DNA of 64,000 bases from Marinifilum caeruleilacunae. Its GTDB lineage: Bacteria; Bacteroidota; Bacteroidia; Bacteroidales; Marinifilaceae. The stretch covers positions 88,744 through 152,743 of the forward strand of contig NZ_RZNH01000007.1 of NCBI RefSeq assembly GCF_013141825.1, written 5' to 3'. Positions 1 through 64,000 of this stretch are shown here, piece after piece; within the stretch, counting starts at the first letter, position 1, and each line of letters begins with the position of its first letter. The notes below the pieces were generated by a model. That model was not told where the DNA came from. It ran no database searches and saw only the letters and a list, made by a program, of their open reading frames with translations. The translations under genes were made by a program, and so were the position numbers.

Positions 1-299
1 AAACCGTTGGCTGTATATGTTTTTACAGCTGTACCCACCAATTCATCTCCTTTTTTAGCTGGGTAGAATTCCAAAAGATCACCAGAAGGCATCTCAACCG
101 AATACATTTCCTCGCTAGGATTGTTATCAAATGCAGGAACAACTTCTTTAATTGCTTTTAATTTCTTAGCCAATTTTGCAGCGGCGATAGGCTCTTTGGT
201 TAACTCATAAAGTCCACCCAATGCAGCTGAGGCAACTAGTGTTACAATGAATAACACCAGAACCATATTTATAAATGTAGATTCTTTTTTACCAGCCAT
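1..299 (-). CDS. rnfG: Rnf electron transport complex subunit G (partial, C-terminus outside window)
   Basis: RnfG is the periplasm-facing subunit of the ion-translocating ferredoxin:NAD+ oxidoreductase and carries covalently bound FMN in this family. The first 99 codons are visible: a short basic N-terminus, one membrane segment at about residues 10-30, then the family-typical stretch YELTKEPIAAAK followed by a region with the conserved VVPAFDNNP motif. The FMN-attachment threonine lies in the missing C-terminal half, beyond base 1. The ATG lies two bases after the rnfD stop, so it is the fifth gene of the rseC-rnfBCDG operon, and rnfE and rnfA would be expected beyond the window edge. Identification rests on position plus the N-terminal sequence. 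Confidence 0.9.
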   Translation of the reverse strand, partial: MAGKKESTFINMVLVLFIVTLVASAALGGLYELTKEPIAAAKLAKKLKAIKEVVPAFDNNPSEEMYSVEMPSGDLLEFYPAKKGDELVGTAVKTYTANG

Positions 300-301
300 G
301 A

Positions 302-1297
302 TTATTTCCTTTTTTCGCCGAAACGCTTAGGTTTAACATACACATTAATTAGCGGTACAAATGCATTCATAATCAGAATTGCAAATGAAACTCCTTCAGG
401 ATATGCTCCAAACACACGAATTACTACGGTTAGAACTCCAATTCCGATACCGTAAATAATCATTCCTTTGTTCGACATAGGAGAAGTTACATAGTCGGTT
501 GCCATAAAGATACCACCCAATAGCAAACCACCAGTTAAAATGTGGAATAACGGACCAGCATAAGCTTCAGGATCTACCATGTGAAGGATTCCTGTGAAAA
601 TGGCTACAGAACCTATTACTGATACTGGAATGTGCCATGTAATGATTTTACGAATCAACATGTAAATCAATCCAAGAACCAGTGCAGCACCAGCAATTTC
701 ACCCATCGAACCTCCCATGTTACCAAGGAAAAGATCCATGTTAGATGGAATTTCAGACATTAATTTAGACAATGGCTGTCCGCTATTTAATCCTTCTTTG
801 ATGATGGCAAGAGGTGTAGCTCCGGTTTCAACATCGATATATCCCGATGAAAGACCGGTAGGTTTTGGCCAGCTTGTCATTTGAACCGGGAAGGAGATCA
901 AAAGGAATACACGACCAACCAATGCAGGGTTGAATACGTTATTCCCTAATCCACCAAATGTCATTTTACCAATACCGATTGATACCAATGCACCAATAAT
1001 AATGATCCAAATAGGAAGATTTGAAGGTACATTAAAGGCCAAAAGAATACCTGTAATCAAGGCAGAACCATCGTTAATGGTAACCTCGCTTTGTAAAATG
1101 TATTTTTGAATTAAGAATTCGAATAAGTAACATGATGCTACGGCGGTTAGAGTGACTACAAGAGCACCTAATCCAAAGTAAAAGAACGAAAACAGCAGCG
1201 CCGGAAGCATCGCAAATACCACACCATACATATTTTTTTGTATGGAATCTCCACTGTGAACATGCGGAGATGGTGCGACAAGTACTTTGGTGTTCAT
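302..1297 (-). CDS. rnfD: Rnf electron transport complex subunit D
   Basis: RnfD is an integral membrane subunit of the Rnf complex (NqrB/RnfD family), carrying covalent FMN and taking part in Na+ or H+ translocation. The 331-residue product has about nine or ten hydrophobic segments and the attachment motif TGAT at residues 158-161, where Thr161 is the expected FMN-linked residue (the usual motif is S-G-A-T). The stretch GNNVFNPALVGR near residue 118 is also typical. Length matches the family. The gene sits 71 bases downstream of rnfC and two bases before rnfG. Nothing looks damaged. Confidence 0.95.
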   Translation of the reverse strand: MNTKVLVAPSPHVHSGDSIQKNMYGVVFAMLPALLFSFFYFGLGALVVTLTAVASCYLFEFLIQKYILQSEVTINDGSALITGILLAFNVPSNLPIWIIIIGALVSIGIGKMTFGGLGNNVFNPALVGRVFLLISFPVQMTSWPKPTGLSSGYIDVETGATPLAIIKEGLNSGQPLSKLMSEIPSNMDLFLGNMGGSMGEIAGAALVLGLIYMLIRKIITWHIPVSVIGSVAIFTGILHMVDPEAYAGPLFHILTGGLLLGGIFMATDYVTSPMSNKGMIIYGIGIGVLTVVIRVFGAYPEGVSFAILIMNAFVPLINVYVKPKRFGEKRK

Positions 1298-1368
1298 ATC
1301 TATTTGTTAATTAGTTTATTTTTAATTTGGTAAATGAGTGTTTATCTCAACTCATTGTGAATTGCTAA

Positions 1369-2697
1369 TTATTTACGTGCTCTCATAATCTGACCCACTT
1401 TTCCTTTTCCTAATCGGATATAATCCAATAAAGGACGGTGTGCAGGACAGGTATAGCTACAAGAACCACATTCGATACAATCCATAACTGCATCTTTTTC
1501 AAGTCGCTCGTAATTTTTCTGATCGGCACATACCATAAGCAAGTATGGTTCAAGACCCATCGGACAAACAGAAACACACTTACCACAACGGATACAAGCT
1601 TTTGTAGCCTTACGTGCAGTTTCTTCACGAGGAAGTAGCAATAATCCAGAGCTTCCTTTTGTTAATGGCACATCGACGCTCGAAAGGGCTTTACCCATCA
1701 TCGGACCACCACCAACAATTTTACCTGTATCTTCAGGCATACCACCAGCAGCTTCGATAATGTCCTTAACCGGAGTACCAATTCTGAACATCCAGTTCGA
1801 AGGGTTCTTTAGCGATTTTCCTGTAATGGTAGCAACACGCTCGATTAGTGGCTTGTTTTTCTGAATTGCTTCGTAAACAGCATAAGCTGTACCTACGTTT
1901 TGAACTACAGCACCAACTTCAATAGGCAAGGCTCCCGATGGAACTTCACGTTTGATGGTTGCCGAAATCAACTGCTTTTCGCCACCTTGTGGATATTGTG
2001 TTTTTAAAGGACAAATTTCAATTCCTTCGTAATTGGTAGCCAATTTTGTAAGGTGTGCAATTGCATCTGGTTTGTTGTTCTCGATACCAATAATTGCTTT
2101 ATTCACTTCCAAAGCTTTCATTAGAATCTGAGTACCAACCAATACTTCATCGCCTTTTTCAAGCATGATTCTGTGGTCAGAAGTCAAATAAGGCTCACAC
2201 TCTACCGCATTAATAATTAATACCTCTGCAGTTTTTCCCGGAGGAACCGAAAGTTTTACATGGGCAGGGAAGGTAGCTCCACCAAGTCCAACGATACCTG
2301 CATCGCCAACTCTTTTGATGATTTCTTCCTTGCTTGCGCTGATTTCTGTAAGCAGTTTTTCGCTTCGGTCGATGTGTTCCAACCATTCATCGCCTTCTAC
2401 CTTAATAATGATCGAAGTTCTGCGGAAACCGCTTGCATCCATGATATCATCTACCTTGAATACTTTTCCTGAAACCGAAGAGTGAATGTTTGCGGATACA
2501 AATCCTGAAGATTTGGCAATTAATTGTCCTACTTTAACTTCGTCGTTCTTTTTTACAACAGGAGTAGCAGGAGCACCAATATGTTGTGAAATTGGAATGC
2601 TAACCATTTGGGGTATTGGCAATGCCTGGATTGCGCTATCAGCAGATAGTTTGTTTTCTGCCGGGTGAATACCTCCTATAGAAAATGTTTTTAACAC
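1369..2697 (-). CDS. rnfC: Rnf electron transport complex subunit C
   Basis: RnfC is the peripheral subunit that binds NADH/FMN and Fe-S clusters in the Rnf complex. Visible features: the N-terminal GGIHPAENK motif, a nucleotide/FMN-binding region with GIVGLGGATFPAHVK near residue 135, an SLBB-like part, and two 4Fe-4S motifs at about residues 368 (CIRCGKCVSVCP) and 407 (CIECGSCSYTCP). At 442 residues it is a compact RnfC without the long Ala/Lys-rich C-terminal tail of the E. coli RsxC. The start is GTG, chosen because a perfect AGGAGG lies seven bases upstream (2705-2710), which is unusual in this genome. It is 15 bases downstream of rnfB. Confidence 0.95.
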   Translation of the reverse strand: MLKTFSIGGIHPAENKLSADSAIQALPIPQMVSIPISQHIGAPATPVVKKNDEVKVGQLIAKSSGFVSANIHSSVSGKVFKVDDIMDASGFRRTSIIIKVEGDEWLEHIDRSEKLLTEISASKEEIIKRVGDAGIVGLGGATFPAHVKLSVPPGKTAEVLIINAVECEPYLTSDHRIMLEKGDEVLVGTQILMKALEVNKAIIGIENNKPDAIAHLTKLATNYEGIEICPLKTQYPQGGEKQLISATIKREVPSGALPIEVGAVVQNVGTAYAVYEAIQKNKPLIERVATITGKSLKNPSNWMFRIGTPVKDIIEAAGGMPEDTGKIVGGGPMMGKALSSVDVPLTKGSSGLLLLPREETARKATKACIRCGKCVSVCPMGLEPYLLMVCADQKNYERLEKDAVMDCIECGSCSYTCPAHRPLLDYIRLGKGKVGQIMRARK

Positions 2698-2704
2698 TGA
2701 TTAT

Positions 2705-2710
2705 CCTCCT
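2705..2710 (-). promoter_or_regulatory. Shine-Dalgarno AGGAGG setting the GTG start of rnfC
   Basis: On the minus strand the hexamer AGGAGG stands seven bases before a GTG codon at 2695-2697. Most other genes in the window have no such motif, in line with Bacteroidota initiation. The perfect match decides the rnfC start and suggests boosted initiation inside the operon. Confidence 0.7.
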
Positions 2711-2712
2711 AT

Positions 2713-3666
2713 TTATTTGTTATCAGATGTTTCTTCTTTCGAATCGTTTGCTTTAGGCTCAGCTTTAGGAGCATCTTTAACTTCCGTTTTTGCCGCAGCA
2801 GCTGGCTTAACTGTTTTTGCATCAGGTTTTGCAGCTGGCTTTTCTTTGCGAGGAGGGAAGTTTAGTTCATGTATTGCATTGGTTGGACAAACCACCACAC
2901 ATTTTCTACACAACTTACATTTGTTGTAGTCAATGTAGGCAAGGTTGTTTTCTACCACAATTGCATCGAAAGGACATTCCTTTTCGCATTTGCGACAACC
3001 AATACATGCCACATCACATGCTTTTTTAGCAATGGCACCTTTGTCTTTGTTTACACACGATACAAAGATTCTGCGGCTCTTAGGACCTTTTTTACGAAGC
3101 TCGATAATGTTGTTTGGACAAGCCGTAACACATGCTCCACAAGAAACACATTTGTCTTCGATAATTACCGGAAGACCTGTTTCTTCATCCATATACATTG
3201 CATCGAAGTTACATGCTTCAACACATTCACCTAAACCTAAACAACCGTGCTGACAACCTGTTTCACCACTGTAAAGTGATGCTGAAATGGAACAAGATGT
3301 GGCACCATCATATTGGTTAGTTCTTGGTCGGTTTTCGCAAGTACCGTTACAACGAACAACAGCAACAGTTGGGTCTGCTGCTTTTACTTCGTGACCTAAC
3401 AGGGCACCTACATGCGACATAACTGCAGCGCCTCCAACAGGACAGTTGAAGTTAGAGATGTCGTCGGCTTTAACCAATGCTTCGGCAAAACCTCTACAAC
3501 CCGGATAACCACAACCCCCACAGTTTGCTGCAGGCAATGCTTCTTCAACCTCGTCGATTCGAGGATCTTCGTACACTTTGAATTTTTGGGCTACAAAATA
3601 CAGGATAATTGCTGCTGTAACACCAATCGCACACAAAGCCAGAATAGTGATAGCTATAATGCTCAT
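2713..3666 (-). CDS. rnfB: Rnf electron transport complex subunit B
   Basis: RnfB is the multi-cluster ferredoxin-like subunit that accepts electrons from ferredoxin. The 317-residue protein has an N-terminal membrane anchor (residues 3-25), the Fe-S domain with C49, C52, C57 and C75 in NCGGCGYPGCRGFAEA, a Cys-rich segment near 137-151, and ferredoxin motifs including CVSCGACVTACP, CIGCRKCEKECP and CKLCRKCVVVCP. The last roughly 45 residues are an Ala/Lys/Pro/Glu-rich low-complexity tail with no cluster motif, probably a disordered extension. It starts four bases after rseC ends and leads into rnfC. Confidence 0.95.
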   Translation of the reverse strand: MSIIAITILALCAIGVTAAIILYFVAQKFKVYEDPRIDEVEEALPAANCGGCGYPGCRGFAEALVKADDISNFNCPVGGAAVMSHVGALLGHEVKAADPTVAVVRCNGTCENRPRTNQYDGATSCSISASLYSGETGCQHGCLGLGECVEACNFDAMYMDEETGLPVIIEDKCVSCGACVTACPNNIIELRKKGPKSRRIFVSCVNKDKGAIAKKACDVACIGCRKCEKECPFDAIVVENNLAYIDYNKCKLCRKCVVVCPTNAIHELNFPPRKEKPAAKPDAKTVKPAAAAKTEVKDAPKAEPKANDSKEETSDNK

Positions 3667-3670
3667 AGAA

Positions 3671-4099
3671 TTAAATGTTTACGATTTTTTCTATTGTAAA
3701 TGAAAACGTTTTTTTTAAGCGTCCTTTAAAAAAGGACAATATGATATAATAAGGTGGTAAAACTGCCAATGACAATAAACCACTTATTAATTCGTCGTTA
3801 GTAATTGTTGTTGCAATGAAAAGTACCAGTAAAACAAGTACGAAAGGCAAAACATAGGCAAGTATTAAAGCAAACCAACCCAAGGATTCCTGGTAGGTTA
3901 ATTTTACCTTTTCACCAACCGAATACTTGTTGCTGTAATCAATAACATCAATCGATTTTTCCTTCATGTCGGACATTGTACATGCTCCTTTGGCATGACA
4001 TCCTGCACAAGCCGAAACATTAACAATTCCGACCGTAATCTTACCATCCTCAATTTCAAGGATCGTCCCCTCGTGATCAATTTGTTTGGGATTACTCAT
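3671..4099 (-). CDS. rseC: RseC/RsxC-associated SoxR-reducing system family protein
   Basis: A 142-residue member of the RseC (SoxR-reducing system) family, here the first gene of the rnf operon. The N-terminal half holds C31, C34 and C40 in CAGCHAKGAC, a conserved family motif likely to bind metal or undergo redox change. Two hydrophobic segments follow at about residues 75-95 and 100-120. RseC proteins accompany Rnf/Rsx genes in many Bacteroidota and proteobacteria, but their biochemical role is unsettled. The rnfB start lies four bases downstream. A TAATTTTG element at 4184-4191 (minus) could be its -7 box, though no good -33 element is visible. Confidence 0.85.
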   Translation of the reverse strand: MSNPKQIDHEGTILEIEDGKITVGIVNVSACAGCHAKGACTMSDMKEKSIDVIDYSNKYSVGEKVKLTYQESLGWFALILAYVLPFVLVLLVLFIATTITNDELISGLLSLAVLPPYYIILSFFKGRLKKTFSFTIEKIVNI

Positions 4100-4489
4100 A
4101 GTTTAGCCCCTTTTTAGTATTGCATGTGTTTGTTTGCTGTATATCAGTGCGTTTTAATGCGCATGTTATTTAACACATGGCAACAAAATTAACACTTTAG
4201 GGCACATTCCATCCTGAAAAAGTCTATTTATAGTGTGTTTAAATAGAGGGACTTCCTTGCTTTTGTAATGTGGAGATTGCAATTTTTGATGTATCTATAT
4301 TGGTTACAGTTAGTTTGGGCTATTCAAGAAAAAAATCGTTAATTTTAGTGTTTTCCGCAAACGAGGTAATTTAGAATGTTTGTAAATAAATTGAGCTTTA
4401 TCCGTTCAAATTTTATTGAAATGGAAAATGAAATGTGATTTTATTAACTAAAAACATACTTTTTATTAAATCTTTACTAGCCCCAAATT
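4100..4489. other. Divergent intergenic region between rseC-rnf operon and virK-like gene
   Basis: About 390 bases with no convincing gene. It should carry both divergent promoters. On the minus strand TAATTTTG (4191 to 4184) matches the Bacteroidetes -7 box TAnnTTTG, which would give a 5' leader near 80 nt for rseC; its -33 partner is not evident. On the plus strand no consensus promoter stands out. Short AT-rich ORFs are present but look like chance. Confidence 0.4.
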
Positions 4490-4957
4490 ATGAAAAAACT
4501 ATTGTTACTTAGCTTATTACTTATTCCTGGTGTATTAATGGCAAAAACTCAAAAGCTAAACTCTTTTGAAGGAATAATGGATGCCTTAAAAGAGGGAAAA
4601 GTAGTTCATGCAGTATTTTATTACAAGGATTGTCAATTGATTAGTGATAATGAAATTGAAGATGAAAGTGTTGATGCCGTAGGTGGGATGAAAATTGACA
4701 CCTGGGAGTATTTTGCCAAAGGTTCAATTCGAAATAAGGAAGCTTTTGTGGTAACTTCTACCTCTAAATTAATCGCGAATCCGAAAGGAAAAGGCTACGT
4801 GTACAATTACGTAAAACTTAGAATTTATGAATCGGGAAAGGTGAAAATTACCGCTAATTATCTTGATTCGGTAACACATGAAGAAACCATGACCGAAAAC
4901 TTCTTCACCAAGGTTAACGATGGAGAAAATGGGGCAGCACACTTCTTTGCCCATTAA
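4490..4957 (+). CDS. VirK-like secreted protein
   Basis: A 155-residue protein with a clear Sec signal peptide (MKKLLLLSLLLIPGVLMA, cleavage after about residue 18). The mature part resembles the VirK family (PF06903 as I recognise it): a region around FEGIMDALKEGKVVHAVFYYKDCQL, one Cys, and beta-rich C-terminal sequence. VirK was named from Agrobacterium, where it is a periplasmic protein of unclear function; relatives occur widely, so no virulence role is implied. It is a single gene facing away from the rnf operon and ends at a bidirectional terminator. Family assignment is moderately sure; function unknown. Confidence 0.6.
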   Translation: MKKLLLLSLLLIPGVLMAKTQKLNSFEGIMDALKEGKVVHAVFYYKDCQLISDNEIEDESVDAVGGMKIDTWEYFAKGSIRNKEAFVVTSTSKLIANPKGKGYVYNYVKLRIYESGKVKITANYLDSVTHEETMTENFFTKVNDGENGAAHFFAH

Positions 4958-4990
4958 TCGAACTAAGGTTATTAGAATATGGAAATAAAA

Positions 4991-5024
4991 AAAGAGCGAA
5001 TCAAACGTGATTCGCTCTTTTTTT
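4991..5024. terminator. Bidirectional intrinsic terminator
   Basis: Perfect inverted repeat AAAGAGCGAATCA / TGATTCGCTCTTT (13 bp, 4-nt loop) flanked by A-run and T-run, lying between the converging virK-like and barrel-protein genes, so it can stop transcription both ways. Confidence 0.9.
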
Positions 5025-5026
5025 AT

Positions 5027-6412
5027 CTAAAACTGAAAGCGTAATGCGATATAGGGCATCACAGAATTATCGGCCTTGTAGGTGCCGTCATCCTGTTTGT
5101 TCCAGGTCCATTTATAATCGATTCCCGTTGCTATAATTGGGCTAATTTTGTAGGCGAATCTCAGTAATGCCAACGAGTTTTCGTCAAAATCAAATGCATT
5201 TCCAAAATCAACCAAATTCGCTTTTGTATAATATCCTTCTATGATAATTTTATCGAATAAATCTTTGGTGCGTAGGTTTAGCTGCATGGTAGCAGGAGTT
5301 TCTTCGCTCACATTATCGGGTAACAACAAGTTACCACCAACTAAAACTTTATCCATTAAAGAGGCAGTTAAAGATCCATAAATGCCTTGCTTGTTTTTTG
5401 CATCGCCAAGGGCAGCAATTTTAGTGTCTTTGTTAATTTCATAATGGGCATCGAAGAATTGTGGCAGATAATTATCGGTATACCAAAGGCGCTCTATTCT
5501 CGAATTCAACCTGAAAAAATTACCTACGATATTCATATTGGCATTTACACCAATTCCCATTCCTTTACCAGCACCATAGCCCTGGCTTGGCGGAATTGCC
5601 TGCTGATATCTTGCCAAAGAGTCTGATTTTACCTTGGCCAATTTGCTAAAGTGGGTATATCCCGTAAGGTTTATAAAACCAGAGTTGATAAAAGTAATTC
5701 CCATATCGAAACCATAAGCTTTCATGCCATCTGAAAGGAATTCATTTTTACCCGACTCATCTCCAAAACGATTGGTTTCATCTTTATCGGTGATGTATGA
5801 AAAACCAAAATCAAGGGTTTTAAGAACAGGAATTCCGCTGGCTCCAAAAGGACGTACATAAGGACGTATGGCAAAAAGGTTGAACGATTCTAGGTTAAAA
5901 TCGCTGTACAATCCTTCGATACCAACTACTTTTTTGATTCTGATATCGTAACTTAACCCTACTTTTCTTTTTTCGAAACTAGGTGAGTTATTGTAATTGT
6001 TCAGCAAACTTCCGTAACCAAGCGATTCGCCTCGCAGCTGGCCTACTTTTAGAAAAACCGGATCTTTTTTCTTGCGACCATAACGCACATAGCTGATCAG
6101 GCGCAAAACACCACTTCCATTTTTGAACTCGTCGCTATAAAAATCGCCAGTTTCCAGGTTAAAATAGACAGGGATATCGAAACCAACACCCACTTTTCCA
6201 AGGTTTAACTCTGGCTGAAATCTGGCTCCTGCATAGTTTTCTCCACCTATTCTTGCAAAAGCAAAGGCTCCGGTGAAAAGACTTATTGAGTCAGGATTAC
6301 TCAAGTTTTCAAATGAATTGTCGAAACCATAAAATGAATTGTCTTCCTGTGCCATCATATAATTTGTGCACAAGAGTACTGACAATAAAGAGAGTAGTAA
6401 TCGTTTTTTCAT
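5027..6412 (-). CDS. Predicted outer-membrane beta-barrel protein
   Basis: A 461-residue protein with a signal peptide (residues 1-21, ending MMAQ). The mature sequence shows repeated alternation of hydrophobic and aromatic residues in short strands, glycine-rich turns, and a C-terminal strand ending ALRFQF, a phenylalanine-terminated outer-membrane signature. It resembles porin-like proteins of unknown substrate in Bacteroidota. The gene follows recG on the same strand after a gap of about 120 bases and ends at a bidirectional terminator. No specific porin family is recognised; transport of a small solute is only a guess. Confidence 0.65.
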   Translation of the reverse strand: MKKRLLLSLLSVLLCTNYMMAQEDNSFYGFDNSFENLSNPDSISLFTGAFAFARIGGENYAGARFQPELNLGKVGVGFDIPVYFNLETGDFYSDEFKNGSGVLRLISYVRYGRKKKDPVFLKVGQLRGESLGYGSLLNNYNNSPSFEKRKVGLSYDIRIKKVVGIEGLYSDFNLESFNLFAIRPYVRPFGASGIPVLKTLDFGFSYITDKDETNRFGDESGKNEFLSDGMKAYGFDMGITFINSGFINLTGYTHFSKLAKVKSDSLARYQQAIPPSQGYGAGKGMGIGVNANMNIVGNFFRLNSRIERLWYTDNYLPQFFDAHYEINKDTKIAALGDAKNKQGIYGSLTASLMDKVLVGGNLLLPDNVSEETPATMQLNLRTKDLFDKIIIEGYYTKANLVDFGNAFDFDENSLALLRFAYKISPIIATGIDYKWTWNKQDDGTYKADNSVMPYIALRFQF

Positions 6413-6535
6413 AAATGTATAGATTGATTATTGTGTAAACCGAATAAATAGGGAATTACCCTAAAAACAACAGTGCATTAACTTGTGAAATAATGTGCTT
6501 TTGTTCAAGTTTAATTGTGAAACTTGTGTTGATAT

Positions 6536-8641
6536 TTAAGAGATTACGCTCCAGTTGATTTTCGTTTTGCTCAATCGCTTCACTTGTTTGGCCAAAGTAA
6601 AGTTCTCTTCCTTTTCAAGCAAAGGGTCATGATCAAGAATTTCCTGGGCTACATCGCGTGCATACTGCAATAGTTGGCCATCTTTACCCAGGTGAGCAAT
6701 TTTCAAATCATAAGAGATTCCACTCTGTTGTGTTCCTTCAATATCGCCTGGCCCACGTAATTTAAGGTCTACTTCGGCAATTTCAAATCCATCGTTGGTT
6801 CGCACCATAGTTTCAATCCTTTTTCTCGATTCGTTCGAGATTTTATAGGACGACATCAAAATACAATAGGATTGTTCTGCACCTCGACCAACTCTACCAC
6901 GTAACTGATGCAATTGAGATAAACCAAATCGTTCGGTACTCTCGATTACCATTACCGAAGCATTGGGAACATTCACACCTACTTCGATTACCGTAGTGGC
7001 AACCATTATTTTGGTTTCTCCCTGTGCAAATCGTTGCATTTCTGCATCTTTCTCTGCAGGTTTCATTTTACCATGAACCATGCTGATGCCATATTTTTCA
7101 GGTGGAAATGATTTTGCAACGCTTTCGTATCCTTCTTCCAGGTTTTTGTAATCCATTTTTTCCGATTCTTTAATCATCGGATACACCAAATAGATTTGTC
7201 TTCCCAGGTCGATCTGCTTCTTCATGAACTCATACACCTGTCGCCTTTTGTTCTCAAAATAGTGAACGGTCTGAATGGGTTTCCTTCCAGGTGGCAACTC
7301 ATCAATAACAGAAACTTCCAGATCGCCATACAGTGTCATGGCTAGGGTTCTTGGAATTGGGGTTGCTGTCATCACCAATACATGAGGAGGAATATTGTTT
7401 TTCTTCCATAATCGTGCACGCTGAGCCACACCAAACCTGTGTTGTTCGTCGATAATAACCAGTCCGAGGTTATGAAACTGCACCACATCTTCCAGCAAAG
7501 CATGAGTTCCAATTAGAATTTGCAACTCACCACTCTGCAGATCTTCATGAATTCTTCTTCTGTCTTTTTGTTTGGTCGATCCGGTAAGCAATGCCACATT
7601 TACATCAATTCCTTCCAGAAATTCAGAAATGCTTTCCATATGCTGGGTGGCTAAAATTTCGGTCGGAGCCATCAAACAAGCCTGGCAACCATTATCAAGA
7701 GCCATCAGCATACACATTAACCCCACCATGGTTTTGCCACTTCCCACATCACCTTGCAGCAGGCGATTCATCTGTTTGCCAGAACCAACATCTTTTCGGA
7801 TTTCTTTGATCACTCGCTTTTGAGCATTGGTTAACTCAAAGGGCAAGTTATTTTTATAGAATGAATTAAAGTTATCTCCAATGATCGAGAACGGATGTCC
7901 TTTGTAAAGAACTTTCCGTTTCATTTTCATTTTTAGGATGTTGAGCTGGATGTAAAACAGCTCTTCAAACTTTAAGCGATACTGTGCCTTTTTTAGAAGT
8001 TCGGTATTGCTTGGAAAATGAATTTGAAGCAAAGCTTCATGTAAATTGATTAAGCCAAGCCTTTTAATAAGTGGAGCAGGTAAAGTTTCGGGTATTTTTC
8101 CATTGACAGATTTTAGTGCATTTTCCTGAAGTTTTTGAATTGCCTTCGAGTTCAGGAAACTGTTTTTCATCTTCTCGGTGGTAAGGTAAAACGACTGTAG
8201 CGAAGCGTTGATTTTGCCATTTGTTTTACCGGCCTCTTCTAGTTCTGGATGCACAACATTTATCTTGCGGTTGAACTCGGAAGGTTTTCCAAATACAATG
8301 TATTCGGTATTTGGCTTCAAGCTGCCTTTAATGTATTTAATGCCCTTAAACCATACCAATTCCATTGTATCTTCTCCATCGGTAAAATAGGCAACCAATC
8401 TTTGCTGGCGTTTTTCTCCCAGGGTTTCAATGCCCGTAATTTGTCCTCTTACCTGGATGTAAGGCAATTTAGAGTTGATTTCCTTGATCGAATAGAATTT
8501 TGTTCTATCGATATATTTGTAAGGAAAATGATACAATAAGTCTTCGTAACTATAAATCGATAATTCCTGATTTAAGATAGAAGCCCTTTTGGGACCCACT
8601 CCTGCTAAAAATTTTATATCCAGACCTGCTAATTCAGACAT
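6536..8641 (-). CDS. recG: ATP-dependent DNA helicase RecG
   Basis: RecG is the double-stranded DNA translocase that regresses stalled forks and processes Holliday junctions. The 701-residue product shows the N-terminal wedge/OB domain (about residues 55-150), Walker A GDVGSGKT at 297-304, the DEQH box with DEQHRFG, motif III TATPIPRT, and the C-terminal helicase domain with HGKMKPAEKD, VATTVIEVGVNVPNAS and QLRGRVGRG. Length is normal. It is divergent from the gene at 8735 and is followed on the same strand by the barrel protein, probably by chance. Confidence 0.97.
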   Translation of the reverse strand: MSELAGLDIKFLAGVGPKRASILNQELSIYSYEDLLYHFPYKYIDRTKFYSIKEINSKLPYIQVRGQITGIETLGEKRQQRLVAYFTDGEDTMELVWFKGIKYIKGSLKPNTEYIVFGKPSEFNRKINVVHPELEEAGKTNGKINASLQSFYLTTEKMKNSFLNSKAIQKLQENALKSVNGKIPETLPAPLIKRLGLINLHEALLQIHFPSNTELLKKAQYRLKFEELFYIQLNILKMKMKRKVLYKGHPFSIIGDNFNSFYKNNLPFELTNAQKRVIKEIRKDVGSGKQMNRLLQGDVGSGKTMVGLMCMLMALDNGCQACLMAPTEILATQHMESISEFLEGIDVNVALLTGSTKQKDRRRIHEDLQSGELQILIGTHALLEDVVQFHNLGLVIIDEQHRFGVAQRARLWKKNNIPPHVLVMTATPIPRTLAMTLYGDLEVSVIDELPPGRKPIQTVHYFENKRRQVYEFMKKQIDLGRQIYLVYPMIKESEKMDYKNLEEGYESVAKSFPPEKYGISMVHGKMKPAEKDAEMQRFAQGETKIMVATTVIEVGVNVPNASVMVIESTERFGLSQLHQLRGRVGRGAEQSYCILMSSYKISNESRKRIETMVRTNDGFEIAEVDLKLRGPGDIEGTQQSGISYDLKIAHLGKDGQLLQYARDVAQEILDHDPLLEKEENFTLAKQVKRLSKTKINWSVIS

Positions 8642-8734
8642 TTAAAAGATTAAAAGTTGAAAAATTCTAATAATTTTAATTGTTGAGAAACTCAAATTTA
8701 CAATTTAATTCGCCAAATATACATAAACACACGC

Positions 8735-9490
8735 ATGAGTGACATTCGTTACCAGTTAAAAAAAAGACTTTTTCGTTTAAAGACTTCACGTCGCAGGAGA
8801 TGGAAAAGAAGATCAGCATTTGCAAGAGATTTGTTTCGCAATGTTCTTGATGCCAAGTTGCATTATTATGCCTTTGGAGAACTTCAGAAAACCAGGCAAT
8901 TGGCTATAAAACTGCTGAAATCATCCTGTAAATCGCCTGCTGTGAGCCATCAGCGAGCCAATGATTTAAAGGAAGAGATTCTGAATTTAAAAAGAGGAAA
9001 AGATACCGATCGATTGGTTTTTCGTTTGATGAACCATTTTAAGTCGACCAATCCAATTTTTATTGGAAGTGGCTTGTCTTACTCAAAAGCTTATATGGCG
9101 AAGGTTGATTCGAGGCTTACAATAAATTGCATTGGAGATTGTTTAAAAAATGAGGAGATCAATTCTGAAATATTTAATCATCAGTTGGGAATTAAGAACA
9201 TTAAAATTGCAAGCTTTAGAGATATTACCAATGCAGATTTTGTGGTGATTAGCAATCTGGTTGCGCAGGAAGATATCCTGTTTTTTACAGAGAAGTATGA
9301 GAAAATATTGGGCTCAAAATGTACGATTGTACTCCTAAATATGCGTAAAAATTCGGAACTAATGCAGCTTTGGAGACAGCTACAAACAAATCAGGAATTT
9401 AAAATTTGTATCGATATGTTTTCTGCAGGTATATTGATTGCAGATCAAGATCTGCAAAAGCAGGAATATATTCGAAAAATATCAATATAG
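8735..9490 (+). CDS. Hypothetical protein, degenerate methyltransferase-like fold possible
   Basis: A 251-residue protein with no recognised family. The first 25 residues are very basic (KKRLFRLKTSRRRRWKRR), which could bind RNA or DNA. A helical segment follows to about residue 105, then a stretch (NPIFIGSGLSYSKAYMAK, later INCIGDC, ADFVVISNLV and CTIVLLNMR) that reads like alternating strands and helices of a Rossmann-type methyltransferase, but the usual GxGxG SAM loop is only vaguely present. It is divergent from recG and lies 89 bases before the adenosyltransferase gene. I treat it as an unknown; the methyltransferase idea is inference from pattern alone. Confidence 0.55.
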   Translation: MSDIRYQLKKRLFRLKTSRRRRWKRRSAFARDLFRNVLDAKLHYYAFGELQKTRQLAIKLLKSSCKSPAVSHQRANDLKEEILNLKRGKDTDRLVFRLMNHFKSTNPIFIGSGLSYSKAYMAKVDSRLTINCIGDCLKNEEINSEIFNHQLGIKNIKIASFRDITNADFVVISNLVAQEDILFFTEKYEKILGSKCTIVLLNMRKNSELMQLWRQLQTNQEFKICIDMFSAGILIADQDLQKQEYIRKISI

Positions 9491-9579
9491 AACGGTTCTA
9501 AATAATAAATTATTTTATCTTTGTTATAAGAGCTAAAAATTTCTGATTAAAATTAGTTAATCAGCCTAAGAAAGAAACA

Positions 9580-10140
9580 ATGGACAAATTTAAAGTATAT
9601 ACCAAAACCGGGGATAAAGGAACTACCGGTTTAATTGGAGGAACAAGAGTTCCAAAATATCATGCCAGACTTGAAGCATATGGCACAGTAGATGAACTCA
9701 ATTCTTACATTGGCCTGATAAGATCACATCAACTCGAAGAAAAAACACAAGAAGTGCTAAATGCGGTGCAGAATAAGCTGTTTTTAATAGGATCGAGGTT
9801 GGCAACAGATGATGAGAAATCGGACCTAAAACAGAGGCTAAACCTTAGTGAAGACGATATTTTGCTATTGGAATCGGAAATGGATCGAATGGATGAGCAG
9901 TTACCTGAATTGAATAATTTTGTGCTACCCGGAGGGAGTACTTTGAATGGTTTTTGTCATGTGGCCAGAACAGTTTGTCGAAGAGCTGAACGAAGAGCCA
10001 ATCAATTGTCCACTGAAATTGACATAAATCCCTTATTGTTGAAGTACTTAAATAGATTATCGGACTACCTGTTCGTGTTATCGCGTAAGGTTTTACTGGA
10101 TGTTGGCGCTACTGAAATAAAATGGGAGCCTGACTTGTAA
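9580..10140 (+). CDS. Corrinoid adenosyltransferase, PduO/MMAB type
   Basis: ATP:cob(I)alamin adenosyltransferase of the PduO/EutT-like trimeric family, making adenosylcobalamin for B12-dependent mutases. The N-terminus KVYTKTGDKGTTGLIGGTRVPK is the family ATP-binding signature, followed by EAYGTVDELNSYIG; near the C-terminus RTVCRRAERR and PLLLKYLNRLSDYLFVLSR carry the conserved Arg residues and the NRLSD motif. Length (186) is typical. A TATCTTTG -7 box at 9516-9523 would give a leader of about 50 nt. No cobalamin riboswitch is visible in the short upstream gap. Confidence 0.93.
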   Translation: MDKFKVYTKTGDKGTTGLIGGTRVPKYHARLEAYGTVDELNSYIGLIRSHQLEEKTQEVLNAVQNKLFLIGSRLATDDEKSDLKQRLNLSEDDILLLESEMDRMDEQLPELNNFVLPGGSTLNGFCHVARTVCRRAERRANQLSTEIDINPLLLKYLNRLSDYLFVLSRKVLLDVGATEIKWEPDL

Positions 10141-10164
10141 ATTCGGAAAAAAAAATTATATTCG
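10135..10164 (+). promoter_or_regulatory. Candidate Bacteroidetes-type promoter for the DUF2795 gene
   Basis: TTG (10135-10137), 19-bp spacer, TATATTCG (10157-10164). This resembles the TTTG / TAnnTTTG promoter of Bacteroidota; it overlaps the stop region of the upstream gene and would start RNA around 10171, some 27 nt before the ATG. Confidence 0.4.
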
Positions 10165-10197
10165 CAGAATAAAGGAACCTAAAAATATTTTGAACTT

Positions 10198-10419
10198 ATG
10201 TATTGGACACTTGAATTAGCAACAAAACTTGAAGATGCCCCGTGGCCGGCTTCCAAGGATGAGTTGATTGACTACGCAATTCGCTCTGGTGCGCCGCTGG
10301 AGGTAATTGAAAATTTGCAGGAAATCGAGGAAGAGGGAGAGATTTTTGAGAGTATTGAGGATATTTGGCCTGATTATCCGAGCAAAGGAGATTTTTTATT
10401 CAACGAAGATGAATACTAA
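10198..10419 (+). CDS. DUF2795 domain protein
   Basis: A small acidic 73-residue protein of the DUF2795 family, common and nearly invariant across Bacteroidota. The core WPASKDELIDYAIRSGAPLEVIENLQ is the family signature, followed by an acidic tail EEEGEIFESIEDIWPDYPSK. No function is established. It has its own putative promoter and ends at a strong bidirectional terminator shared with the convergent OstA-like gene. Confidence 0.85.
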   Translation: MYWTLELATKLEDAPWPASKDELIDYAIRSGAPLEVIENLQEIEEEGEIFESIEDIWPDYPSKGDFLFNEDEY

Positions 10420-10428
10420 AAAATAAAA

Positions 10429-10458
10429 AACGAGGTTTTGATTCAAAACCTCGTTTTT
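10429..10458. terminator. Bidirectional intrinsic terminator
   Basis: Stem CGAGGTTTTG / CAAAACCTCG (10431-10440 with 10444-10453, 3-nt loop) with flanking A-run and T-run, between the convergent DUF2795 and OstA-like genes. Confidence 0.9.
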
Positions 10459-10476
10459 TGTTTTATGTGTTATTTA

Positions 10477-12060
10477 TCATTCCTTTTTTCTATCTAAAAC
10501 TTCAGCTTTTAAAATGCTTTGAGAAGTTTTGGGTGCTGTATCTCGCCAAATGAAAATATCCTCTTTGGATGTTGGCTGAATGCCATCGAACCAACGGAAA
10601 TTTTTCAGGAATAGCATTTCTGGCTCCACTTCAAACAAGGGATACATATTGCCATCTGGTTTTTTAATGAAAACGATCTGGTCAATTTTATTTTCCTTAA
10701 TGTGAATGGTGATATCGCTACTTTTAGCCACATTCATTCCCATAATGATGTTTTTATCCTTCGGGTAATAAAGGGTTTCCCCATTGCCGTCAATATCCAG
10801 CTTATACACCTTATTGTCTTTTACATGCCCAAGCATGTTTTTCCCTTTAATCTGGTTGTAAAAAGTACTGTCTTCTTTGGCTGTTAAGAAGGAGGAACCT
10901 CTAAAGTGCAAATATCTTACCTCCTGATTTTGAGTTTCGATTCCAATAGTATCGGCTACCATCTGATTTCCCTGAGCCCAAAGCACCGGATCATTATATA
11001 ACCAAATGGTTGAATCTTGCATACTGTAAACCAGCGAATCGCATTTTCCTTGCAAATCGGGTCTGAAAAATTTAACATGATGGAAAGCTTTAATCAGCTC
11101 AAAGCCTGCAGAGTCCTTCGAAATGGTTAAAGTGTCAGCATGTAGGAATAGTGAATCTTGTTCGGCCACCTGGATAAAAACAGCAGAATCGGTCATTAAG
11201 GCTTCTTCGGTGTTCTTAAAAGTTTCCAAAAAATTCCCACGAAGAATAAATTTGTTCACTGTATCACGAAGCTCTACATTGTCAAAACCCCTTGCATTCT
11301 CGTCATTTTTGTTAAGGTAAATGCTGTCTCCCTTAATTTGGTATTCTTTACTATTGAGTGTGGTATTCTTAAAAAATTGAGAAATGCCACTTGCTGTATT
11401 GTACCAGCCATCTTCGGAGTACAAAGTTTCTTTCTCGTTTTGGATGGTAGTTGGGCCCAAAATAAAAGCTGTTTTGCTGGTGGTATTGTATTTTAAGGTA
11501 TCCGAATTTAGAATATAGTCCTTGCTGTGAACCTCAACACTGTCTTTAAAAAATAGCAAATCCTGACGAGTATAATATCTCCCGATTACACTGGTAAGCG
11601 TATTGTCGGCATCTACAATTTTACCACCCTTAAAGTAATAGCCAACACTTTCGTTCATATCAAAATCTAGAAACTCGGTAGTAACGGTAACCGATTTGTT
11701 TTTCAGTTTTACATTGTCACGCAATTCGGCAAGTTTGGTGTTGCCATTGTATTTTAGGTAATCACCATAAATATGAACCGTATCGGCGTTAATAATATGA
11801 ACATTTCCAAATGCTTCGATTCTGTTTTGTTCGTTGTACTGGTACACACTATCACAATACATTTTTATGTCTTCATGTGTAATGTATACTTTATTCTTAA
11901 AAATGGTAACCGGAGGATCGGCTTTTAGCAAAGCTCTAAAACTTTCGGAGTTTTTAATTTTTACTTTAGATTTTTTTTGAGCTTCTGCATGAAATGCAAA
12001 AAAGCACATGAATCCAACCAAAAGAAAAATGGTTTTGTATCTTGAAATGATGCCAGGCAT
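10477..12060 (-). CDS. OstA-like protein (LPS transport-associated)
   Basis: A 527-residue secreted protein with a signal peptide ending HAEAQ near residue 27. The mature N-terminal part shows repeating OstA/LptA-type beta-jellyroll sequence: DSVYQYNEQNRIEAFGNVHII, ADTVHIYGDYLKYNGNTKLAELRDNVKL, FLDFDMNESVGYYFKGG. Bacteroidota carry this long OstA-like form, thought to work in LPS transport across the periplasm, separately from the LptD barrel. No C-terminal barrel is visible. It begins five bases after the stop of the moxR gene, so both are likely co-transcribed. Role in LPS export is inferred from the family. Confidence 0.8.
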   Translation of the reverse strand: MPGIISRYKTIFLLVGFMCFFAFHAEAQKKSKVKIKNSESFRALLKADPPVTIFKNKVYITHEDIKMYCDSVYQYNEQNRIEAFGNVHIINADTVHIYGDYLKYNGNTKLAELRDNVKLKNKSVTVTTEFLDFDMNESVGYYFKGGKIVDADNTLTSVIGRYYTRQDLLFFKDSVEVHSKDYILNSDTLKYNTTSKTAFILGPTTIQNEKETLYSEDGWYNTASGISQFFKNTTLNSKEYQIKGDSIYLNKNDENARGFDNVELRDTVNKFILRGNFLETFKNTEEALMTDSAVFIQVAEQDSLFLHADTLTISKDSAGFELIKAFHHVKFFRPDLQGKCDSLVYSMQDSTIWLYNDPVLWAQGNQMVADTIGIETQNQEVRYLHFRGSSFLTAKEDSTFYNQIKGKNMLGHVKDNKVYKLDIDGNGETLYYPKDKNIIMGMNVAKSSDITIHIKENKIDQIVFIKKPDGNMYPLFEVEPEMLFLKNFRWFDGIQPTSKEDIFIWRDTAPKTSQSILKAEVLDRKKE

Positions 12061-12065
12061 TCGTT

Positions 12066-13031
12066 TTATTTTAATAATTCTGTTATGATATCTTCTACGC
12101 TAATTCCTTCCGCTTCGGCTTTGTAATTTTTCATGATTCGATGTCGAAGAATTGGAATGGCCACCTCTTTTACATCTTCAATATCAGGCGAATATTTTCC
12201 CGATAACAAAGCATTGGTTTTTGCTCCAATTACCAAATACTGCGAAGCTCGTGGCCCTGCTCCCCAATTGATGTATTCATTTGCCATTGGGTGAGAAATC
12301 TCGGTATTTGGTCGCGATTTGGCTGCCAAATTTACTGCATATTCCAATACATTTCGATTAATTGGTACTTTTTGTATCAATTTTTGATAGTAGGAAATTT
12401 TTTCACCCGATATGATTTTGTTTAAAACAATATCCTTGCCACAAGTTGTGTTTTCAACAATAGAAATTTCATCTTCCAATTTTGGGTAGTCGAGGTAGAT
12501 GCTAAACATGAATCGATCCAGCTGTGCTTCGGGAAGTGGATATGTTCCTTCCTGCTCAATTGGATTTTGAGTTGCCAGTACAAAAAATGGTTTATCAATC
12601 TCATAATTTTTACCATTTACGGTTACCATTTTTTCCTGCATGGCCTCCAGCAATGCCGATTGCGTTTTTGGAGGCGTACGGTTAATTTCGTCGGCAAGAA
12701 GAATATTGGCAAACAAAGGTCCTTTGATAAATGTAAACTTGCGTTCGCTGTTTAGGATTTCCGTTCCAATAATGTCTGAAGGCATTAGGTCGGGGGTAAA
12801 CTGTATTCTTTGGTATTTTAAATCGAGAACCTGCGAAATGGTATTTACAAGCAAAGTTTTAGCCAGGCCGGGTACACCTACCAGCAAGCAATGACCGTTG
12901 CTAAAGATCGAAATCAGTACCTTTTTAATAATTTCATCCTGACCATAAATTTTCTTGCCTATTTCAGCCAACAGTTTTTCGTAATCGGCATGTAAGGAAT
13001 TTGCAGCTTCAACTTCTGATTTAAAATTCAT
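12066..13031 (-). CDS. MoxR-family AAA+ ATPase
   Basis: MoxR ATPases act as chaperones for metal-cofactor or von Willebrand-type complexes. Motifs (numbered from a GTG at 13070) are Walker A GVPGLAKT at residues 65-72 and Walker B ILLADEINRTPPKTQSALLEAMQE, then sensor 1 FVLATQNPIEQEGTYPLPEAQLDRF. The open frame extends to GTG 13070, but that codon lies inside the terminator stem of the upstream gene; ATG 13031 (MNFKSEVEAAN) is the more likely start and ATG 13055 an alternative. No von Willebrand partner gene is adjacent; instead it sits between an OstA-like gene and SurA-type foldases, so its client is unknown. Confidence 0.9.
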   Translation of the reverse strand: MNFKSEVEAANSLHADYEKLLAEIGKKIYGQDEIIKKVLISIFSNGHCLLVGVPGLAKTLLVNTISQVLDLKYQRIQFTPDLMPSDIIGTEILNSERKFTFIKGPLFANILLADEINRTPPKTQSALLEAMQEKMVTVNGKNYEIDKPFFVLATQNPIEQEGTYPLPEAQLDRFMFSIYLDYPKLEDEISIVENTTCGKDIVLNKIISGEKISYYQKLIQKVPINRNVLEYAVNLAAKSRPNTEISHPMANEYINWGAGPRASQYLVIGAKTNALLSGKYSPDIEDVKEVAIPILRHRIMKNYKAEAEGISVEDIITELLK

Positions 13032-13056
13032 CGAATTTGTTTTAAGGATTCCCATT

Positions 13057-13089
13057 AAAAAATCAGACACAGCATATTGGCTGTGTCTG
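13057..13089 (-). terminator. Intrinsic terminator after the 13110-14462 foldase gene
   Basis: On the minus strand CAGACACAGC / GCTGTGTCTG (13080-13089 with 13064-13073, loop of 6) is followed by ATTTTTT. It separates the SurA-type genes from moxR and rules out the longest moxR start. Confidence 0.8.
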
Positions 13090-13109
13090 AGTATGTTTTT
13101 TTTGCTTTC

Positions 13110-14462
13110 TTATTTTATCCAGCCTTTGAATCTAAATTTAGCATTCTTGTAAGAATCATCGATGTGTACGTAGGTGTTGGCCTGTTTATCTTTGATCCAT
13201 TTATTAAGGATGTCTTGCTGTTTTTTGCTTGTGAGCATATTTTCAAAAATGCTCCAGTCGTCGGAAAGGTTCGCAGCGTGAGCTTTTGTTTCCGATTTTA
13301 TTTTAATGATTTTATAAGCATCCTTACCTCCCGAAACATCAAGGAATGGTTCAGAAATTTCATTAATTTTTAAAGTGTTTACTTGCTGAGCAATTGCCGG
13401 AGGCAAGTTGTCTTTTTCGAATTTCGATGAGCCAGTATATGGGTTTACAATTAAACCACCATTGTTTCTTGTATCCTTATCGGCAGAGAAATAGAATGCA
13501 GCTTCGTCGAATTCCAGTTTTTCGCTGCGAATTAAATCGGCAATACTATCTAAACGCGAACTAGCTTGTTCTCTTTTTGCTTCTTCAATTTTTGGTTTCA
13601 GCAAGATGTGACGCACATTAATACGTTCCCCTTTACGATCGATAAATTGAATGATATGGAAACCGAATTCCGTTTCAACAATTTTCGAAACTTTATCGGT
13701 TTTTAGGTTGAAGGCAACGTTGGCAAATTCTGGAACCAAGTCTGTTCTTGGCATGTATCCAAGTTCACCACCCTGGCGGGCACTTCCTGGATCTTCAGAA
13801 TAAAGAACGGCCAAAGTGGCAAAGTTTTCACCATTGTGAACCCTGTCTCTAAATCCTCTTAAACGGTTTCTGATTCTGTCTTTTTCATCATCAGTAACCT
13901 GTGGATATCTTACAATTTGTTGTACTTCCAGTTTACCGGCAATCATTGGTAAACTATCCTTGTTCATTTTATTGTAAAACTCTCTTACTTCGGCAGGAGT
14001 AATATGAATGTCTTTCGTAATTTCGGCCTGCATTCTTTCTTTAATCAGTTCGTTACGGTTGTCATCACGCAAGTCGTTCTTCATTTCAAGAAGCGATTTT
14101 CCATAAAACTGTTCCAATTTTTCTTTCGAACCAATTCTTTGAACATACATTTGCATCTTACGTTCAAGATCATTTTCTACTTCTTGTTCCGTTACTTCAA
14201 CACTATCAATCGCAGCTTGGGCAATCATCATTTTTTGAATCAAAAGATCTTCAAAAATTTCTGTTTTTAAATCAACACTACCCGAGGTGTATCCTTGAGC
14301 CTGAAGTTGAAGAAACCTGGTTTCAACATCCGATTTTAATACAACCTGATTACCAACCACGGCAATAATTTTATCGACTACATTGTCCTGAGCAGTTAGA
14401 GTAAGCATACTCATCAACAAGAGTGTAATTGCCATGCAAGTTTTTCTAAAAATGTAACGCAT
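13110..14462 (-). CDS. SurA-type periplasmic peptidylprolyl isomerase/chaperone
   Basis: A 450-residue periplasmic foldase of the SurA family, assisting outer-membrane protein maturation. After a signal peptide (residues 1-24) comes a SurA N-terminal domain beginning VDKIIAVVGNQVVLKSDVETR, then a parvulin-type PpiC domain (about 170-285) with the conserved GGELGYMPRTDLVPEFANVAFNL and EFGFHIIQF motifs, and a second, weaker PpiC-like repeat starting INVRHILLKP. It is the last of three foldase genes in a row (gap of 10 bases from the previous) and is followed by its own terminator. The best surA candidate of the three. Confidence 0.88.
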   Translation of the reverse strand: MRYIFRKTCMAITLLLMSMLTLTAQDNVVDKIIAVVGNQVVLKSDVETRFLQLQAQGYTSGSVDLKTEIFEDLLIQKMMIAQAAIDSVEVTEQEVENDLERKMQMYVQRIGSKEKLEQFYGKSLLEMKNDLRDDNRNELIKERMQAEITKDIHITPAEVREFYNKMNKDSLPMIAGKLEVQQIVRYPQVTDDEKDRIRNRLRGFRDRVHNGENFATLAVLYSEDPGSARQGGELGYMPRTDLVPEFANVAFNLKTDKVSKIVETEFGFHIIQFIDRKGERINVRHILLKPKIEEAKREQASSRLDSIADLIRSEKLEFDEAAFYFSADKDTRNNGGLIVNPYTGSSKFEKDNLPPAIAQQVNTLKINEISEPFLDVSGGKDAYKIIKIKSETKAHAANLSDDWSIFENMLTSKKQQDILNKWIKDKQANTYVHIDDSYKNAKFRFKGWIK

Positions 14463-14472
14463 ATTTTATGGT

Positions 14473-15312
14473 TTAATAAATTTTGAATTTATTTTTCGAT
14501 TCGGCATCTCTGTAGATGTTTTCTTCGAGGTTTTTAATGAATTCTATTTTTCGTTTATTGATAATTATTTTTCTGATATCGTCTCTTACAAATTCCAGCG
14601 GAGCTACCTTATTTTTAAACTCTACTTTTTTAACGGCAACAAAATAGCGGTGAGTCGAATCTTCTGTTTCGATGTGTTTTCTACTTTTTAACAATTTGTC
14701 TTCATCGCTATATTCGAAAGGAATTCGGTTGAGCAACTCCTTTGCATTTACCCATTGTCCGCTAAAATTATCAAATTTTGTGGCATTCTGAAAACAGTAG
14801 TCTTCCAATTCGTCCCAATCTTCTTCTTTTTCTGATTTATAAAGCTTCTGTAATTCTTTATAATCGGGTACTGGCTTGGCTATTTTAATGTATAATGCCT
14901 TGATAATGTTCTTGTTCAGAACAAAGTTGCTTGAGTTTTGCCTGTAGTAGTTGTCAATCTCGAAAGAGGAGACAATGGTATCCAGTTTTTGCTCTAAAAG
15001 ATGTTGCTGATATTTATGTATGATTAGGGAAGAGCGATAATCTTCAACCATTTTGCTCACATCCTTATCTTCATCGGTAAGGTTTAGTTCAGCCTTTGAT
15101 ATAATCAATTGCTTTTTGATCCATTGATGGATATAATTATCCGCAATCAGAATACTATCTTCTTTTGAGCTTCCATCGGGCACTACGGCAGCAACTTCAC
15201 TCATGTATAAAAAATCCTGATCTACCTTTGCAACTGTTTTATCTTCCTCGGTATTGTAATTACATGCACTTAAACATGCAAGTGCTATGATTGCTAATAT
15301 ATATTTATTCAT
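14473..15312 (-). CDS. SurA-like foldase lipoprotein lacking a clear PPIase domain
   Basis: About 279 residues beginning MNKYILAIIALACLSAC, a lipoprotein signal with the lipid-modified Cys at about residue 17. The remainder, helical with SIVSSFEIDNYYRQNSSNFVLN and ALYIKIAKPVPDYKELQKLYK, looks like the SurA N-terminal chaperone fold; the parvulin catalytic motif (GELGY/FGFHI type) is missing. The frame opens earlier but ATG 15312 overlaps the end of the upstream gene by 8 bases (ATGAATAA arrangement) and directly precedes the signal peptide, so translation is probably coupled. Likely an envelope chaperone without isomerase activity. Confidence 0.75.
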   Translation of the reverse strand: MNKYILAIIALACLSACNYNTEEDKTVAKVDQDFLYMSEVAAVVPDGSSKEDSILIADNYIHQWIKKQLIISKAELNLTDEDKDVSKMVEDYRSSLIIHKYQQHLLEQKLDTIVSSFEIDNYYRQNSSNFVLNKNIIKALYIKIAKPVPDYKELQKLYKSEKEEDWDELEDYCFQNATKFDNFSGQWVNAKELLNRIPFEYSDEDKLLKSRKHIETEDSTHRYFVAVKKVEFKNKVAPLEFVRDDIRKIIINKRKIEFIKNLEENIYRDAESKNKFKIY

Positions 15313-16954
15313 TCTGCTTATTTGCAATTTTAATAAGAGTAGGTTTGTTAATGGAAACAGCGTATTTTTTACGCAATTCTTTCGACCATTCCAGTCCTAA
15401 ATATTCTCTGTAATCTCTTAGTACTTTATCTTTACTCTCTTCGAAACCTACTTCTGATTCATATTTTTCTAAATTCTGCTGATAGAATTCCTTTACTTCT
15501 TTTTCGTTTGCCGATGCTTTGTCCCAAATTTTGTTTTTACTAATGAAATAAACCAACACAGCATTTTCGTATTCCCGAAGCAGAGATCTTAATTCAGGAT
15601 ATTGCTCCTCCAACTTTTTTTTGTGGTAGGCTAAGATACAAGTGTTTGAGAAATTAACATATAATCTGTTGATATATTCTTTAAAATTCTCGTAAATATC
15701 TTTCGATTCCTGCTTGCTTAAAAATTCGGCGAATTTTTCCTGCGAATAATCTTTCCCATCAATGGTAAATAACGCTTCCCATAATTCGGCATAAGCATAA
15801 TCCAATATGGAATAGAAGTTTTCGAGAAGCTGCTTGTTTTCCTGATACTTGTATTTTTCTTTTAGGTATCGAATTAATTCTCTTTCCGATTTTCTGGATC
15901 GGCTGTCATCTTCCAAACGAGAAGTAATTTCTTCTCTGCTTTGCTCCAGCGATTTGTGTTCTTTTTTATCAAGCAATTGAATAATATGATATCCAAATTC
16001 GGTTTTTATTGGTGTTGAATAATCACCCTTGTTTTTAAGATTGAACGCAGCTTTTTCTATGGCTGGATGTGTTTCAAATAAGCCAAACCAAGGCAAGTTT
16101 CCACTGTCTTTGGCAGAATTGATATCATCAGAATGCTTAAGAACCATTTCAGAAAAATCTGCTCCTTTTTGTAAAAGTTGGTATAAGGAATCAGCTTTCA
16201 GCTTTATTTCATCTTTTGCATTTTTCTTTTTGAATTCAAGCATCAGGTGCTTGATTTTTACTCTGCCAGGATTTTCAATTCTCTCCATGGCCTGAACAAT
16301 GTGATATCCATACGGAGAACGGACAGGCTTTGAATATTTTCCAAATTCGGTATCATATGCAGCGCTTTCAAATGCATAATCCATATCGAATACGCTAATG
16401 TATCCAATTTCCCCATCGTTTTTTCTTACCGACATGTCGTCGGAATACAGTGAAGCCAGTTTTTCGAACTTTCTGCCTTTATTCAATTGAGTGTAAATTT
16501 TTAAAGCAGCCTGGTAGGCTTCAAGTGTATCTTTGGGTGTTTCCCTTCCCTCAATTTTGATTAAAATATGTCGAACTTTAATGAAATGTTGGAGACGATT
16601 GAAGGTTTCTTCAATAAGTTTGTCGCTGATTTCGACAGGGTAGAGGTAGGTGTTGAATGCCTGATTGTGATAGGATTCGATTTCCTGAGCTATTTCAGGG
16701 ATGGTGTCCAGTCGTAAATTTTTAGCTTCTCTCGCTTTTAACTGATAATCGATGTATAAATCTAAAGCTTCGTTTAATGGCAGGGCTTTGTTGTCTGTAC
16801 CGCGGAGCTTCTTGCTCTCGAACAAATCTTTAAATGGGGCAGAAGGGTAGGCCTGGTTGTTTATGCTGAAAAGGGTATCTGTAGTGCTGTATTGTCCGTA
16901 ACTTGCTAACGAGCAATATAAAACTGTAATCAGATATAGTAAACCCTTCCTCAT
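15305..16954 (-). CDS. SurA-type peptidylprolyl isomerase with two parvulin domains
   Basis: A 549-residue periplasmic PPIase with a signal peptide (residues 1-20). Two parvulin repeats are visible: first IKVRHILIKI with DGEIGYISVFDMDYAFESAAY and SPYGYHIVQ (about 125-230), second VKIKHLMLEF with SGNLPWFGLFETHPAIEKAAFNL and TEFGYHIIQL (about 235-345). A helical C-terminal region of about 200 residues follows. It is the first of three consecutive foldase genes, overlapping the next by 8 bases. In this phylum such triple arrays are common and probably serve outer-membrane protein assembly. Confidence 0.88.
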   Translation of the reverse strand: MRKGLLYLITVLYCSLASYGQYSTTDTLFSINNQAYPSAPFKDLFESKKLRGTDNKALPLNEALDLYIDYQLKAREAKNLRLDTIPEIAQEIESYHNQAFNTYLYPVEISDKLIEETFNRLQHFIKVRHILIKIEGRETPKDTLEAYQAALKIYTQLNKGRKFEKLASLYSDDMSVRKNDGEIGYISVFDMDYAFESAAYDTEFGKYSKPVRSPYGYHIVQAMERIENPGRVKIKHLMLEFKKKNAKDEIKLKADSLYQLLQKGADFSEMVLKHSDDINSAKDSGNLPWFGLFETHPAIEKAAFNLKNKGDYSTPIKTEFGYHIIQLLDKKEHKSLEQSREEITSRLEDDSRSRKSERELIRYLKEKYKYQENKQLLENFYSILDYAYAELWEALFTIDGKDYSQEKFAEFLSKQESKDIYENFKEYINRLYVNFSNTCILAYHKKKLEEQYPELRSLLREYENAVLVYFISKNKIWDKASANEKEVKEFYQQNLEKYESEVGFEESKDKVLRDYREYLGLEWSKELRKKYAVSINKPTLIKIANKQNE

Positions 16955-16988
16955 TCAGTAATGATATGGTAAAAATTCCAAAAAAGAA

Positions 16989-17017
16989 AACGGTAACCCG
17001 CAACATACGGGTTACCG
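16989..17017 (-). terminator. Intrinsic terminator after guaB
   Basis: Minus-strand stem CGGTAACCCG / CGGGTTACCG (10 bp, 7-nt loop) followed by TTTTCTTTTTT; it lies 17 bases after the guaB stop and upstream of the foldase genes. Confidence 0.85.
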
Positions 17018-17034
17018 AATTATATGCGATATAA

Positions 17035-18504
17035 TTATCTGCTATAGTTAGGAGCTTCGCGAGTAATTGCTACATCGTGAGGATGACTTTCTGCCATACC
17101 CGAAGCTGTAATTTTAACAAATTTTGCATTGTGCAAATCTTCAATACTTGCCGAACCGCAATATCCCATACCTGCACGTAAACCACCAATTAACTGGTAA
17201 ATTACTTCATATAAAGTTCCTTTATATGGTACGCGGGCAACAATTCCTTCAGGAACCAATTTCTTGATATCGTCTTCAGCATCCTGGAAGTAACGGTCTT
17301 TAGAACCTTGCTGCATTGCTTCAACAGAACCCATACCACGGTACGATTTAAATTTACGACCATTGTATATGATGGTTTCTCCTGGCGATTCTTCAACACC
17401 AGCAAGAAGCGATCCTGCCATAATACAGTCGGCACCAGCAGCAATTGCTTTTACAATATCACCTGAGTAACGCAAACCACCATCGGCAATTACAGGAACA
17501 CCTGTGCCTTTAAGTGCTTTCGAAACTTCATAAATTGCACTCAGCTGTGGAACACCTACACCGGCAATTACACGTGTTGTACAAATAGAACCTGGACCAA
17601 TACCTACTTTAACAGCATCAGCACCAGCATCAACCAACATTTTAGCTGCTTCAGGAGTTGCAATGTTTCCTACAATAAACTGCATGTCAGGAAATTTCTT
17701 CTTGGCAGTTTTCAGTACTTCAACTACACCTCTTGAATGACCGTGAGCTGTATCGATAATAATGGCATCGGCATTGGCCTGAACCAAAGCTTCGATTCTT
17801 TCTAAAGTATCACCAGATACACCAACAGCGGCAGCTACACGCAAACGACCTTTTTCATCTTTACAAGCCAATGGCTTATCTTTTGCTTTGGTAATATCCT
17901 TGTAGGTTACCAAACCAATTAATTTGTTATTTGAATCAACAACAGGCAATTTTTCAATTTTGTGTGCTTGAAGAATTTCCGCTGCTTTTTCCAAATCGGT
18001 AGAGTCAGATGTGCTAACAATGTTTTCACTTGTCATTACTTCTGATATTGGACGATCCATATCCAATTCGAAACGCAAATCACGATTGGTTACAATACCT
18101 AATAATGATTTGTCGGTGTCGACTACAGGAATACCACCAATTTTAAATTCCTTCATTAAGCCCAGGGCATCCTTTACAGTTTTGTAAGGAGGAATTGTAA
18201 TTGGGTCGTAAATCATACCATTCTCAGCTCTTTTTACAGTTAATACCTGTTTTGCCTGAGATTCGATACTCATGTTCTTGTGAATTACACCAATACCACC
18301 TTCACGTGCAATGGCAATTGCCAAAGCAGATTCGGTAACAGTATCCATCGCAGCAGATACCATTGGAGCATTAAGAGTAATGTTTCGGGAGAACTTAGTT
18401 TTTAAACTTACGTCTCTAGGAAGTACCTCAGAATAAGCAGGAACCAAGAGAACATCATCAAACGTTAGACCGTCAGAAATAATTTTATCAGATACGAATG
18501 ACAT
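17035..18504 (-). CDS. guaB: IMP dehydrogenase
   Basis: Catalyses NAD-dependent oxidation of IMP to XMP, the committed step of GTP synthesis. The 489-residue product has the N-terminal [18 protein letters not shown] motif, a Bateman module of two CBS domains (about 95-210), the catalytic loop [17 protein letters not shown] with the active-site Cys near residue 307, the phosphate-binding segment [19 protein letters not shown] and the flap [15 protein letters not shown]. Everything is intact. It is a single gene with its own terminator, divergent from recQ at 18686. Confidence 0.98.
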
Positions 18505-18685
18505 TATGCAATAATTTTAGATTTAAATTGCATGCGAAAATACAAAAAAATAGCGGAATAGAACTTGATTATAAATACTAAAAATTGTTAATTGATTAAT
18601 TCCATATAAAAGTTACTATTTTTAGACTGCTTTATTGCATTAAAAAAGCCAAAAAAACACCATAAATAAGCTGGAACAGAATTCA

Positions 18686-20593
18686 ATGGATCGATTTACA
18701 GATATTCTAAAAAAATATTGGGGATATGGGATGTTTCGTCCTTTACAGGATGAGATCATTAAATCGGTTTCTGAAGGGAAAGATACTTTGGGGTTGATGC
18801 CTACAGGAGGAGGAAAATCTTTAACCTTCCAGGTTCCCACCATGGCAAGCGAAGGAATTTGCCTGGTTGTATCGCCTTTGGTGGCATTGATGAAAGATCA
18901 GGTTCAGAATTTAAGAGAGAAGGGAATTAAAGCTGAACTCCTTTATTCTGGGCTTTCCAGGGACGAAATTGAAAACATTCTGAACAAATGCCTGTTTGGG
19001 AATGTGAAATTTCTCTACATTTCTCCCGAAAGAATAAGTTCCGATATCTTTCGAAAGAAAGCCCTGCAAATGAATGTTTGCCTGATTGCAGTTGATGAAT
19101 CGCATTGTATTTCGCAATGGGGATATGATTTTCGCCCTTCTTATTTAAAAATCATTTCGCTTCGGGAGTTATTGCCGGAAGTTCCTGTCTTGGCACTTAC
19201 AGCAACTGCCACTTTAGATGTTGTTACCGATATTCAGGAAAAGCTCGGATTTCCTGAAATAAATGTTTTCCGAAAGAGTTTTGAACGTAAAAATTTAATT
19301 TATCTGGTTCGGGAAACAGAGGATAAGCAAAAATACCTGCTTAAAATTCTAAGCAAACAAAAAGGGAGTTCGGTGGTTTATGTGAGAAGCAGGAAAAAAT
19401 GCAAGGAATTGGCAGAATTCCTTAAAAACAATAGAATTAAGACAGAATATTATCATGCGGGCCTGAAAAACGAAGTAAAAGACTTCAGGCAGAACCGATG
19501 GAAAAAAGGCATTGTGCAGGTAATGGTAGCAACCAATGCATTTGGTATGGGTATCGATAAATCGGATGTGAGAACCGTGGTGCATATGGATTTGCCAGAT
19601 ACATTGGAAGCCTATTTCCAGGAGGCGGGAAGAGCCGGAAGAGACGGTAAAAAAGCCTATGCTGTTATGCTCTACTCAAATCCCGATAAGGTACAATTGT
19701 TGAAAAGAATTAAAACAGCCTTTCCAGAGAAAGATTTGATTGTGAGAGTGTATCAGGCCTTAGGAAACTTTTTACAGGTAGCTGAAGGGGCAGGTAAGGA
19801 TGCAGTTTTCGATTTTGACCTGGGGCAATTTTGTAAGAATTTTAAATTTAATGTACTGCAGGCTTTTAATGCTTTAAAAATATTGCAGCGAGCAGGATAT
19901 ATCGAATTAACGGATGACCTGGAACATGAGTCGAGAATTCATTTTGCAGTGCAACGCGATGATCTGTATAAATTCCAGGTTGCCAATAAAAATTTTGATG
20001 CTTTTATCAAAATTTTACTTCGTTCCTTCACCGGGCTTTTTACAGATTATGTGCCCATTAATGTGGACAGTCTCGCAAGAAAATTAAAGGCAGATAAAGA
20101 ATTGATTATTGCCTATTTAAAGGAATTGTCGAAACATGGTATTATAAAGTATATCCCGAGAAAGAAAACACCTTTTATATTGTATAGCCAGGAACGATTG
20201 CCAATTGGATTTATCAAGTTGACCAAAGAAGTATACCAGGAAAGAAAGGAGCAACTGGAAAGTAAGATTCATTCGGTGATTCATTATGCAGAATCGGAAA
20301 ATATTTGCCGATCGAAATTTTTGTTGGAGTATTTTGGGCAGAAATATGCACAGGAGTGTGGACAATGTGATATTTGCAAAGCCATGGAGGCCGATAAATT
20401 AAGCGATAAAGAATTTCGTACCATTTATTACGCCATTTTAGATCTGATAAAAAAAGACTTTTTGGCCATAGAAGATATTGTGGAAAGATTGGATTATAAT
20501 GAAGACAATATCATTACAGTAATTCAGCATTTAAAGGACAATGAGGAGGTTGATTGCGCAAGTGGGAACCGAATAAAATGGATCCCTGTGTAG
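18686..20593 (+). CDS. RecQ-family ATP-dependent DNA helicase (short form, no HRDC seen)
   Basis: A 635-residue RecQ helicase: motif 0 KYWGYGMFRPLQDEII, Walker A PTGGGKS, Walker B DESHCISQWGYDFRPSY, motif III ALTATATLDV, and QEAGRAGRDGKKA. The RecQ zinc-binding segment is present with CRSKFLLEYFGQKY and the CGQCDIC cluster, followed by about 85 residues that could form a winged helix, but no HRDC domain is evident. A second, longer RecQ is encoded at 54609, so the genome has two forms that probably divide the work in recombination and fork repair. Divergent from guaB. Confidence 0.93.
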   Translation: MDRFTDILKKYWGYGMFRPLQDEIIKSVSEGKDTLGLMPTGGGKSLTFQVPTMASEGICLVVSPLVALMKDQVQNLREKGIKAELLYSGLSRDEIENILNKCLFGNVKFLYISPERISSDIFRKKALQMNVCLIAVDESHCISQWGYDFRPSYLKIISLRELLPEVPVLALTATATLDVVTDIQEKLGFPEINVFRKSFERKNLIYLVRETEDKQKYLLKILSKQKGSSVVYVRSRKKCKELAEFLKNNRIKTEYYHAGLKNEVKDFRQNRWKKGIVQVMVATNAFGMGIDKSDVRTVVHMDLPDTLEAYFQEAGRAGRDGKKAYAVMLYSNPDKVQLLKRIKTAFPEKDLIVRVYQALGNFLQVAEGAGKDAVFDFDLGQFCKNFKFNVLQAFNALKILQRAGYIELTDDLEHESRIHFAVQRDDLYKFQVANKNFDAFIKILLRSFTGLFTDYVPINVDSLARKLKADKELIIAYLKELSKHGIIKYIPRKKTPFILYSQERLPIGFIKLTKEVYQERKEQLESKIHSVIHYAESENICRSKFLLEYFGQKYAQECGQCDICKAMEADKLSDKEFRTIYYAILDLIKKDFLAIEDIVERLDYNEDNIITVIQHLKDNEEVDCASGNRIKWIPV

Positions 20594-20724
20594 TTGATAA
20601 ATCACCAGTGGAATTGCAAATACAGAACATGCCTGTTTGTCAAAGCATTTGTCATGTCTGGAAACTAAGGATTTATTATTCGTAAAATCTTGTTATTTTT
20701 GCAAGGTTGTAGGAAAAAATAGAG

Positions 20725-21354
20725 ATGGAAGATAAATTTGAACACGTAGTATATTCTAAAAATGTTATTGAATTTGTAACAGTAGCCAACGAGTTTTGCC
20801 TGTTGTTGGAAACAAGTTCGAAAATTACAAAACTTGAGTTTGTAGAAACAGCTCAAAAATTATTGCCTTTACTTTACCTGAAAGCAAGTATGTTGCCAGC
20901 CAACGAAAATGAGCTTGATGATGAAGTGGAAAAGTTTGTGACTGAATCGGATTGGGAGTTTATTCATTCTAGCGTGAAAAGTAAAATGGGAGCCCACAAT
21001 GAGTTTTTGGAAGTGTTCGAGAACGATATGGAGTATAGCGATACACCACTTGTTGCTTCGATTTCTGAAAATTTTGCCGATATTTATCAGGATCTTAAAG
21101 ATTTTATTACCTCCTATAAAATCGGAACGGTTGAGGTAATGAATGATGCCCTTTGGGATTTAAATCACCATTTTTATGAGTATTGGGGGCAAAAACTTGT
21201 AAATTCGCTTCGTGCCATTCATAAACTTGCAGCCGATAAAGTAAACCTGAATGATGAATCAGATTTAGATGCTGATTCAAATATCGATAATATAGACATG
21301 AGTGGATCTATTTTCTCACAACGCCAGAGAGAATGGGGTGAAGAAAATGAATAG
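20725..21354 (+). CDS. DUF5063 family protein
   Basis: A 209-residue acidic protein of the DUF5063 family as I recognise it. Features include the helix KNVIEFVTVANEFCLLLET, the conserved LLPLLYLKASMLPANE, and DALWDLNHHFYEYWGQKLVNSLRAIHKL, ending in an Asp/Asn-rich tail. Function unknown. It lies 33 bases upstream of a RNase D-like exonuclease, a pairing I recall as frequent in Bacteroidota, which hints at a joint role in nucleic acid metabolism. A TATTTTTG -7-like element sits at 20694-20701. Confidence 0.75.
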   Translation: MEDKFEHVVYSKNVIEFVTVANEFCLLLETSSKITKLEFVETAQKLLPLLYLKASMLPANENELDDEVEKFVTESDWEFIHSSVKSKMGAHNEFLEVFENDMEYSDTPLVASISENFADIYQDLKDFITSYKIGTVEVMNDALWDLNHHFYEYWGQKLVNSLRAIHKLAADKVNLNDESDLDADSNIDNIDMSGSIFSQRQREWGEENE

Positions 21355-21387
21355 GAAAAATAAATTTCCAGAGTAAAAGAGTAGTAA

Positions 21388-21978
21388 ATGTTGCCATTTC
21401 AAAAATCAATTACAGCCGAAGAAGCTAACAAAATGCCATTAAAGGCTTTCGAAGGAGATATTATTCTGATCGACGAATATGAAGATCTTTTCGAAGCCGT
21501 GAATTATCTAAAAACCTATTCGGTTTTAGGATTTGATACCGAAACCAGACCATCGTTCAAAAAAGGAAAAGTTAACGATGTAGCTTTACTTCAACTGGCC
21601 GCAAACTCAAAAACTTTTTTATTCAGAATTAATAAAATAGGTCTTCCAGCAGAAATTATCGATCTTCTTAAAAATCCAGATATCATAAAAGTGGGAGCCG
21701 CCATTAAAGATGATATCAGGGGATTGCAAAAACTAAACGATTTTGATGCCAATGGATTCCTGGAACTGCAAGACTATGTATCCAATTTTGGGATTGAAAG
21801 CTTCTCATTAAAGAAGCTATCGGCCATTGTATTGAATTTTAGAATTTCGAAACGACAACAGGTTTCGAATTGGGAGGCAGAAACTTTAAGTCCGGGTCAG
21901 CTAAGATATGCCGCAACTGATGCTTGGGTATCTTTAAAGATATTTGAAAAACTAAAAGCTGCTGAACCAGAAATATAA
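21388..21978 (+). CDS. 3'-5' exonuclease, RNase D-like DEDDy domain
   Basis: A 196-residue single-domain exonuclease of the DEDD superfamily. Catalytic acidic residues appear as D50 and E52 in GFDTETRPSF, Asp in VGAAIKDDIRGL, and the C-terminal Y174/D178 pair in RYAATDAW, which marks the DEDDy subclass. No HRDC domain is present, unlike RNase D itself. It could trim RNA or DNA 3' ends; the substrate cannot be told from sequence. The gene sits between DUF5063 and an rRNA methyltransferase gene. Confidence 0.88.
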   Translation: MLPFQKSITAEEANKMPLKAFEGDIILIDEYEDLFEAVNYLKTYSVLGFDTETRPSFKKGKVNDVALLQLAANSKTFLFRINKIGLPAEIIDLLKNPDIIKVGAAIKDDIRGLQKLNDFDANGFLELQDYVSNFGIESFSLKKLSAIVLNFRISKRQQVSNWEAETLSPGQLRYAATDAWVSLKIFEKLKAAEPEI

Positions 21979-22067
21979 GACTCACAAAATTACTTTGACT
22001 CTAAAAAGTCGCAAACAACGATTGCAGGCAATTGCAATTCGTTAATCAGTAAAAAATACATTTCTAA

Positions 22068-23255
22068 ATGATAGATTATCCAAAAGTATACCTGAGAAAA
22101 GGGAAGGAGCACTCTGTTAAAAGATTCCATCCATGGATTTTTTCGGGAGCTGTAAGTAAAGTAGATGAAGGCTTACAAGAGGGAGATTTGGTCTCAGTTT
22201 ATAACGATCAGAATGAATTTTTAGCAATCGGACATATCTCCATCGGGTCGATAGTGGTTCGAATTCTAAGTTTCGAAGAAAGAGAAATTAACCTGGACTT
22301 TTGGGTAGAAAAAATTCGCTCTGCTTGCGAAATGAGAAGAGCAGTTTCTCTTTATGGCGCAGAAGATAACAATGTATTCAGGTTGGTGCATGGCGAAGGT
22401 GATGGCCTGCCAGGTTTGATCATCGATTTTTATGCAGGAACTGCCGTAATACAATGTCATTCGGTTGGAATGTATCTGCATCGCGAAGAAATAACCGAAG
22501 CTTTGCAAACTGTTTTTGGTAAAGATTTGGTAGCTGTTTTCGACAAATCGGAAGGAACCATTCCTTTTAAATCGGGCATTGAGCCCAAAAATGGGTATCT
22601 GTTTGGTGAAACAGAGTCGTTTACAGCATTGGAAAACGGCTTAAAATTTAATGTGGATTGGTTGAAAGGCCAGAAAACAGGTTTTTTTATCGACCAGCGC
22701 GAAAACAGAAGCTTATTGGAACACTATTCGAAAGGAAGATCTGTATTGAATATGTTCTGCTATACCGGTGGATTTTCATTTTATGCCATGCGAGGTGGTG
22801 CAGAATTGGTTCATTCGGTTGACAGCTCATCGAGAGCCATTGATATTACCAATGAAAATGTTGAGCTAAACTTTCCAGACGACAAGCGACATGAAGCTTT
22901 CGCTGAAGATGCTTTCAAGTTTCTGGATCAATCTTCACAAAAATATGACCTGATTGTGCTGGATCCACCTGCTTTTGCAAAGCACAAAAAGGTATTGGAT
23001 AATGCCTTGAAAGGATACAAGCGATTAAATAAAAAAGGATTCGAACAGATTAAGCCAGGAGGAATTCTATTTACTTTCTCTTGTTCGCAGGCAGTTAGCA
23101 AAGAAGATTTTAGAAAAGCCGTATTTGTTGCAGCAGCAAATGCAGGTAGAACTGTTCGTGTTCTGCATCAATTAACGCAACCAGCCGATCATCCGGTAAA
23201 TATTTATCATCCCGAAGGAGAATACCTGAAAGGCTTGGTTTTATATGTTGAATAA
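22068..23255 (+). CDS. Class I SAM-dependent rRNA methyltransferase, RlmI-like
   Basis: A 395-residue methyltransferase resembling RlmI, which makes 5-methylcytosine in 23S rRNA. An N-terminal PUA domain (residues 1-75; RFHPWIFSGAVSKVDE) is followed by the family linker FFIDQRENR and a Rossmann methyltransferase core with VLNMFCYTGGFSFYAMRGGAELVHSVDSS (SAM binding), EDAFKFL and the catalytic LDPPAFAKHKK. The LFTFSCSQ motif is typical of RlmI-type enzymes. Exact target base is not proven. It is 89 bases after the exonuclease gene. Confidence 0.9.
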   Translation: MIDYPKVYLRKGKEHSVKRFHPWIFSGAVSKVDEGLQEGDLVSVYNDQNEFLAIGHISIGSIVVRILSFEEREINLDFWVEKIRSACEMRRAVSLYGAEDNNVFRLVHGEGDGLPGLIIDFYAGTAVIQCHSVGMYLHREEITEALQTVFGKDLVAVFDKSEGTIPFKSGIEPKNGYLFGETESFTALENGLKFNVDWLKGQKTGFFIDQRENRSLLEHYSKGRSVLNMFCYTGGFSFYAMRGGAELVHSVDSSSRAIDITNENVELNFPDDKRHEAFAEDAFKFLDQSSQKYDLIVLDPPAFAKHKKVLDNALKGYKRLNKKGFEQIKPGGILFTFSCSQAVSKEDFRKAVFVAAANAGRTVRVLHQLTQPADHPVNIYHPEGEYLKGLVLYVE

Positions 23256-23311
23256 ACAGTTTTTTTGTATCTTCAATCATTGTAATTTATAACTCACTAA
23301 AAAGAAACTAG

Positions 23312-24523
23312 TTGAAATTTTCTGAATTTGATTTTTCTCCTGAAATAATGGACGGTCTGGACGCCATGGGCTTCGAAACACCATCTCCTGTTCAGGAGTT
23401 ATCTATCCCAAAAATTATCGAGAACAAAGATATGATTGTTTGTGCCCAAACGGGTACTGGAAAAACCGCTGCATATCTGTTGCCGGTAATGGATCAAATC
23501 CAAAAGAACCAAACTGAAGGCTTTAGTACCCTGATATTGGTTCCAACCCGGGAGTTAGCCATGCAAATCGATCAACAAATGGAAGGTTTTGGATACTTTG
23601 TTTCCATTACTTCACTATCGGTATATGGTGGTGGCGATTCTTCTGTTTGGGATCAACAGAAAAAGGGGCTGATAGAAGGTGCCGATGTGGTAATTGCTAC
23701 TCCGGGTAGAATGATTTCTCATTTGAATTTAGGATATGTTGATACGTCGAAAATTAAGCATTTGATTTTAGATGAAGCCGACAGAATGCTGGATATGGGT
23801 TTCTTCGACGATTTGATGCAAATTGTGAGTTTTCTGCCAAAAGAGAGACAAAACCTCATGTTTTCTGCTACCATGCCTCCTAAAATTAGAGAGCTGGCAG
23901 AAGAAATTTTGGTAGAGCCTGAAAGCATAAATATTGCCATCTCAAAACCTGCCGAAGGAGTTTTGCAAGCGGCATATATGCTATACGAAGAGCAGAAAAT
24001 TCCTTTGATCAATCACCTCTTGGAAGGTAAAGATCTGAAAAGTGTAATCATATTCTCTTCGACCAAGGTAAATGTAAAGGCCATTACCAAAGATCTGAAA
24101 AAGCATAAATTTAAGGCTGCCGGCATTCAATCCGATTTGGAACAAAGTGAGCGAGAAGAGGTTTTGCGTGAATTCAAGAACCGAAAACACCAGATTTTAG
24201 TTGCCACAGATATTATTGCCAGGGGAATCGATATCGATTCAATCGATCTGGTAATCAACTTTGATGTTCCAAACGATGCAGAAGATTATGTGCACAGGGT
24301 AGGCCGTACTGCACGTGCAGAATCGGAAGGAGTTGCTTTAACCTTTATCACAAACAAGGATCAGGGCGACTTTAAAAAGATCGAAGATTTAATTGAATCG
24401 GATGTATTTAAAATACCGGTTCCTGCCGAACTGGGAGAAGCACCCGAATACAATCCTCGAACAAAGCCGAAACCCAAAGGCAAACGTAAATTTTTCAAGA
24501 GAAAAAAAACGAACAAAAAATAA
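23312..24523 (+). CDS. DEAD-box RNA helicase (RhlE-like)
   Basis: A 403-residue DEAD-box helicase with Q motif GFETPSPVQELSIP, Walker A AQTGTGKTAAY, PTRELA, DEADRMLDMGF, SAT, and HRVGRTAR. The C-terminus is a short Lys/Arg-rich tail (KPKGKRKFFKRKKTNKK) as in RhlE/DeaD-type helicases acting on ribosomal RNA. The start is TTG at 23312; no ATG is available upstream in frame, and the conserved F-x-x-F (KFSEFDF) follows immediately, supporting it. It follows the rRNA methyltransferase by 56 bases, consistent with a ribosome maturation role. Confidence 0.92.
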   Translation: MKFSEFDFSPEIMDGLDAMGFETPSPVQELSIPKIIENKDMIVCAQTGTGKTAAYLLPVMDQIQKNQTEGFSTLILVPTRELAMQIDQQMEGFGYFVSITSLSVYGGGDSSVWDQQKKGLIEGADVVIATPGRMISHLNLGYVDTSKIKHLILDEADRMLDMGFFDDLMQIVSFLPKERQNLMFSATMPPKIRELAEEILVEPESINIAISKPAEGVLQAAYMLYEEQKIPLINHLLEGKDLKSVIIFSSTKVNVKAITKDLKKHKFKAAGIQSDLEQSEREEVLREFKNRKHQILVATDIIARGIDIDSIDLVINFDVPNDAEDYVHRVGRTARAESEGVALTFITNKDQGDFKKIEDLIESDVFKIPVPAELGEAPEYNPRTKPKPKGKRKFFKRKKTNKK

Positions 24524-24541
24524 TAACCCTAAGCTAAAAAA

Positions 24542-25732
24542 ATGACCCAAGCTGAATCTTACGACATGATTGTGATCGGCGCCGGCATAAGTGGATTAAG
24601 CCTCGCAAATCATATTGCCCGATCGGGTAAAAAAGTACTGGTTTTAGATGCTGCCGATAAAATTGGCGGATGTTTAAATACTTATTACAAAGATGATTTC
24701 TGGGTGGAGATGGGGGCGCATACCTTCTATGCAAGTTATACCAATTTAATTGACCTGATTCAAAAAAATGGATTGGAAGATGAGATTGTGGCTCGTGAGA
24801 AAGTGGGTATGAAAGTGTTTACCGACAAGCACGAAAAAATCATGTCGAGAGTGAGCAAGTTTGAATTGATTTGCTCGGTACCTAACTTGTTTTTTTCGAA
24901 GAGAGACGGAAAAACGGTAAAGGAATACTTCGGAAAAATTGTAGGTCGCAAGAATTTCGAAAAGGTATTTGCGCGTATGTTTAGTGCAGTAATTGTGCAG
25001 AATGCCAACGAGTTTTCGGCCGAATACTTTCTAAAAAGACGAAAAACCAAAAGCAAAGAGCATCCTAAAAGTTTTATCCTCAAAAGAGGAATGACAAGTT
25101 TTATGCAAGCACTTGCAGCTCATGAAAATATCGATCTTAAATTGAATACCAAGCTCTCTGAGTTGGTAAAAAATCAAGATGGTTTTGAAGCAAGAGCAGA
25201 GAGTGGAGAAATATATCTTTCTAAGGATATCTCATTGGCTGTTACGCCAAAAGTAGCCTCTGAATTAAGCAAAAACCTGAATGCAGATTTATCGGATGTA
25301 TTGGCTGATTTTCCAATTCAAAATATTGAATCGCGCACGGTGGTTTTAGAAAAAGAGAAGCTATCCTTCGATCCACTTAGCTTTGTGATTCCTTTGCAAG
25401 GACCATGTTTTTCAATGGTTACCCGCGATGTGCTGACACATGAAAAAATGAGAGGTTTTGCTTTCCATTTCGAGGAGAACCATATCAGTAAAGTGGAACA
25501 AGAAAAGTTTATGACTGAACTGCTTGGTATCGACTCTTTGGAAGCAGAAACTGTTGAGGCCAAACACAAGTTGCCTTTAATTAAGATAGGGCATACCGAG
25601 CGAATGGCTAAGATTAAACAATTGGCAGAAGAAAGCGGAATTTATATCACAGGCAATTACTTTAACGGACTTTCGCTTGAGGATTGCGTGGAACGATCGA
25701 AACAAGAGTTTGAACGCTATTCAAAATCCTGA
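24542..25732 (+). CDS. FAD-dependent amine oxidase / protoporphyrinogen oxidase-like protein
   Basis: A 396-residue flavoprotein with the dinucleotide-binding motif IVIGAGISGLSLANHIA (residues 11-27), then VLDAADKIGGCLNTYYKDDFWVEMGAHTFYASY, and a C-terminal FAD contact region GIYITGNYFNGLSLEDCVERSK. The layout fits the flavin monoamine oxidase/protoporphyrinogen oxidase superfamily. HemY-type heme synthesis is possible but no heme genes are adjacent; carotenoid-type oxidoreductases share the same fold. It starts 18 bases after the helicase gene. Confidence 0.8.
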   Translation: MTQAESYDMIVIGAGISGLSLANHIARSGKKVLVLDAADKIGGCLNTYYKDDFWVEMGAHTFYASYTNLIDLIQKNGLEDEIVAREKVGMKVFTDKHEKIMSRVSKFELICSVPNLFFSKRDGKTVKEYFGKIVGRKNFEKVFARMFSAVIVQNANEFSAEYFLKRRKTKSKEHPKSFILKRGMTSFMQALAAHENIDLKLNTKLSELVKNQDGFEARAESGEIYLSKDISLAVTPKVASELSKNLNADLSDVLADFPIQNIESRTVVLEKEKLSFDPLSFVIPLQGPCFSMVTRDVLTHEKMRGFAFHFEENHISKVEQEKFMTELLGIDSLEAETVEAKHKLPLIKIGHTERMAKIKQLAEESGIYITGNYFNGLSLEDCVERSKQEFERYSKS

Positions 25733-25759
25733 TGCATTCTAACTGATACTTATTAAGAG

Positions 25760-27889
25760 ATGAACAAATACATAACCCAAATATCGAAAAGCTTGCAATT
25801 GCAGGCTTTTCAGGTTGAAAATACCATGCAACTTCTGGGAGAAGGTGCCACATTGCCATTTATTGCTCGTTATCGAAAAGAGATGACAGGCAGCCTGGAT
25901 GAAGTTCAGATTGCCAATGTTAAAGAAGAATTGGCACGATTAACAGAGCTGGATAAGAGAAGAGAAAGTATTCTTGATGCAATTGACAAGCAAGAGAAAC
26001 TGACAGACGAATTGCGCGCCAGGATTGAGGCTTGTACAGACTTGAATCAATTGGAAGATTTGTACTTGCCATACAAGCAAAAGCGCAAAACAAGGGCAGT
26101 AAAAGCAAAAGAAAAAGGCCTGGAACCACTGGCAAAAATATTGATGAAACAGGTGGAACGTGATGTGGAATCGAGAGCAAGCCAGTTTGTAAACGATGAG
26201 GTTGCAGATGAAGATGAAGCCTTACAGGGAGCTCGCGATATTATTGCTGAGTGGGTAAACGAGAATGAAATTTCGCGTAATTCGGTGCGAAGCATTTTTC
26301 AGCGACAGGCCGTTATCCGTTCAAAGGTAATTAAAGGGAAAGAGGAAGAAGGAGTTAAATTCAAGGATTATTTTCAGTCGGAAGAAGCTTTGAAAAGATG
26401 TGCTTCGCATAGAATGCTGGCATTGAGGAGAGGTGAGGCTGAAGGAATTTTGCGCCTGGAAATTGCTCCGAATCAGGATGATGTTCTGGAAAGATTGAAC
26501 AGAATTTTTATCAAAGGGAATACAGAAGCATCGGAACAGGTGGAAGAGGCAGTAAAAGATGCCTACAAGAGATTGTTGAGTTCTTCGATTGAAACGGAGT
26601 TTGCCAAATCTTCGAAAGAGGAAGCGGATAAAGAAGCGATACGGGTTTTTTCTGAAAATTTGAGACAATTGTTATTGGCTTCGCCTTTGGGACAAAAGCG
26701 TGTACTGGCTATCGATCCGGGATATAGAACGGGCTGTAAAGTGGTTTGTCTTGATGCACAGGGAAATCTTTTGCACAATGAAACCATTTATCCGCATGCA
26801 CCTCAAAACCAGGGAAAATTATCGGCTAAAAAGCTAACAAGTTTGGTCGAGACATATAATATTCAAGCCATTGCCATAGGAAATGGAACGGCGAGCCGCG
26901 AAACCGAGCGATTTGTAACCAATTTGCGTTACGACAGAAAAGTACAGGTTTTTGTAGTGAGTGAAGCCGGAGCATCCATTTATTCTGCTTCGAAAGTTGC
27001 AAGAGAAGAATTCCCACAATACGACGTTACCGTTCGAGGTGCAGTATCGATCGGTCGACGATTGATGGATCCATTGGCTGAGTTGGTAAAGATCGAAGCC
27101 AAGTCGATTGGAGTGGGGCAGTATCAGCATGATGTTGATCAGAACTTGCTGAAGCAGAGTTTGGATCAGGTTGTGGAATCGTGTGTAAATAAAGTGGGTG
27201 TGAACCTGAATACTGCAAGTAAACATTTGCTAACCTATGTTTCTGGTTTGGGGCCACAGCTGGCACAGAATATTGTCGATTATCGTGCCGAGAACGGCGC
27301 TTTCTCATCCCGTAAGGAGATCACGAAAGTGAAAAGAATGGGAGCTAAGGCCTTTGAGCAGTGCGCGGGTTTCCTTCGCATACCAAATTCTGAGAATCCC
27401 TTGGACAATTCGGCTGTGCACCCTGAATCGTACGGGATTGTAAAGCAAATGGCAAAAGATATGAATTGCACGGTTGCCGATTTGATTGCAGATCAAAATC
27501 TGCGCAAGCAAATAGATGTAAACAAATATGTTACCAGTGAAGTTGGATTGCCAACATTGAAGGATATTTTAGAAGAGCTGGAAAAACCAGGACGCGACCC
27601 AAGAACGGCCATTAAGGTTTTTCAGTTTAAGGAAGGGATTTACAAGATCGATCAGCTGGAAGTAGGTATGGAAATGCCCGGGATTGTAACCAATATCACC
27701 AATTTTGGTGCTTTTGTTGATGTGGGTGTAAAGCAAGATGGATTGGTTCATATTTCTCAACTGGCCAATCGATTTGTTTCCGATCCGGCAGATGTGGTTC
27801 AGCTTCATCAGCATGTAAATGTGAAAGTGATTGAGGTTGATGTTGTGCGAAAACGCATTCAACTATCGATGAAAGAATGTGAGCAATAG
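25760..27889 (+). CDS. tex: Tex-family transcriptional accessory protein
   Basis: Tex is a nucleic-acid-binding protein related to eukaryotic Spt6. The 709-residue product shows the N-terminal helical Tex region (LPFIARYRKEMTGSLDEVQI), a YqgF/RNase H-like domain (VLAIDPGYRTGCKVVCLDAQG near residue 315), helix-hairpin-helix motifs (YVSGLGPQLAQNIVDYRAENGAF) and a C-terminal S1 domain (GMEMPGIVTNITNFGAFVDVGVKQDGLVHISQL split over about residues 635-665). All domains are intact and length is close to the usual 720-770. Confidence 0.96.
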   Translation: MNKYITQISKSLQLQAFQVENTMQLLGEGATLPFIARYRKEMTGSLDEVQIANVKEELARLTELDKRRESILDAIDKQEKLTDELRARIEACTDLNQLEDLYLPYKQKRKTRAVKAKEKGLEPLAKILMKQVERDVESRASQFVNDEVADEDEALQGARDIIAEWVNENEISRNSVRSIFQRQAVIRSKVIKGKEEEGVKFKDYFQSEEALKRCASHRMLALRRGEAEGILRLEIAPNQDDVLERLNRIFIKGNTEASEQVEEAVKDAYKRLLSSSIETEFAKSSKEEADKEAIRVFSENLRQLLLASPLGQKRVLAIDPGYRTGCKVVCLDAQGNLLHNETIYPHAPQNQGKLSAKKLTSLVETYNIQAIAIGNGTASRETERFVTNLRYDRKVQVFVVSEAGASIYSASKVAREEFPQYDVTVRGAVSIGRRLMDPLAELVKIEAKSIGVGQYQHDVDQNLLKQSLDQVVESCVNKVGVNLNTASKHLLTYVSGLGPQLAQNIVDYRAENGAFSSRKEITKVKRMGAKAFEQCAGFLRIPNSENPLDNSAVHPESYGIVKQMAKDMNCTVADLIADQNLRKQIDVNKYVTSEVGLPTLKDILEELEKPGRDPRTAIKVFQFKEGIYKIDQLEVGMEMPGIVTNITNFGAFVDVGVKQDGLVHISQLANRFVSDPADVVQLHQHVNVKVIEVDVVRKRIQLSMKECEQ

Positions 27890-27937
27890 GTAAATTTTAA
27901 GTAGTTTAATCACTTGTATTGAAATAAATAATAAGCT

Positions 27938-28171
27938 ATGGATTTTAACGATCAGGATGTAATAATTGAGTGTCCAACTTGTAAAAAGGAGATGATTGTG
28001 AAGATATTGGAAATTACCAATCATCATACGGTGAACTGCCCTGAATGTGGAGCAAAGGTTGATTTATCGGCCAACGATCCTTCGGCAAAATTGGGAATTC
28101 CGAAAAATTATAAACCATTTGAAGGCCTGGATGAATACCTGAAAGAAGTGGAGGCAAAGAGAAAAAAATAA
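27938..28171 (+). CDS. Small zinc-ribbon protein
   Basis: A 77-residue protein with a CxxC...CxxC zinc ribbon: C12, C15 in CPTCKKEM and C34, C37 in CPECGAKV. The C-terminal half is charged (YLKEVEAKRKK). No family is recognised. It is 48 bases after tex and may be co-transcribed with it, ending at a terminator. Possibly a nucleic-acid or protein-binding ribbon; function unknown. Confidence 0.7.
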   Translation: MDFNDQDVIIECPTCKKEMIVKILEITNHHTVNCPECGAKVDLSANDPSAKLGIPKNYKPFEGLDEYLKEVEAKRKK

Positions 28172-28179
28172 GGATAAAA

Positions 28180-28209
28180 AAAGAGCAGCTAATTGGCTGC
28201 TCTTTCTGT
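28180..28209. terminator. Bidirectional intrinsic terminator
   Basis: Stem AAAGAGCAGC / GCTGCTCTTT (28180-28189 with 28196-28205, 6-nt loop) with flanking A and T tracts, between the convergent zinc-ribbon and DUF2807 genes. Confidence 0.85.
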
Positions 28210-28214
28210 TTGTA

Positions 28215-28940
28215 TTATCGTCTGCTAACGTCGCCGCCGCTCGAACTGCTCACATTCACTTTTGTAGGATCGCCATAGTAATTTACATCGCCACCTGAAC
28301 TGGCCGAAGCCTCGATCGATTCAGTTGCATAAACCGAAACATCGCCTCCGCTTGAAGCCTTTGCCTTGCAATGTTTCGCTTTTAAATCGGTAGCTCTAAG
28401 ATCACTACCGCTGCTTGCTTTTCCGTAGAATGAATTGGTTGTTCCTGAAAGATTGGCATCGGCACCAGAACTAACCGAGCAAGTTACATCATCAGCCTGG
28501 AGTTCAAGTTTTGCATCGGCACCCGAGCTTACCGAGATATCCAGTGTTTCAAACTTAAGCATGCTGCTCGATTCGAGATCCGATCCGCTCGAAACCGTAA
28601 TTTCGTTTACATTTACAAAAGTCACATAAACATCCAGCTTTTTAGCTCTTCGAATTGGGTCTTCGGTTTTGATAATTAATTTATCACCTTTTACGCGGGT
28701 CACGATGATATCCAAAAGATTTTCATCTGCTTCTACTGTAACCGACTCTTTATCTCCTTGTCTTAGGTAAACATCAATGCCACTGCTCGATGCAATTGCA
28801 CTAAATGAACCAACTTCGCGATCTTGTGTTTTTACATTACCGTTGCCTTTTTCTCCCCAGAACTGCGCATTTACGGTCGACGAAAATACCATTGTAAAGG
28901 CAATTAAAGTAAGGGACAATTTTTTCAATAATTTTTTCAT
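28215..28940 (-). CDS. DUF2807 (head GIN domain) secreted beta-solenoid protein
   Basis: A 241-residue secreted protein with a signal peptide (cleavage after about residue 25, VNAQ). The mature chain belongs to the DUF2807/head-GIN family and begins with the typical REVGSFSAIASSSGIDVYLRQGDKESVTVEA. It contains a ladder of SSG(S/A/G)D repeats roughly every 15-20 residues (SSGSDLE, SSGADAK, SSGADAN, SSGSDLR, SSGGDVS, SSGGDVN, SSGGDVS), fitting turns of a right-handed beta-helix. Likely a cell-surface or periplasmic protein of unknown role. Single gene, own terminator. Confidence 0.85.
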   Translation of the reverse strand: MKKLLKKLSLTLIAFTMVFSSTVNAQFWGEKGNGNVKTQDREVGSFSAIASSSGIDVYLRQGDKESVTVEADENLLDIIVTRVKGDKLIIKTEDPIRRAKKLDVYVTFVNVNEITVSSGSDLESSSMLKFETLDISVSSGADAKLELQADDVTCSVSSGADANLSGTTNSFYGKASSGSDLRATDLKAKHCKAKASSGGDVSVYATESIEASASSGGDVNYYGDPTKVNVSSSSGGDVSRR

Positions 28941-29121
28941 GCTATAAGATTTTAGTGAAATTTTTCTTTAGGGTCTTCTAATCATATTATATGACGCCAT
29001 GCATAGGCTTCAAGTTACAGCTTCAATCCATAAAATGATAAGTTTTATTTTTTTCGCTTGTAAACGATCTGATGTAAAGACGATAAGGAGGTTCTTATGG
29101 TTGCATGATTATTTTTTATTA

Positions 29122-29940
29122 TTAGAATATAATCAGAAAAGATTGTGTAATTAGTTTTTTAAACTTGCTTTTAATGCTTGCTTTGTCGATTCTATGTTTT
29201 GGTTTTTTAGCTGGCACTTGCGTGTGATTTCCCAGTATGATAACTGCAGGGGAGGCAGGAAGTTCTGATGCTTCGATGGTGCTAAAAAATTGTGTATTGC
29301 CACTCAAAATTTCACTATCGCCATAGCTAACTTTCGAAACCACATTGATATGGGTTTCCTTTGAAAGTCGTTGGTTGAGCTCAGCTGCCATTTTGTTCAG
29401 GTTTTCTAATCCCATGTAAATTACGACCGTATCGTTATTTTCGATTTGCTGAACAATGCCATCCAATTCATTTTTTTTGCCACCAACTTTAACGGCTGAG
29501 TGAAAATGAATACCAGATGCTTTTCCCCTTTCAGTAAGCGGAACCCAGAATTCGTTAGCAGCAGCCATTCCAGCACTAATTCCGGGAATCAATTCAAAAT
29601 CCAGTTCCGATTCCAATAGAAATCGAATTTCTTCAACGCCCCTGCCATAAACCATTGGGTCGCCAGATTTTAACCTTACAACCTGATAGCCCAAACTATA
29701 GTATAGGATCATTTGGTTGTGTATGTATTGCTGTCTTGTAACGGGATTTGTTCCATCGCCTGAGCGTTTCCCAACTTCAATTACCTTTGTTTTCTCTGGA
29801 AATAGGTTTCGAACATCTTTGGTAATTAATGCATCAGTTAGAATAACATCTGCCGATTCGATTACTTTTAAAGCTCGTAGTGTAAGAAGATCGGAGGCAC
29901 CGGGGCCGGCACCTACAATCCATATTTTTCCTGTACTCAT
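29122..29940 (-). CDS. cobA: Uroporphyrinogen-III C-methyltransferase
   Basis: SAM-dependent methyltransferase converting uroporphyrinogen III to precorrin-2, the first step towards siroheme, the sulfite reductase cofactor. The roughly 272-residue protein shows VGAGPGASDLLTLRA near the N-terminus, LKSGDPMVYGRGVEE, VIPGISAG-like LIPGISAGMAAAN and VIYMGLENL, all SUMT-family motifs. The reading frame opens with TTG at 29949 but ATG 29940 is the simpler start. It is the last gene of the sulfite reductase operon, 11 bases after cysI. The C-terminal about 25 residues are basic and hydrophobic and not conserved in the family, to my knowledge. Confidence 0.93.
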   Translation of the reverse strand: MSTGKIWIVGAGPGASDLLTLRALKVIESADVILTDALITKDVRNLFPEKTKVIEVGKRSGDGTNPVTRQQYIHNQMILYYSLGYQVVRLKSGDPMVYGRGVEEIRFLLESELDFELIPGISAGMAAANEFWVPLTERGKASGIHFHSAVKVGGKKNELDGIVQQIENNDTVVIYMGLENLNKMAAELNQRLSKETHINVVSKVSYGDSEILSGNTQFFSTIEASELPASPAVIILGNHTQVPAKKPKHRIDKASIKSKFKKLITQSFLIIF

Positions 29941-29951
29941 GCTATTCAAGT

Positions 29952-31658
29952 TTAATGTTTAAAATCTTTTGGGTGTACAATTTCCTGGATGTACTTCTGG
30001 CGAATCACAAAATCTCCAAAATATTCTCCATCAGTTCTATTTTTAGAATAATCTTGAAGAATTGGTCGGAGTTCCTGCAGTATTTCTTCTTCATTTGCAT
30101 TCTCGCGGTACAAATTATTCAGACGAGTGCCATTAAAATTCCCTCCCAGGTAGAGGTTGTATCTGCCTGGACCTTTCCCGATAAATCCAATTTCGGCTAC
30201 ATAGGGTCTTCCACAACCATTGGCACATCCAGTCATTCGAATTACAATTTCATCCTTGAACAGGTTGAATTCTTTTAAGCTGTGCTCAATTTTATCGATC
30301 AAACTTGGCAAGTATCTTTCAGCTTCGGCAAAAGCCAGGCTACAGGTATTTAAGGCAACACAAGCAATCGAATTCGATCTGCTTCCTGATATCGTGTATG
30401 GAAGTGAATCATACTTTTTCAGGATTTCGTTGATCTTGCTCTTGTTTTCACTTTTAATTTTACCAAGAATCAGGTTTTGATTGCCCGACAAACGAAAATC
30501 GGAAATGTTAAGGCTGGCAATTTCGCGCAAAGCAGATTTTACTTTTGCATTCTTTTCATCTTTTACTCTGCCGCCTTCGACGAACAGGCCCAAATACCAC
30601 TCTCCACTTTGGGTCTGATGCCAACCAAATTTATCGCCATTTCGAACCAGTGCGTACTGTCTTTCAGCTTCCAGCTTATAGCCAAGTTTTTCATGCAGCA
30701 ATTCTTTGAATCGTTCTACACCAAGGCGATCGATCGTATATTTTAAACGTGCATTTTTCCTGATCTTTCGATTTCCCTGTTCTTTTTGTACCAAAACAAT
30801 TTTCTCAGCCACATCTACCGTGTTTTCAGCTTTTACAAAGCCCAAAACGGTTCCCAGTCGGGGATAAGTTTCCGTATCGCCGAAAGTGGTTCCCATTCCA
30901 CCACCAGCAACCACGTTAAATCCTTTCAGAATACCATTGTTTTCGATGGCAATAAAGCCTATGTCTTGTGTAAATACATCGGTATCATTAAACGGAGGAA
31001 TAGTAAAACCGATTTTAAATTTTCTTGGCAGATAAACCGGGCCATACAAAGGTTCTACTTCGCCTTGCGATCCTTCCGCCACCTTTTTCTGATCGAGCCA
31101 TATTTCATAATAAGCCGGTGTTCTTGGTGTAAGGTGATCACTCACTTTATTGGCATAATCATGAACCTGATCGAACACATTAGAGCTGTAAGGGTGAGGA
31201 CTGGCCATTACATTTCGGTTCACATCGCCACAAGCTGCAATGGTATCCAGCAATGCTTTGTTGATGGATTGGATACTGGCTTTCAAATTTCCCTTTAAAA
31301 CTCCATGAAATTGAAATGCCTGCCTGGTGGTCAGCTTTAAAGTGCTGTTGGCATATTCATCAGAAATTTGATCCATTTGCAGCCATTGCTCCGCATTTAC
31401 CACACCACCCGGAACTCTTACCCTGATAAGGAAAGAGTAATCGGGTTCCAGTTTGCTTTTTTTTCTTTCTCGTTCGGTATCCCTGTCGAACTGTTGATAA
31501 ATACCATGAAACTTAGATACCTGGCGATCGTCTACAGCAATTGCATCCGTAATTGGATCGGCTAGACTTTCCACTAAGCTTCCTCTAAGGTAATTGCTGT
31601 CCGTTTTAATTTTTTCTACCTCGGACAATTCTGCCCAATTTATATTTTGGTCTGACAT
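29952..31658 (-). CDS. cysI: Sulfite reductase [NADPH] hemoprotein subunit
   Basis: Siroheme/4Fe-4S subunit that reduces sulfite to sulfide with six electrons. The cluster-binding cysteines appear as CVALNTCSLAFAEAERYLP (Cys-x5-Cys) and MTGCANGCGRP (Cys-x3-Cys), closely matching E. coli CysI. Sulfite-binding arginine and lysine regions (KLTTRQAFQFHG, GDVNRNVMASP) are present, and the end GRYNLYLGGNFNGTRLNNLY matches. The ORF opens at 31685, overlapping cysJ, but ATG 31658 (MSDQNINWAEL), 13 bases after the cysJ stop, is the natural start. Partner is the adjacent cysJ; the siroheme genes flank both. Confidence 0.96.
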   Translation of the reverse strand: MSDQNINWAELSEVEKIKTDSNYLRGSLVESLADPITDAIAVDDRQVSKFHGIYQQFDRDTERERKKSKLEPDYSFLIRVRVPGGVVNAEQWLQMDQISDEYANSTLKLTTRQAFQFHGVLKGNLKASIQSINKALLDTIAACGDVNRNVMASPHPYSSNVFDQVHDYANKVSDHLTPRTPAYYEIWLDQKKVAEGSQGEVEPLYGPVYLPRKFKIGFTIPPFNDTDVFTQDIGFIAIENNGILKGFNVVAGGGMGTTFGDTETYPRLGTVLGFVKAENTVDVAEKIVLVQKEQGNRKIRKNARLKYTIDRLGVERFKELLHEKLGYKLEAERQYALVRNGDKFGWHQTQSGEWYLGLFVEGGRVKDEKNAKVKSALREIASLNISDFRLSGNQNLILGKIKSENKSKINEILKKYDSLPYTISGSRSNSIACVALNTCSLAFAEAERYLPSLIDKIEHSLKEFNLFKDEIVIRMTGCANGCGRPYVAEIGFIGKGPGRYNLYLGGNFNGTRLNNLYRENANEEEILQELRPILQDYSKNRTDGEYFGDFVIRQKYIQEIVHPKDFKH

Positions 31659-31671
31659 GATTGTGATTTCT

Positions 31672-33447
31672 TTAGTAAACATCAAGAAGTAATCGCTTCT
31701 CTTTCTTTAATTTTTTTAGATATTCGTCTGCTTTTTCCGCACTTATTCCTCCTTGGGCAGAAATAATTTCTTTCAGGCTATCCTGTACATCTTTGGCCAT
31801 ATTGTTTTTGTCTCCGCAGATATAAAAATGTGCCCCATTTTCGAGCCACTGAAATACCTCACTGGCATTTTGTTGAAGTCTATCTTGCACATATTCTTTC
31901 TCTTTCTGATCGCGCGAAAAAGCAACATCTAATTTGTTTAAAACCCCTTTTTGCAGGTATTTCTGCCATTCAACCTGGTAGAGGAAATCTTCTTTGAATC
32001 GCTGATTTCCAAAGAATAACCAACTATTGGTGTTTTTGTCGTTCTGTTCAATTTCCTGCAAGAAACTTCTGTAAGGAGCAATACCAGTGCCTGCACCAAC
32101 CATGATTATTGGCTTATCTGTTTCTGCAGGCAATCTGAATAGTTCATTTTTATCGATAAAAATTGGAACATGATCACCAACATTAATTTGATCGGACAAG
32201 TAAGTTGAACAAGCACCGTTTCGATCTCTTTTCTTGTGTTTGTATCGTACCGAAGCTACTGTTATGTGCACCTCTTCAGGGTTCTGACTTGGTCCAGAAG
32301 AAATGGAATAGAGACGGGCATACAAAACTCGTAATACAGTAAGGAATTCATCAGTGGTAATTTCTCCAGGAAAATCCTCCAGTAAATCTATGGCATCTGC
32401 TCCGTATAAATATTTGTCAAGTGCATCCTCGTTTTCCAATAAAGCAGTCAAATTTTTATTTTTAACGATCTGATTGTACTTATCGATAACCTCACGGTTT
32501 AATACTGTAATTTCCAGTTTGTGCTGCAATGCTCTAAACAGACTTAAATCTTTACCACCAACATGAACTATTCTTTCTGCATCATCGGCAAAATGTTGAA
32601 TGATTAGATCAACCAGGTCAACAGGGTTATTAGGTAGAATTCCAATGCTATCTCCGGCCTGGTATTCTATTTCTGAATCTTCCAGGGAGATTTCAACATG
32701 GTAAATTTCCTTTTCAGATTGCTCTGTTGTGATTCTTACTTTTTCAAGCACTTCTGCATAATAAGGGTTAGTGCGATTGAACTTCTTCTTTGTGACAGGT
32801 GAGTTTTCAACGCTTGTCGCTTGATTTGAATTGGGTTGAATTTCTTTCAATTCTCCTGCAATTGCTTCAATCCACTTCCCGGCAACTTCTTCGTAAGCAA
32901 CATCAGCTTTATGAATGGGAACAATAGGTGTTCCGCCCAGTTTTTTAAATGCTTCATCGAAATCGACACCAGTCTGGCAATATTTTTTGTACGATTTGTC
33001 GCCTAAAGCCAGTACCGAATATTTTGTTCCTTCTAGCTTAGGTGCTCTCTTTCCCAATACAAACTCATGGAAATCTTCGGCCTGAATTGGTGGTTCGCCT
33101 TCGCCATGTGTGCTTACAATCAGGAAAAGATACTCCTCTTTTTTTAGGTCATTTTTCTTGTATTCATCCAATGCTTTTAGTGCAGGTGTAAATCCTAGTG
33201 CACGTACTCTATCGTACAAATCGAGGGCAATTTCTTTGCTATGCCCGGTATGGGTACCATAAAGAATAGTGATTTTTTCTGAAACTGTTTTTACATTCGC
33301 CAGCTTGGGAATGTTATCATTGTTTATCCCGTTAATCTTACCAGACAGATAGCCATTCAGCCAAATCAACTGTTCCTTTTTCAGATCATGAATCAAGGCA
33401 TCGATTTCTTGTAATTTTTCGGTATTAATTTGATATGGATTTGTCAT
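31672..33447 (-). CDS. cysJ: Sulfite reductase [NADPH] flavoprotein alpha subunit
   Basis: FMN/FAD diflavin reductase passing electrons from NADPH to CysI. The 591-residue product has a flavodoxin domain (TILYGTHTGHSKEIALDLYDR from about residue 60; VSTHGEGEPP), a FAD-binding part with RLYSISSGPSQ and GACSTYLSD, NADP-binding MVGAGTGIAPYRSFLQE, YICGDKNNMAKDVQ, and the conserved end in W/Y (LLLDVY). An N-terminal extension of about 55 residues precedes the flavodoxin domain, as in E. coli CysJ. It is 3 bases downstream of the precorrin-2 dehydrogenase gene. Confidence 0.96.
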   Translation of the reverse strand: MTNPYQINTEKLQEIDALIHDLKKEQLIWLNGYLSGKINGINNDNIPKLANVKTVSEKITILYGTHTGHSKEIALDLYDRVRALGFTPALKALDEYKKNDLKKEEYLFLIVSTHGEGEPPIQAEDFHEFVLGKRAPKLEGTKYSVLALGDKSYKKYCQTGVDFDEAFKKLGGTPIVPIHKADVAYEEVAGKWIEAIAGELKEIQPNSNQATSVENSPVTKKKFNRTNPYYAEVLEKVRITTEQSEKEIYHVEISLEDSEIEYQAGDSIGILPNNPVDLVDLIIQHFADDAERIVHVGGKDLSLFRALQHKLEITVLNREVIDKYNQIVKNKNLTALLENEDALDKYLYGADAIDLLEDFPGEITTDEFLTVLRVLYARLYSISSGPSQNPEEVHITVASVRYKHKKRDRNGACSTYLSDQINVGDHVPIFIDKNELFRLPAETDKPIIMVGAGTGIAPYRSFLQEIEQNDKNTNSWLFFGNQRFKEDFLYQVEWQKYLQKGVLNKLDVAFSRDQKEKEYVQDRLQQNASEVFQWLENGAHFYICGDKNNMAKDVQDSLKEIISAQGGISAEKADEYLKKLKKEKRLLLDVY

Positions 33448-33450
33448 GAT

Positions 33451-33927
33451 TTAGTTTGCAATTAGTAATTTTTGAAGTCTGTAGTTTTCGAAATAATCTT
33501 TCAGTTGATTTCGAATTTGTATCGATTTGAAAACATCTTCGCCATTTGAACTTACGGCAATACTCAAATTGCCTTTCTTGTAGATGGCCGGAGAAACAAA
33601 TTCACAAAATTCTGGTTGGTCGTGAACATTGAGCAGTACATTTGCTTCATTACAATCCCTGATCAACTGGCGAACAAAAGCTGGATCATCAACACAGCTA
33701 TAAATCAGGTAGTAATCGCTCAGAAACTTTTTATCATACTGTTGTTCATGATATTTAATGCCTGAATTCTTGATCCAACTGATAATGTTTGGCGCAAGTA
33801 CTTCTAATAAATCGGTACTTCTCTGTAATATTTTTAATTTTTTGTAGGCATCTTCGCCACCTCCAATAATCAGTATTTTCTTATTGGTGATATCTATTGC
33901 TATGGGTAAAAATTGCTTCTTCGACAT
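33451..33927 (-). CDS. Precorrin-2 dehydrogenase / sirohydrochlorin ferrochelatase-type protein
   Basis: A 158-residue Met8p/CysG N-terminal domain protein. It has the NAD-binding Rossmann motif ITNKKILIIGGGEDAYKKLKIL near the N-terminus and FVSPAIYKKGNLSIAVSSNGEDVF, the family active-site stretch. It should oxidise precorrin-2 to sirohydrochlorin and, in bifunctional members, insert iron. Unlike E. coli CysG it is not fused to the methyltransferase, which is a separate gene at the operon end. The length is shorter than full-length Met8p-type proteins (about 200), so ferrochelatase activity is uncertain. Confidence 0.88.
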   Translation of the reverse strand: MSKKQFLPIAIDITNKKILIIGGGEDAYKKLKILQRSTDLLEVLAPNIISWIKNSGIKYHEQQYDKKFLSDYYLIYSCVDDPAFVRQLIRDCNEANVLLNVHDQPEFCEFVSPAIYKKGNLSIAVSSNGEDVFKSIQIRNQLKDYFENYRLQKLLIAN

Positions 33928-33937
33928 GATTTTTGCT

Positions 33938-34168
33938 TTAAATGTGATAATCTATTGGATGTTTCTCCTCCTTGCCAAACTTGATCTTATTCCAGGTTCT
34001 TTCATGAATAAAATAGAGTCCCATTTTTGTGAATAATTCGACTCCACCTATCGACATTGCCCATGTTATATCTCCAATAATCAGCCAGGAAATTAATATG
34101 GTATCGAGGGTGCCAACCGTTCTCCACGAAATTGTTTTTGCAATGCTTCTGTATGTATTTTCTCTCAT
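33938..34168 (-). CDS. DUF2061 membrane protein
   Basis: A 76-residue DUF2061 protein with the core SIAKTISWRTVGTLDTILISWLIIGDITWAMSIGGVELFTKMGLYFIHERTWNKI split between two membrane helices (about residues 18-35 and 40-58). Function is unknown; in several Bacteroidota and proteobacteria it occurs beside sulfate-assimilation genes. Here it is the first structural gene of the sulfite reductase operon, 10 bases upstream of the precorrin-2 dehydrogenase and 17 bases after a terminator in the leader, so its expression depends on escaping that terminator. A sulfur-related transport or membrane role is inference from context. Confidence 0.85.
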   Translation of the reverse strand: MRENTYRSIAKTISWRTVGTLDTILISWLIIGDITWAMSIGGVELFTKMGLYFIHERTWNKIKFGKEEKHPIDYHI

Positions 34169-34185
34169 TTTTTTCGGCTAATGGT

Positions 34186-34219
34186 AAAAAAAGAGCCTTT
34201 CTGGTTCGCAGAAAGGCTC
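34186..34219 (-). terminator. Leader terminator 2 (attenuator) before the sulfite reductase operon
   Basis: Minus strand stem GAGCCTTTCTG / CAGAAAGGCTC (34219-34209 with 34203-34193, loop CGAAC) followed by seven T. It lies after the second Cys-rich leader peptide and 17 bases before the DUF2061 ATG. Standing inside the operon leader it would abort transcription unless prevented. A weaker alternative pairing of UUCGUUAUGC with GCGUACCGAG just upstream would overlap its 5' arm. Confidence 0.85.
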
Positions 34220-34255
34220 GGTACGCTTGGTCATTTATATGCATAACGAAATCTG

Positions 34256-34339
34256 CTAAGGTGGATACCATAACATACACATACAACAACATACAGCTTG
34301 CTGATAAATTAAATTGATATGTGATTTCTCGTTCTTCAT
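34256..34339 (-). CDS. Cys-rich leader peptide 2 (27 codons)
   Basis: A 27-codon ORF, starting MKNEKSHINLIYQQ and ending AVCCCMCMLWYPP, with four UGU codons (residues 17-19 and 21) near its end, followed by stop TAG. It lies 36 bases upstream of the second leader terminator and downstream of the first. Cys is the rarest amino acid in most proteins, so four Cys codons within five positions is a deliberate signal rather than a working protein. A longer frame reaches back to an ATG at 34444 but overlaps the first terminator, so the short start is preferred. Role as a cysteine-sensing leader peptide is inference. Confidence 0.7.
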   Translation of the reverse strand: MKNEKSHINLIYQQAVCCCMCMLWYPP

Positions 34340-34391
34340 TTGATCTGTGATGCTTGTCTGATCTTCTAAGATAAATTGTATTGATTTCCAT

Positions 34392-34425
34392 AAAAAAAGC
34401 CTTTTTGCGTTTGCAAAAAGGCTTT
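34392..34425 (-). terminator. Leader terminator 1 (attenuator) before the sulfite reductase operon
   Basis: Minus strand stem AAAGCCTTTTTGC / GCAAAAAGGCTTT (34425-34413 with 34408-34396, 4-nt loop) running into a T tract (34397-34391). It comes 25 bases after the stop of the first leader peptide. The 5' arm CCUUUUUGCAA can alternatively pair with UUGCAGAAAGG at 34471-34461 in the leader ORF, giving an antiterminator of 11 pairs including one G-U. Confidence 0.85.
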
Positions 34426-34450
34426 GTGCTTTTATTGTGTCCAATTCTGA

Positions 34451-34546
34451 CTAAACAATTCCTTTCTGCAATACATGATTATCCCAACACATACAACAAG
34501 TACATGCAAGAGAAGAAGCAAATGTATTTTCAAGAGTAAATTTCAT
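34451..34546 (-). CDS. Cys-rich leader peptide 1 (31 codons)
   Basis: A 31-codon ORF (MKFTLENTFASSLACTCCMCW then DNHVLQKGIV, stop TAG) with four UGU codons at residues 15, 17, 18 and 20. It begins roughly 36 bases after the predicted transcription start and ends 25 bases before a strong intrinsic terminator. The segment spanning codons 26-29 (UUG CAG AAA GG) is complementary to the 5' arm of that terminator. A ribosome waiting at the Cys codons would leave this segment free and allow the antiterminator; one that reaches the stop would cover it. It is too short for the usual ORF cut-offs. Function as an attenuation leader is inference from this layout. Confidence 0.72.
   Translation of the reverse strand: MKFTLENTFASSLACTCCMCWDNHVLQKGIV
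34461..34471 (-). promoter_or_regulatory. Antiterminator arm inside leader peptide 1
   Basis: UUGCAGAAAGG on the RNA, 15 nt downstream of the last Cys codon of leader 1, can pair with CCUUUUUGCAA of terminator 1 (11 pairs, one G-U wobble). GCAGAAAGG is also a perfect 9-nt complement of CCUUUCUGC in terminator 2, which may be a relic of module duplication or a second regulatory option. Confidence 0.6.
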
Positions 34547-34588
34547 TGTTTTGTTTTAAATCGGATTAAATGATCTTTAATTCGCCTA

Positions 34589-34620
34589 CAATGTTATGAA
34601 GTTATTTTGAATATTACAAA
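34589..34620 (-). promoter_or_regulatory. Bacteroidetes-type promoter of the sulfite reductase operon
   Basis: Minus strand TTTG (34620-34617), 20-bp spacer, TAACATTG (34596-34589), one mismatch from the TTTG-N19-21-TAnnTTTG consensus. Transcription would begin near 34582, about 36 nt before leader peptide 1, so both leader modules and all five genes would share one transcript. Confidence 0.6.
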
Positions 34621-34663
34621 CACAGAATTTAAAAAATAGAGAGGTTTGCATTGAATTGATGAT

Positions 34664-34681
34664 TTCGTAATCGATTACGAA
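34664..34681. promoter_or_regulatory. 18-bp perfect palindrome upstream of the sulfite reductase promoter
   Basis: TTCGTAATCGATTACGAA is a perfect inverted repeat centred about 90 bp upstream of the predicted transcription start of the sulfite reductase operon. It is too long to expect by chance and lacks a T tract, so it is more like an operator for a dimeric regulator than a terminator. It could equally serve the divergent gene at 34911. Confidence 0.5.
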
Positions 34682-34910
34682 GACTATTGCATTCTGAATA
34701 CCAAAGCCCTTTAAAATCTGATATTTCAAAGCTTTTAGAATGGTGTTTTGTAAATGTCTAAAAAATATTGGAAAATATTTTATTTAGTGTGTGTACGAAG
34801 AAAGAGTAAAGGATTATTTAAAGAAGAATTCATAATTACTTTTCATCATATGACTTGAATTCAACTAAAATTGTCAATAAAAAATCTTGTGATAAGAAAA
34901 TCTGAAATAG
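34682..34910. other. AT-rich intergenic stretch upstream of the 82-residue acidic protein gene
   Basis: About 230 bases, very AT-rich, between the palindrome and the plus-strand gene at 34911. It must hold that gene's promoter, but I could not pick a convincing one; no hairpin, repeat or small ORF stands out. Confidence 0.4.
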
Positions 34911-35159
34911 ATGAAAAACAGAATTGTAAGTTTCAAAAAACTGGATAATGAATTAATGCAACTTGTGAATAAAACCTATCCCAATGGATTTGAAGAAGCA
35001 ATACAGTCGTACATTCTTGGTCCTAACAAAAGCTTTTATGCATTCTCTATCAGCACAGAAGAATACCATTTTTTGGTAAAAGTTGATATGAATTATGATT
35101 TGGGATTGGACATGGATGAGGAAGAGTGTGATACAGAGTCAGATGTGGACCTTGATTAA
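34911..35159 (+). CDS. Small acidic hypothetical protein
   Basis: An 82-residue protein of unknown function. The N-terminal part is mixed (NRIVSFKKLDNELMQLVNKTYPNGFEEAIQS), the middle contains SFYAFSISTEEYHFLVKVDM, and the end is strongly acidic (DMDEEECDTESDVDLD). Similar short acidic proteins occur throughout Bacteroidota, sometimes mislabelled DNA primase. It runs in the same direction as another acidic small protein and a PspC gene, and divergently from the sulfite reductase operon. Confidence 0.6.
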   Translation: MKNRIVSFKKLDNELMQLVNKTYPNGFEEAIQSYILGPNKSFYAFSISTEEYHFLVKVDMNYDLGLDMDEEECDTESDVDLD

Positions 35160-35262
35160 CTCATATTGAGGATATGAAAAAATTATGAATTGTTAATTCG
35201 TAATTTGTTGCTTGTAATTCAATCTCTTCCTATATTTACAGCACATTTAATAATTGATAACT

Positions 35263-35517
35263 ATGCTACCAAAGTTTTTATTAGCAGACAATTCGCAAGA
35301 GTTACCAGATACTCTTTTCATTGTTCACACACGTTCTCCGAAGTGTATTATCGAGTGCGATGTTGAAGATTTTAATTCAAACCAGACCATTTACTGGATG
35401 GATAAAACTCCTGAAGATCAAAATTTGATTGAAGATCTTTTGGACGAGGCTGAGACCTTCTATAATGATGAATTGGAAAATCAGGAAGACCTTTACGACG
35501 AAGAATTTGACGATTAA
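35263..35517 (+). CDS. Small acidic hypothetical protein
   Basis: About 84 residues from ATG 35263 (the frame opens three codons earlier with TTG). Sequence MLPKFLLADNSQELPDTLFIVHT followed by SPKCIIECDVEDF and an acidic C-terminus (EDLYDEEFDD). No family recognised beyond a Bacteroidota-wide conserved hypothetical. Its stop is six bases from the PspC gene, so the two are probably co-transcribed. Confidence 0.65.
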   Translation: MLPKFLLADNSQELPDTLFIVHTRSPKCIIECDVEDFNSNQTIYWMDKTPEDQNLIEDLLDEAETFYNDELENQEDLYDEEFDD

Positions 35518-35523
35518 TTAGAG

Positions 35524-35718
35524 ATGAGTAAAAAATTGAAGCGATCATCCAATAAAATGATTGCAGGTGTTTGTGCAGGAATAGCTGAATATCTTAACCT
35601 GGATGTTACACTTGTAAGGATTTTGTATGTCTTAATTTCAATTTTTAGTGCCGGATTTCCTGGCTTACTGATCTACCTGATTTTTTGGTTCGTGATGCCT
35701 GATCACAACGAAATTTAA
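35524..35718 (+). CDS. PspC domain membrane protein
   Basis: A 64-residue PspC-domain protein: KKLKRSSNKMIAGVCAGIAEYLNLDVTLVRILYVLISIF is split as the family signature with the conserved GVCAGIAEYL and DxTLVR, then one or two membrane helices to FWFVMPDHN. PspC domains act in envelope stress response, but this is a stand-alone minimal form without psp partners here. It ends before a terminator. Confidence 0.9.
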   Translation: MSKKLKRSSNKMIAGVCAGIAEYLNLDVTLVRILYVLISIFSAGFPGLLIYLIFWFVMPDHNEI

Positions 35719-35741
35719 GAGTAGTTTTAGATACGATATGT

Positions 35742-35768
35742 AAGGAAAGCAGAGGCTTTCCTTTTTTT
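35742..35768 (+). terminator. Intrinsic terminator after the PspC gene
   Basis: Stem AAGGAAAGC / GCTTTCCTT with loop AGAG, followed by TTTTT. Confidence 0.8.
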
Positions 35769-35992
35769 GTATCAGTAAGTTTCTTTCTTTTTTATGATTT
35801 GTGTTAAAAAACAGCGAAAAAATATTCGAAAAGACCACATTTGTCATGATTTCGAATATTCTAATCTTCTATTTTTGCTGCGATTTTTAAGGGAGGATAG
35901 AAAAGCGGTTTAAGCATGCTGTTACATAGTTGTTTAAGTAGCTATTATTCTTTCTCTTTAAAACAAACACAAACACTTAAAGAATCTAACGG

Positions 35993-36709
35993 ATGAACCT
36001 AAAAAAACTGATCCCTTTTATTGGGTTGGTATGCATTTGCTTGGGAGTTAGCGCTGAAAAACTTCCATCGAAAACCAAAGTGAATCGAAGCATTGACTTT
36101 GTAAGCAAACATTTATGGAGAGGTAGTAATAGCGGAACAGCACCAACCATTGAACCTACTTTGGAGCTGCAGACAGGTCGTTTTACTTTTGGAGCCTGGG
36201 GAGCTTATGCAACTGATGATAGTTACCAGGAAGTAGACTTCTATGTTTCCTACAACACTCCTTTGTTCCAGTTTAGTGTGTACGATTTTTACTGTCCACG
36301 ACCAAACTTCGAAAACTCAAAATTCTTTGATTTCGATAGTGAAAATAGTGTTCATTTGTTCGATGCGTTGGTGAAGTACAAAGGGTGTGCAAAATTCCCG
36401 GTTTCTGTAATGGGATCTGTTCTGTTCTACGGAGAATTCGATAAGGATGAGAATGGCGATCAGAACTACTCTACCTATTTCGAATTGGGCTATTCAAACT
36501 TTATTGGGGGTAAAAAATTCACGTATGCATTGGGTTTCTCACCATTCGAAGGAATGTACGATGATAAATTTAATGTGGTAAATGTGAATGTTACCATGTA
36601 CGATGAATTAAAACTAACCGATAAATTCTCTTTACCAATTCGTGGTGGGCTAACCCTGAATCCGGCAACAGAAAAGTTATTTTTGACATTTGCGGTTACT
36701 TTGAAGTAA
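35993..36709 (+). CDS. TorF-like putative outer-membrane protein
   Basis: A 238-residue protein with a signal peptide (cleavage near residue 21, GVSAE). The start of the mature chain, SIDFVSKHLWRGSNSGTAPTIEPTLELQTGRFTFGAWGAYATD divided across residues 33-75, resembles the TorF/Gcw_chp family (RGxS, alternating strands, then ExDxYxSY). The rest alternates hydrophobic and polar residues in barrel-like strands and ends TFAVTLK. A small beta-barrel in the outer membrane is likely; substrate unknown. Own terminator downstream. Confidence 0.65.
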   Translation: MNLKKLIPFIGLVCICLGVSAEKLPSKTKVNRSIDFVSKHLWRGSNSGTAPTIEPTLELQTGRFTFGAWGAYATDDSYQEVDFYVSYNTPLFQFSVYDFYCPRPNFENSKFFDFDSENSVHLFDALVKYKGCAKFPVSVMGSVLFYGEFDKDENGDQNYSTYFELGYSNFIGGKKFTYALGFSPFEGMYDDKFNVVNVNVTMYDELKLTDKFSLPIRGGLTLNPATEKLFLTFAVTLK

Positions 36710-36730
36710 ATTGAATCGAAATAAATTTCC

Positions 36731-36760
36731 AAGGCTTCCTTTTTAGGAAGCCTTTTTTGT
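36731..36760 (+). terminator. Intrinsic terminator after TorF-like gene
   Basis: Stem AAGGCTTCCT / AGGAAGCCTT (36731-36740 with 36745-36754, loop TTTT) followed by T run. Confidence 0.85.
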
Positions 36761-36899
36761 TTTAAAAGAATTGGTGATATTTAATTGAAATTATTTTTGA
36801 CAGTAAAACCATATCAAATCAGAATTAACCGAAATGGTAATTTGTTAAAAAATACCACTTTCAAGATTAAAGGTGAGGAGATTATAAAATAGAATATGA

Positions 36900-37280
36900 A
36901 TGAAAGCATTAGATAAAGTACATGAATTTCACAAAGCATTTCGTGTTAATGTGGAAGAAAAACCTGCAATTCCGGATCTTGAAAGATGTAAATTGAGACA
37001 GAATATTATACAAGAAGAGGTGGATGAACTGAAAGAAGCCTGGGAGTCGGGAAATATTATTGAGGTGGCCGATGCATTGGCTGATATTCATTATGTAGTG
37101 ATGGGAACTGTACTTGAATTTGGCTTGCAAGATAAATACCCCGAAATCTTTTCTGAGGTACATAGGAGTAATATGAGTAAATTAGATGAAAATGGTAAAC
37201 CATTATATCGGGAAGATGGCAAGGTGATCAAATCGGATCGATATACCAAACCTGATATTAAAGGAATTTTGAAACCCTAA
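36900..37280 (+). CDS. MazG-like / PRA-PH nucleotide pyrophosphohydrolase
   Basis: A 126-residue all-alpha NTP pyrophosphohydrolase-like protein. The family signature EEVDELKEAWESGNIIEVADALADIHYVVMGT contains the metal-binding EExxE...ExxxD arrangement of MazG/PRA-PH domains, and the C-terminus SNMSKLDENGKPLYREDGKVIKSDRY is also typical of the phage/bacterial single-domain group. It probably hydrolyses (d)NTPs, perhaps to sanitise pools. It precedes a small secreted-protein gene by four bases. The start at 36900 is one of two overlapping ATGs; the other is out of frame. Confidence 0.85.
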   Translation: MKALDKVHEFHKAFRVNVEEKPAIPDLERCKLRQNIIQEEVDELKEAWESGNIIEVADALADIHYVVMGTVLEFGLQDKYPEIFSEVHRSNMSKLDENGKPLYREDGKVIKSDRYTKPDIKGILKP

Positions 37281-37284
37281 ATCA

Positions 37285-37809
37285 ATGGCAATGAAAAAAC
37301 ACTATGCTACACTCATTTTTCTCTTTTGCATCTTCTATTCTTTGAATGGATTAGCGCAGATGAAAACCTCTTTAGAAAAATTTAATCATTTGGTGGAGGG
37401 CATTTGGCTTAGCGAAGGAGAATGGTCGAATGGACAAAAGTTTAAGCAGGAAGTTGATTTTGAATGGGGACTGGATCACAAAATTGTAAAAGTGCAAACT
37501 TATGGGACAATCGATCCGAAAACCCAGGAATATGGGCTAAGAAATGAAGGAGTTCGGGCCTACAATGCCAAAGATTCCATGATTCAATTTTGGGAGTTTG
37601 ATATTTTTGGAGGAATCACCAAAGGAGTATGCTATTTCGAAGGAGAAAATCTTCATTATGAATACGATTACCATGGCGAGAAATTAAAAGAATCGTGGAT
37701 TTATGTGGACCAGGATCATTACGATTATCAAATTGCCAGTTTAAAGGATGGAAAGATTGAGAAGATCTACATGAAATCATCATACAAACGAACACAGAAA
37801 AAAGATTAG
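37285..37809 (+). CDS. Secreted lipocalin-like hypothetical protein
   Basis: A 174-residue protein with a signal peptide (LIFLFCIFYSLNGLAQ, cleavage near residue 25). The mature part looks like a small beta-barrel: NHLVEGIWLSEGEWSNGQKFKQEVDFEWGLDHKIVKVQ is split among alternating strands, then MIQFWEFDIFGGITKGVCYFEG. Resembles lipocalin-like DUF1579-type proteins, but no family is certain. It lies between the MazG-like gene (gap 4) and phzF (stop one base before its ATG), so likely one operon. Confidence 0.6.
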   Translation: MAMKKHYATLIFLFCIFYSLNGLAQMKTSLEKFNHLVEGIWLSEGEWSNGQKFKQEVDFEWGLDHKIVKVQTYGTIDPKTQEYGLRNEGVRAYNAKDSMIQFWEFDIFGGITKGVCYFEGENLHYEYDYHGEKLKESWIYVDQDHYDYQIASLKDGKIEKIYMKSSYKRTQKKD

Positions 37810-37810
37810 G

Positions 37811-38599
37811 ATGAAACTTACAAAATACCATATCGATGCATTTACCAATAAGTTGTTTGGAGGAAACCCGGCATGTGTAATTCCTTTGGAAGAATGGTTG
37901 CCTAATGAACTCTTAATCAATATCACCAAAGAAAATAATTTGGCTGAAACAGCTTTTTTCGTTCCCGAAGCCGATCGTTTTCATATCCGCTGGTTTACAC
38001 CCGAAATAGAAATGGATCTGTGTGGGCATGCAACTTTGGCAACAGCACATGTAATTAAAAAACACCTGGAGTACAAAGAAGATCGTATTCGATTTACATC
38101 GGCAAGTGGCGACCTGGAAGTTGCTTTTGAGGATCACAAATATGTGCTCGATTTTCCTTCAAGAATGCCAGTTCCAACCTCATTGCCATCCATTATCGAG
38201 GACAGTTTAAACATACACCCCATTGAGGTGTTTCAGGCCAGGGATTATGTCTTGTTATACGAATCGGAAGATGATATTATGGCCTTGGAACCCGATGAGA
38301 ATAAATTGAAAGCCATCGATTTGGGGCATGGCGGAATTGTTTGTACCGCAATTGGAAGAGAATCGGATTTTGTATCACGTTTTTTTACGCCAGGGGCAAG
38401 TATTTTCGAAGATCCTGTAACGGGTTCGGCACACTGCTCATTAATTCCATTTTGGAAAGAAAAGATTGGGAAGGAGCAAATGTTGGCCATGCAATTGTCC
38501 GACCGAAAAGGAGTTTTACATTGTTCTGATTGTGGCGATAGGGTAAAAATTGCCGGACATGCAGTAAGCTATAGCGTAGGGGAAATCTATTTAGATTAA
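37811..38599 (+). CDS. PhzF-family isomerase-like protein
   Basis: A 262-residue PhzF-family protein (phenazine-biosynthesis-like, diaminopimelate-epimerase fold). Motifs: YHIDAFTNKLFGGNPACVIPLEEWLP, NLAETAFF with the catalytic Glu, CGHATLATAHVI, and DPVTGSAHCSLIPFW. No phenazine genes are nearby; most members are of unknown substrate in primary metabolism. Start is one base after the previous stop. It ends at a strong terminator. Confidence 0.92.
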   Translation: MKLTKYHIDAFTNKLFGGNPACVIPLEEWLPNELLINITKENNLAETAFFVPEADRFHIRWFTPEIEMDLCGHATLATAHVIKKHLEYKEDRIRFTSASGDLEVAFEDHKYVLDFPSRMPVPTSLPSIIEDSLNIHPIEVFQARDYVLLYESEDDIMALEPDENKLKAIDLGHGGIVCTAIGRESDFVSRFFTPGASIFEDPVTGSAHCSLIPFWKEKIGKEQMLAMQLSDRKGVLHCSDCGDRVKIAGHAVSYSVGEIYLD

Positions 38600-38621
38600 T
38601 TTAGAAATGTTAAATAAACTA

Positions 38622-38660
38622 AAAGGGCCTTAGAAAACTAATTCTAAGGCCCTTTCTGTT
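38622..38660 (+). terminator. Intrinsic terminator after phzF
   Basis: A 14-bp stem (38622-38635 with 38642-38655; core AAAGGGCCTTAG / CTAAGGCCCTTT) followed by CTGTTTTT. Confidence 0.85.
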
Positions 38661-38683
38661 TTTAATAATGTGTAGATTTGATT

Positions 38684-40012
38684 ATGATAGAATTCAAAAC
38701 TGACCAACAAACCATTAATGATTTAAACTTATTGCCGAAACATCATGGTGATATATCAATTCTTAATTATTTCAATTCTACGAAAACAAAAGGTGGGTAT
38801 AATGCTTTGATCCATTTAATGGAAACACCATCAAATGATATTGAAAGCATTAAAAACAGGGTTGAAACCATAAAATTTGTAGGCCAACTTAAGGAACAAA
38901 TCCAGGCCTGTTTGGATGACAATATGCTCGATATTATAGAGTATTACCTGAATCAGAATACGGTAACGCTGCGCGATAATTTTATTGATGCGCTATTCGA
39001 CAGAATATCCTACATTTTGAAACCAAATAACGATTATTACATTGTTACAACTGCTCTTCAATATGTTGGCAGGCAAATCTCAAATCTGAAATTGTTAATA
39101 GATCAGGCGGGCAGTGATCTGCCTGAATTTTTCCGAGATCTGCAATTAGAGCTTCAACAAATTACAAATGATGAGAACCTGATTGCTTTGCTTGATCCCA
39201 AAAGGAAGAAACTTTCTTTCAGGCAAATTAATAGGTTTGATTCCTTAATTCGCAAGAAACACACTGAATTGTTACAGGGATTAATTAAGAGAACCTATTT
39301 GTTGGATGCTTATTTGTCAGTGAACCAGTTTAGTGAGAACAGTGAATTTCATTTTCCTGAAATAAAGAATTTGGAACAGCCTGTTTTTAAGGTGAATGAT
39401 ATCTTTCACCCTTTTATTGAAGAGCCCGTTCCTTGTAGTTTTGAATTGGGAAGAGAAAACAATTTGTGTTTTTTGACCGGCCCTAATATGGCTGGTAAAT
39501 CCACCTTTTTAAAGGCTGTTTCTTTGAGTGTTTATTTGGCTCATATCGGTTTTCCAGTTCCTGCTAAAAGTTGCGAATTATCTGTTTTTAATGGCTTGTT
39601 TACCACCATTAACTTGTCTGATGATATTAAATTAGGATACAGTCATTACTACAGCGAGGTGAGAAGAATTAAAGAAACAGCATTGAACTTAAAATCGCAC
39701 AAAAAGTTATTTGTTATCTTCGATGAATTGTTTCGGGGCACCAATGTAAAGGATGCCTACGATGCAAGCTTATTGATCACGAAAGGCTTTTTGAAATCCA
39801 AAAAATCTCTTTTTATCATTTCCAGTCACATTTCCGAAGTAGGGGAGCAGCTGACAAATGGAGGATTGGCAGATTTGAAGTACTTTGATTCTCGCCTGGA
39901 GGGAGATATTCCTGTGAATACCTATCAATTGGTGGATGGAATTTCCAGCGAGCGCCATGGGTTAGCCATTGTAAAAAGAGAAGGAATTGTAGAACTTTTA
40001 GAAGAAGGATAA
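38684..40012 (+). CDS. Short MutS-family ATPase
   Basis: A roughly 442-residue MutS-like protein lacking the N-terminal mismatch-binding domain. The core (residues 40-240) matches MutS domain III helices, and the C-terminal ATPase has Walker A TGPNMAGKST, LSDDIKLGYSHYYSEVRRIK, Walker B LFVIFDELFRGTNVKDA and IISSHISEVGE. Such truncated MutS-like proteins are frequent in Bacteroidota; they are not the mismatch-repair MutS, and function is open. The frame opens at TTG 38678, but ATG 38684 is preferred. Its stop overlaps the ATG of the pentapeptide-repeat gene by one base (TAATG), indicating coupled translation. Confidence 0.88.
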   Translation: MIEFKTDQQTINDLNLLPKHHGDISILNYFNSTKTKGGYNALIHLMETPSNDIESIKNRVETIKFVGQLKEQIQACLDDNMLDIIEYYLNQNTVTLRDNFIDALFDRISYILKPNNDYYIVTTALQYVGRQISNLKLLIDQAGSDLPEFFRDLQLELQQITNDENLIALLDPKRKKLSFRQINRFDSLIRKKHTELLQGLIKRTYLLDAYLSVNQFSENSEFHFPEIKNLEQPVFKVNDIFHPFIEEPVPCSFELGRENNLCFLTGPNMAGKSTFLKAVSLSVYLAHIGFPVPAKSCELSVFNGLFTTINLSDDIKLGYSHYYSEVRRIKETALNLKSHKKLFVIFDELFRGTNVKDAYDASLLITKGFLKSKKSLFIISSHISEVGEQLTNGGLADLKYFDSRLEGDIPVNTYQLVDGISSERHGLAIVKREGIVELLEEG

Positions 40013-40578
40013 TGGAATATTTTGAGGACCAGGTATTTGAAAATATGGATTTTTCGACAATGGAATTACAAAAGGCTGAATACGAAAATTGCAGCTTTGT
40101 AAATTGCTCTTTTGCGAACTCCGACTTGTCGGATATCATTTTTGTGGAGTGTGAATTTAAGTCTTGTGACCTGAGCAATTCTAATGTGAGTCAGACAGCT
40201 TTTAGGGATGTAAGTTTCGTATCCTGTAAAATGCTGGGCATTTCCTTTCCTGATTGTAACAAACTATTACTCTCGTTTCGTTTTACGGATTGCATGTTGA
40301 ATTTAAGCTCCTTTTATCAGTTAAAATTAAAGGCCATTCACTTTGTAAATTGCCACTTGCATGAAGTTGATTTTGTAGAATCGGATCTAAGCCAGTCTTT
40401 ATTTCAAAATTGTGATTTAGCAGGTGCAGTTTTTGAGTATACCAATTTAGAAAAAGCAGATTTAAGCACTGCAAGCAATTACACCATTCACCCCGAGTCT
40501 AATAGAATTAAAAAAGCAAAATTCTCCAGGCAGGATTTAGCTGGTTTGTTGCAGCAATACGATATTGTAATTCAATAA
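40012..40578 (+). CDS. Pentapeptide-repeat protein
   Basis: A 188-residue protein built of pentapeptide repeats A(D/N)LXX-like: ENCSFVNCSFANSDLSDIIF, then CEFKSCDLSNSNVSQTAF and SDLSQSLFQNCDLAGAVFEYTNLEKADL among others, forming a quadrilateral beta-helix with central Phe/Leu. Qnr and MfpA proteins of this fold mimic DNA and protect gyrase, but that is not shown here. Its ATG overlaps the stop of the short MutS-like gene, so both are translated together, which suggests a common DNA-related task. Ends at a bidirectional terminator. Confidence 0.85.
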   Translation: MEYFEDQVFENMDFSTMELQKAEYENCSFVNCSFANSDLSDIIFVECEFKSCDLSNSNVSQTAFRDVSFVSCKMLGISFPDCNKLLLSFRFTDCMLNLSSFYQLKLKAIHFVNCHLHEVDFVESDLSQSLFQNCDLAGAVFEYTNLEKADLSTASNYTIHPESNRIKKAKFSRQDLAGLLQQYDIVIQ

Positions 40579-40580
40579 AG

Positions 40581-40610
40581 AAACCCACCAAAATGGTGGG
40601 TTTTTTATTT
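40581..40610. terminator. Bidirectional intrinsic terminator
   Basis: Stem AAACCCACCA / TGGTGGGTTT (loop AAA, 40581-40590 with 40594-40603) with T run, between the convergent pentapeptide-repeat and AhpD-like genes. Confidence 0.88.
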
Positions 40611-40618
40611 CGATTAAA

Positions 40619-41170
40619 TTATACAGCCGATTTGCTTAAGGCTTTTGCTTTTGGAAAATCTACCGGCACTTTGCTTAGATTGTGCGTGTAATTGGTAAAG
40701 GAAATTTCCATAACAACCGCAATAAAGTCGATTAAAGCTTTTTCGTCGTATCCTGCGTCAAAAAAAGCATCCACTTTGCTTTGTTCTGCCTTGCCCCTGT
40801 TAAGAGCTACATCTGCCGCCAGATTACTTAGGATATTCAATTTGGCATCGGCAATGCTACCATCGCGCAATTGTATGGTTTCCTCCTCGGTGAATCCGTT
40901 CATTTTGGCAATGGCAGTATGAGCCGACAAACAGTATTCACATCCATTTACTTCCGAAACAGCCAGTTTAATGGCTTCCATTTCTTTAGCCGAAAATGTG
41001 CCTTTTCCAACCTTACCTGAATAGTTCAGGAAGTTTTCCAAACTATCACTGGAATATCCAATGGTTGCATATAAATTAGGTACCATACCCAATTGACTTT
41101 TTACATTGTTTAAAATGTTTTGAGCTTTTTCGTCAAGCTGATTTACTGTTGGAACATTGATTGTTTTCAT
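40619..41170 (-). CDS. Carboxymuconolactone decarboxylase / AhpD-like protein
   Basis: A 183-residue AhpD/CMD-superfamily protein with the redox CxxC motif C77-x2-C80 and His84 in NGCEYCLSAHTAIAKMNG, and the preceding EMEAIKLAVSEV. Such proteins are peroxidase-type or quinone-handling oxidoreductases that use the Cys pair. It is encoded about 118 bases downstream of the AraC-type regulator gene on the same strand, so it could be its target or in one transcript. Confidence 0.88.
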   Translation of the reverse strand: MKTINVPTVNQLDEKAQNILNNVKSQLGMVPNLYATIGYSSDSLENFLNYSGKVGKGTFSAKEMEAIKLAVSEVNGCEYCLSAHTAIAKMNGFTEEETIQLRDGSIADAKLNILSNLAADVALNRGKAEQSKVDAFFDAGYDEKALIDFIAVVMEISFTNYTHNLSKVPVDFPKAKALSKSAV

Positions 41171-41287
41171 TTCTCTATTCTTTTGTAATTTATACTCTTA
41201 TTTGATTTGTTATTACAAAAGTGGTAGAAATACAAAAGGGAAAGAATGGCAATTCTTCCCCCTGACTTGACAATTTTTCCTTTATGC

Positions 41288-42106
41288 CTATAAAACAGCT
41301 TGTTTTTTAAAATCGGTAGGACTTTTTCCAACTACTTTGCTGAAAAAACGACTGAATTGGGCAGCATCATCAAAACCTAGTTCATAGGCAACTTCCTTTG
41401 CGGTTTTATCGGTATGGATGAAAAGTCTTTTTGCTTCCAGGCTAATGCGTTCCTGTATCACCTGTAAAGGTGTTTTATCGTTGTACTCGCCAAATAAATT
41501 GGAAATGGTTTTGGGCGATTTATTTAATAAACTGGCATAATCTGCAACTTTGTGTTTCTGTTTAAAGTGCATTTCTACCAATACATTAAACTGCCTGATA
41601 ATATCCAGTTTGTCCTGGTTAATCTCAGGATTGCTTAAGTTTTTCCTCGCCAGTCGGGTGCATTTAATCAGAAATCTTTTAAGTAGCACTTGCAACATTT
41701 CACCTTGAATATGATCTGAGTTTTCGAATTCTTCAAGGATCACCTTAATGAGTAAATCGAAACTTTCCTGTTCTTTCGAATCCAATGAAATAATGGGAAC
41801 ATCTGATGATCCAAAAAACAAATACCCATAACATGAAACTTCCTGATCGTGTTGCTGAATGCAATAAAACTTCCGGTTGAATGATAATTGATTCAATTCC
41901 GATGTACTCTCAATTACCTGGAGTTGATTCAGCGGAGTAAGAAACAGGATTTGATTTTCATGGATACAATAATCGATTCCATCGACATTTAGTTTTGAAA
42001 AGCCTGTTCGTTGCCAGAATATTTTATAGGTCTGTTTTTCATCTATGATTTCATTCGATAATGAAAAATAGGATGAATCTTTTCTGTTTGAATATGTATG
42101 AATCAT
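41288..42106 (-). CDS. AraC-family transcriptional regulator
   Basis: A 272-residue AraC/XylS regulator. The N-terminal two thirds is a cupin-type effector region (IFWQRTGFSKLNVDGIDYCIHENQILFLTP); the C-terminal 100 residues hold the two helix-turn-helix motifs, YASLLNKSPKTISNLFGEY and AKEVAYELGFDDAAQFSRFFSKVVGKSP, with the typical family ending. It lies 9 bases downstream of an SRPBCC gene and upstream of the AhpD-like gene, all in the same direction. Probably a local regulator; inducer unknown. Confidence 0.92.
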   Translation of the reverse strand: MIHTYSNRKDSSYFSLSNEIIDEKQTYKIFWQRTGFSKLNVDGIDYCIHENQILFLTPLNQLQVIESTSELNQLSFNRKFYCIQQHDQEVSCYGYLFFGSSDVPIISLDSKEQESFDLLIKVILEEFENSDHIQGEMLQVLLKRFLIKCTRLARKNLSNPEINQDKLDIIRQFNVLVEMHFKQKHKVADYASLLNKSPKTISNLFGEYNDKTPLQVIQERISLEAKRLFIHTDKTAKEVAYELGFDDAAQFSRFFSKVVGKSPTDFKKQAVL

Positions 42107-42115
42107 TCTAATTAG

Positions 42116-42628
42116 TTATACGTTGATGTATTGGAAACCATCATTAGGATGTAATGCCTGATCTTCTTTCTTGTTGTGCAGAATGATTTTATGTTCGAGG
42201 TAGGCTTTTAGGTTTGTCATCCAAAAAGTCCAGCCATTACTACAGCCAACAAAATTATTCATTTTGCTTTTTTCATCGGTTGCAATTTTACTTTGGGTCA
42301 AACTTACCAAAGTCATGCCTTTTTCCCTTGTCAGGATAACTTCAACCTCATTATCAGCGAAAGCAAAAACAATTCTATCTTTGCCATTGGCTTCGATAAT
42401 TTCACCTTGCTCAACACCTTCCCAGTTGTGCCATTGCCAGGAATATTTGTCGCCGGCTTGTATGTATTCTTTGCTTGCCCTTGGCAAATCATTCTTTGTT
42501 GTGAATTCAGCCTTTTTCAGGAACCATCTTTCCAGTTTGTGTTGTGTGGTCCAGCACCTGTAAACTTTATCAATTGTTGATTTAATATGAATTTTACGAA
42601 CAAATTTCGTCCAGTCTATCTCTTTCAT
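42116..42628 (-). CDS. SRPBCC / AHSA1-like domain protein
   Basis: A 170-residue START-like (SRPBCC, AHSA1 type) protein: the segment KIHIKSTIDKVYRCWTTQHKLERWFLKKAEF, the middle EYIQAGDKYSWQWHNWEGVEQGEI, and the end MNNFVGCSNGWTFWMTNLKAYLEH are family hallmarks of a helix-grip fold that holds hydrophobic ligands. Function unknown. It is the first gene ahead of the AraC regulator (9-base gap). Confidence 0.85.
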   Translation of the reverse strand: MKEIDWTKFVRKIHIKSTIDKVYRCWTTQHKLERWFLKKAEFTTKNDLPRASKEYIQAGDKYSWQWHNWEGVEQGEIIEANGKDRIVFAFADNEVEVILTREKGMTLVSLTQSKIATDEKSKMNNFVGCSNGWTFWMTNLKAYLEHKIILHNKKEDQALHPNDGFQYINV

Positions 42629-42663
42629 AGCTATTTACCATTAAGTATTTGTTCGTAATAAAA

Positions 42664-42700
42664 TACAAAAAAAGGAACAGATTTCTGTTCCTTTTTTTTC
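42664..42700 (-). terminator. Intrinsic terminator after the AGCS symporter gene
   Basis: Stem AAAGGAACAG / CTGTTCCTTT with loop ATTT (42671-42680, 42685-42694), A and T tracts on both sides, lying 14 bases after the symporter stop. Confidence 0.85.
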
Positions 42701-42713
42701 AGAGAAATATGAT

Positions 42714-44384
42714 TTATACTTCCGAAGGATGTTCTTTTTTGAATTTATCCCAGTAAGTATTTAGAGTTGATTTCATATCCTTGTGCAACAAAAGAATTCC
42801 AATAAGGTTAGGCAGAGCCATTAGTACAATGGTTATACCTGATATGGTCCAGATAATGGTTGTATCGGCAAAAGATGCAATGAAAAATCCAACGCAATAG
42901 ATAATGCGATATGGAAGAACACCTTTAACACCAAATAGGTAAGTTACCGAACGACCACCGTAATAAGCCCATGCAATTGCAGTTGAAAATGCGAATAACA
43001 ACAAACCAATGGAAACGATCCATTTTCCCCAATCGCCAAGCAAACTTCGGGTAAATGCTTCGGCAGTTAATGGTGCCGAGTGTACCAATGAATTTCCTTT
43101 AAATACCACACCATTTTCCGATGAGTATTTTCCTTTATTAATGGCAATTTTACCACTGTACAACTTGTTGTTTGAATCGTAAACCTGGATTTTTTCAGCT
43201 ACCGAACGAGCATTTATAATGCTTAATTCATTTTTAATTTCACCATTCTCAACATTAAGCTCTCCTGTAAATAAAGGCAATTCGGAAGTGCCACCTAAAT
43301 AGTGATATAGTTTTTCACGATCGGCTTCATTTGTATCATCGTACTGATCAGCCATAATTACCATATCGGTTGGTTGGAACTGATTTGGCAATTTTTCGGT
43401 CCATACTCCCGATGACAAGATCACCAATCCGGTAAGCGTACAGATTACAATGGTATCGATAAATGGTTCAAGAATTGCTACCATTCCTTCCGAAACGGGT
43501 TCTTCGGTTCGGGCTGCCGCATGGGCAATAGGTGCAGAACCCTGACCAGCTTCATTACTAAACAATCCTCGGTTTACACCTTTTGTAAGTGCGTAAGAGA
43601 ATCCGGCACCAAGGAATCCACCAACAGCGGCTGTTCCGGTAAATACATTGGTAAATATGGATAGGAATGAAGGTATAATGTTTTCGTAATTGTAAAAGAT
43701 TACAGCCAATGCACCAACGAAATATATAATTGCCATTGTTGGCACTAGTCTCTCTGTAACTTTTGCAATACGCTTAATTCCGCCTAGAATTACAAAGGCC
43801 AACAGTACGGTAAGAATTCCTCCAACCAGCATCTTGTTAAAACCAAATGTGGTGAACATCGAGTTGGAAATGGAATTAATCTGAGGCAAACTTCCTGTAC
43901 CAAAAGATGAGAAAATGGTCATGGCTGCAAAGAAACCTGCCAACCATTTCATGTTCAATTTATTCTTCATGTAGTACATCGGTCCACCTGAAATAAAACC
44001 TTTCTCATCTGTTTCACGGTATTTGTGCGATAGTGTTACCTCAACAAATTTTGTTGTCATCCCTAAGAAAGCAGTAACCAACATCCAAAAGAGAGCTGCC
44101 GGACCACCCAGGTAAATTGCCAAAGCTACACCTGCAATATTTCCGGTACCTACCGTTCCCGAAAGTGCTGTAGTTAATGCCTGAAAGTGAGAAGCATCAC
44201 CTTTCTCTCCTGGTTTGTCATATTTTCCGGTAACAACTTTTAAGGCGTGTTTGAAGAATCGAAACTGGGGGAATTTTAGGTAAATGGTGTAGAATAATCC
44301 TGTTCCGATTAGTAAAATAGGAAACCACTTGCTTCCACCTAAAAATCCTTCAATTATTGTAAGAAAATCATTAAGGGTATGCAT
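42714..44384 (-). CDS. Sodium:alanine symporter family protein with large insertion
   Basis: A 556-residue AGCS-family Na+/alanine-type transporter. The fingerprint [15 protein letters not shown] near residue 277 and the N-terminal [15 protein letters not shown] are present, with about ten membrane helices. Between about residues 330 and 440 there is an extra polar segment of about 100 residues (from [10 protein letters not shown] to [10 protein letters not shown]) inserted after the helix ending SGVW; typical AGCS proteins (about 450-480 residues) lack it. The insert contains no membrane helix and should face the periplasm or cytoplasm as a separate domain. Divergent from the S9 peptidase gene. 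Confidence 0.9.
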
Positions 44385-44641
44385 AAACTAAAGGTAAATT
44401 GGTAATGGGTTAATAGATTTATTTTTGAAAGTCATCTAAGATAAGAGTTTATTTTTAATTGAGAGTTTTTCGCGGGCTAGAATAATAAATGGCAGATGTG
44501 CGAGTTGATCGACCATGATCATAATTTGATCGAAAAATAAGATGAGTTCAGCGTATAATTCTTTACATTTATTAATTGATTTTTTCCCTTATAAAAACTA
44601 ACCGTCCTTATGGACTTTAAACCATACCAAAACAACAAAAA

Positions 44642-47074
44642 ATGAAAAGATTAATTTATGTGCTGTTATTTTTTGTAGCAGTAAGTGTCAATGCACAGAA
44701 TAACATTGACTTCCAGAAACCTCCAAAGGAAATTTTGGAATTGGCAGATGTTGAGCGAGCTCCTTCTGTATTTATGGATAATAGCAAAGAAAATATGGTG
44801 CTATTGTTTCGTGATGCCTACAAAACCATTCAAGAATTATCGCAGGAAGAAATGCGCTTGGGAGGATTAAGAATCGATCCTAAAACAAATATTGGTAGCA
44901 GAACCAGTTATTATAACAATATTAAATTGCGCAGACTGAACTCAAAATCGGATGCTCCTGTACAAGTAAAAGGACTGCCAAAAAATCCGAGACTTACCAA
45001 TTTTGTTTGGTCTCCTGATCAGACAAAACTGGCCATGACCAACACCACAACAAAAGGTGTAGAAGTGTGGATTTTAGATAAAAATTCAGCTTCGATGACA
45101 AAAATTACCGATGCAATTGTAAATGCGAACTTAAGAGATCCGATCAATTGGTTCAAGAACAGTGAAGCTGTACTTGTAAAATTTGTTGCCGAATCGAAAA
45201 AAGAATTGATCAATACGAAAAGTTCTGTTCCTAGCGGTCCAACCATTTCTGAAAATGCAGGTAAGAAAGCTCAGAACAGAACTTACCAGGATTTGTTAAA
45301 GAACAAGAATGATGAGTACAACTTTGAACAGCTTGCCATATCTGAATTGTACAAAGTGAACATGGATGCCAGCAAAGAAAAATGGTTGCCAGCTGCAATG
45401 TACAAGAGCATTAACTTCTCGCCTGACGGGAATTATGTGATGATTTCTGTTGTTGAAAAACCTTTCTCTTATCTTGTACCTTACTACAGATTCCCATCGA
45501 AAACAACAGTTTACACTAAGGATGCCAACAAAGTGGAAGATGTGTTAACTGTTCCATTGATTGAAGACCTTCCACAAGGTTTTATGGCTGTTCGTAAAGG
45601 AAGAAGAAATGTAAGCTGGAGACTTGATGTTGCATCATCATTGATTTATGTTGAAGCTTTAGATGGAGGTGATCCTGCTAATAAAGTAGACTACAGAGAT
45701 GAAGTATTCCAATTGGATGCTCCTTTTAAAGGCAATGGCAAGAGCATTTTGAAAACCATTAATCGTTTTGCCGGTATCGATTGGGGAAATGAAAAAATTG
45801 CTGTTGCTCACGATTACTGGTGGAATAGCAGAAATACCAAGTCCTACACTTTTAATCCTTCTGATGCTTCGGTAGCACCAATTAAAATCAACGATAGAAA
45901 TTACCAGGATAAATATAGTGATCCGGGTGAATTTGTAACTGCCAGAAACAAATTTGGAAAATACACACTTGCACTTGAAGGCGATAACGCTTTCTTATTG
46001 GGAGAAGGTTACTCGAAAGAAGGACAATTCCCATTCCTTGATAAAGCCAATCTTAAAACAAAGAAAACTCAGAGATTGTATCAATCGAAGTATACCGATA
46101 AGATTGAGGATCTAAGAGATTTTGATGTGAAGAAAAAGGAATTATTGGTAAGAATTGAATCGAACACCGAATACCCAAATTATTTCTTCAGAAAGCTGAA
46201 AGGCAATAAGTTGAAGCAGTTAACTGCTTTCGAGAATCCATTCAAGAGTATCGAAGGAGTTCACAAAGAGGTAATTACTTACAAGAGAGAAGATGGAGTA
46301 GAGCTATCGGGAACCTTATATTTACCTGTAGGATACGATAAAGACAAGAAAGAAAAAGTGCCGATGATACTATGGGCATATCCTACCGAGTACAAAGACA
46401 AAGCTAGTGCCGGACAAACAACTGCCAACTCTAACGAATTTACCTATTTGTATTGGGCTTCGCCATTGTTCTGGCTAACCAGAGGTTATGCTGTTTTGGA
46501 TGATGCTGCTTTCCCAATTGTTGGTGAAGGAGAAGAAGAGCCAAACGATTCGTTCCGTTCTCAGTTGGTAGCCAATGCGAAAGCTGCTATCGATGCAGTT
46601 GATGCAATGGGTTATATCGATAGAGACAGAGTTGCTTGTGGTGGACACAGTTACGGTGCATTTATGGTAGCTAACCTACTAACTCACTCCGATTTGTTTG
46701 TTGCAGGTATTGCACGTAGTGGTGCATACAACAGAACCCTTACTCCTTTTGGTTTCCAGAGCGAGGAAAGAAACTACTGGGAAGCACCGGAGGTTTACTA
46801 CACCATGTCACCATTTATGCATGCCGAAAAAATGAACAATGCATTGCTATTGATCCATGGCGATTCGGATAACAATTCGGGAACTTACCCAATGCAGAGC
46901 GAGCGTTACTTTAATGCTCTTAAAGGATTAGGTGCTACGGTTCGTTTGGTAATGTTGCCAAAAGAAAGTCATTCGTACCGTTCAAAAGAGAACATCATGC
47001 ACATGCTTTGGGAGCAAGACCAATGGCTCGAAAAACACGTAAAAAATCATAGCAAAGAAGTTAGCGAAAAGTAA
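44642..47074 (+). CDS. S9 family peptidase, prolyl oligopeptidase-type (glutamyl endopeptidase-like)
   Basis: An 810-residue secreted serine peptidase with a signal peptide (residues 1-19). The N-terminal region is a seven-bladed propeller; the alpha/beta-hydrolase part has the nucleophile Ser670 in GGHSYGAF, Asp at 741 or 743 in HGDSDNNSG and His777 in ESHSYR. Features such as the motif DDAAFPIVGEGEEEPNDSF fit S9D-type (glutamyl endopeptidase-like) enzymes of Bacteroidota. Possible role in peptide breakdown outside the inner membrane. Followed by a terminator at 47096. Confidence 0.92.
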   Translation: MKRLIYVLLFFVAVSVNAQNNIDFQKPPKEILELADVERAPSVFMDNSKENMVLLFRDAYKTIQELSQEEMRLGGLRIDPKTNIGSRTSYYNNIKLRRLNSKSDAPVQVKGLPKNPRLTNFVWSPDQTKLAMTNTTTKGVEVWILDKNSASMTKITDAIVNANLRDPINWFKNSEAVLVKFVAESKKELINTKSSVPSGPTISENAGKKAQNRTYQDLLKNKNDEYNFEQLAISELYKVNMDASKEKWLPAAMYKSINFSPDGNYVMISVVEKPFSYLVPYYRFPSKTTVYTKDANKVEDVLTVPLIEDLPQGFMAVRKGRRNVSWRLDVASSLIYVEALDGGDPANKVDYRDEVFQLDAPFKGNGKSILKTINRFAGIDWGNEKIAVAHDYWWNSRNTKSYTFNPSDASVAPIKINDRNYQDKYSDPGEFVTARNKFGKYTLALEGDNAFLLGEGYSKEGQFPFLDKANLKTKKTQRLYQSKYTDKIEDLRDFDVKKKELLVRIESNTEYPNYFFRKLKGNKLKQLTAFENPFKSIEGVHKEVITYKREDGVELSGTLYLPVGYDKDKKEKVPMILWAYPTEYKDKASAGQTTANSNEFTYLYWASPLFWLTRGYAVLDDAAFPIVGEGEEEPNDSFRSQLVANAKAAIDAVDAMGYIDRDRVACGGHSYGAFMVANLLTHSDLFVAGIARSGAYNRTLTPFGFQSEERNYWEAPEVYYTMSPFMHAEKMNNALLLIHGDSDNNSGTYPMQSERYFNALKGLGATVRLVMLPKESHSYRSKENIMHMLWEQDQWLEKHVKNHSKEVSEK

Positions 47075-47095
47075 TCTTTAGAAATAATATAAAGC

Positions 47096-47130
47096 AATGC
47101 CCGCACATATTTTGTGCGGGCATTTTATTT
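47096..47130 (+). terminator. Intrinsic terminator after S9 peptidase gene
   Basis: Stem AATGCCCGCAC / GTGCGGGCATT (47096-47106 with 47114-47124), loop ATATTTT, followed by a T-rich stretch. Confidence 0.88.
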
Positions 47131-47263
47131 ATCTTTTAATTGGAATAATGATAAATAACAGAAAGAAATAATATCAATTATACTAAGTGTTATATTTGGC
47201 ATTTTATTTAAAGAACTGACCTTCTGAAATTGAGAAACATATTAGAAAACTTATAAACTACTT

Positions 47264-47929
47264 ATGAAATACGGAATTTTGATGGGTATGATTTTATTAT
47301 CATACTTTGCTGTTGGACAGGAAATGAGTGTCGATTTAAAAAAGAGAAATCAGGCTGCTGAAATTGCAAACAAAGCCATTGTTAATATTCAGCAACAAAA
47401 TTACGAAGCAGCATTTCCACAGCTTACTCGCGCAATTTCTATTGATACTACTTTACGCAAGCCATATTTATTTCTGTATACACTGGCAACCAATCGTGAG
47501 GAGTATAGGGATTCTGCATTGTGCCTGCTTCAGAGAGCAAAAAAAATCTTTCAGCAAGATGATGAGATTTGCTACTATATTGGTGAAATATATAAAATGA
47601 AAGGGGATTTAAACAGGGCGATGATGGAATACAGTATGGCCATTGCATACAGTAAAATGAATGGTGCCGATTTTTACCTGGTTCCTCATTACTATTTCAA
47701 CAGGGCGACAATTTCCCTTCAAAAAAACAGGTTCTCTTCAGCAATAATCGACTATTCTTATGCCATTCAATTGAAGCCGGAATATACTGCAGCCTACGTA
47801 AACAGGGGAATCAGCCTTTTTCAGGCAGGCAAGCCCGAGGATGCCTGCACCGACTGGAAGACCGCCATGGAATTAGGTTCTGGCGCTGCCACAGAATATT
47901 GGGAGCGAAATTGTAAAGAGAAAGAGTAA
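47264..47929 (+). CDS. TPR-repeat protein, periplasmic
   Basis: A 221-residue protein with a signal peptide (residues 1-17) and about five tetratricopeptide-like repeats: IVNIQQQNYEAAFPQLTRAISID, CYYIGEIYKMKGDLNRAMMEYSMAIAY and FSSAIIDYSYAIQLKPEYTAAYVNRGISLF lead to a C-terminal EDACTDWKTAMELGSGAA, a frequent Bacteroidota TPR ending. Probably a scaffold for protein interactions. A TATATTTG -7 box at 47191-47198 would start a leader of about 58 nt. It precedes a lipoprotein gene by 24 bases. Confidence 0.82.
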   Translation: MKYGILMGMILLSYFAVGQEMSVDLKKRNQAAEIANKAIVNIQQQNYEAAFPQLTRAISIDTTLRKPYLFLYTLATNREEYRDSALCLLQRAKKIFQQDDEICYYIGEIYKMKGDLNRAMMEYSMAIAYSKMNGADFYLVPHYYFNRATISLQKNRFSSAIIDYSYAIQLKPEYTAAYVNRGISLFQAGKPEDACTDWKTAMELGSGAATEYWERNCKEKE

Positions 47930-47953
47930 TCACCCATTCAAACATTATAAAAA

Positions 47954-49393
47954 ATGAATCGCTTTGTAAGCCTATTGATCTTATCAGCAATCCTGTTTGT
48001 ATCCTGCGATAAGGATTCGGATAAGGATCAGAAAGAAATATTGGAAATTGAACTGATAAGCCCTGCTGAAATACACGGAGATATTGTGGATTTACCCATA
48101 AATACACCCATTCGTTTTCAGGCAAAATGTAATGTTGAAGATGCAGGGGAAATTTATTGGTATGCTGAAGATGATTGGAATTATCATTCTTTGGATGAGG
48201 AAATTAGTTTCGATGAAAATGGTTTGTATCGTATCTATTTTGTATTAAAAGATGCGAAATATTCTGCAGAGAGCAAATTCATCTGGATTAATGTAGTTGG
48301 CAAAACTGTTACCAATGTTGAAGATGATGAAGTAGGTGTAGCTTTGGTTGAAAATGCTAATAGTATCTATGTATTTACAAAGAAAAGGAAATCATTTTCG
48401 AGCAAAGGAGTGTTTTTATACAAATATACCGAGGGAGAGTTGGATAAGTCGGAATTTCTTGAAAATGTAGATCAAATTTATGATGCCAAAAATACTGATG
48501 ATGGAAGGATAATTCTACTTACCAATGATGGATTTGTACTCCTGAACACAACAGACGGTTCAGCTCAACATGTGAACGGTAGCTTGTACAAAAGGGCACA
48601 TATCATGAGCTGTAAGAATGAAGAATTGGTATTTGTGGGAATAGAGGAACATAAAGGCATTCTTGAAAGACGAAAATTTTCAGGTGAACTTGTGGAACAG
48701 AAGGTGATTTATGAGGATGAAGACCACAATAAGCTGAAAGACATCGGATTTTTAAATGAAAATGACTTCGTAATTCTTGCAGAAATTATCGAGGAAAATT
48801 ATTATGGTATAGAATCTGAGGGAATTGCCGAAAAAAGAATTTCATTAAACAGTACGGATGATAAGGGTACCTGGAGTCGGGATTTTGAATATTTGATTGA
48901 TGGAGATTATGCCACGGATGCAGGGATACATTCAATGAAATCGGGAGTAATGCTATATGCGTTTCATTCCGACCGTTCGTTGATTCAAATCAATTACAAC
49001 CACAAGTACGAGATGAACTTCCGAAGAAATTTTAGTTTTGAACCTACAGAAATATTTGCAACCGATGATTATTTCTGTGATTCGGAGAATGAAGAATACG
49101 ATTGCCACGACCGAAGAGTTTGGGGATGGCAAGATCACGAACGAACAGTGACTCTTTTTCAAAACCAAATGGTTGTGGAACATGAGTATAGAGGACTCTA
49201 CCGAAAACCAAAATTATTTGAAGTGAATCATTCGTATAAGATAGATTGGGTGTTTGAGTCGGAAGATTCACATTTAATTCTGGTCAATACCCAAAAGTAC
49301 GGTAAGTTTGATTTCGACTATAAAGGAAACAGCAAAAGGTATTGTTCTGTTTTTAGAGTAGATGAGAAAGGAAAACTTATGGATTTGTACTAA
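47954..49393 (+). CDS. Lipoprotein of unknown function
   Basis: A 479-residue protein with a lipoprotein signal (FVSLLILSAILFVSC; lipid Cys at about residue 18) followed by an Asp-rich stretch DKDSDKDQKE. Residues 30-115 resemble an immunoglobulin-like or PKD-type domain (LPINTPIRFQAKCNVEDAGEIYWYAEDDWNYHS divided between strands). The remaining 350 residues show repeated YLL/V-VEI beta strands as in a propeller, but no family is recognised. Probably surface-exposed; possibly paired with the TPR gene 24 bases upstream. Confidence 0.65.
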   Translation: MNRFVSLLILSAILFVSCDKDSDKDQKEILEIELISPAEIHGDIVDLPINTPIRFQAKCNVEDAGEIYWYAEDDWNYHSLDEEISFDENGLYRIYFVLKDAKYSAESKFIWINVVGKTVTNVEDDEVGVALVENANSIYVFTKKRKSFSSKGVFLYKYTEGELDKSEFLENVDQIYDAKNTDDGRIILLTNDGFVLLNTTDGSAQHVNGSLYKRAHIMSCKNEELVFVGIEEHKGILERRKFSGELVEQKVIYEDEDHNKLKDIGFLNENDFVILAEIIEENYYGIESEGIAEKRISLNSTDDKGTWSRDFEYLIDGDYATDAGIHSMKSGVMLYAFHSDRSLIQINYNHKYEMNFRRNFSFEPTEIFATDDYFCDSENEEYDCHDRRVWGWQDHERTVTLFQNQMVVEHEYRGLYRKPKLFEVNHSYKIDWVFESEDSHLILVNTQKYGKFDFDYKGNSKRYCSVFRVDEKGKLMDLY

Positions 49394-49449
49394 AATCATG
49401 AAAAAATACAAGATTAAGGAATAACAATTCAAGCTGTTATTCCTTAATT

Positions 49450-49479
49450 TTTGCCTATCCATCACTTTTGTTAATTTTG
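49450..49479 (+). promoter_or_regulatory. Candidate Bacteroidetes-type promoter for mutS2
   Basis: TTTG (49450-49453), 18-bp spacer, TAATTTTG (49472-49479), matching the consensus except for a spacer one base short. Transcription would begin around 49486, about 25 nt before the GTG start. Confidence 0.45.
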
Positions 49480-49510
49480 CAGGTATTAAACTAAGACAGA
49501 AAGTTAGCAC

Positions 49511-52018
49511 GTGATATATCCAGACAATTTTGAAACAAAACTTCGGTTCGATAAAGTAAGAGAACTGGTTAAGAAACAATGTTTAAGTTCCCTGGGAAGA
49601 GATTTGGTTGATGAAATTAAATTTTCGAATTCCTACAAAACGGTCAACCGAATGGTGAATGAGACCAACGAATTTAAAACCATTTGTTTAGAGGAAGAGA
49701 ATTTCCCTTTGGGATACTTTATTGATGTGCGCCAAAGTTTAGAGAAGGTTCGTATTGATGGTACTTATCTTGAGTTGGAAGAGTTGTACAATCTGAAACG
49801 TTCACTGGAATCGATCTCTTCTATTTTGCGATTCTTCCAAAAGAAGGAAGAGGATGAATATCCTTACCTGAAAAAATTGACTGGAAATGTTAAGATGTAT
49901 CCTTACATTTTCGACAGGATTAATGGGATCATTACAAAGAATGGACGAATTAAGGACAATGCTTCACCAGAACTTCAGCACATCAGAAGTTCGTTAATCC
50001 AAAAGCAATCTACCATATCCAAGCGAATGCAATCTATGCTTCGCGCGGCTCAAAGAGAAGGTTGGGTAGAGCAGGATGTTGCGCTTTCGGTGCGCGATGG
50101 ACGCGTTGTAATTCCAATTCCATCGGCTTACAAAAGAAAAATAAAGGGGATTGTACACGACGAATCGGCAACAGGGAAAACTTCCTATATCGAACCGTCC
50201 GAAATTGTTGAAACAAACAATGAAATCAGGGAGTTGGAGTATGCTGAACGTCGCGAAATCATAAGAATATTGCTGGAATTTACAGCACAACTTCGCCCTT
50301 ATATCGACGATTTGTTTTTGGCTTATGAGTTTATGGCCAAAATCGACTTTATACGAGCAAAGGCCAAGTTCGCCATACAGGTGAAAGCCTTGCTTCCCAA
50401 AATGGTGAAAACACCTACATTATTATGGGAAAAAGCGACCCATCCACTTTTGTTTTTAACCTTACAAAACGAAGGTCGTAAAGTGGTTCCTTTAAATCTT
50501 CAAATTTCAAACGAACAAAGAATTATCCTGATATCAGGTCCGAATGCCGGTGGTAAATCGGTTTGTTTGCAAACAGTTGGTTTGTTGCAGTACATGTTCC
50601 AGTGTGGATTCCTGGTGCCTATGGAGGAGGAATCAAAAATCGGAATTTTCGATAAAATTTTCATTGATATCGGTGATGAACAATCCATCGAGAACGATTT
50701 AAGTACCTACAGCTCTCACCTGATGAATATGAAACACTTCCTTCGCTATTCAGATACCGATACGCTGGTGCTGATTGATGAGTTTGGAACAGGAACTGAG
50801 CCTGCTTTGGGGGGAGCAATTGCCGAATCGATTTTAGATAAATTAAACCGTAAAAAAGTTTGTGGTGTGATTACCACTCACTATTCGGGATTAAAGCATT
50901 TTGCTTCTGAAGCTGAAGGGATCGAGAATGGTGCCATGCTCTACGATTCGCATCAGATGCGCCCATTGTTCCAATTGCAGGTTGGCAAGCCAGGATCGTC
51001 TTTTGCTTTCGAAATTGCAAGAAAAATCGGTTTACCCGAAGAAATTCTAAAAGCGGCTACCGAAAAAGTGGGTGAGGATCATATCAATTTCGATAAACAC
51101 TTGCGTGATATTGTTCGCGACAAAAGATATTGGGAAAGCAAAAGGGATAAAATCCGTAGAAACGAGAAGAAGCTAAATCAGTTGGTTGAGCAATACGATA
51201 AGGAGTTGAAAGATGCCAGCAAGCTTCGAAAGGACATTATCGAAAAAGCACAGCAAGAGGCTAAAGATTTGCTTCAGAATGCGAATAAAACCATAGAAAA
51301 AACCATTCGCGATATTAAGGAAAGCAAAGCCGAAAAAGAGAAAACCAAAAAAGCGAGAAAGCAGTTCGAAGAAACCAAGGTTCAACTTACACAAGCCGAG
51401 TTGGAGGAAGAGGAGCGCATCAACCGTAAAATTCAGAAACTGAAAAATCGCGAAAAGCGCAAAGGGCAGAAAGATCAGGAGCCTGAAACAGCAGGAAAAT
51501 CGACAGCAGCCAAAGCAATTGTGAAAAGCAAAAAGCAGTTTAATCCAGATGTGATTGAAAAAGGTGATTTGGTGCAGTTGGATAATCAGAATACGGTTGG
51601 TGAAGTAATCGAGATTAATGATAAAACTGCGGTGGTTGCCTTTGGAAGCATTCTTACATCGGTGAAAGCCAAGCGATTGTCGAAAGTCTCCAAGTCTCAA
51701 TTGAAGAAACAGGAAAAGACTTACAATCAGACTTCGGCCTTGGTTCAGGAGCGAATTTCGAAACGCAAACTAAGTTTCCGACAGGATATTGATGTGAGGG
51801 GAATGCGAGGCGAAGAGGCACTGCAAATTGTAATGGATCATGTTGATGAAGCCATTATGCTGGAAGTAAAAGAATTTAGAATTTTGCATGGAACAGGGCA
51901 TGGAATCCTGCGTCAGCTTATCAGGGATTATCTTCAAACCGTAGATTTGGTTCGTCATTTTAAGGATGAACGCATCCAAATGGGAGGATCAGGAATAACG
52001 GTTGTTACCATGGAGTAA
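49511..52018 (+). CDS. mutS2: Endonuclease MutS2
   Basis: MutS2 binds branched DNA and suppresses recombination, with nuclease activity in its Smr domain. The 835-residue product has MutS core helices, Walker A SGPNAGGKS, Walker B TLVLIDEFGTGTEPALGGA, a long charged coiled coil at about residues 520-660 rich in Lys/Glu, and a C-terminal Smr domain with DVRGMRGEEAL and ILHGTGHGILRQLIRDYL. The reading frame begins with GTG at 49511; no ATG precedes it in frame near the conserved N-terminus. It has its own promoter-like sequence and terminator. Confidence 0.95.
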   Translation: MIYPDNFETKLRFDKVRELVKKQCLSSLGRDLVDEIKFSNSYKTVNRMVNETNEFKTICLEEENFPLGYFIDVRQSLEKVRIDGTYLELEELYNLKRSLESISSILRFFQKKEEDEYPYLKKLTGNVKMYPYIFDRINGIITKNGRIKDNASPELQHIRSSLIQKQSTISKRMQSMLRAAQREGWVEQDVALSVRDGRVVIPIPSAYKRKIKGIVHDESATGKTSYIEPSEIVETNNEIRELEYAERREIIRILLEFTAQLRPYIDDLFLAYEFMAKIDFIRAKAKFAIQVKALLPKMVKTPTLLWEKATHPLLFLTLQNEGRKVVPLNLQISNEQRIILISGPNAGGKSVCLQTVGLLQYMFQCGFLVPMEEESKIGIFDKIFIDIGDEQSIENDLSTYSSHLMNMKHFLRYSDTDTLVLIDEFGTGTEPALGGAIAESILDKLNRKKVCGVITTHYSGLKHFASEAEGIENGAMLYDSHQMRPLFQLQVGKPGSSFAFEIARKIGLPEEILKAATEKVGEDHINFDKHLRDIVRDKRYWESKRDKIRRNEKKLNQLVEQYDKELKDASKLRKDIIEKAQQEAKDLLQNANKTIEKTIRDIKESKAEKEKTKKARKQFEETKVQLTQAELEEEERINRKIQKLKNREKRKGQKDQEPETAGKSTAAKAIVKSKKQFNPDVIEKGDLVQLDNQNTVGEVIEINDKTAVVAFGSILTSVKAKRLSKVSKSQLKKQEKTYNQTSALVQERISKRKLSFRQDIDVRGMRGEEALQIVMDHVDEAIMLEVKEFRILHGTGHGILRQLIRDYLQTVDLVRHFKDERIQMGGSGITVVTME

Positions 52019-52033
52019 AATTGAAATACAGAT

Positions 52034-52075
52034 ATAAAAAAAGGAAATCCGCCAGTGCAGATTTCCTTTTTTAGA
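52034..52075. terminator. Bidirectional intrinsic terminator
   Basis: Stem AAAAGGAAATC / GATTTCCTTTT (52039-52049 with 52060-52070) flanked by A and T runs, between mutS2 and the convergent lipoprotein gene. Confidence 0.85.
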
Positions 52076-52091
52076 TTATTCTAAAAATTGA

Positions 52092-53030
52092 TTATAAATT
52101 TTCATTGATTGCTTTGGCATAAGAGCTCGATTTTCCATAAGCAGCACACTTTTGAATGTCGTCGTAAAGCCAAATAAACCCTCCGTCGATATTCTCTTTT
52201 TCGCTGGCAATTTTTTCACCAATTACAGCTGGGTTGTCTCCATTCGCGCAATTGTCGCCATTTTTGCACCACAATCCGTAAGAAACTTTTAGCTTGCCAA
52301 AATACTGGTTCCACTCCGATGGTTTATTTCTCGATCCACCAGCGTAACATTGCAAGTACACACGGTCAATTGTTCCTGGTTTTTTAGCTTCTACCTGCTC
52401 GTAAACCGATTTCCAATATTCAGTCTCATTGTAAGGACATAGACCCACTTTCAAACCCATATCAGCCAACATTAAGGTGAAATCTACTGTCGATGCAACA
52501 TCAAAAGTTACTTCATCGTCGTAGTTAATTGCTGTTGCACCTGTAATTTCCTGTAATTTTTGCAAAGCCTTATATAGCTTTGTTTCTGGTCCTGTTCCTT
52601 CTTCGGCAATCAGGTTTTTGATATGTTCCCACGATTTGGCTCCCCACGCACCAATTCCCAGTTCAATTCTATCAACAGAACTAGGTGCACTTGTCAACTG
52701 TTCCAATCTCGATTGCCATTCAGGATCTCCAATGTATTCGCCATCGGCATTCATAATTGGAGTATCGTTATAATTCATACTGCCATCTTCACCAATGTGA
52801 ATGGTCCATAAAATAACAGTTGAAAAACCTGATGATTTCAAATCGTTGATTACTTCCATACCCCCGGTATAGAAAGGACCGCCACCAAAAACGGCCGAAT
52901 ATTTTCCTTCAGGAGCTGTCGCAATTTCCTCCTTTGTTGTTTCTGAATTGCTATCCGATTTATCGCAAGAATTACAAGAAACCGTTCCTACTAAAACTAA
53001 AATGTAGATTAACTTTTTTAGAATTGTCAT
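52092..53030 (-). CDS. Lipoprotein with possible GH18-like TIM-barrel fold
   Basis: A 312-residue lipoprotein (signal IYILVLVGTVSC, lipid Cys at residue 19, followed by CDKSDSNSE). The mature part reads like a TIM barrel of the GH18/endo-beta-N-acetylglucosaminidase kind: GGMEVINDLKSSGFSTVILWTIHIGEDG, IELGIGAWGAKSWEHIKNLI, and ATAINYDDEVTFD, which resembles but does not exactly match the DxxDxDxE catalytic motif. LQCYAGGSRNKPSEW follows. Could be a degenerate glycoside hydrolase or a sugar-binding protein; classification is tentative. Confidence 0.55.
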   Translation of the reverse strand: MTILKKLIYILVLVGTVSCNSCDKSDSNSETTKEEIATAPEGKYSAVFGGGPFYTGGMEVINDLKSSGFSTVILWTIHIGEDGSMNYNDTPIMNADGEYIGDPEWQSRLEQLTSAPSSVDRIELGIGAWGAKSWEHIKNLIAEEGTGPETKLYKALQKLQEITGATAINYDDEVTFDVASTVDFTLMLADMGLKVGLCPYNETEYWKSVYEQVEAKKPGTIDRVYLQCYAGGSRNKPSEWNQYFGKLKVSYGLWCKNGDNCANGDNPAVIGEKIASEKENIDGGFIWLYDDIQKCAAYGKSSSYAKAINENL

Positions 53031-53129
53031 TTGATTCGTATTTAATGAATGATACTCAAAACTAGGAGTAGAGAGTTAATACGGGAGTTAATTCCTGCTT
53101 AATCCGAAAGAATAGGTGTTAATGCATGA

Positions 53130-53165
53130 AAAAATGCCACCTCGTAACGAGATGGCATTTACTCA
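53130..53165 (-). terminator. Intrinsic terminator after the 53185-54366 gene
   Basis: Minus-strand stem AAATGCCATCTCG / CGAGGTGGCATTT with a single A-C mismatch and a 3-nt loop, followed by TTTCAT. It lies about 20 bases after the stop. Confidence 0.75.
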
Positions 53166-53184
53166 TGTAGGGGTAATTATATTC

Positions 53185-54366
53185 TTAATAAAGAAATGTG
53201 CTTACCAGAACGTAGAGGTAATGGGCAAATGTACCCGCCAGTATACCACCTACGGTATGAGATAGTAAAGCTTTAGATGTCAATTCACGGAAATTTAAAG
53301 TATCCAACATTGCAGTATGGGTACTTAAATATCCACTCCAACACATCCCCATTGCAGTAAATACCGCAACAACATTACCATCGATAATTCCTTTTGCAAG
53401 GAATGCTTTTACAAGCGATAAAGCTGCACCAACTGCACCTAGCGAAGTTACCGGGAATGCAATTAGTTCAGGAAATTTAAATCCGAATAATCCTTCGAAC
53501 AACCACCAAACATATCCAGCTAATTTTGGTAACAATGGCACACCTTCATATGCCAATCCCTGGTATCCTAATGTTGGATCTTTTGGTCCGAAAGTTAGCA
53601 TCATTACCATTGTAGAAATGATAAGTACACCCGGAATAATAGCCAATCCAAGATCAACACCCGACTTACCACCATCCAAAATTGAGTTCAGGAATCTTAG
53701 GAAAACGCTACCTTCCGATTTAAAGCTGATCTTTTCGGTTGCACCTTCAAAATCGTTATCGGTACGCGCAGGAATTTTCCCCCTGATTAATCGTTGCATT
53801 AATCGAGTTGAAACTACCGCACCAAATAAAGCACCAACCAAACCAATTAATGCAGGAATAAACATGTTTTCGTCGCTGCCCGGAACCTTAAGTGTAGACA
53901 TGAATGTGATTACAATCAAACCCATACCGAAAGCGGTTCCAAAGTTGGTTAATGATACCAATTGGTAATTTTTAAAATACTTGCTGAAGTTTTTATCGTT
54001 GGCCAGGCTGATAATCGCCGGGTTATCCGATAAAAATGTAAGAACTCCTGCCAATGCACCAACTCCAGGTAAGTTGAATAATGGTTTCATCATCGGAGCA
54101 AGAATTTTCTCCAACAGACGAACAACACCAAATTCAATTAATAATTTACCTAATGCACCAGAAAGAACTGTAATTCCCATAATGTAGAAAACAGTATTCA
54201 TTAGCAAATCCCATGCGGTTTGCATGATCGTATTCAGCATATTGGAAACACCCATTGTGTGGCCGATGTATCCAAAAATCCCGAAAAATGTAAGAAGAAA
54301 CATCACAGCTTCGTACCTGCGCTTCTTCAAAAAATCTGTCTCCTTGATAGATTTAATTGCGTTCAT
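53185..54366 (-). CDS. Nucleoside-recognition (Gate) domain membrane protein
   Basis: A 393-residue polytopic membrane protein of the nucleoside-recognition/Gate family (YjiH, SpmA type). About nine to ten hydrophobic segments; conserved stretches include IMGITVLSGALGKLLIEFGVVRLLEKIL, FLSDNPAIISLANDKNFSKYFKNYQ and GMCWSGYLSTHTAMLDTLNFRELTSKALLSHTVGG, the last two forming the family core. Members are suspected transporters or sporulation-type factors; substrate unknown. Single gene with terminator. Confidence 0.8.
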   Translation of the reverse strand: MNAIKSIKETDFLKKRRYEAVMFLLTFFGIFGYIGHTMGVSNMLNTIMQTAWDLLMNTVFYIMGITVLSGALGKLLIEFGVVRLLEKILAPMMKPLFNLPGVGALAGVLTFLSDNPAIISLANDKNFSKYFKNYQLVSLTNFGTAFGMGLIVITFMSTLKVPGSDENMFIPALIGLVGALFGAVVSTRLMQRLIRGKIPARTDNDFEGATEKISFKSEGSVFLRFLNSILDGGKSGVDLGLAIIPGVLIISTMVMMLTFGPKDPTLGYQGLAYEGVPLLPKLAGYVWWLFEGLFGFKFPELIAFPVTSLGAVGAALSLVKAFLAKGIIDGNVVAVFTAMGMCWSGYLSTHTAMLDTLNFRELTSKALLSHTVGGILAGTFAHYLYVLVSTFLY

Positions 54367-54608
54367 TTTTTTGGTTGTGTGTTTGTGTTTGTTATTCGCT
54401 GCAAATGTATATTATAAACGTAGTTTGGAAAGCTTTTTTTGTATGATCTTTATCAGTTTTTTAAACTCTTTTATATGTTACAAAAGCATATTGATTTTTG
54501 TCATGTTTTATCGTAAGTAGAGCCCAGAAATTTGGATATTGTTGATAAGTTCTTCTTCATTCTTCGCACGAATTGTACTAGTTTTGTCTTCCCAATTAAA
54601 AAATAGCT

Positions 54609-56723
54609 ATGTCGGCAGCATCAAACGCATTAAAAAAATATTTCGGATACGATCAATTCCGTCCATTGCAGGAGAAGGTAATCAACTCAATTTTGCAAGG
54701 AAAGGATGCGATGGTGATTATGCCAACTGGTGGAGGAAAATCGATTTGCTACCAGATTCCAGCTATTATTATGGAGGGAATTACGATTGTAGTTTCTCCT
54801 CTGATTGCCCTAATGAAAGATCAGGTAGAAGGATTAAGAGCCAATGGAGTTTCGGCCGATTACCTGAATAGCTCGCAAAATACACAGGAACAGGCCGAAA
54901 TTATTGAGAACCTGGTGGCAGGGAAAATTAAGCTGCTATATGTTTCTCCAGAGAAATTGGTAAGCCAGGATTTCTACTACTTGTTATTGCAACTTAAGGT
55001 GAATTTGTTTGCAGTGGATGAGGCGCATTGTATCTCGGTTTGGGGGCATGATTTTCGCCCTGAGTACACAAAAATGGCTTATCTGAAGAAACAATTTCCT
55101 CATGTACCCATTGTTGCTTTAACGGCTACAGCCGATAATCTTACGCAGAAAGATATTGTTTCGCAATTGAATTTGACTGATCCCGAAAGGTTTATCTCCT
55201 CTTTCGACAGGCCAAATTTAAGTTTGACCGTTGCTCCCGGACGCGACAAGTTTAAATCCATACTGGGATTTTTGCGTCAGCGTCCACATCAATCAGGAAT
55301 TATCTATTGTTTGAGTAGAAAAGCAACCGAAGGATTGGCCGAAAAATTGAGAAATGCCGGGGTAAATGCAGCTTATTATCATGCAGGCTTATCGGCCGAA
55401 GAGCGTGCAAAGCGCCAGGAAGATTTTATCAACGATGAGGTGCCGATTATTTGTGCTACCATTGCTTTTGGAATGGGTATCGATAAATCGAATGTACGTT
55501 GGGTAATCCATTATAATTTGCCTAGAAATATTGAGTCCTACTACCAGGAAATTGGTCGTGCCGGGCGCGATGGCCTTAAGGCAGATACACTTTTATTTTA
55601 TAGCTTTTCCGATGTAATTGTACATCGAAAATTTATTGATGAATCGAAACTCAAAGAAGTCTCGCATGCCAAACTGGAAAGAATCCAACAGTTTTGTGAT
55701 GCACAGATTTGCAGGCGAAAAATATTGCTGAGTTATTTCGGAGAACACCTCGAAAAAGATTGTGGAAACTGCGATGTTTGTAAAAATCCACCTCAACTAT
55801 TCGATGGAACAATCATTGCACAAAAAGCATTTTCGGCCATTGTTCGACTCAGAGAACAGGTTGCAGCTGGAACTCTTATTGACGTTCTTCGAGGTTCATC
55901 CCGACAGGAAATCATCAACAAGGGATATCACCAAATTAAAACCTATGGTGCAGGAAAAGATATTGCACACCAGGATTGGCAACAATATCTGCTTCAGCTC
56001 TTAAACCTGGGCTTTATTACCGTGGCTTACGATCATGGCAATGCCTTGCGATTAACCGAGCAAGGAAGAGAAGTGCTCTTTGGCGAACGACTGGTGAAAT
56101 TGGTTCATTTGGCTTCAATGAAATCTGATCCTGTTATCAAGCCAATTGAAAAGAAAACAAGTAAGCAACTCGATCGTGAAGGTTTGTTTGAGGCACTACG
56201 TAAGCTTAGATTGCAAATTTCGCGCGATGAAAACATTCCGCCTTACCTGGTATTTTCGGATGCAACTTTGCAGGAAATGGTACAGGATAAGCCAAGCAGC
56301 GAATTTGAGATGAAAATGATTTCTGGGGTTGGTGTTCGCAAATATCAGTTGTATGGTGAATTATTTATCAACGAAATTCTAAATTTCCAGCAGAGTAAAA
56401 ATCGCGAAGCAAAGAAAAGTGGGGAGTCTTTTTATAAAACCTACGAATATTACAAGCAGGGATTTTCGGTTGATGAAATTGCCAGTATCCGAAAAGTAAA
56501 CCCTGTTACAATTTACTCTCATTTGGCTTCTTTGTACGAAAAAGGGGCAGATGTCGATTTGTATGAATTTTTTAGTTCCCGTGAATTGGAACAGATCGAA
56601 AATGCTTTTCGTTCCTTAAATTTTACTGAAAATATCAAGGAATTGTACCTGTTTATGGGCGAAGAAATCGAGTACTATAAAATTCGCCTGGCCATCTCAT
56701 ATCTAAAAGTAAGCACTTCATAA
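54609..56723 (+). CDS. recQ: RecQ helicase with HRDC and C-terminal helix-turn-helix
   Basis: A 704-residue RecQ DNA helicase with the full set: motif 0 KYFGYDQFRPLQEKVI, Walker A PTGGGKSICYQ, DEAHCISVWGHDFRPEY, ALTATADNLT and QEIGRAGRDGLKA; zinc cluster CRRKILLSYFGEHLEKDCGNCDVC split across about residues 365-390; winged helix; an HRDC domain (LREGLFEALRKLR-like and SGVGVRKYQLYGELF); and a last about 90 residues resembling a helix-turn-helix domain (GFSVDEIASIRKVNPVTIYSHLASL). This long form is the orthodox RecQ candidate, against the shorter paralogue at 18686. A TAGTTTTG -7-like element lies a few tens of bases upstream. Confidence 0.95.
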   Translation: MSAASNALKKYFGYDQFRPLQEKVINSILQGKDAMVIMPTGGGKSICYQIPAIIMEGITIVVSPLIALMKDQVEGLRANGVSADYLNSSQNTQEQAEIIENLVAGKIKLLYVSPEKLVSQDFYYLLLQLKVNLFAVDEAHCISVWGHDFRPEYTKMAYLKKQFPHVPIVALTATADNLTQKDIVSQLNLTDPERFISSFDRPNLSLTVAPGRDKFKSILGFLRQRPHQSGIIYCLSRKATEGLAEKLRNAGVNAAYYHAGLSAEERAKRQEDFINDEVPIICATIAFGMGIDKSNVRWVIHYNLPRNIESYYQEIGRAGRDGLKADTLLFYSFSDVIVHRKFIDESKLKEVSHAKLERIQQFCDAQICRRKILLSYFGEHLEKDCGNCDVCKNPPQLFDGTIIAQKAFSAIVRLREQVAAGTLIDVLRGSSRQEIINKGYHQIKTYGAGKDIAHQDWQQYLLQLLNLGFITVAYDHGNALRLTEQGREVLFGERLVKLVHLASMKSDPVIKPIEKKTSKQLDREGLFEALRKLRLQISRDENIPPYLVFSDATLQEMVQDKPSSEFEMKMISGVGVRKYQLYGELFINEILNFQQSKNREAKKSGESFYKTYEYYKQGFSVDEIASIRKVNPVTIYSHLASLYEKGADVDLYEFFSSRELEQIENAFRSLNFTENIKELYLFMGEEIEYYKIRLAISYLKVSTS

Positions 56724-56819
56724 TCTGGCTAAAACTCATATTGTATTATTGATCATTTCGATGTTTTTGTTAAATTTAAGGTTCAATCAATTAACCTGTA
56801 CCTTTAAATTTTAAGAAAC

Positions 56820-58937
56820 ATGAAGACTAAATCAATTCTTAGCATTGCTATGATTGCAATGTTTTTAGCATCGTGTAATCAAAAAGTCAGTTTACCTGAT
56901 CCTCCTGATGCACAAAAAATCCCCAAAGAATTAAGCATCCACGATCACACCAGGCTAGACAATTACTACTGGTTAAACCAGCGTGAAGATTCGGCAGTGA
57001 TTAACTATCTGACTGCAGAAAACGACTATACAGATGCGGTAATGAAACACACCGAAGAGTTTCAGACCAAACTTTTTGATGAGATGGTTGCCCGAATTAA
57101 AAAAACAGATGAATCGGTTCCAGCCAAATCGAATGGATACTATTACTACAGCAGAACAGAAGGAGATGCTGAATATCCATTGTATTGCAGGAAAGAGGGA
57201 AGTCTTGAAGCTGAGGAGCATATCATGTTAAATGTTCCTGAAATGGCGAAAGGATATAGTTATTACAATATTGGCAGCTACTCGGTGAGCGAAGACAATA
57301 AAATTTTGGCCTACTCCGAAGATACCTTAAGTCGTAGAAAATACACCATCAAATTTAAGAGCCTGAAAGGCGATAAGGTGTATACCGACGAGATTACCAA
57401 TACTACTGGCGGTATTACCTGGGCAAGCGATAACAAAACTGTTTTTTACACGGTAAAGCATCCTGAAACCTTGTTGCCTCATAAAGTTTATAAGCATGTA
57501 CTTGGCACCTCTTCAAAAGATGATGAATTGGTCTATGAAGAAAAAGACAATACTTTCTATACCTTTTGTTACAAGACCAAATCGAGAAAGTATATCATGA
57601 TTGGAGTAAGCAGTACGGTTTCTTCGGAATACAGATACATTGATGCCAACAAACCAAATAGCAAGTTTAAAGTAATACAGCCTCGCGAAAGAGACTTGGA
57701 ATATGGCATAGCTCATTATAAAGATCATTTTTACATTCGTACCAATTACCAGGCGAAGAATTTCCGAATGATGAAAACGCCTGTTGCAAAAACTACAAAA
57801 GAGAATTGGATTGAGATGATTCCTAACAGGGATGATGTTTTCCTAAGTAATTTTGAGATTTTTAAGAATTACCTGGTTGTGGGCGAACGTAAAAATGGAT
57901 TGAACCAGCTTCGCATTCGCAATTGGGATTCGGGTGATGAACATTACCTCGACTTTGGTGAAGAAACCTACGATGCATGGATTTCTGCTAATCCGGAATT
58001 TGATTCAGACGTTTTACGTTATGGCTATACCTCGCTTACAACGCCAAGTTCTACCATCGATTACAATATGGGAAGCAAGGAAAAAACGGTGATGAAACAA
58101 CAGGAAGTTCTTGGTGGTTTTAACAAAGATAATTATGAAGCCAAACGTTTATGGGCAACAGCAAAAGATGGAACCAAAGTGCCTATTTCATTGGTGTATC
58201 GAAAAGATAAATTTGAAAAAGGCAAAAATCCGCTTTGGTTATCGGCTTACGGATCGTATGGTTCAAGTTCTGATGTTTACTTTAGCTCGGTTCGGTTGAG
58301 TTTATTGGACAGAGGATTTGTTGTGGCGACTGCTCATGTGCGCGGAGGCCAGGAAATGGGTCGATATTGGTATGAAGATGGCAAATTGTTGAAGAAGAAA
58401 AATACCTTCACCGATTTTAATTCATGTGCAGAACATATGGTGGCAGAAGGTTATGCAGCAAAAGATAAGGTGTTTGCCTGGGGTGGAAGTGCCGGAGGTT
58501 TGCTAATGGGAGCCATTATCAACATGCAACCGGAATTGTACAAAGGAGTAATTGCAGCCGTTCCATTTGTAGATGTTGTTACTACCATGTTGGATGAATC
58601 AATTCCACTAACAACGGGTGAGTTTGATGAGTGGGGAAATCCAAAAAATAAGGAGTATTACGATTACATGCTTTCCTATTCGCCATACGATAATGTGAAA
58701 GCTCAGGATTATCCGGCTTTATTGGTTACAACTGGTTTACACGATTCGCAAGTACAATACTGGGAGCCTGCCAAATGGGTGGCGAAACTTCGTGATATGA
58801 AGACAGATGATAATCCATTACTCTTAAAAACCAATATGGATTTTGGACATGGTGGAGCCTCTGGTCGATTTGAAAGATTAAAGGAAGCAGCCCTTGAATA
58901 TGCCTTTGTTTTAGACCTTGCAGGAATAAAAGAATAA
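56820..58937 (+). CDS. Lipoprotein S9 oligopeptidase (oligopeptidase B-like)
   Basis: A 705-residue serine oligopeptidase with a lipoprotein signal (IAMIAMFLASCNQ, lipid Cys at about residue 19). The N-terminal propeller begins HDHTRLDNYYWLNQREDSAVINYL, and the hydrolase domain has AWGGSAGGLLMG with Ser557, Asp642 in TTGLHDSQV and His677 in MDFGHGG, plus RGGQEMGRYWYEDGK; these match oligopeptidase B/PtrB-type S9A enzymes. Lipid anchoring suggests work at the outer or inner membrane periplasmic face. Followed by a terminator. Confidence 0.93.
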   Translation: MKTKSILSIAMIAMFLASCNQKVSLPDPPDAQKIPKELSIHDHTRLDNYYWLNQREDSAVINYLTAENDYTDAVMKHTEEFQTKLFDEMVARIKKTDESVPAKSNGYYYYSRTEGDAEYPLYCRKEGSLEAEEHIMLNVPEMAKGYSYYNIGSYSVSEDNKILAYSEDTLSRRKYTIKFKSLKGDKVYTDEITNTTGGITWASDNKTVFYTVKHPETLLPHKVYKHVLGTSSKDDELVYEEKDNTFYTFCYKTKSRKYIMIGVSSTVSSEYRYIDANKPNSKFKVIQPRERDLEYGIAHYKDHFYIRTNYQAKNFRMMKTPVAKTTKENWIEMIPNRDDVFLSNFEIFKNYLVVGERKNGLNQLRIRNWDSGDEHYLDFGEETYDAWISANPEFDSDVLRYGYTSLTTPSSTIDYNMGSKEKTVMKQQEVLGGFNKDNYEAKRLWATAKDGTKVPISLVYRKDKFEKGKNPLWLSAYGSYGSSSDVYFSSVRLSLLDRGFVVATAHVRGGQEMGRYWYEDGKLLKKKNTFTDFNSCAEHMVAEGYAAKDKVFAWGGSAGGLLMGAIINMQPELYKGVIAAVPFVDVVTTMLDESIPLTTGEFDEWGNPKNKEYYDYMLSYSPYDNVKAQDYPALLVTTGLHDSQVQYWEPAKWVAKLRDMKTDDNPLLLKTNMDFGHGGASGRFERLKEAALEYAFVLDLAGIKE

Positions 58938-58959
58938 AAAAAATAAGAATGTTTATGTG

Positions 58960-58985
58960 AAGCGCTCAACAGAGCGCTTTTTTTG
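58960..58985 (+). terminator. Intrinsic terminator after S9 oligopeptidase gene
   Basis: Stem AAGCGCTC / GAGCGCTT (58960-58967 with 58972-58979, loop AACA), then T7. Confidence 0.85.
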
Positions 58986-59027
58986 TATATTTAATTCTCG
59001 ATTTAGATTAAGAAAACTATTACACTT

Positions 59028-59795
59028 ATGATCCGAACACTTATTATTGATGACGAAATGAAGAGTCAGGCAACTCTTCATAAGCTGCTGGAAAAATATT
59101 GCAATGGATTAGAAATTGTTGGGTTTGCAAACAATGTTAAATCAGGAGTAAAAGCCATTAATGATTTGAAGCCGGATTTGGTATTTTTGGATATTTCGAT
59201 GCCTGATGGAGATGGGTTTGAAGTGCTGCAGCAAGTGAAGAATCGTGAATTCGAAGTTGTGTTTACAACTGCATTTAACGATTATGCCATTAAGGCATTT
59301 CAGTTTTCAGCCTTACATTACCTGTTAAAGCCAATTAACTACATCGAACTGCAGCATGCGGTTGAGCGATACAAGGAGAGTCATCAGGATCTTGATCTGA
59401 ATGAAAAAATACAGGTATTATTTGACAGCTTGAACAATCAGCATAAGAAAATTGTGTTGCCAACATCCAATGGATTAAAGGTTGTTGAAGTTGAAAATAT
59501 AATCTATTGCCGAGCCGATGGCAGTTATACGCACTTCTATATTGTTGATGAGGATCCAATCATGGTTTCCAAAGCATTATCGAATTTCGAGGAATTGCTT
59601 CCTTCAGAATTGTTTTGCCGTGTACACAACAAACACCTGATCAACTTAAATTTCGTTGACAATTACGTGAAAGGAAGAGGAGGAAAGGTGATTCTGGAGA
59701 ATAAAAAAGAGATTGAAGTATCGGAAGGCAGAAAAGCTGAGTTTCTGAGCAGACTGAAAAAAATAGCCGATTTTCTGCCAGATTCTAAAAAGTAA
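59028..59795 (+). CDS. LytTR-type response regulator
   Basis: A 255-residue two-component regulator. The receiver domain has the acidic pair D8/D9, phosphoacceptor Asp55 in VFLDISMPDGDGF, Thr in TTAFNDY and Lys in LLKPINY. The C-terminal LytTR DNA-binding domain (about 145-245) has LPTSNGLKVVEVENIIYCRADGSYTHFY split across its strands and FCRVHNKHLINLNFVDNY. No histidine kinase gene is adjacent, so its partner must lie elsewhere. Three 21-bp-spaced direct repeats directly downstream suggest it controls the STAND NTPase gene. Confidence 0.93.
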   Translation: MIRTLIIDDEMKSQATLHKLLEKYCNGLEIVGFANNVKSGVKAINDLKPDLVFLDISMPDGDGFEVLQQVKNREFEVVFTTAFNDYAIKAFQFSALHYLLKPINYIELQHAVERYKESHQDLDLNEKIQVLFDSLNNQHKKIVLPTSNGLKVVEVENIIYCRADGSYTHFYIVDEDPIMVSKALSNFEELLPSELFCRVHNKHLINLNFVDNYVKGRGGKVILENKKEIEVSEGRKAEFLSRLKKIADFLPDSKK

Positions 59796-59797
59796 GC

Positions 59798-59848
59798 TTA
59801 CGCATTCACAAACTCATATTACGTATTGGGAAATTCGTACTACGTAGT
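59798..59848 (+). promoter_or_regulatory. Three direct repeats with 21-bp period (candidate LytTR operator)
   Basis: TTACGCATT (59798), TTACGTATT (59819) and CTACGTAGT (59840), exactly 21 bp apart, consensus YTACGYAKT. Two helical turns per step places them on one DNA face, as LytTR dimers prefer; the motif partly fits the known direct-repeat LytTR consensus. They begin three bases after the regulator stop codon and end about 14 bp upstream of a possible -33 element of the next gene. Confidence 0.6.
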
Positions 59849-59861
59849 GGCGAATTATCCG

Positions 59862-59892
59862 TTGAAAAGCCTGATTTTCTTAAGTATTTTCA
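59862..59892 (+). promoter_or_regulatory. Candidate promoter of the STAND NTPase gene
   Basis: GTTG/TTG (59862-59864), 20-bp spacer, TATTTTCA (59885-59892). This is a partial match to the TTTG / TAnnTTTG pattern; weak -7 agreement would suit an activator-dependent promoter with the 21-bp repeats just upstream. Transcription would begin about 20 nt before the ATG. Confidence 0.4.
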
Positions 59893-59919
59893 TGGAAAAT
59901 TTAACGGAAAACCACTACT

Positions 59920-62472
59920 ATGATCGAACGCGTTAAATCTGAAATCTTAAAAAAGTTTGGTGAAGACCTGGTCTACACCAAAGATTGTAAATTCCTGGCT
60001 GACACAATTTGTGAAGAGACAGGAAGTAGAATTAGTACCACTACAATCCGAAGATTATTTGGTTTTTTAAAAAGCAATACCATTCCAGGTAAGTATACTT
60101 TAAATATACTGGCAACTTATTTGGGTTATAAAGATTGGGAACACTTTAGCAATTATTGGGAAACACAGCCAAAAGCAGAAGTTGCACCAAAGGAAAGCTG
60201 GACCGATTTTTACAACAAAGCAATTTCATTCAGCACCGATACCTTTAATTTCATTTCAGGGCAATCAGGAATTCCATTTCAGGCAGTATCACCTCGTTTG
60301 GAGGCTGAGAAAAGAATAGAGAAGTTTTTAAGTTCGAAAAATAGTGCCTTGGCATTTATCGCACCTGGTGGATGTGGAAAATCAAGCATGATTGCCAAAT
60401 GGTTCGAAAGAAAATGGCTCAACAAGAAAAATGAAGATGTTGTCCTGTTTTTGAATGCTTCACTAATGATCAGTTTTCTAAATTCTGATTTCAAGTTGGA
60501 GAACTGGTTGCAGGATCAATTGAAATTTGCTCAGAAAGACTCTCTTAAATATTTTCTGAAACATCCTGAGGCATGCGAAAGTAAAATCATTTTTGTAATT
60601 GATGCGCTGGATGAAGTTACCTACGATAATATGAAATTGGAACGACTGTTTTTACAGTTAAAACAGTTTGTTTTAAATTTTAAAGATTCAAGCAAAGTCA
60701 AATTAATTCTAACATCAAGAAATACAACCTGGCAAAAGTTTGCATTGCCATTTGTGGCTCAATCAAATGCTTTGAAAGAGTGTTGGTACGATTTAAATGA
60801 TGATTCAGAGAAGATCAATGAAGCAAACCTTGCACCACTAAATCAAAAGGAAATTCAAAGAGTTTTTGATAAGACCCTAAATCTTCATTATGCACCCAAT
60901 GTAAGTATCGAAGATTTAACCTATCATCAAAAAACGGTGCTGTCAAATCCATTCTTTCTGGAACTTTTTATCAAACTGTATTCTCCAAACAAAATTCATA
61001 AGCTGAATAAAAGTTATGAACTGATTCATGAATACATTAAAAATAAGGTTCATTACTCGAGATTTTCCGAGGAGAAAGTGGATATCCTTTATGCAATTTT
61101 GGATCTTATTGGTCATGGTAAAGATGGAACAGCGGCGAAAAAACTGGAACTAAGGGAAAGATTTCCGGTTCATCTAAAAACTGCCGGTGATTACTATTCG
61201 GCTTACCAGGAGTTGCTTTCTTACGGAATCATAACCGAATACATTTCTACCAATAAGAAGAACAACTATTGTAAGTATGTAAAAATTACAAATGAAACCT
61301 TGTTCGAAACCTTAATAGGAATCAGTTTAATTGAAAACAACGACGGTGTTAACTTCGAATTAATTAAACGTGTTGATACTGAATATGCAGGTTTTGAATT
61401 GAAGAACAGGTTGATCTCTTATTTATTGGAATCATCTTTCTTAAGCGGAAAGCATTTGGAACTAAAAAATTTGTTCGAGTTGAGCGACGATACCATTTCG
61501 GCTCCTTGCGTGCTTGAAACCATTTTTAATTCTCCAATACATAACGAAAAGTATAAGCTTGATCTGATCGAACATTTGGCAGAGAACAAAAAATCTGAAA
61601 AAATATTCTCCAAAGCATTTTCTGATACTTTGAATTTACAAGAGAATTCAAAGGCCGTTCTTGAAATTTTTGCTAAAAATGGTGCTACAAGGAATTTAAG
61701 AATCAGGTCTTTGGGCTTATTGTTGATTTCAGCAATTTTTAGCTATGATTCGGATAAAGCAGATGCTTATTATCATGACCTGTCCAAAGAAGAAGTGGAT
61801 ACTTCATGTACAGGTTTTACCATTGCAGTTAGGTTGGCTGCTGTATTGATGTACAACCATTTTATAGGTAACGATTCGGACGATATAGAGTTGTTAAAAC
61901 TATTTTATTACCGTGAAATGTCATACATGAAGTATGCAGAAAGTAACAGTAATTTAGATGGAGATTTCGAAATAATTCTTTGTATGGCATTGACATACAT
62001 GGAATCATATCATAAAGTTTTGCAGTTGGTTGACGATGCAGAACATTTATACAAAAGTGAAGGAGATGGGAATTGGTCTTCGAATTACAAATTATTACAG
62101 TGCTATAAAATTTTTGCTCAGTATTCATTAGGTATGAATATTGAAAAGGAACAAGTTGACTACTTGTTAAGTTGTAAAAGTGAAATAAACTCTTCTCAAA
62201 ATTACTACTTACAAATATATTATAATTCGTTTCTAAGTACTTGTTACCTGGAAAACAATGATGTACAGCGAGTAGAGGAGTTTTTTAATAAAGCAATTGA
62301 GCTTAGCGAATTTGCTAATTATCATTCATGTACAACAAGCCTTTACAGAAAAATGGCACGTTTTTATAATGGAATTAACGAAAAAACCAAGGAACAAATC
62401 TGTATCGCTGAAGAAACACGTTTATTAAAAAAGTATGCTTCTAGCTATACTTTAGAAGCACTATTGGTATAA
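59920..62472 (+). CDS. STAND/NACHT-type NTPase with N-terminal helical domain and TPR-like C-terminus
   Basis: An 850-residue signal-transduction NTPase. Residues 1-80 are a helical module with STTTIRRLFGFLKSNTIPGKYTLNILATYLGYKDWEHF divided over its length, which looks like a small DNA-binding or adaptor domain often fused to Bacteroidota proteins. Then Walker A APGGCGKSS (148-156), Walker B KIIFVIDALDEV (222-233) and a sensor-like LILTSRNTTW (262-271) mark a NACHT/AAA STAND core. The last about 450 residues are helical and TPR-like without a catalytic motif. Family members act as inflammasome-like switches or regulators. Its upstream repeats and LytTR neighbour suggest it is regulated by that system. 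Confidence 0.8.
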   Translation: MIERVKSEILKKFGEDLVYTKDCKFLADTICEETGSRISTTTIRRLFGFLKSNTIPGKYTLNILATYLGYKDWEHFSNYWETQPKAEVAPKESWTDFYNKAISFSTDTFNFISGQSGIPFQAVSPRLEAEKRIEKFLSSKNSALAFIAPGGCGKSSMIAKWFERKWLNKKNEDVVLFLNASLMISFLNSDFKLENWLQDQLKFAQKDSLKYFLKHPEACESKIIFVIDALDEVTYDNMKLERLFLQLKQFVLNFKDSSKVKLILTSRNTTWQKFALPFVAQSNALKECWYDLNDDSEKINEANLAPLNQKEIQRVFDKTLNLHYAPNVSIEDLTYHQKTVLSNPFFLELFIKLYSPNKIHKLNKSYELIHEYIKNKVHYSRFSEEKVDILYAILDLIGHGKDGTAAKKLELRERFPVHLKTAGDYYSAYQELLSYGIITEYISTNKKNNYCKYVKITNETLFETLIGISLIENNDGVNFELIKRVDTEYAGFELKNRLISYLLESSFLSGKHLELKNLFELSDDTISAPCVLETIFNSPIHNEKYKLDLIEHLAENKKSEKIFSKAFSDTLNLQENSKAVLEIFAKNGATRNLRIRSLGLLLISAIFSYDSDKADAYYHDLSKEEVDTSCTGFTIAVRLAAVLMYNHFIGNDSDDIELLKLFYYREMSYMKYAESNSNLDGDFEIILCMALTYMESYHKVLQLVDDAEHLYKSEGDGNWSSNYKLLQCYKIFAQYSLGMNIEKEQVDYLLSCKSEINSSQNYYLQIYYNSFLSTCYLENNDVQRVEEFFNKAIELSEFANYHSCTTSLYRKMARFYNGINEKTKEQICIAEETRLLKKYASSYTLEALLV

Positions 62473-62498
62473 TACTCTTCACAAATTCACTTTTATTT

Positions 62499-62535
62499 AA
62501 TAAAGCTGTTTGCACTGTCAAGCAGCTTTATTTTG
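62499..62535 (+). terminator. Candidate intrinsic terminator after STAND NTPase gene
   Basis: Stem AATAAAGCTG / CAGCTTTATT (62499-62508 with 62523-62532, loop of 14) followed by TTGTT; the T tract is short, so it is less certain than others. Confidence 0.5.
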
Positions 62536-62748
62536 TTAATATGGCTTCCTGCGATTAGATTTTTACATTGAACTCATATTATTATATTCTATTTCCGCTT
62601 CAAAATTATAACTTTACCATTATTATGATTTCGCAGAAGTTTTTGAGTAATATTTTAAGACAACTGCCAGATTAGGAATAATAAGTTCATGAATGAACAC
62701 GTTGAAATGATTAGTAAAGTAATAACGTGGTCTTAAATTATCCATAAT

Positions 62749-64000
62749 ATGAATTTTTCTCAATTGAACTTGCAGTTTAAAATTAAATTGTGTGTTGCCA
62801 TTCTTTTTGTTCTCTGGAATTTTTCAGTTTCTGCACAAGAAAAATATTCTGTAACAGGAAGAGTGAAAATTGAAAATGGAAGTATCGAAAATACCTTTAT
62901 TACCATTTATAAAAATGCCAATAAGTTAGATTCTAAATTGGTTGATAAGAACGGAAAATTCAGTCACGAACTTGATTTTGGGAACGATTATATCTTCGAG
63001 TTTTCCAAAGAAGGTTTTGTCACCAAAAAAGTGAGTATTTCTACTTTTGTTCCCGAAGATGTATTAAGCAGGGATAGTCAATTTCCACCATTTAAGTTTA
63101 CAGTTTCACTTTTTCCGGCCTATGAGGGTTTGGATTTGTCTGTATTTGATCAGCCAATGGGAATGATCATGTACGACAAGGAATTGGATGATTTTGACCA
63201 TGATAAAGACTACGATGCTCAAATTCGTGATGCGATTCGAAAAGCAGAAGAAGCGGCCAGGAAAAGAGCTGCCGAACTTGAAGCTCAACGTTTGGCCAGA
63301 GAACAGGCCTACAAGGCTGCGATTCAAAAAGGAGATATTAGTTTTAGAGGCAAAAAATATGAAGAGGCGAAATTAGCTTATACTGATGCATTGGATATTA
63401 AAGCAGAAGAGCAATATCCGAAAAATCAGATTATAAAGATTGATGAACTTCTTGCCGAACAGCAACAAAAGGCTGATGAGGCAGCACGATTGGCAGCAGA
63501 ACAAAAAGCTTTGGATGAAAAGTATGCAGCAATTATTGCCCTGGCTGATTCTCAATTTGAATCAGGAGATTACCTGTCGTCGAAAACCAGTTATAGTGAT
63601 GCACTTGAACTGAAGGCAGAAGAACAATATCCGAAAAGTCAGATTGCAAAAATAGATGAATTGCTTGCAGAACAGCAACGCCAGGCCGATGAAGCAGCTA
63701 GGTTGGCAGCTGAGAAAAAAGCATTGGATGACAGGTATGCGTCATTAATTGCAAGAGCTGATTCACAATTCGAATCTGCTGATTACGCATCTTCAAAGGC
63801 AAGTTATACCGAGGCATTGAACTTGAAAGCTGAAGAACAATATCCGAAAAGTCAGATTGCAAAGATTAATGATTTGTTAGCAGAACAGCAACGCCAGGCC
63901 GATGAAGCAGCTAGGTTGGCAGCTGAGAAAAAAGCATTGGATGACAGGTATGCGTCATTAATTGCAAGAGCTGATTCACAATTCGAATCTGCTGATTACG
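62749..64000 (+). CDS. Secreted repeat protein with 71-residue tandem repeats (partial, runs off right edge)
   Basis: At least 417 codons, open to the window end. A signal peptide (residues 1-32, ending SVSAQ) precedes a beta-sandwich region typical of carboxypeptidase-regulatory-like domains (KYSVTGRVKIENGSIENTF), then a charged helical region (RKAEEAARKRAAELEAQRLAREQ) and TPR/coiled-coil-like repeats. The phrase AEEQYPK recurs at 63403, 63616 and 63829, a 213-base (71-residue) period. Bases 63667-63787 and 63880-64000 are identical over 121 bases, so part of the array is a recent duplication. Expected to continue beyond base 64000. Function unknown; surface or envelope scaffold is a guess. 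Confidence 0.85.
   Translation, partial: MNFSQLNLQFKIKLCVAILFVLWNFSVSAQEKYSVTGRVKIENGSIENTFITIYKNANKLDSKLVDKNGKFSHELDFGNDYIFEFSKEGFVTKKVSISTFVPEDVLSRDSQFPPFKFTVSLFPAYEGLDLSVFDQPMGMIMYDKELDDFDHDKDYDAQIRDAIRKAEEAARKRAAELEAQRLAREQAYKAAIQKGDISFRGKKYEEAKLAYTDALDIKAEEQYPKNQIIKIDELLAEQQQKADEAARLAAEQKALDEKYAAIIALADSQFESGDYLSSKTSYSDALELKAEEQYPKSQIAKIDELLAEQQRQADEAARLAAEKKALDDRYASLIARADSQFESADYASSKASYTEALNLKAEEQYPKSQIAKINDLLAEQQRQADEAARLAAEKKALDDRYASLIARADSQFESADY
63403..64000 (+). repeat. Tandem 213-bp coding repeats
   Basis: Unit length 213 bp, judged from the spacing of the AEEQYPK codons (63403, 63616, 63829). The last two visible units share 121 identical bases (63667-63787 versus 63880-64000) before the window ends, the first unit is more diverged at the DNA level. 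Confidence 0.85.

Follow-up and report, generated by a model that had tools for sequence, protein, structure and literature searches.

The sulfite reductase operon of Marinifilum is very probably governed by two ribosome-mediated transcription attenuators placed in series. The window, i.e. the whole 64-kb stretch of DNA that was analyzed, contains two modules ahead of this operon. Each of them consists of a cluster of codons for the amino acid that the pathway yields, a terminator between the leader ORF and the genes, and a competing antiterminator, which in module 2 is weak by the duplex test described below. This reading draws on the parts and how well they are conserved, on alternative pairings that are maintained as the sequences change, and on the predicted influence of ribosome position while the terminator is still incomplete. 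Behind the modules, the genes follow on the minus strand in the order DUF2061-Met8-CysJ-CysI-SUMT (Table 1); their functions were inferred wherever the name goes beyond the Pfam domain. Sulfite reductase supplies cysteine synthesis, an established pathway, and for this reason the product of the operon fits the codon that is clustered in the leaders. An earlier note on this DNA had correctly described the attenuator parts of module 1, but its account was incomplete, as it left out module 2, which follows in series (34339-34186).

Table 1. Positions in the window of the likely promoter, the parts of both attenuator modules and the genes of the operon, in order of transcription.
Feature	Position	Strand	Evidence or remark
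Likely promoter, TTG-N20-TAnnnTTG	34589..34619	-	window and 12/12 named Marinifilaceae relatives
Leader ORF 1, MKFTLENTFASSLACTCCMCWDNHVLQKGIV, including stop	34451..34546	-	sequence and translation; counterpart in 12/12 named Marinifilaceae loci
Regulatory codons of leader 1: Cys 15, 17, 18, 20 (Met 19 between)	34487..34504	-	Cys cluster retained by relatives
Antiterminator arm 1, UUGCAGAAAGG, codons 26-29	34461..34471	-	11 pairs with the T1 5' arm
Intrinsic terminator T1 (13-bp stem 34425-34396 and T-run)	34392..34425	-	present in 12/12 relatives
Leader ORF 2, MKNEKSHINLIYQQAVCCCMCMLWYPP, including stop	34256..34339	-	counterpart in 12/12 named Marinifilaceae loci
Regulatory codons of leader 2: Cys 17, 18, 19, 21 (Met 20 between)	34277..34291	-	near-invariant in the alignment
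Antiterminator arm 2, GCAGAUUUCGUUAUGC	34241..34256	-	its first base is the final one of the leader 2 stop codon; pairs with 34226-34208
Partner of antiterminator arm 2, GCGUACCGAGCCUUUCUGC	34208..34226	-	overlaps the T2 5' arm
Intrinsic terminator T2 (11-bp stem 34219-34193 and T-run)	34186..34219	-	100% of cells paired, 13 sequences
DUF2061 membrane protein, first structural gene	33938..34168	-	PF09834, E 3.3e-21
Met8/CysG-N type siroheme-synthesis protein (name inferred)	33451..33927	-	PF13241 NAD_binding_7
CysJ-like sulfite reductase flavoprotein	31672..33447	-	PF00667, PF00258, PF00175
CysI-like sulfite reductase hemoprotein	29952..31685	-	PF01077, PF03460
SUMT, uroporphyrinogen methyltransferase-like (name inferred)	29122..29949	-	PF00590 TP_methylase

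Leader 1 carries four Cys codons inside six codons, ahead of the sulfite reductase genes. The 31-codon ORF with UGU at codons 15, 17, 18 and 20 that the earlier note had reported was confirmed at the base level (34546-34451, minus strand), and so was the 13-bp terminator with its T tract 25 nt past the leader stop (stem 34425-34396), the loop of which is 4 nt long. The alternative pairing proposed there between codons 26-29 and the 5' arm of the terminator was also borne out, since UUGCAGAAAGG (34471-34461) and CCUUUUUGCAA (34421-34411) form 11 pairs, one of them G-U. The duplex between the tail of leader 1 and the T1 arm reached -18.4 kcal/mol, whereas dinucleotide-shuffled versions of the ORF tail averaged -9.4, and not one of the 300 shuffles matched the real one (p 0.003, the floor of the test). 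Folding of the 181-nt leader of module 1 also surpassed that of its shuffles (z -2.59), 2 of 200 being as good. Module 2 spans 34339-34186, with the DUF2061 gene next to it, and its leader carries four Cys codons inside five codons. Here, the antiterminator is a longer, interrupted helix, formed by GCAGA, UUCG and UAUGC with GCGUA, CGAG and UCUGC. The simple duplex test was not significant for module 2 of the window (p 0.24).

When both strands of the window were scanned for a short Cys-clustered ORF with a nearby terminator, exactly two modules were returned, lying about 210 bp apart. The plain Cys-Cys-Met-Cys pattern (TGYTGYATGTGY) was discarded as too loose: it had 8 matches in the Marinifilum genome, and ATG-started short ORFs were present only at the two modules. 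No module was detected at the other sulfur loci of this genome, namely cysDN (L111), a PAPS-reductase-like gene (L112) and an OAH sulfhydrylase (L195), and the stretch ahead of cysDN gave no convincing Rfam match. A terminator without a Cys leader lies about 280 bp before the cysD-like gene (L111 7984-8009); it may simply be the end of the upstream gene. The leader peptides matched no NCBIfam model and are therefore probably unannotated in most genomes.

A promoter-like motif predicted from the sequence is located 43-73 bp ahead of the start codon of leader 1. It resembles TAnnTTTG, which is given as the Bacteroidota -7 motif in the available part of one study (PMC9723704). No match to the promoter pattern was found from T1 to the end of leader 2. 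As there is a single likely promoter upstream and no second match in that interval, one transcript passing two attenuators is the simplest reading, and the position of the motif suggests a predicted 5' UTR ahead of leader 1. Upstream of this promoter, at window positions 34682-34665, we observed an 18-bp perfect palindrome, TTCGTAATCGATTACGAA. Its 16-bp core occurred only in loci of the same genome and in none of the fetched relatives.

The named genomes provided 41 DUF2061 loci, 12 of which belong to Marinifilaceae (six Marinifilum, one unclassified and five Labilibaculum). Both leaders and both terminators were present in all 12. The scripted search detected leader 1 in 12/12 and leader 2 in 11/12, leader 2 of the last locus (L071) being identified separately. 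A single module only was found in Sunxiuqinia (L078) and Gaoshiqia (L079). In the remaining 27 of the 41 loci (Campylobacterota, Flavobacteriaceae and others), the same search came up without a Cys leader, indicating that the leader does not track the DUF2061 gene; a wider role for DUF2061 with the leader was rejected on this ground. The Cys run, whose conservation in relatives the earlier note had named as a check, was kept in 12/12 named Marinifilaceae loci. Leader residues beyond this run and the antiterminator codons drift, so that N-terminal residues change and the Cys cluster is kept.

The pairings are maintained as well. Across 13 sequences, 98.4% of the cells of antiterminator 1 were paired and two pairs were changed on both sides, which are the compensatory changes between codons 26-29 and the terminator arm that the earlier note had looked to. 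The covariation score of this helix exceeded that of all 500 shuffles, and its number of double-changed pairs was reached in 44 of them. For antiterminator 2, 98.9% of the cells were paired in 13 sequences, with one pair exchanged (C-G/U-A) between genera; the score was again above all shuffles and the number of double changes was reached in 193/500. T1 was paired in 97.2% of its cells, and the fully paired T2 (Table 1) included one C-G/U-A exchange. Shifting the partner by 1 to 3 columns lowered the pairing of the antiterminators to 18-66%. Because the double changes represent few events, the case leans on constant pairing more than on covariation. When the duplex test of leader tail and terminator arm was applied row by row to Marinifilaceae, counting each peptide once and with L078 outside the criteria, p was 0.05 or less in 10/11 for module 1 and in 2/11 for module 2.

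We then considered the ribosome, which was modelled as covering 13 nt past the A-site codon (an assumed value), on RNA made only as far as the terminator loop. In module 1, the 5' arm of T1 paired upstream with a probability of 0.84 at all four Cys-codon stalls, versus 0.34 with the ribosome at the stop codon, and the stalled value was reached by 0.7-3.0% of resampled sequences. In module 2, upstream pairing amounted to 0.53-0.59 with the ribosome at a Cys codon versus 0.11 at the stop, the stalled value being reached by 12-26% of resampled sequences. Folding predicted while the terminator is incomplete is thus consistent with a switch in which stalling would expose the arm and reaching the stop would hide it; the agreement is clear in module 1 and weak in module 2. 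Once the terminator was complete, equilibrium folding gave it a probability of 0.95-1.00 in every ribosome state, the stalled ones included. The switch must therefore be kinetic. The earlier note's proposal that a Cys stall frees the arm and the stop covers it holds in the model as long as the terminator is incomplete, but not at equilibrium, where the terminator always wins.

The same model indicated that ribosome-free module 1, before the 3' arm exists, also pairs upstream with a probability of 0.84. Such antiterminator formation, modelled with no ribosome present and the terminator still unfinished, would be expected of a ligand- or protein-responsive RNA (a riboswitch, a T-box or the target of an RNA-binding protein) in which the ORF is incidental. 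We regard such an element as very improbable, as the Rfam search of the window returned 0 families at gathering score, and as distant clades share codon composition and not RNA fold, the 24 modules described below having different terminators.

Under ribosome-mediated attenuation, we infer a cysteine response built on leader translation, stalling, kinetic capture and premature transcript ends. RNA polymerase would begin upstream of leader 1, and a ribosome would follow, translating each leader. With ample Cys-tRNA, the ribosome would reach the stop codon and cover the antiterminator arm (codons 26-29 in leader 1, the bases at and past the stop in leader 2); the terminator would then form and transcription would end. 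With scarce Cys-tRNA, the ribosome would stall in the Cys run, and the free arm would capture the 5' arm of the terminator before the 3' arm has been transcribed, allowing transcription to continue. Since both terminators must be passed, a steeper response than that of one attenuator is expected.

We searched for similar modules across the phylum. CysI was found in 14/295 sampled genomes of the order and in 39/395 of the phylum, our own genome included. With this genome excluded, 14 CysI stretches were taken from 13 genomes of the order and 38 from 38 genomes of the phylum. A module was defined by 5 or more Cys/Met codons in a stretch of 8, 2 or more of them Cys, and a terminator within 120 nt. 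The 52 stretches (931,494 bp) contained 24 Cys/Met-rich modules, distributed over 18 of them. All 24 were on the strand of CysI; 20 were located upstream of CysI and four, from two genomes, upstream of an OAH sulfhydrylase. The scan produced 0 matches in three order-1 Markov resamplings of the 931,494 bp, and its single match in 59 other loci (263,525 bp) was the module of L113, reached from another locus. By family, modules were counted in 9/12 of f142, 4/5 of f124, 3/3 of f170 and 1/1 of f158 (a doubtful case), with one in f97. Among the remaining f142 stretches, two had a leader ORF but no terminator by our criteria and one was cut at the contig end. The remaining 13 genomes of the class and the remaining 13 stretches of the order had no module, nor did f131 (0/3) or f154 (0/1). 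The distribution of the module is patchy, not universal. One counted module (L144) has an ORF that shares its stop with a longer ORF and shows poor complementarity (p 0.33), and two stretches (L145 and L161) encode an identical peptide.

The genes behind these leaders vary. In L137, tandem leaders stand before a PAPS-reductase-family gene and then CysD and CysN, and in L138 a leader precedes serine acetyltransferase-like and cysteine synthase-like genes, then SUMT-CysJ-CysI. The leader lies before a rhodanese and then CysI-SUMT in L142, L151 and L152, before a glutamyl-tRNA reductase and then DUF2061-Met8-CysJ-CysI in L113, and before SUMT in L135. In a second setting in L138, it is found ahead of an OAH sulfhydrylase accompanied by OsmC, abhydrolase and homoserine dehydrogenase. 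An OAH sulfhydrylase query matched 155/198 genomes. In 50 stretches examined around this gene, a leader (here at least 4 Cys/Met in 8) was present within 800 bp upstream in 11, three of them in tandem, and no match was found on the opposite strand. Tandem leader-terminator pairs were also noticed in family f124 (L135, L137, L165, L168, L169), where they stand before SUMT, a PAPS-reductase-family gene or an OAH sulfhydrylase. SAM-II and SAM-I riboswitches occur near Cys/Met leaders at L138 1448-1527 (minus strand) and 13986-14092 (plus strand) and at L168 583-689 (minus strand); as the riboswitches adjoin the leaders, these genomes combine both in sulfur metabolism.

The codon run had been described in the earlier note as one of Cys only. 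This is correct for Marinifilaceae, but elsewhere the runs are made of Cys and Met, as in the mixed leader MKNNNKMCCMMMMCMCAPP. The share of Met among Cys and Met was 0.47 in 23 cysteine-type peptides versus 0.57 in 14 methionine-type peptides (Mann-Whitney p 0.018), a difference that is a hint only, because the peptides were hand-picked and are related. Outside Marinifilaceae, the mixed runs suggest sensing of both sulfur amino acids. A Trp codon was often seen in or just after the run (CCMCW, CMLW, CCMMW, CKMMW, MCWMC), for instance in leaders 1 and 2 of the window and in L138 and L113.

Alternative pairings were also found outside Marinifilaceae. In f142, the leaders end in codons (GSG, DSG, KVVE) whose bases form GGUAGUGG-like arms complementary to the terminator arm. 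Across 9 sequences, all 72 cells of this helix were paired, with two double-changed pairs, a number reached in 12/500 shuffles, and the duplex test gave p 0.003-0.027 for the nine f142 leaders. The test missed L079 (0.61), L144 (0.33), L145 (0.26), L162 (0.07), L206 (0.23) and L212 (0.21). Rows named as likely chance after the fact (L118, L149, the plus strand of L152, L156, the first of L157, L175 and L176) ranged from p 0.21 to 0.98. Own and foreign terminator arms were compared for 25 leaders, obtained from 18 of 19 chosen loci (L078 gave none). The tails of 23 of these leaders paired better with their own arm than with the median foreign arm, and 15 were in the best tenth; the two without this advantage were those of Gaoshiqia (L079) and L113.

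These comparisons also bear on readings in which the peptide itself matters. A Cys/Met-rich nascent peptide, for example metal-bound or oxidised, might arrest the ribosome irrespective of codon supply: Cys/Met-rich stretches such as MCCMMMMCMC look like metal-binding runs of thiols and thioethers, and the Marinifilaceae peptides are alike around the Cys run. However, arrest peptides usually require a fixed sequence, whereas the order of Cys and Met varies inside one family (MCVMCMCCCMCMP, MCCMMCCRMP, MMCCMCMIIGSG). Furthermore, the 24 modules of the CysI areas precede CysI (20) or an OAH sulfhydrylase (4), with no metal-resistance neighbour identified, and we consider peptide arrest highly unlikely. 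A small functional Cys-rich protein of the metallothionein type, encoded before the terminators and translated without regulatory role, is more unlikely still, for although the peptides are unusually rich in Cys and conserved, everything in them apart from the Cys run and the antiterminator codons is free to drift, their last codons (LQKG, MQKG, LQEG; GSG, DSG and KVVE in f142) track the terminator arm and not a protein motif, and NCBIfam holds no match for them.

Attenuation by leader translation could accordingly extend well beyond Marinifilum. We lean, with caution, towards a phylum-wide sulfur-amino-acid regulon of Bacteroidota, in which mixed Cys/Met leaders, often in tandem, would sense Cys-tRNA and Met-tRNA, with their last codons doubling as antiterminator, before operons for sulfite reductase, sulfate activation, cysteine synthase and OAH sulfhydrylase.

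The trp, his, leu, ilv and thr operons are controlled by ribosome-mediated transcription attenuators. As in these classical systems, the Marinifilum modules combine a short leader ORF containing codons for the pathway product, an intrinsic terminator and a competing antiterminator. They differ in that two full modules stand in series, in their Cys codons (with Met in other clades) and in their occurrence in Bacteroidota, and also in the site of the antiterminator arm, which is found within the final codons of the ORF or at the stop codon. Leaderless polycysteine short ORFs were reportedly described in mycobacteria by Canestrari and colleagues in 2020; unlike these, the leader here probably lies away from the predicted 5' end. 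General statements on ribosome-mediated attenuation of amino-acid operons are found in the accessible parts of PMC1262725 and PMC1183508. The first of these (Seliverstov et al. 2005, PMC1262725) describes, in the text available, Cys-codon runs that precede mycobacterial sulfur genes, with no conserved terminator hairpins, and the mycobacterial polycysteine mechanism is termed translation attenuation in the available part of PMC13236596. As far as these excerpts go, the two systems share runs of Cys codons ahead of sulfur genes, a cysteine response having been proposed or shown in mycobacteria, but differ by the two conserved intrinsic terminators and the conserved antiterminators found here. 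In Salmonella, the mgtCBR operon for Mg2+ transport and virulence has tandem attenuators with two short ORFs in one leader, according to the accessible portion of PMC3641672. Judging from that portion, two short ORFs per leader control the transcription of one operon in both cases, whereas in Marinifilum a separate terminator belongs to each ORF, and the two ORFs contain codons for the same amino acid. Within the same phylum, clues for leader-peptide attenuation ahead of amino-acid biosynthesis operons have been presented for Flavobacterium psychrophilum (PMC9723704); the available text names no cysteine or methionine case among these candidates, and Table S7 of that study may hold one.

We found no recognisable description of a cysteine attenuator in Bacteroidota in the open-licence literature, which leaves most subscription journals and preprints outside, and an earlier description is possible. 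The mechanism is known; it is the lineage, the tandem layout and the composition in Cys and Met for which no description was found in that literature. To our knowledge, cysteine-responsive attenuation is known only from Actinobacteria, in which it lacks conserved intrinsic terminators. The mixed Cys/Met runs point to a single sensor for both sulfur amino acids, comparable to the ilv leaders, which read three branched-chain amino acids. Two modules in series with the same input provide a natural test of what is gained by a tandem arrangement, either a steeper response or a lower leak. For the control of sulfur assimilation in Bacteroidota, the modules offer a direct and testable answer: it would follow the supply of charged tRNA and act at the level of RNA.
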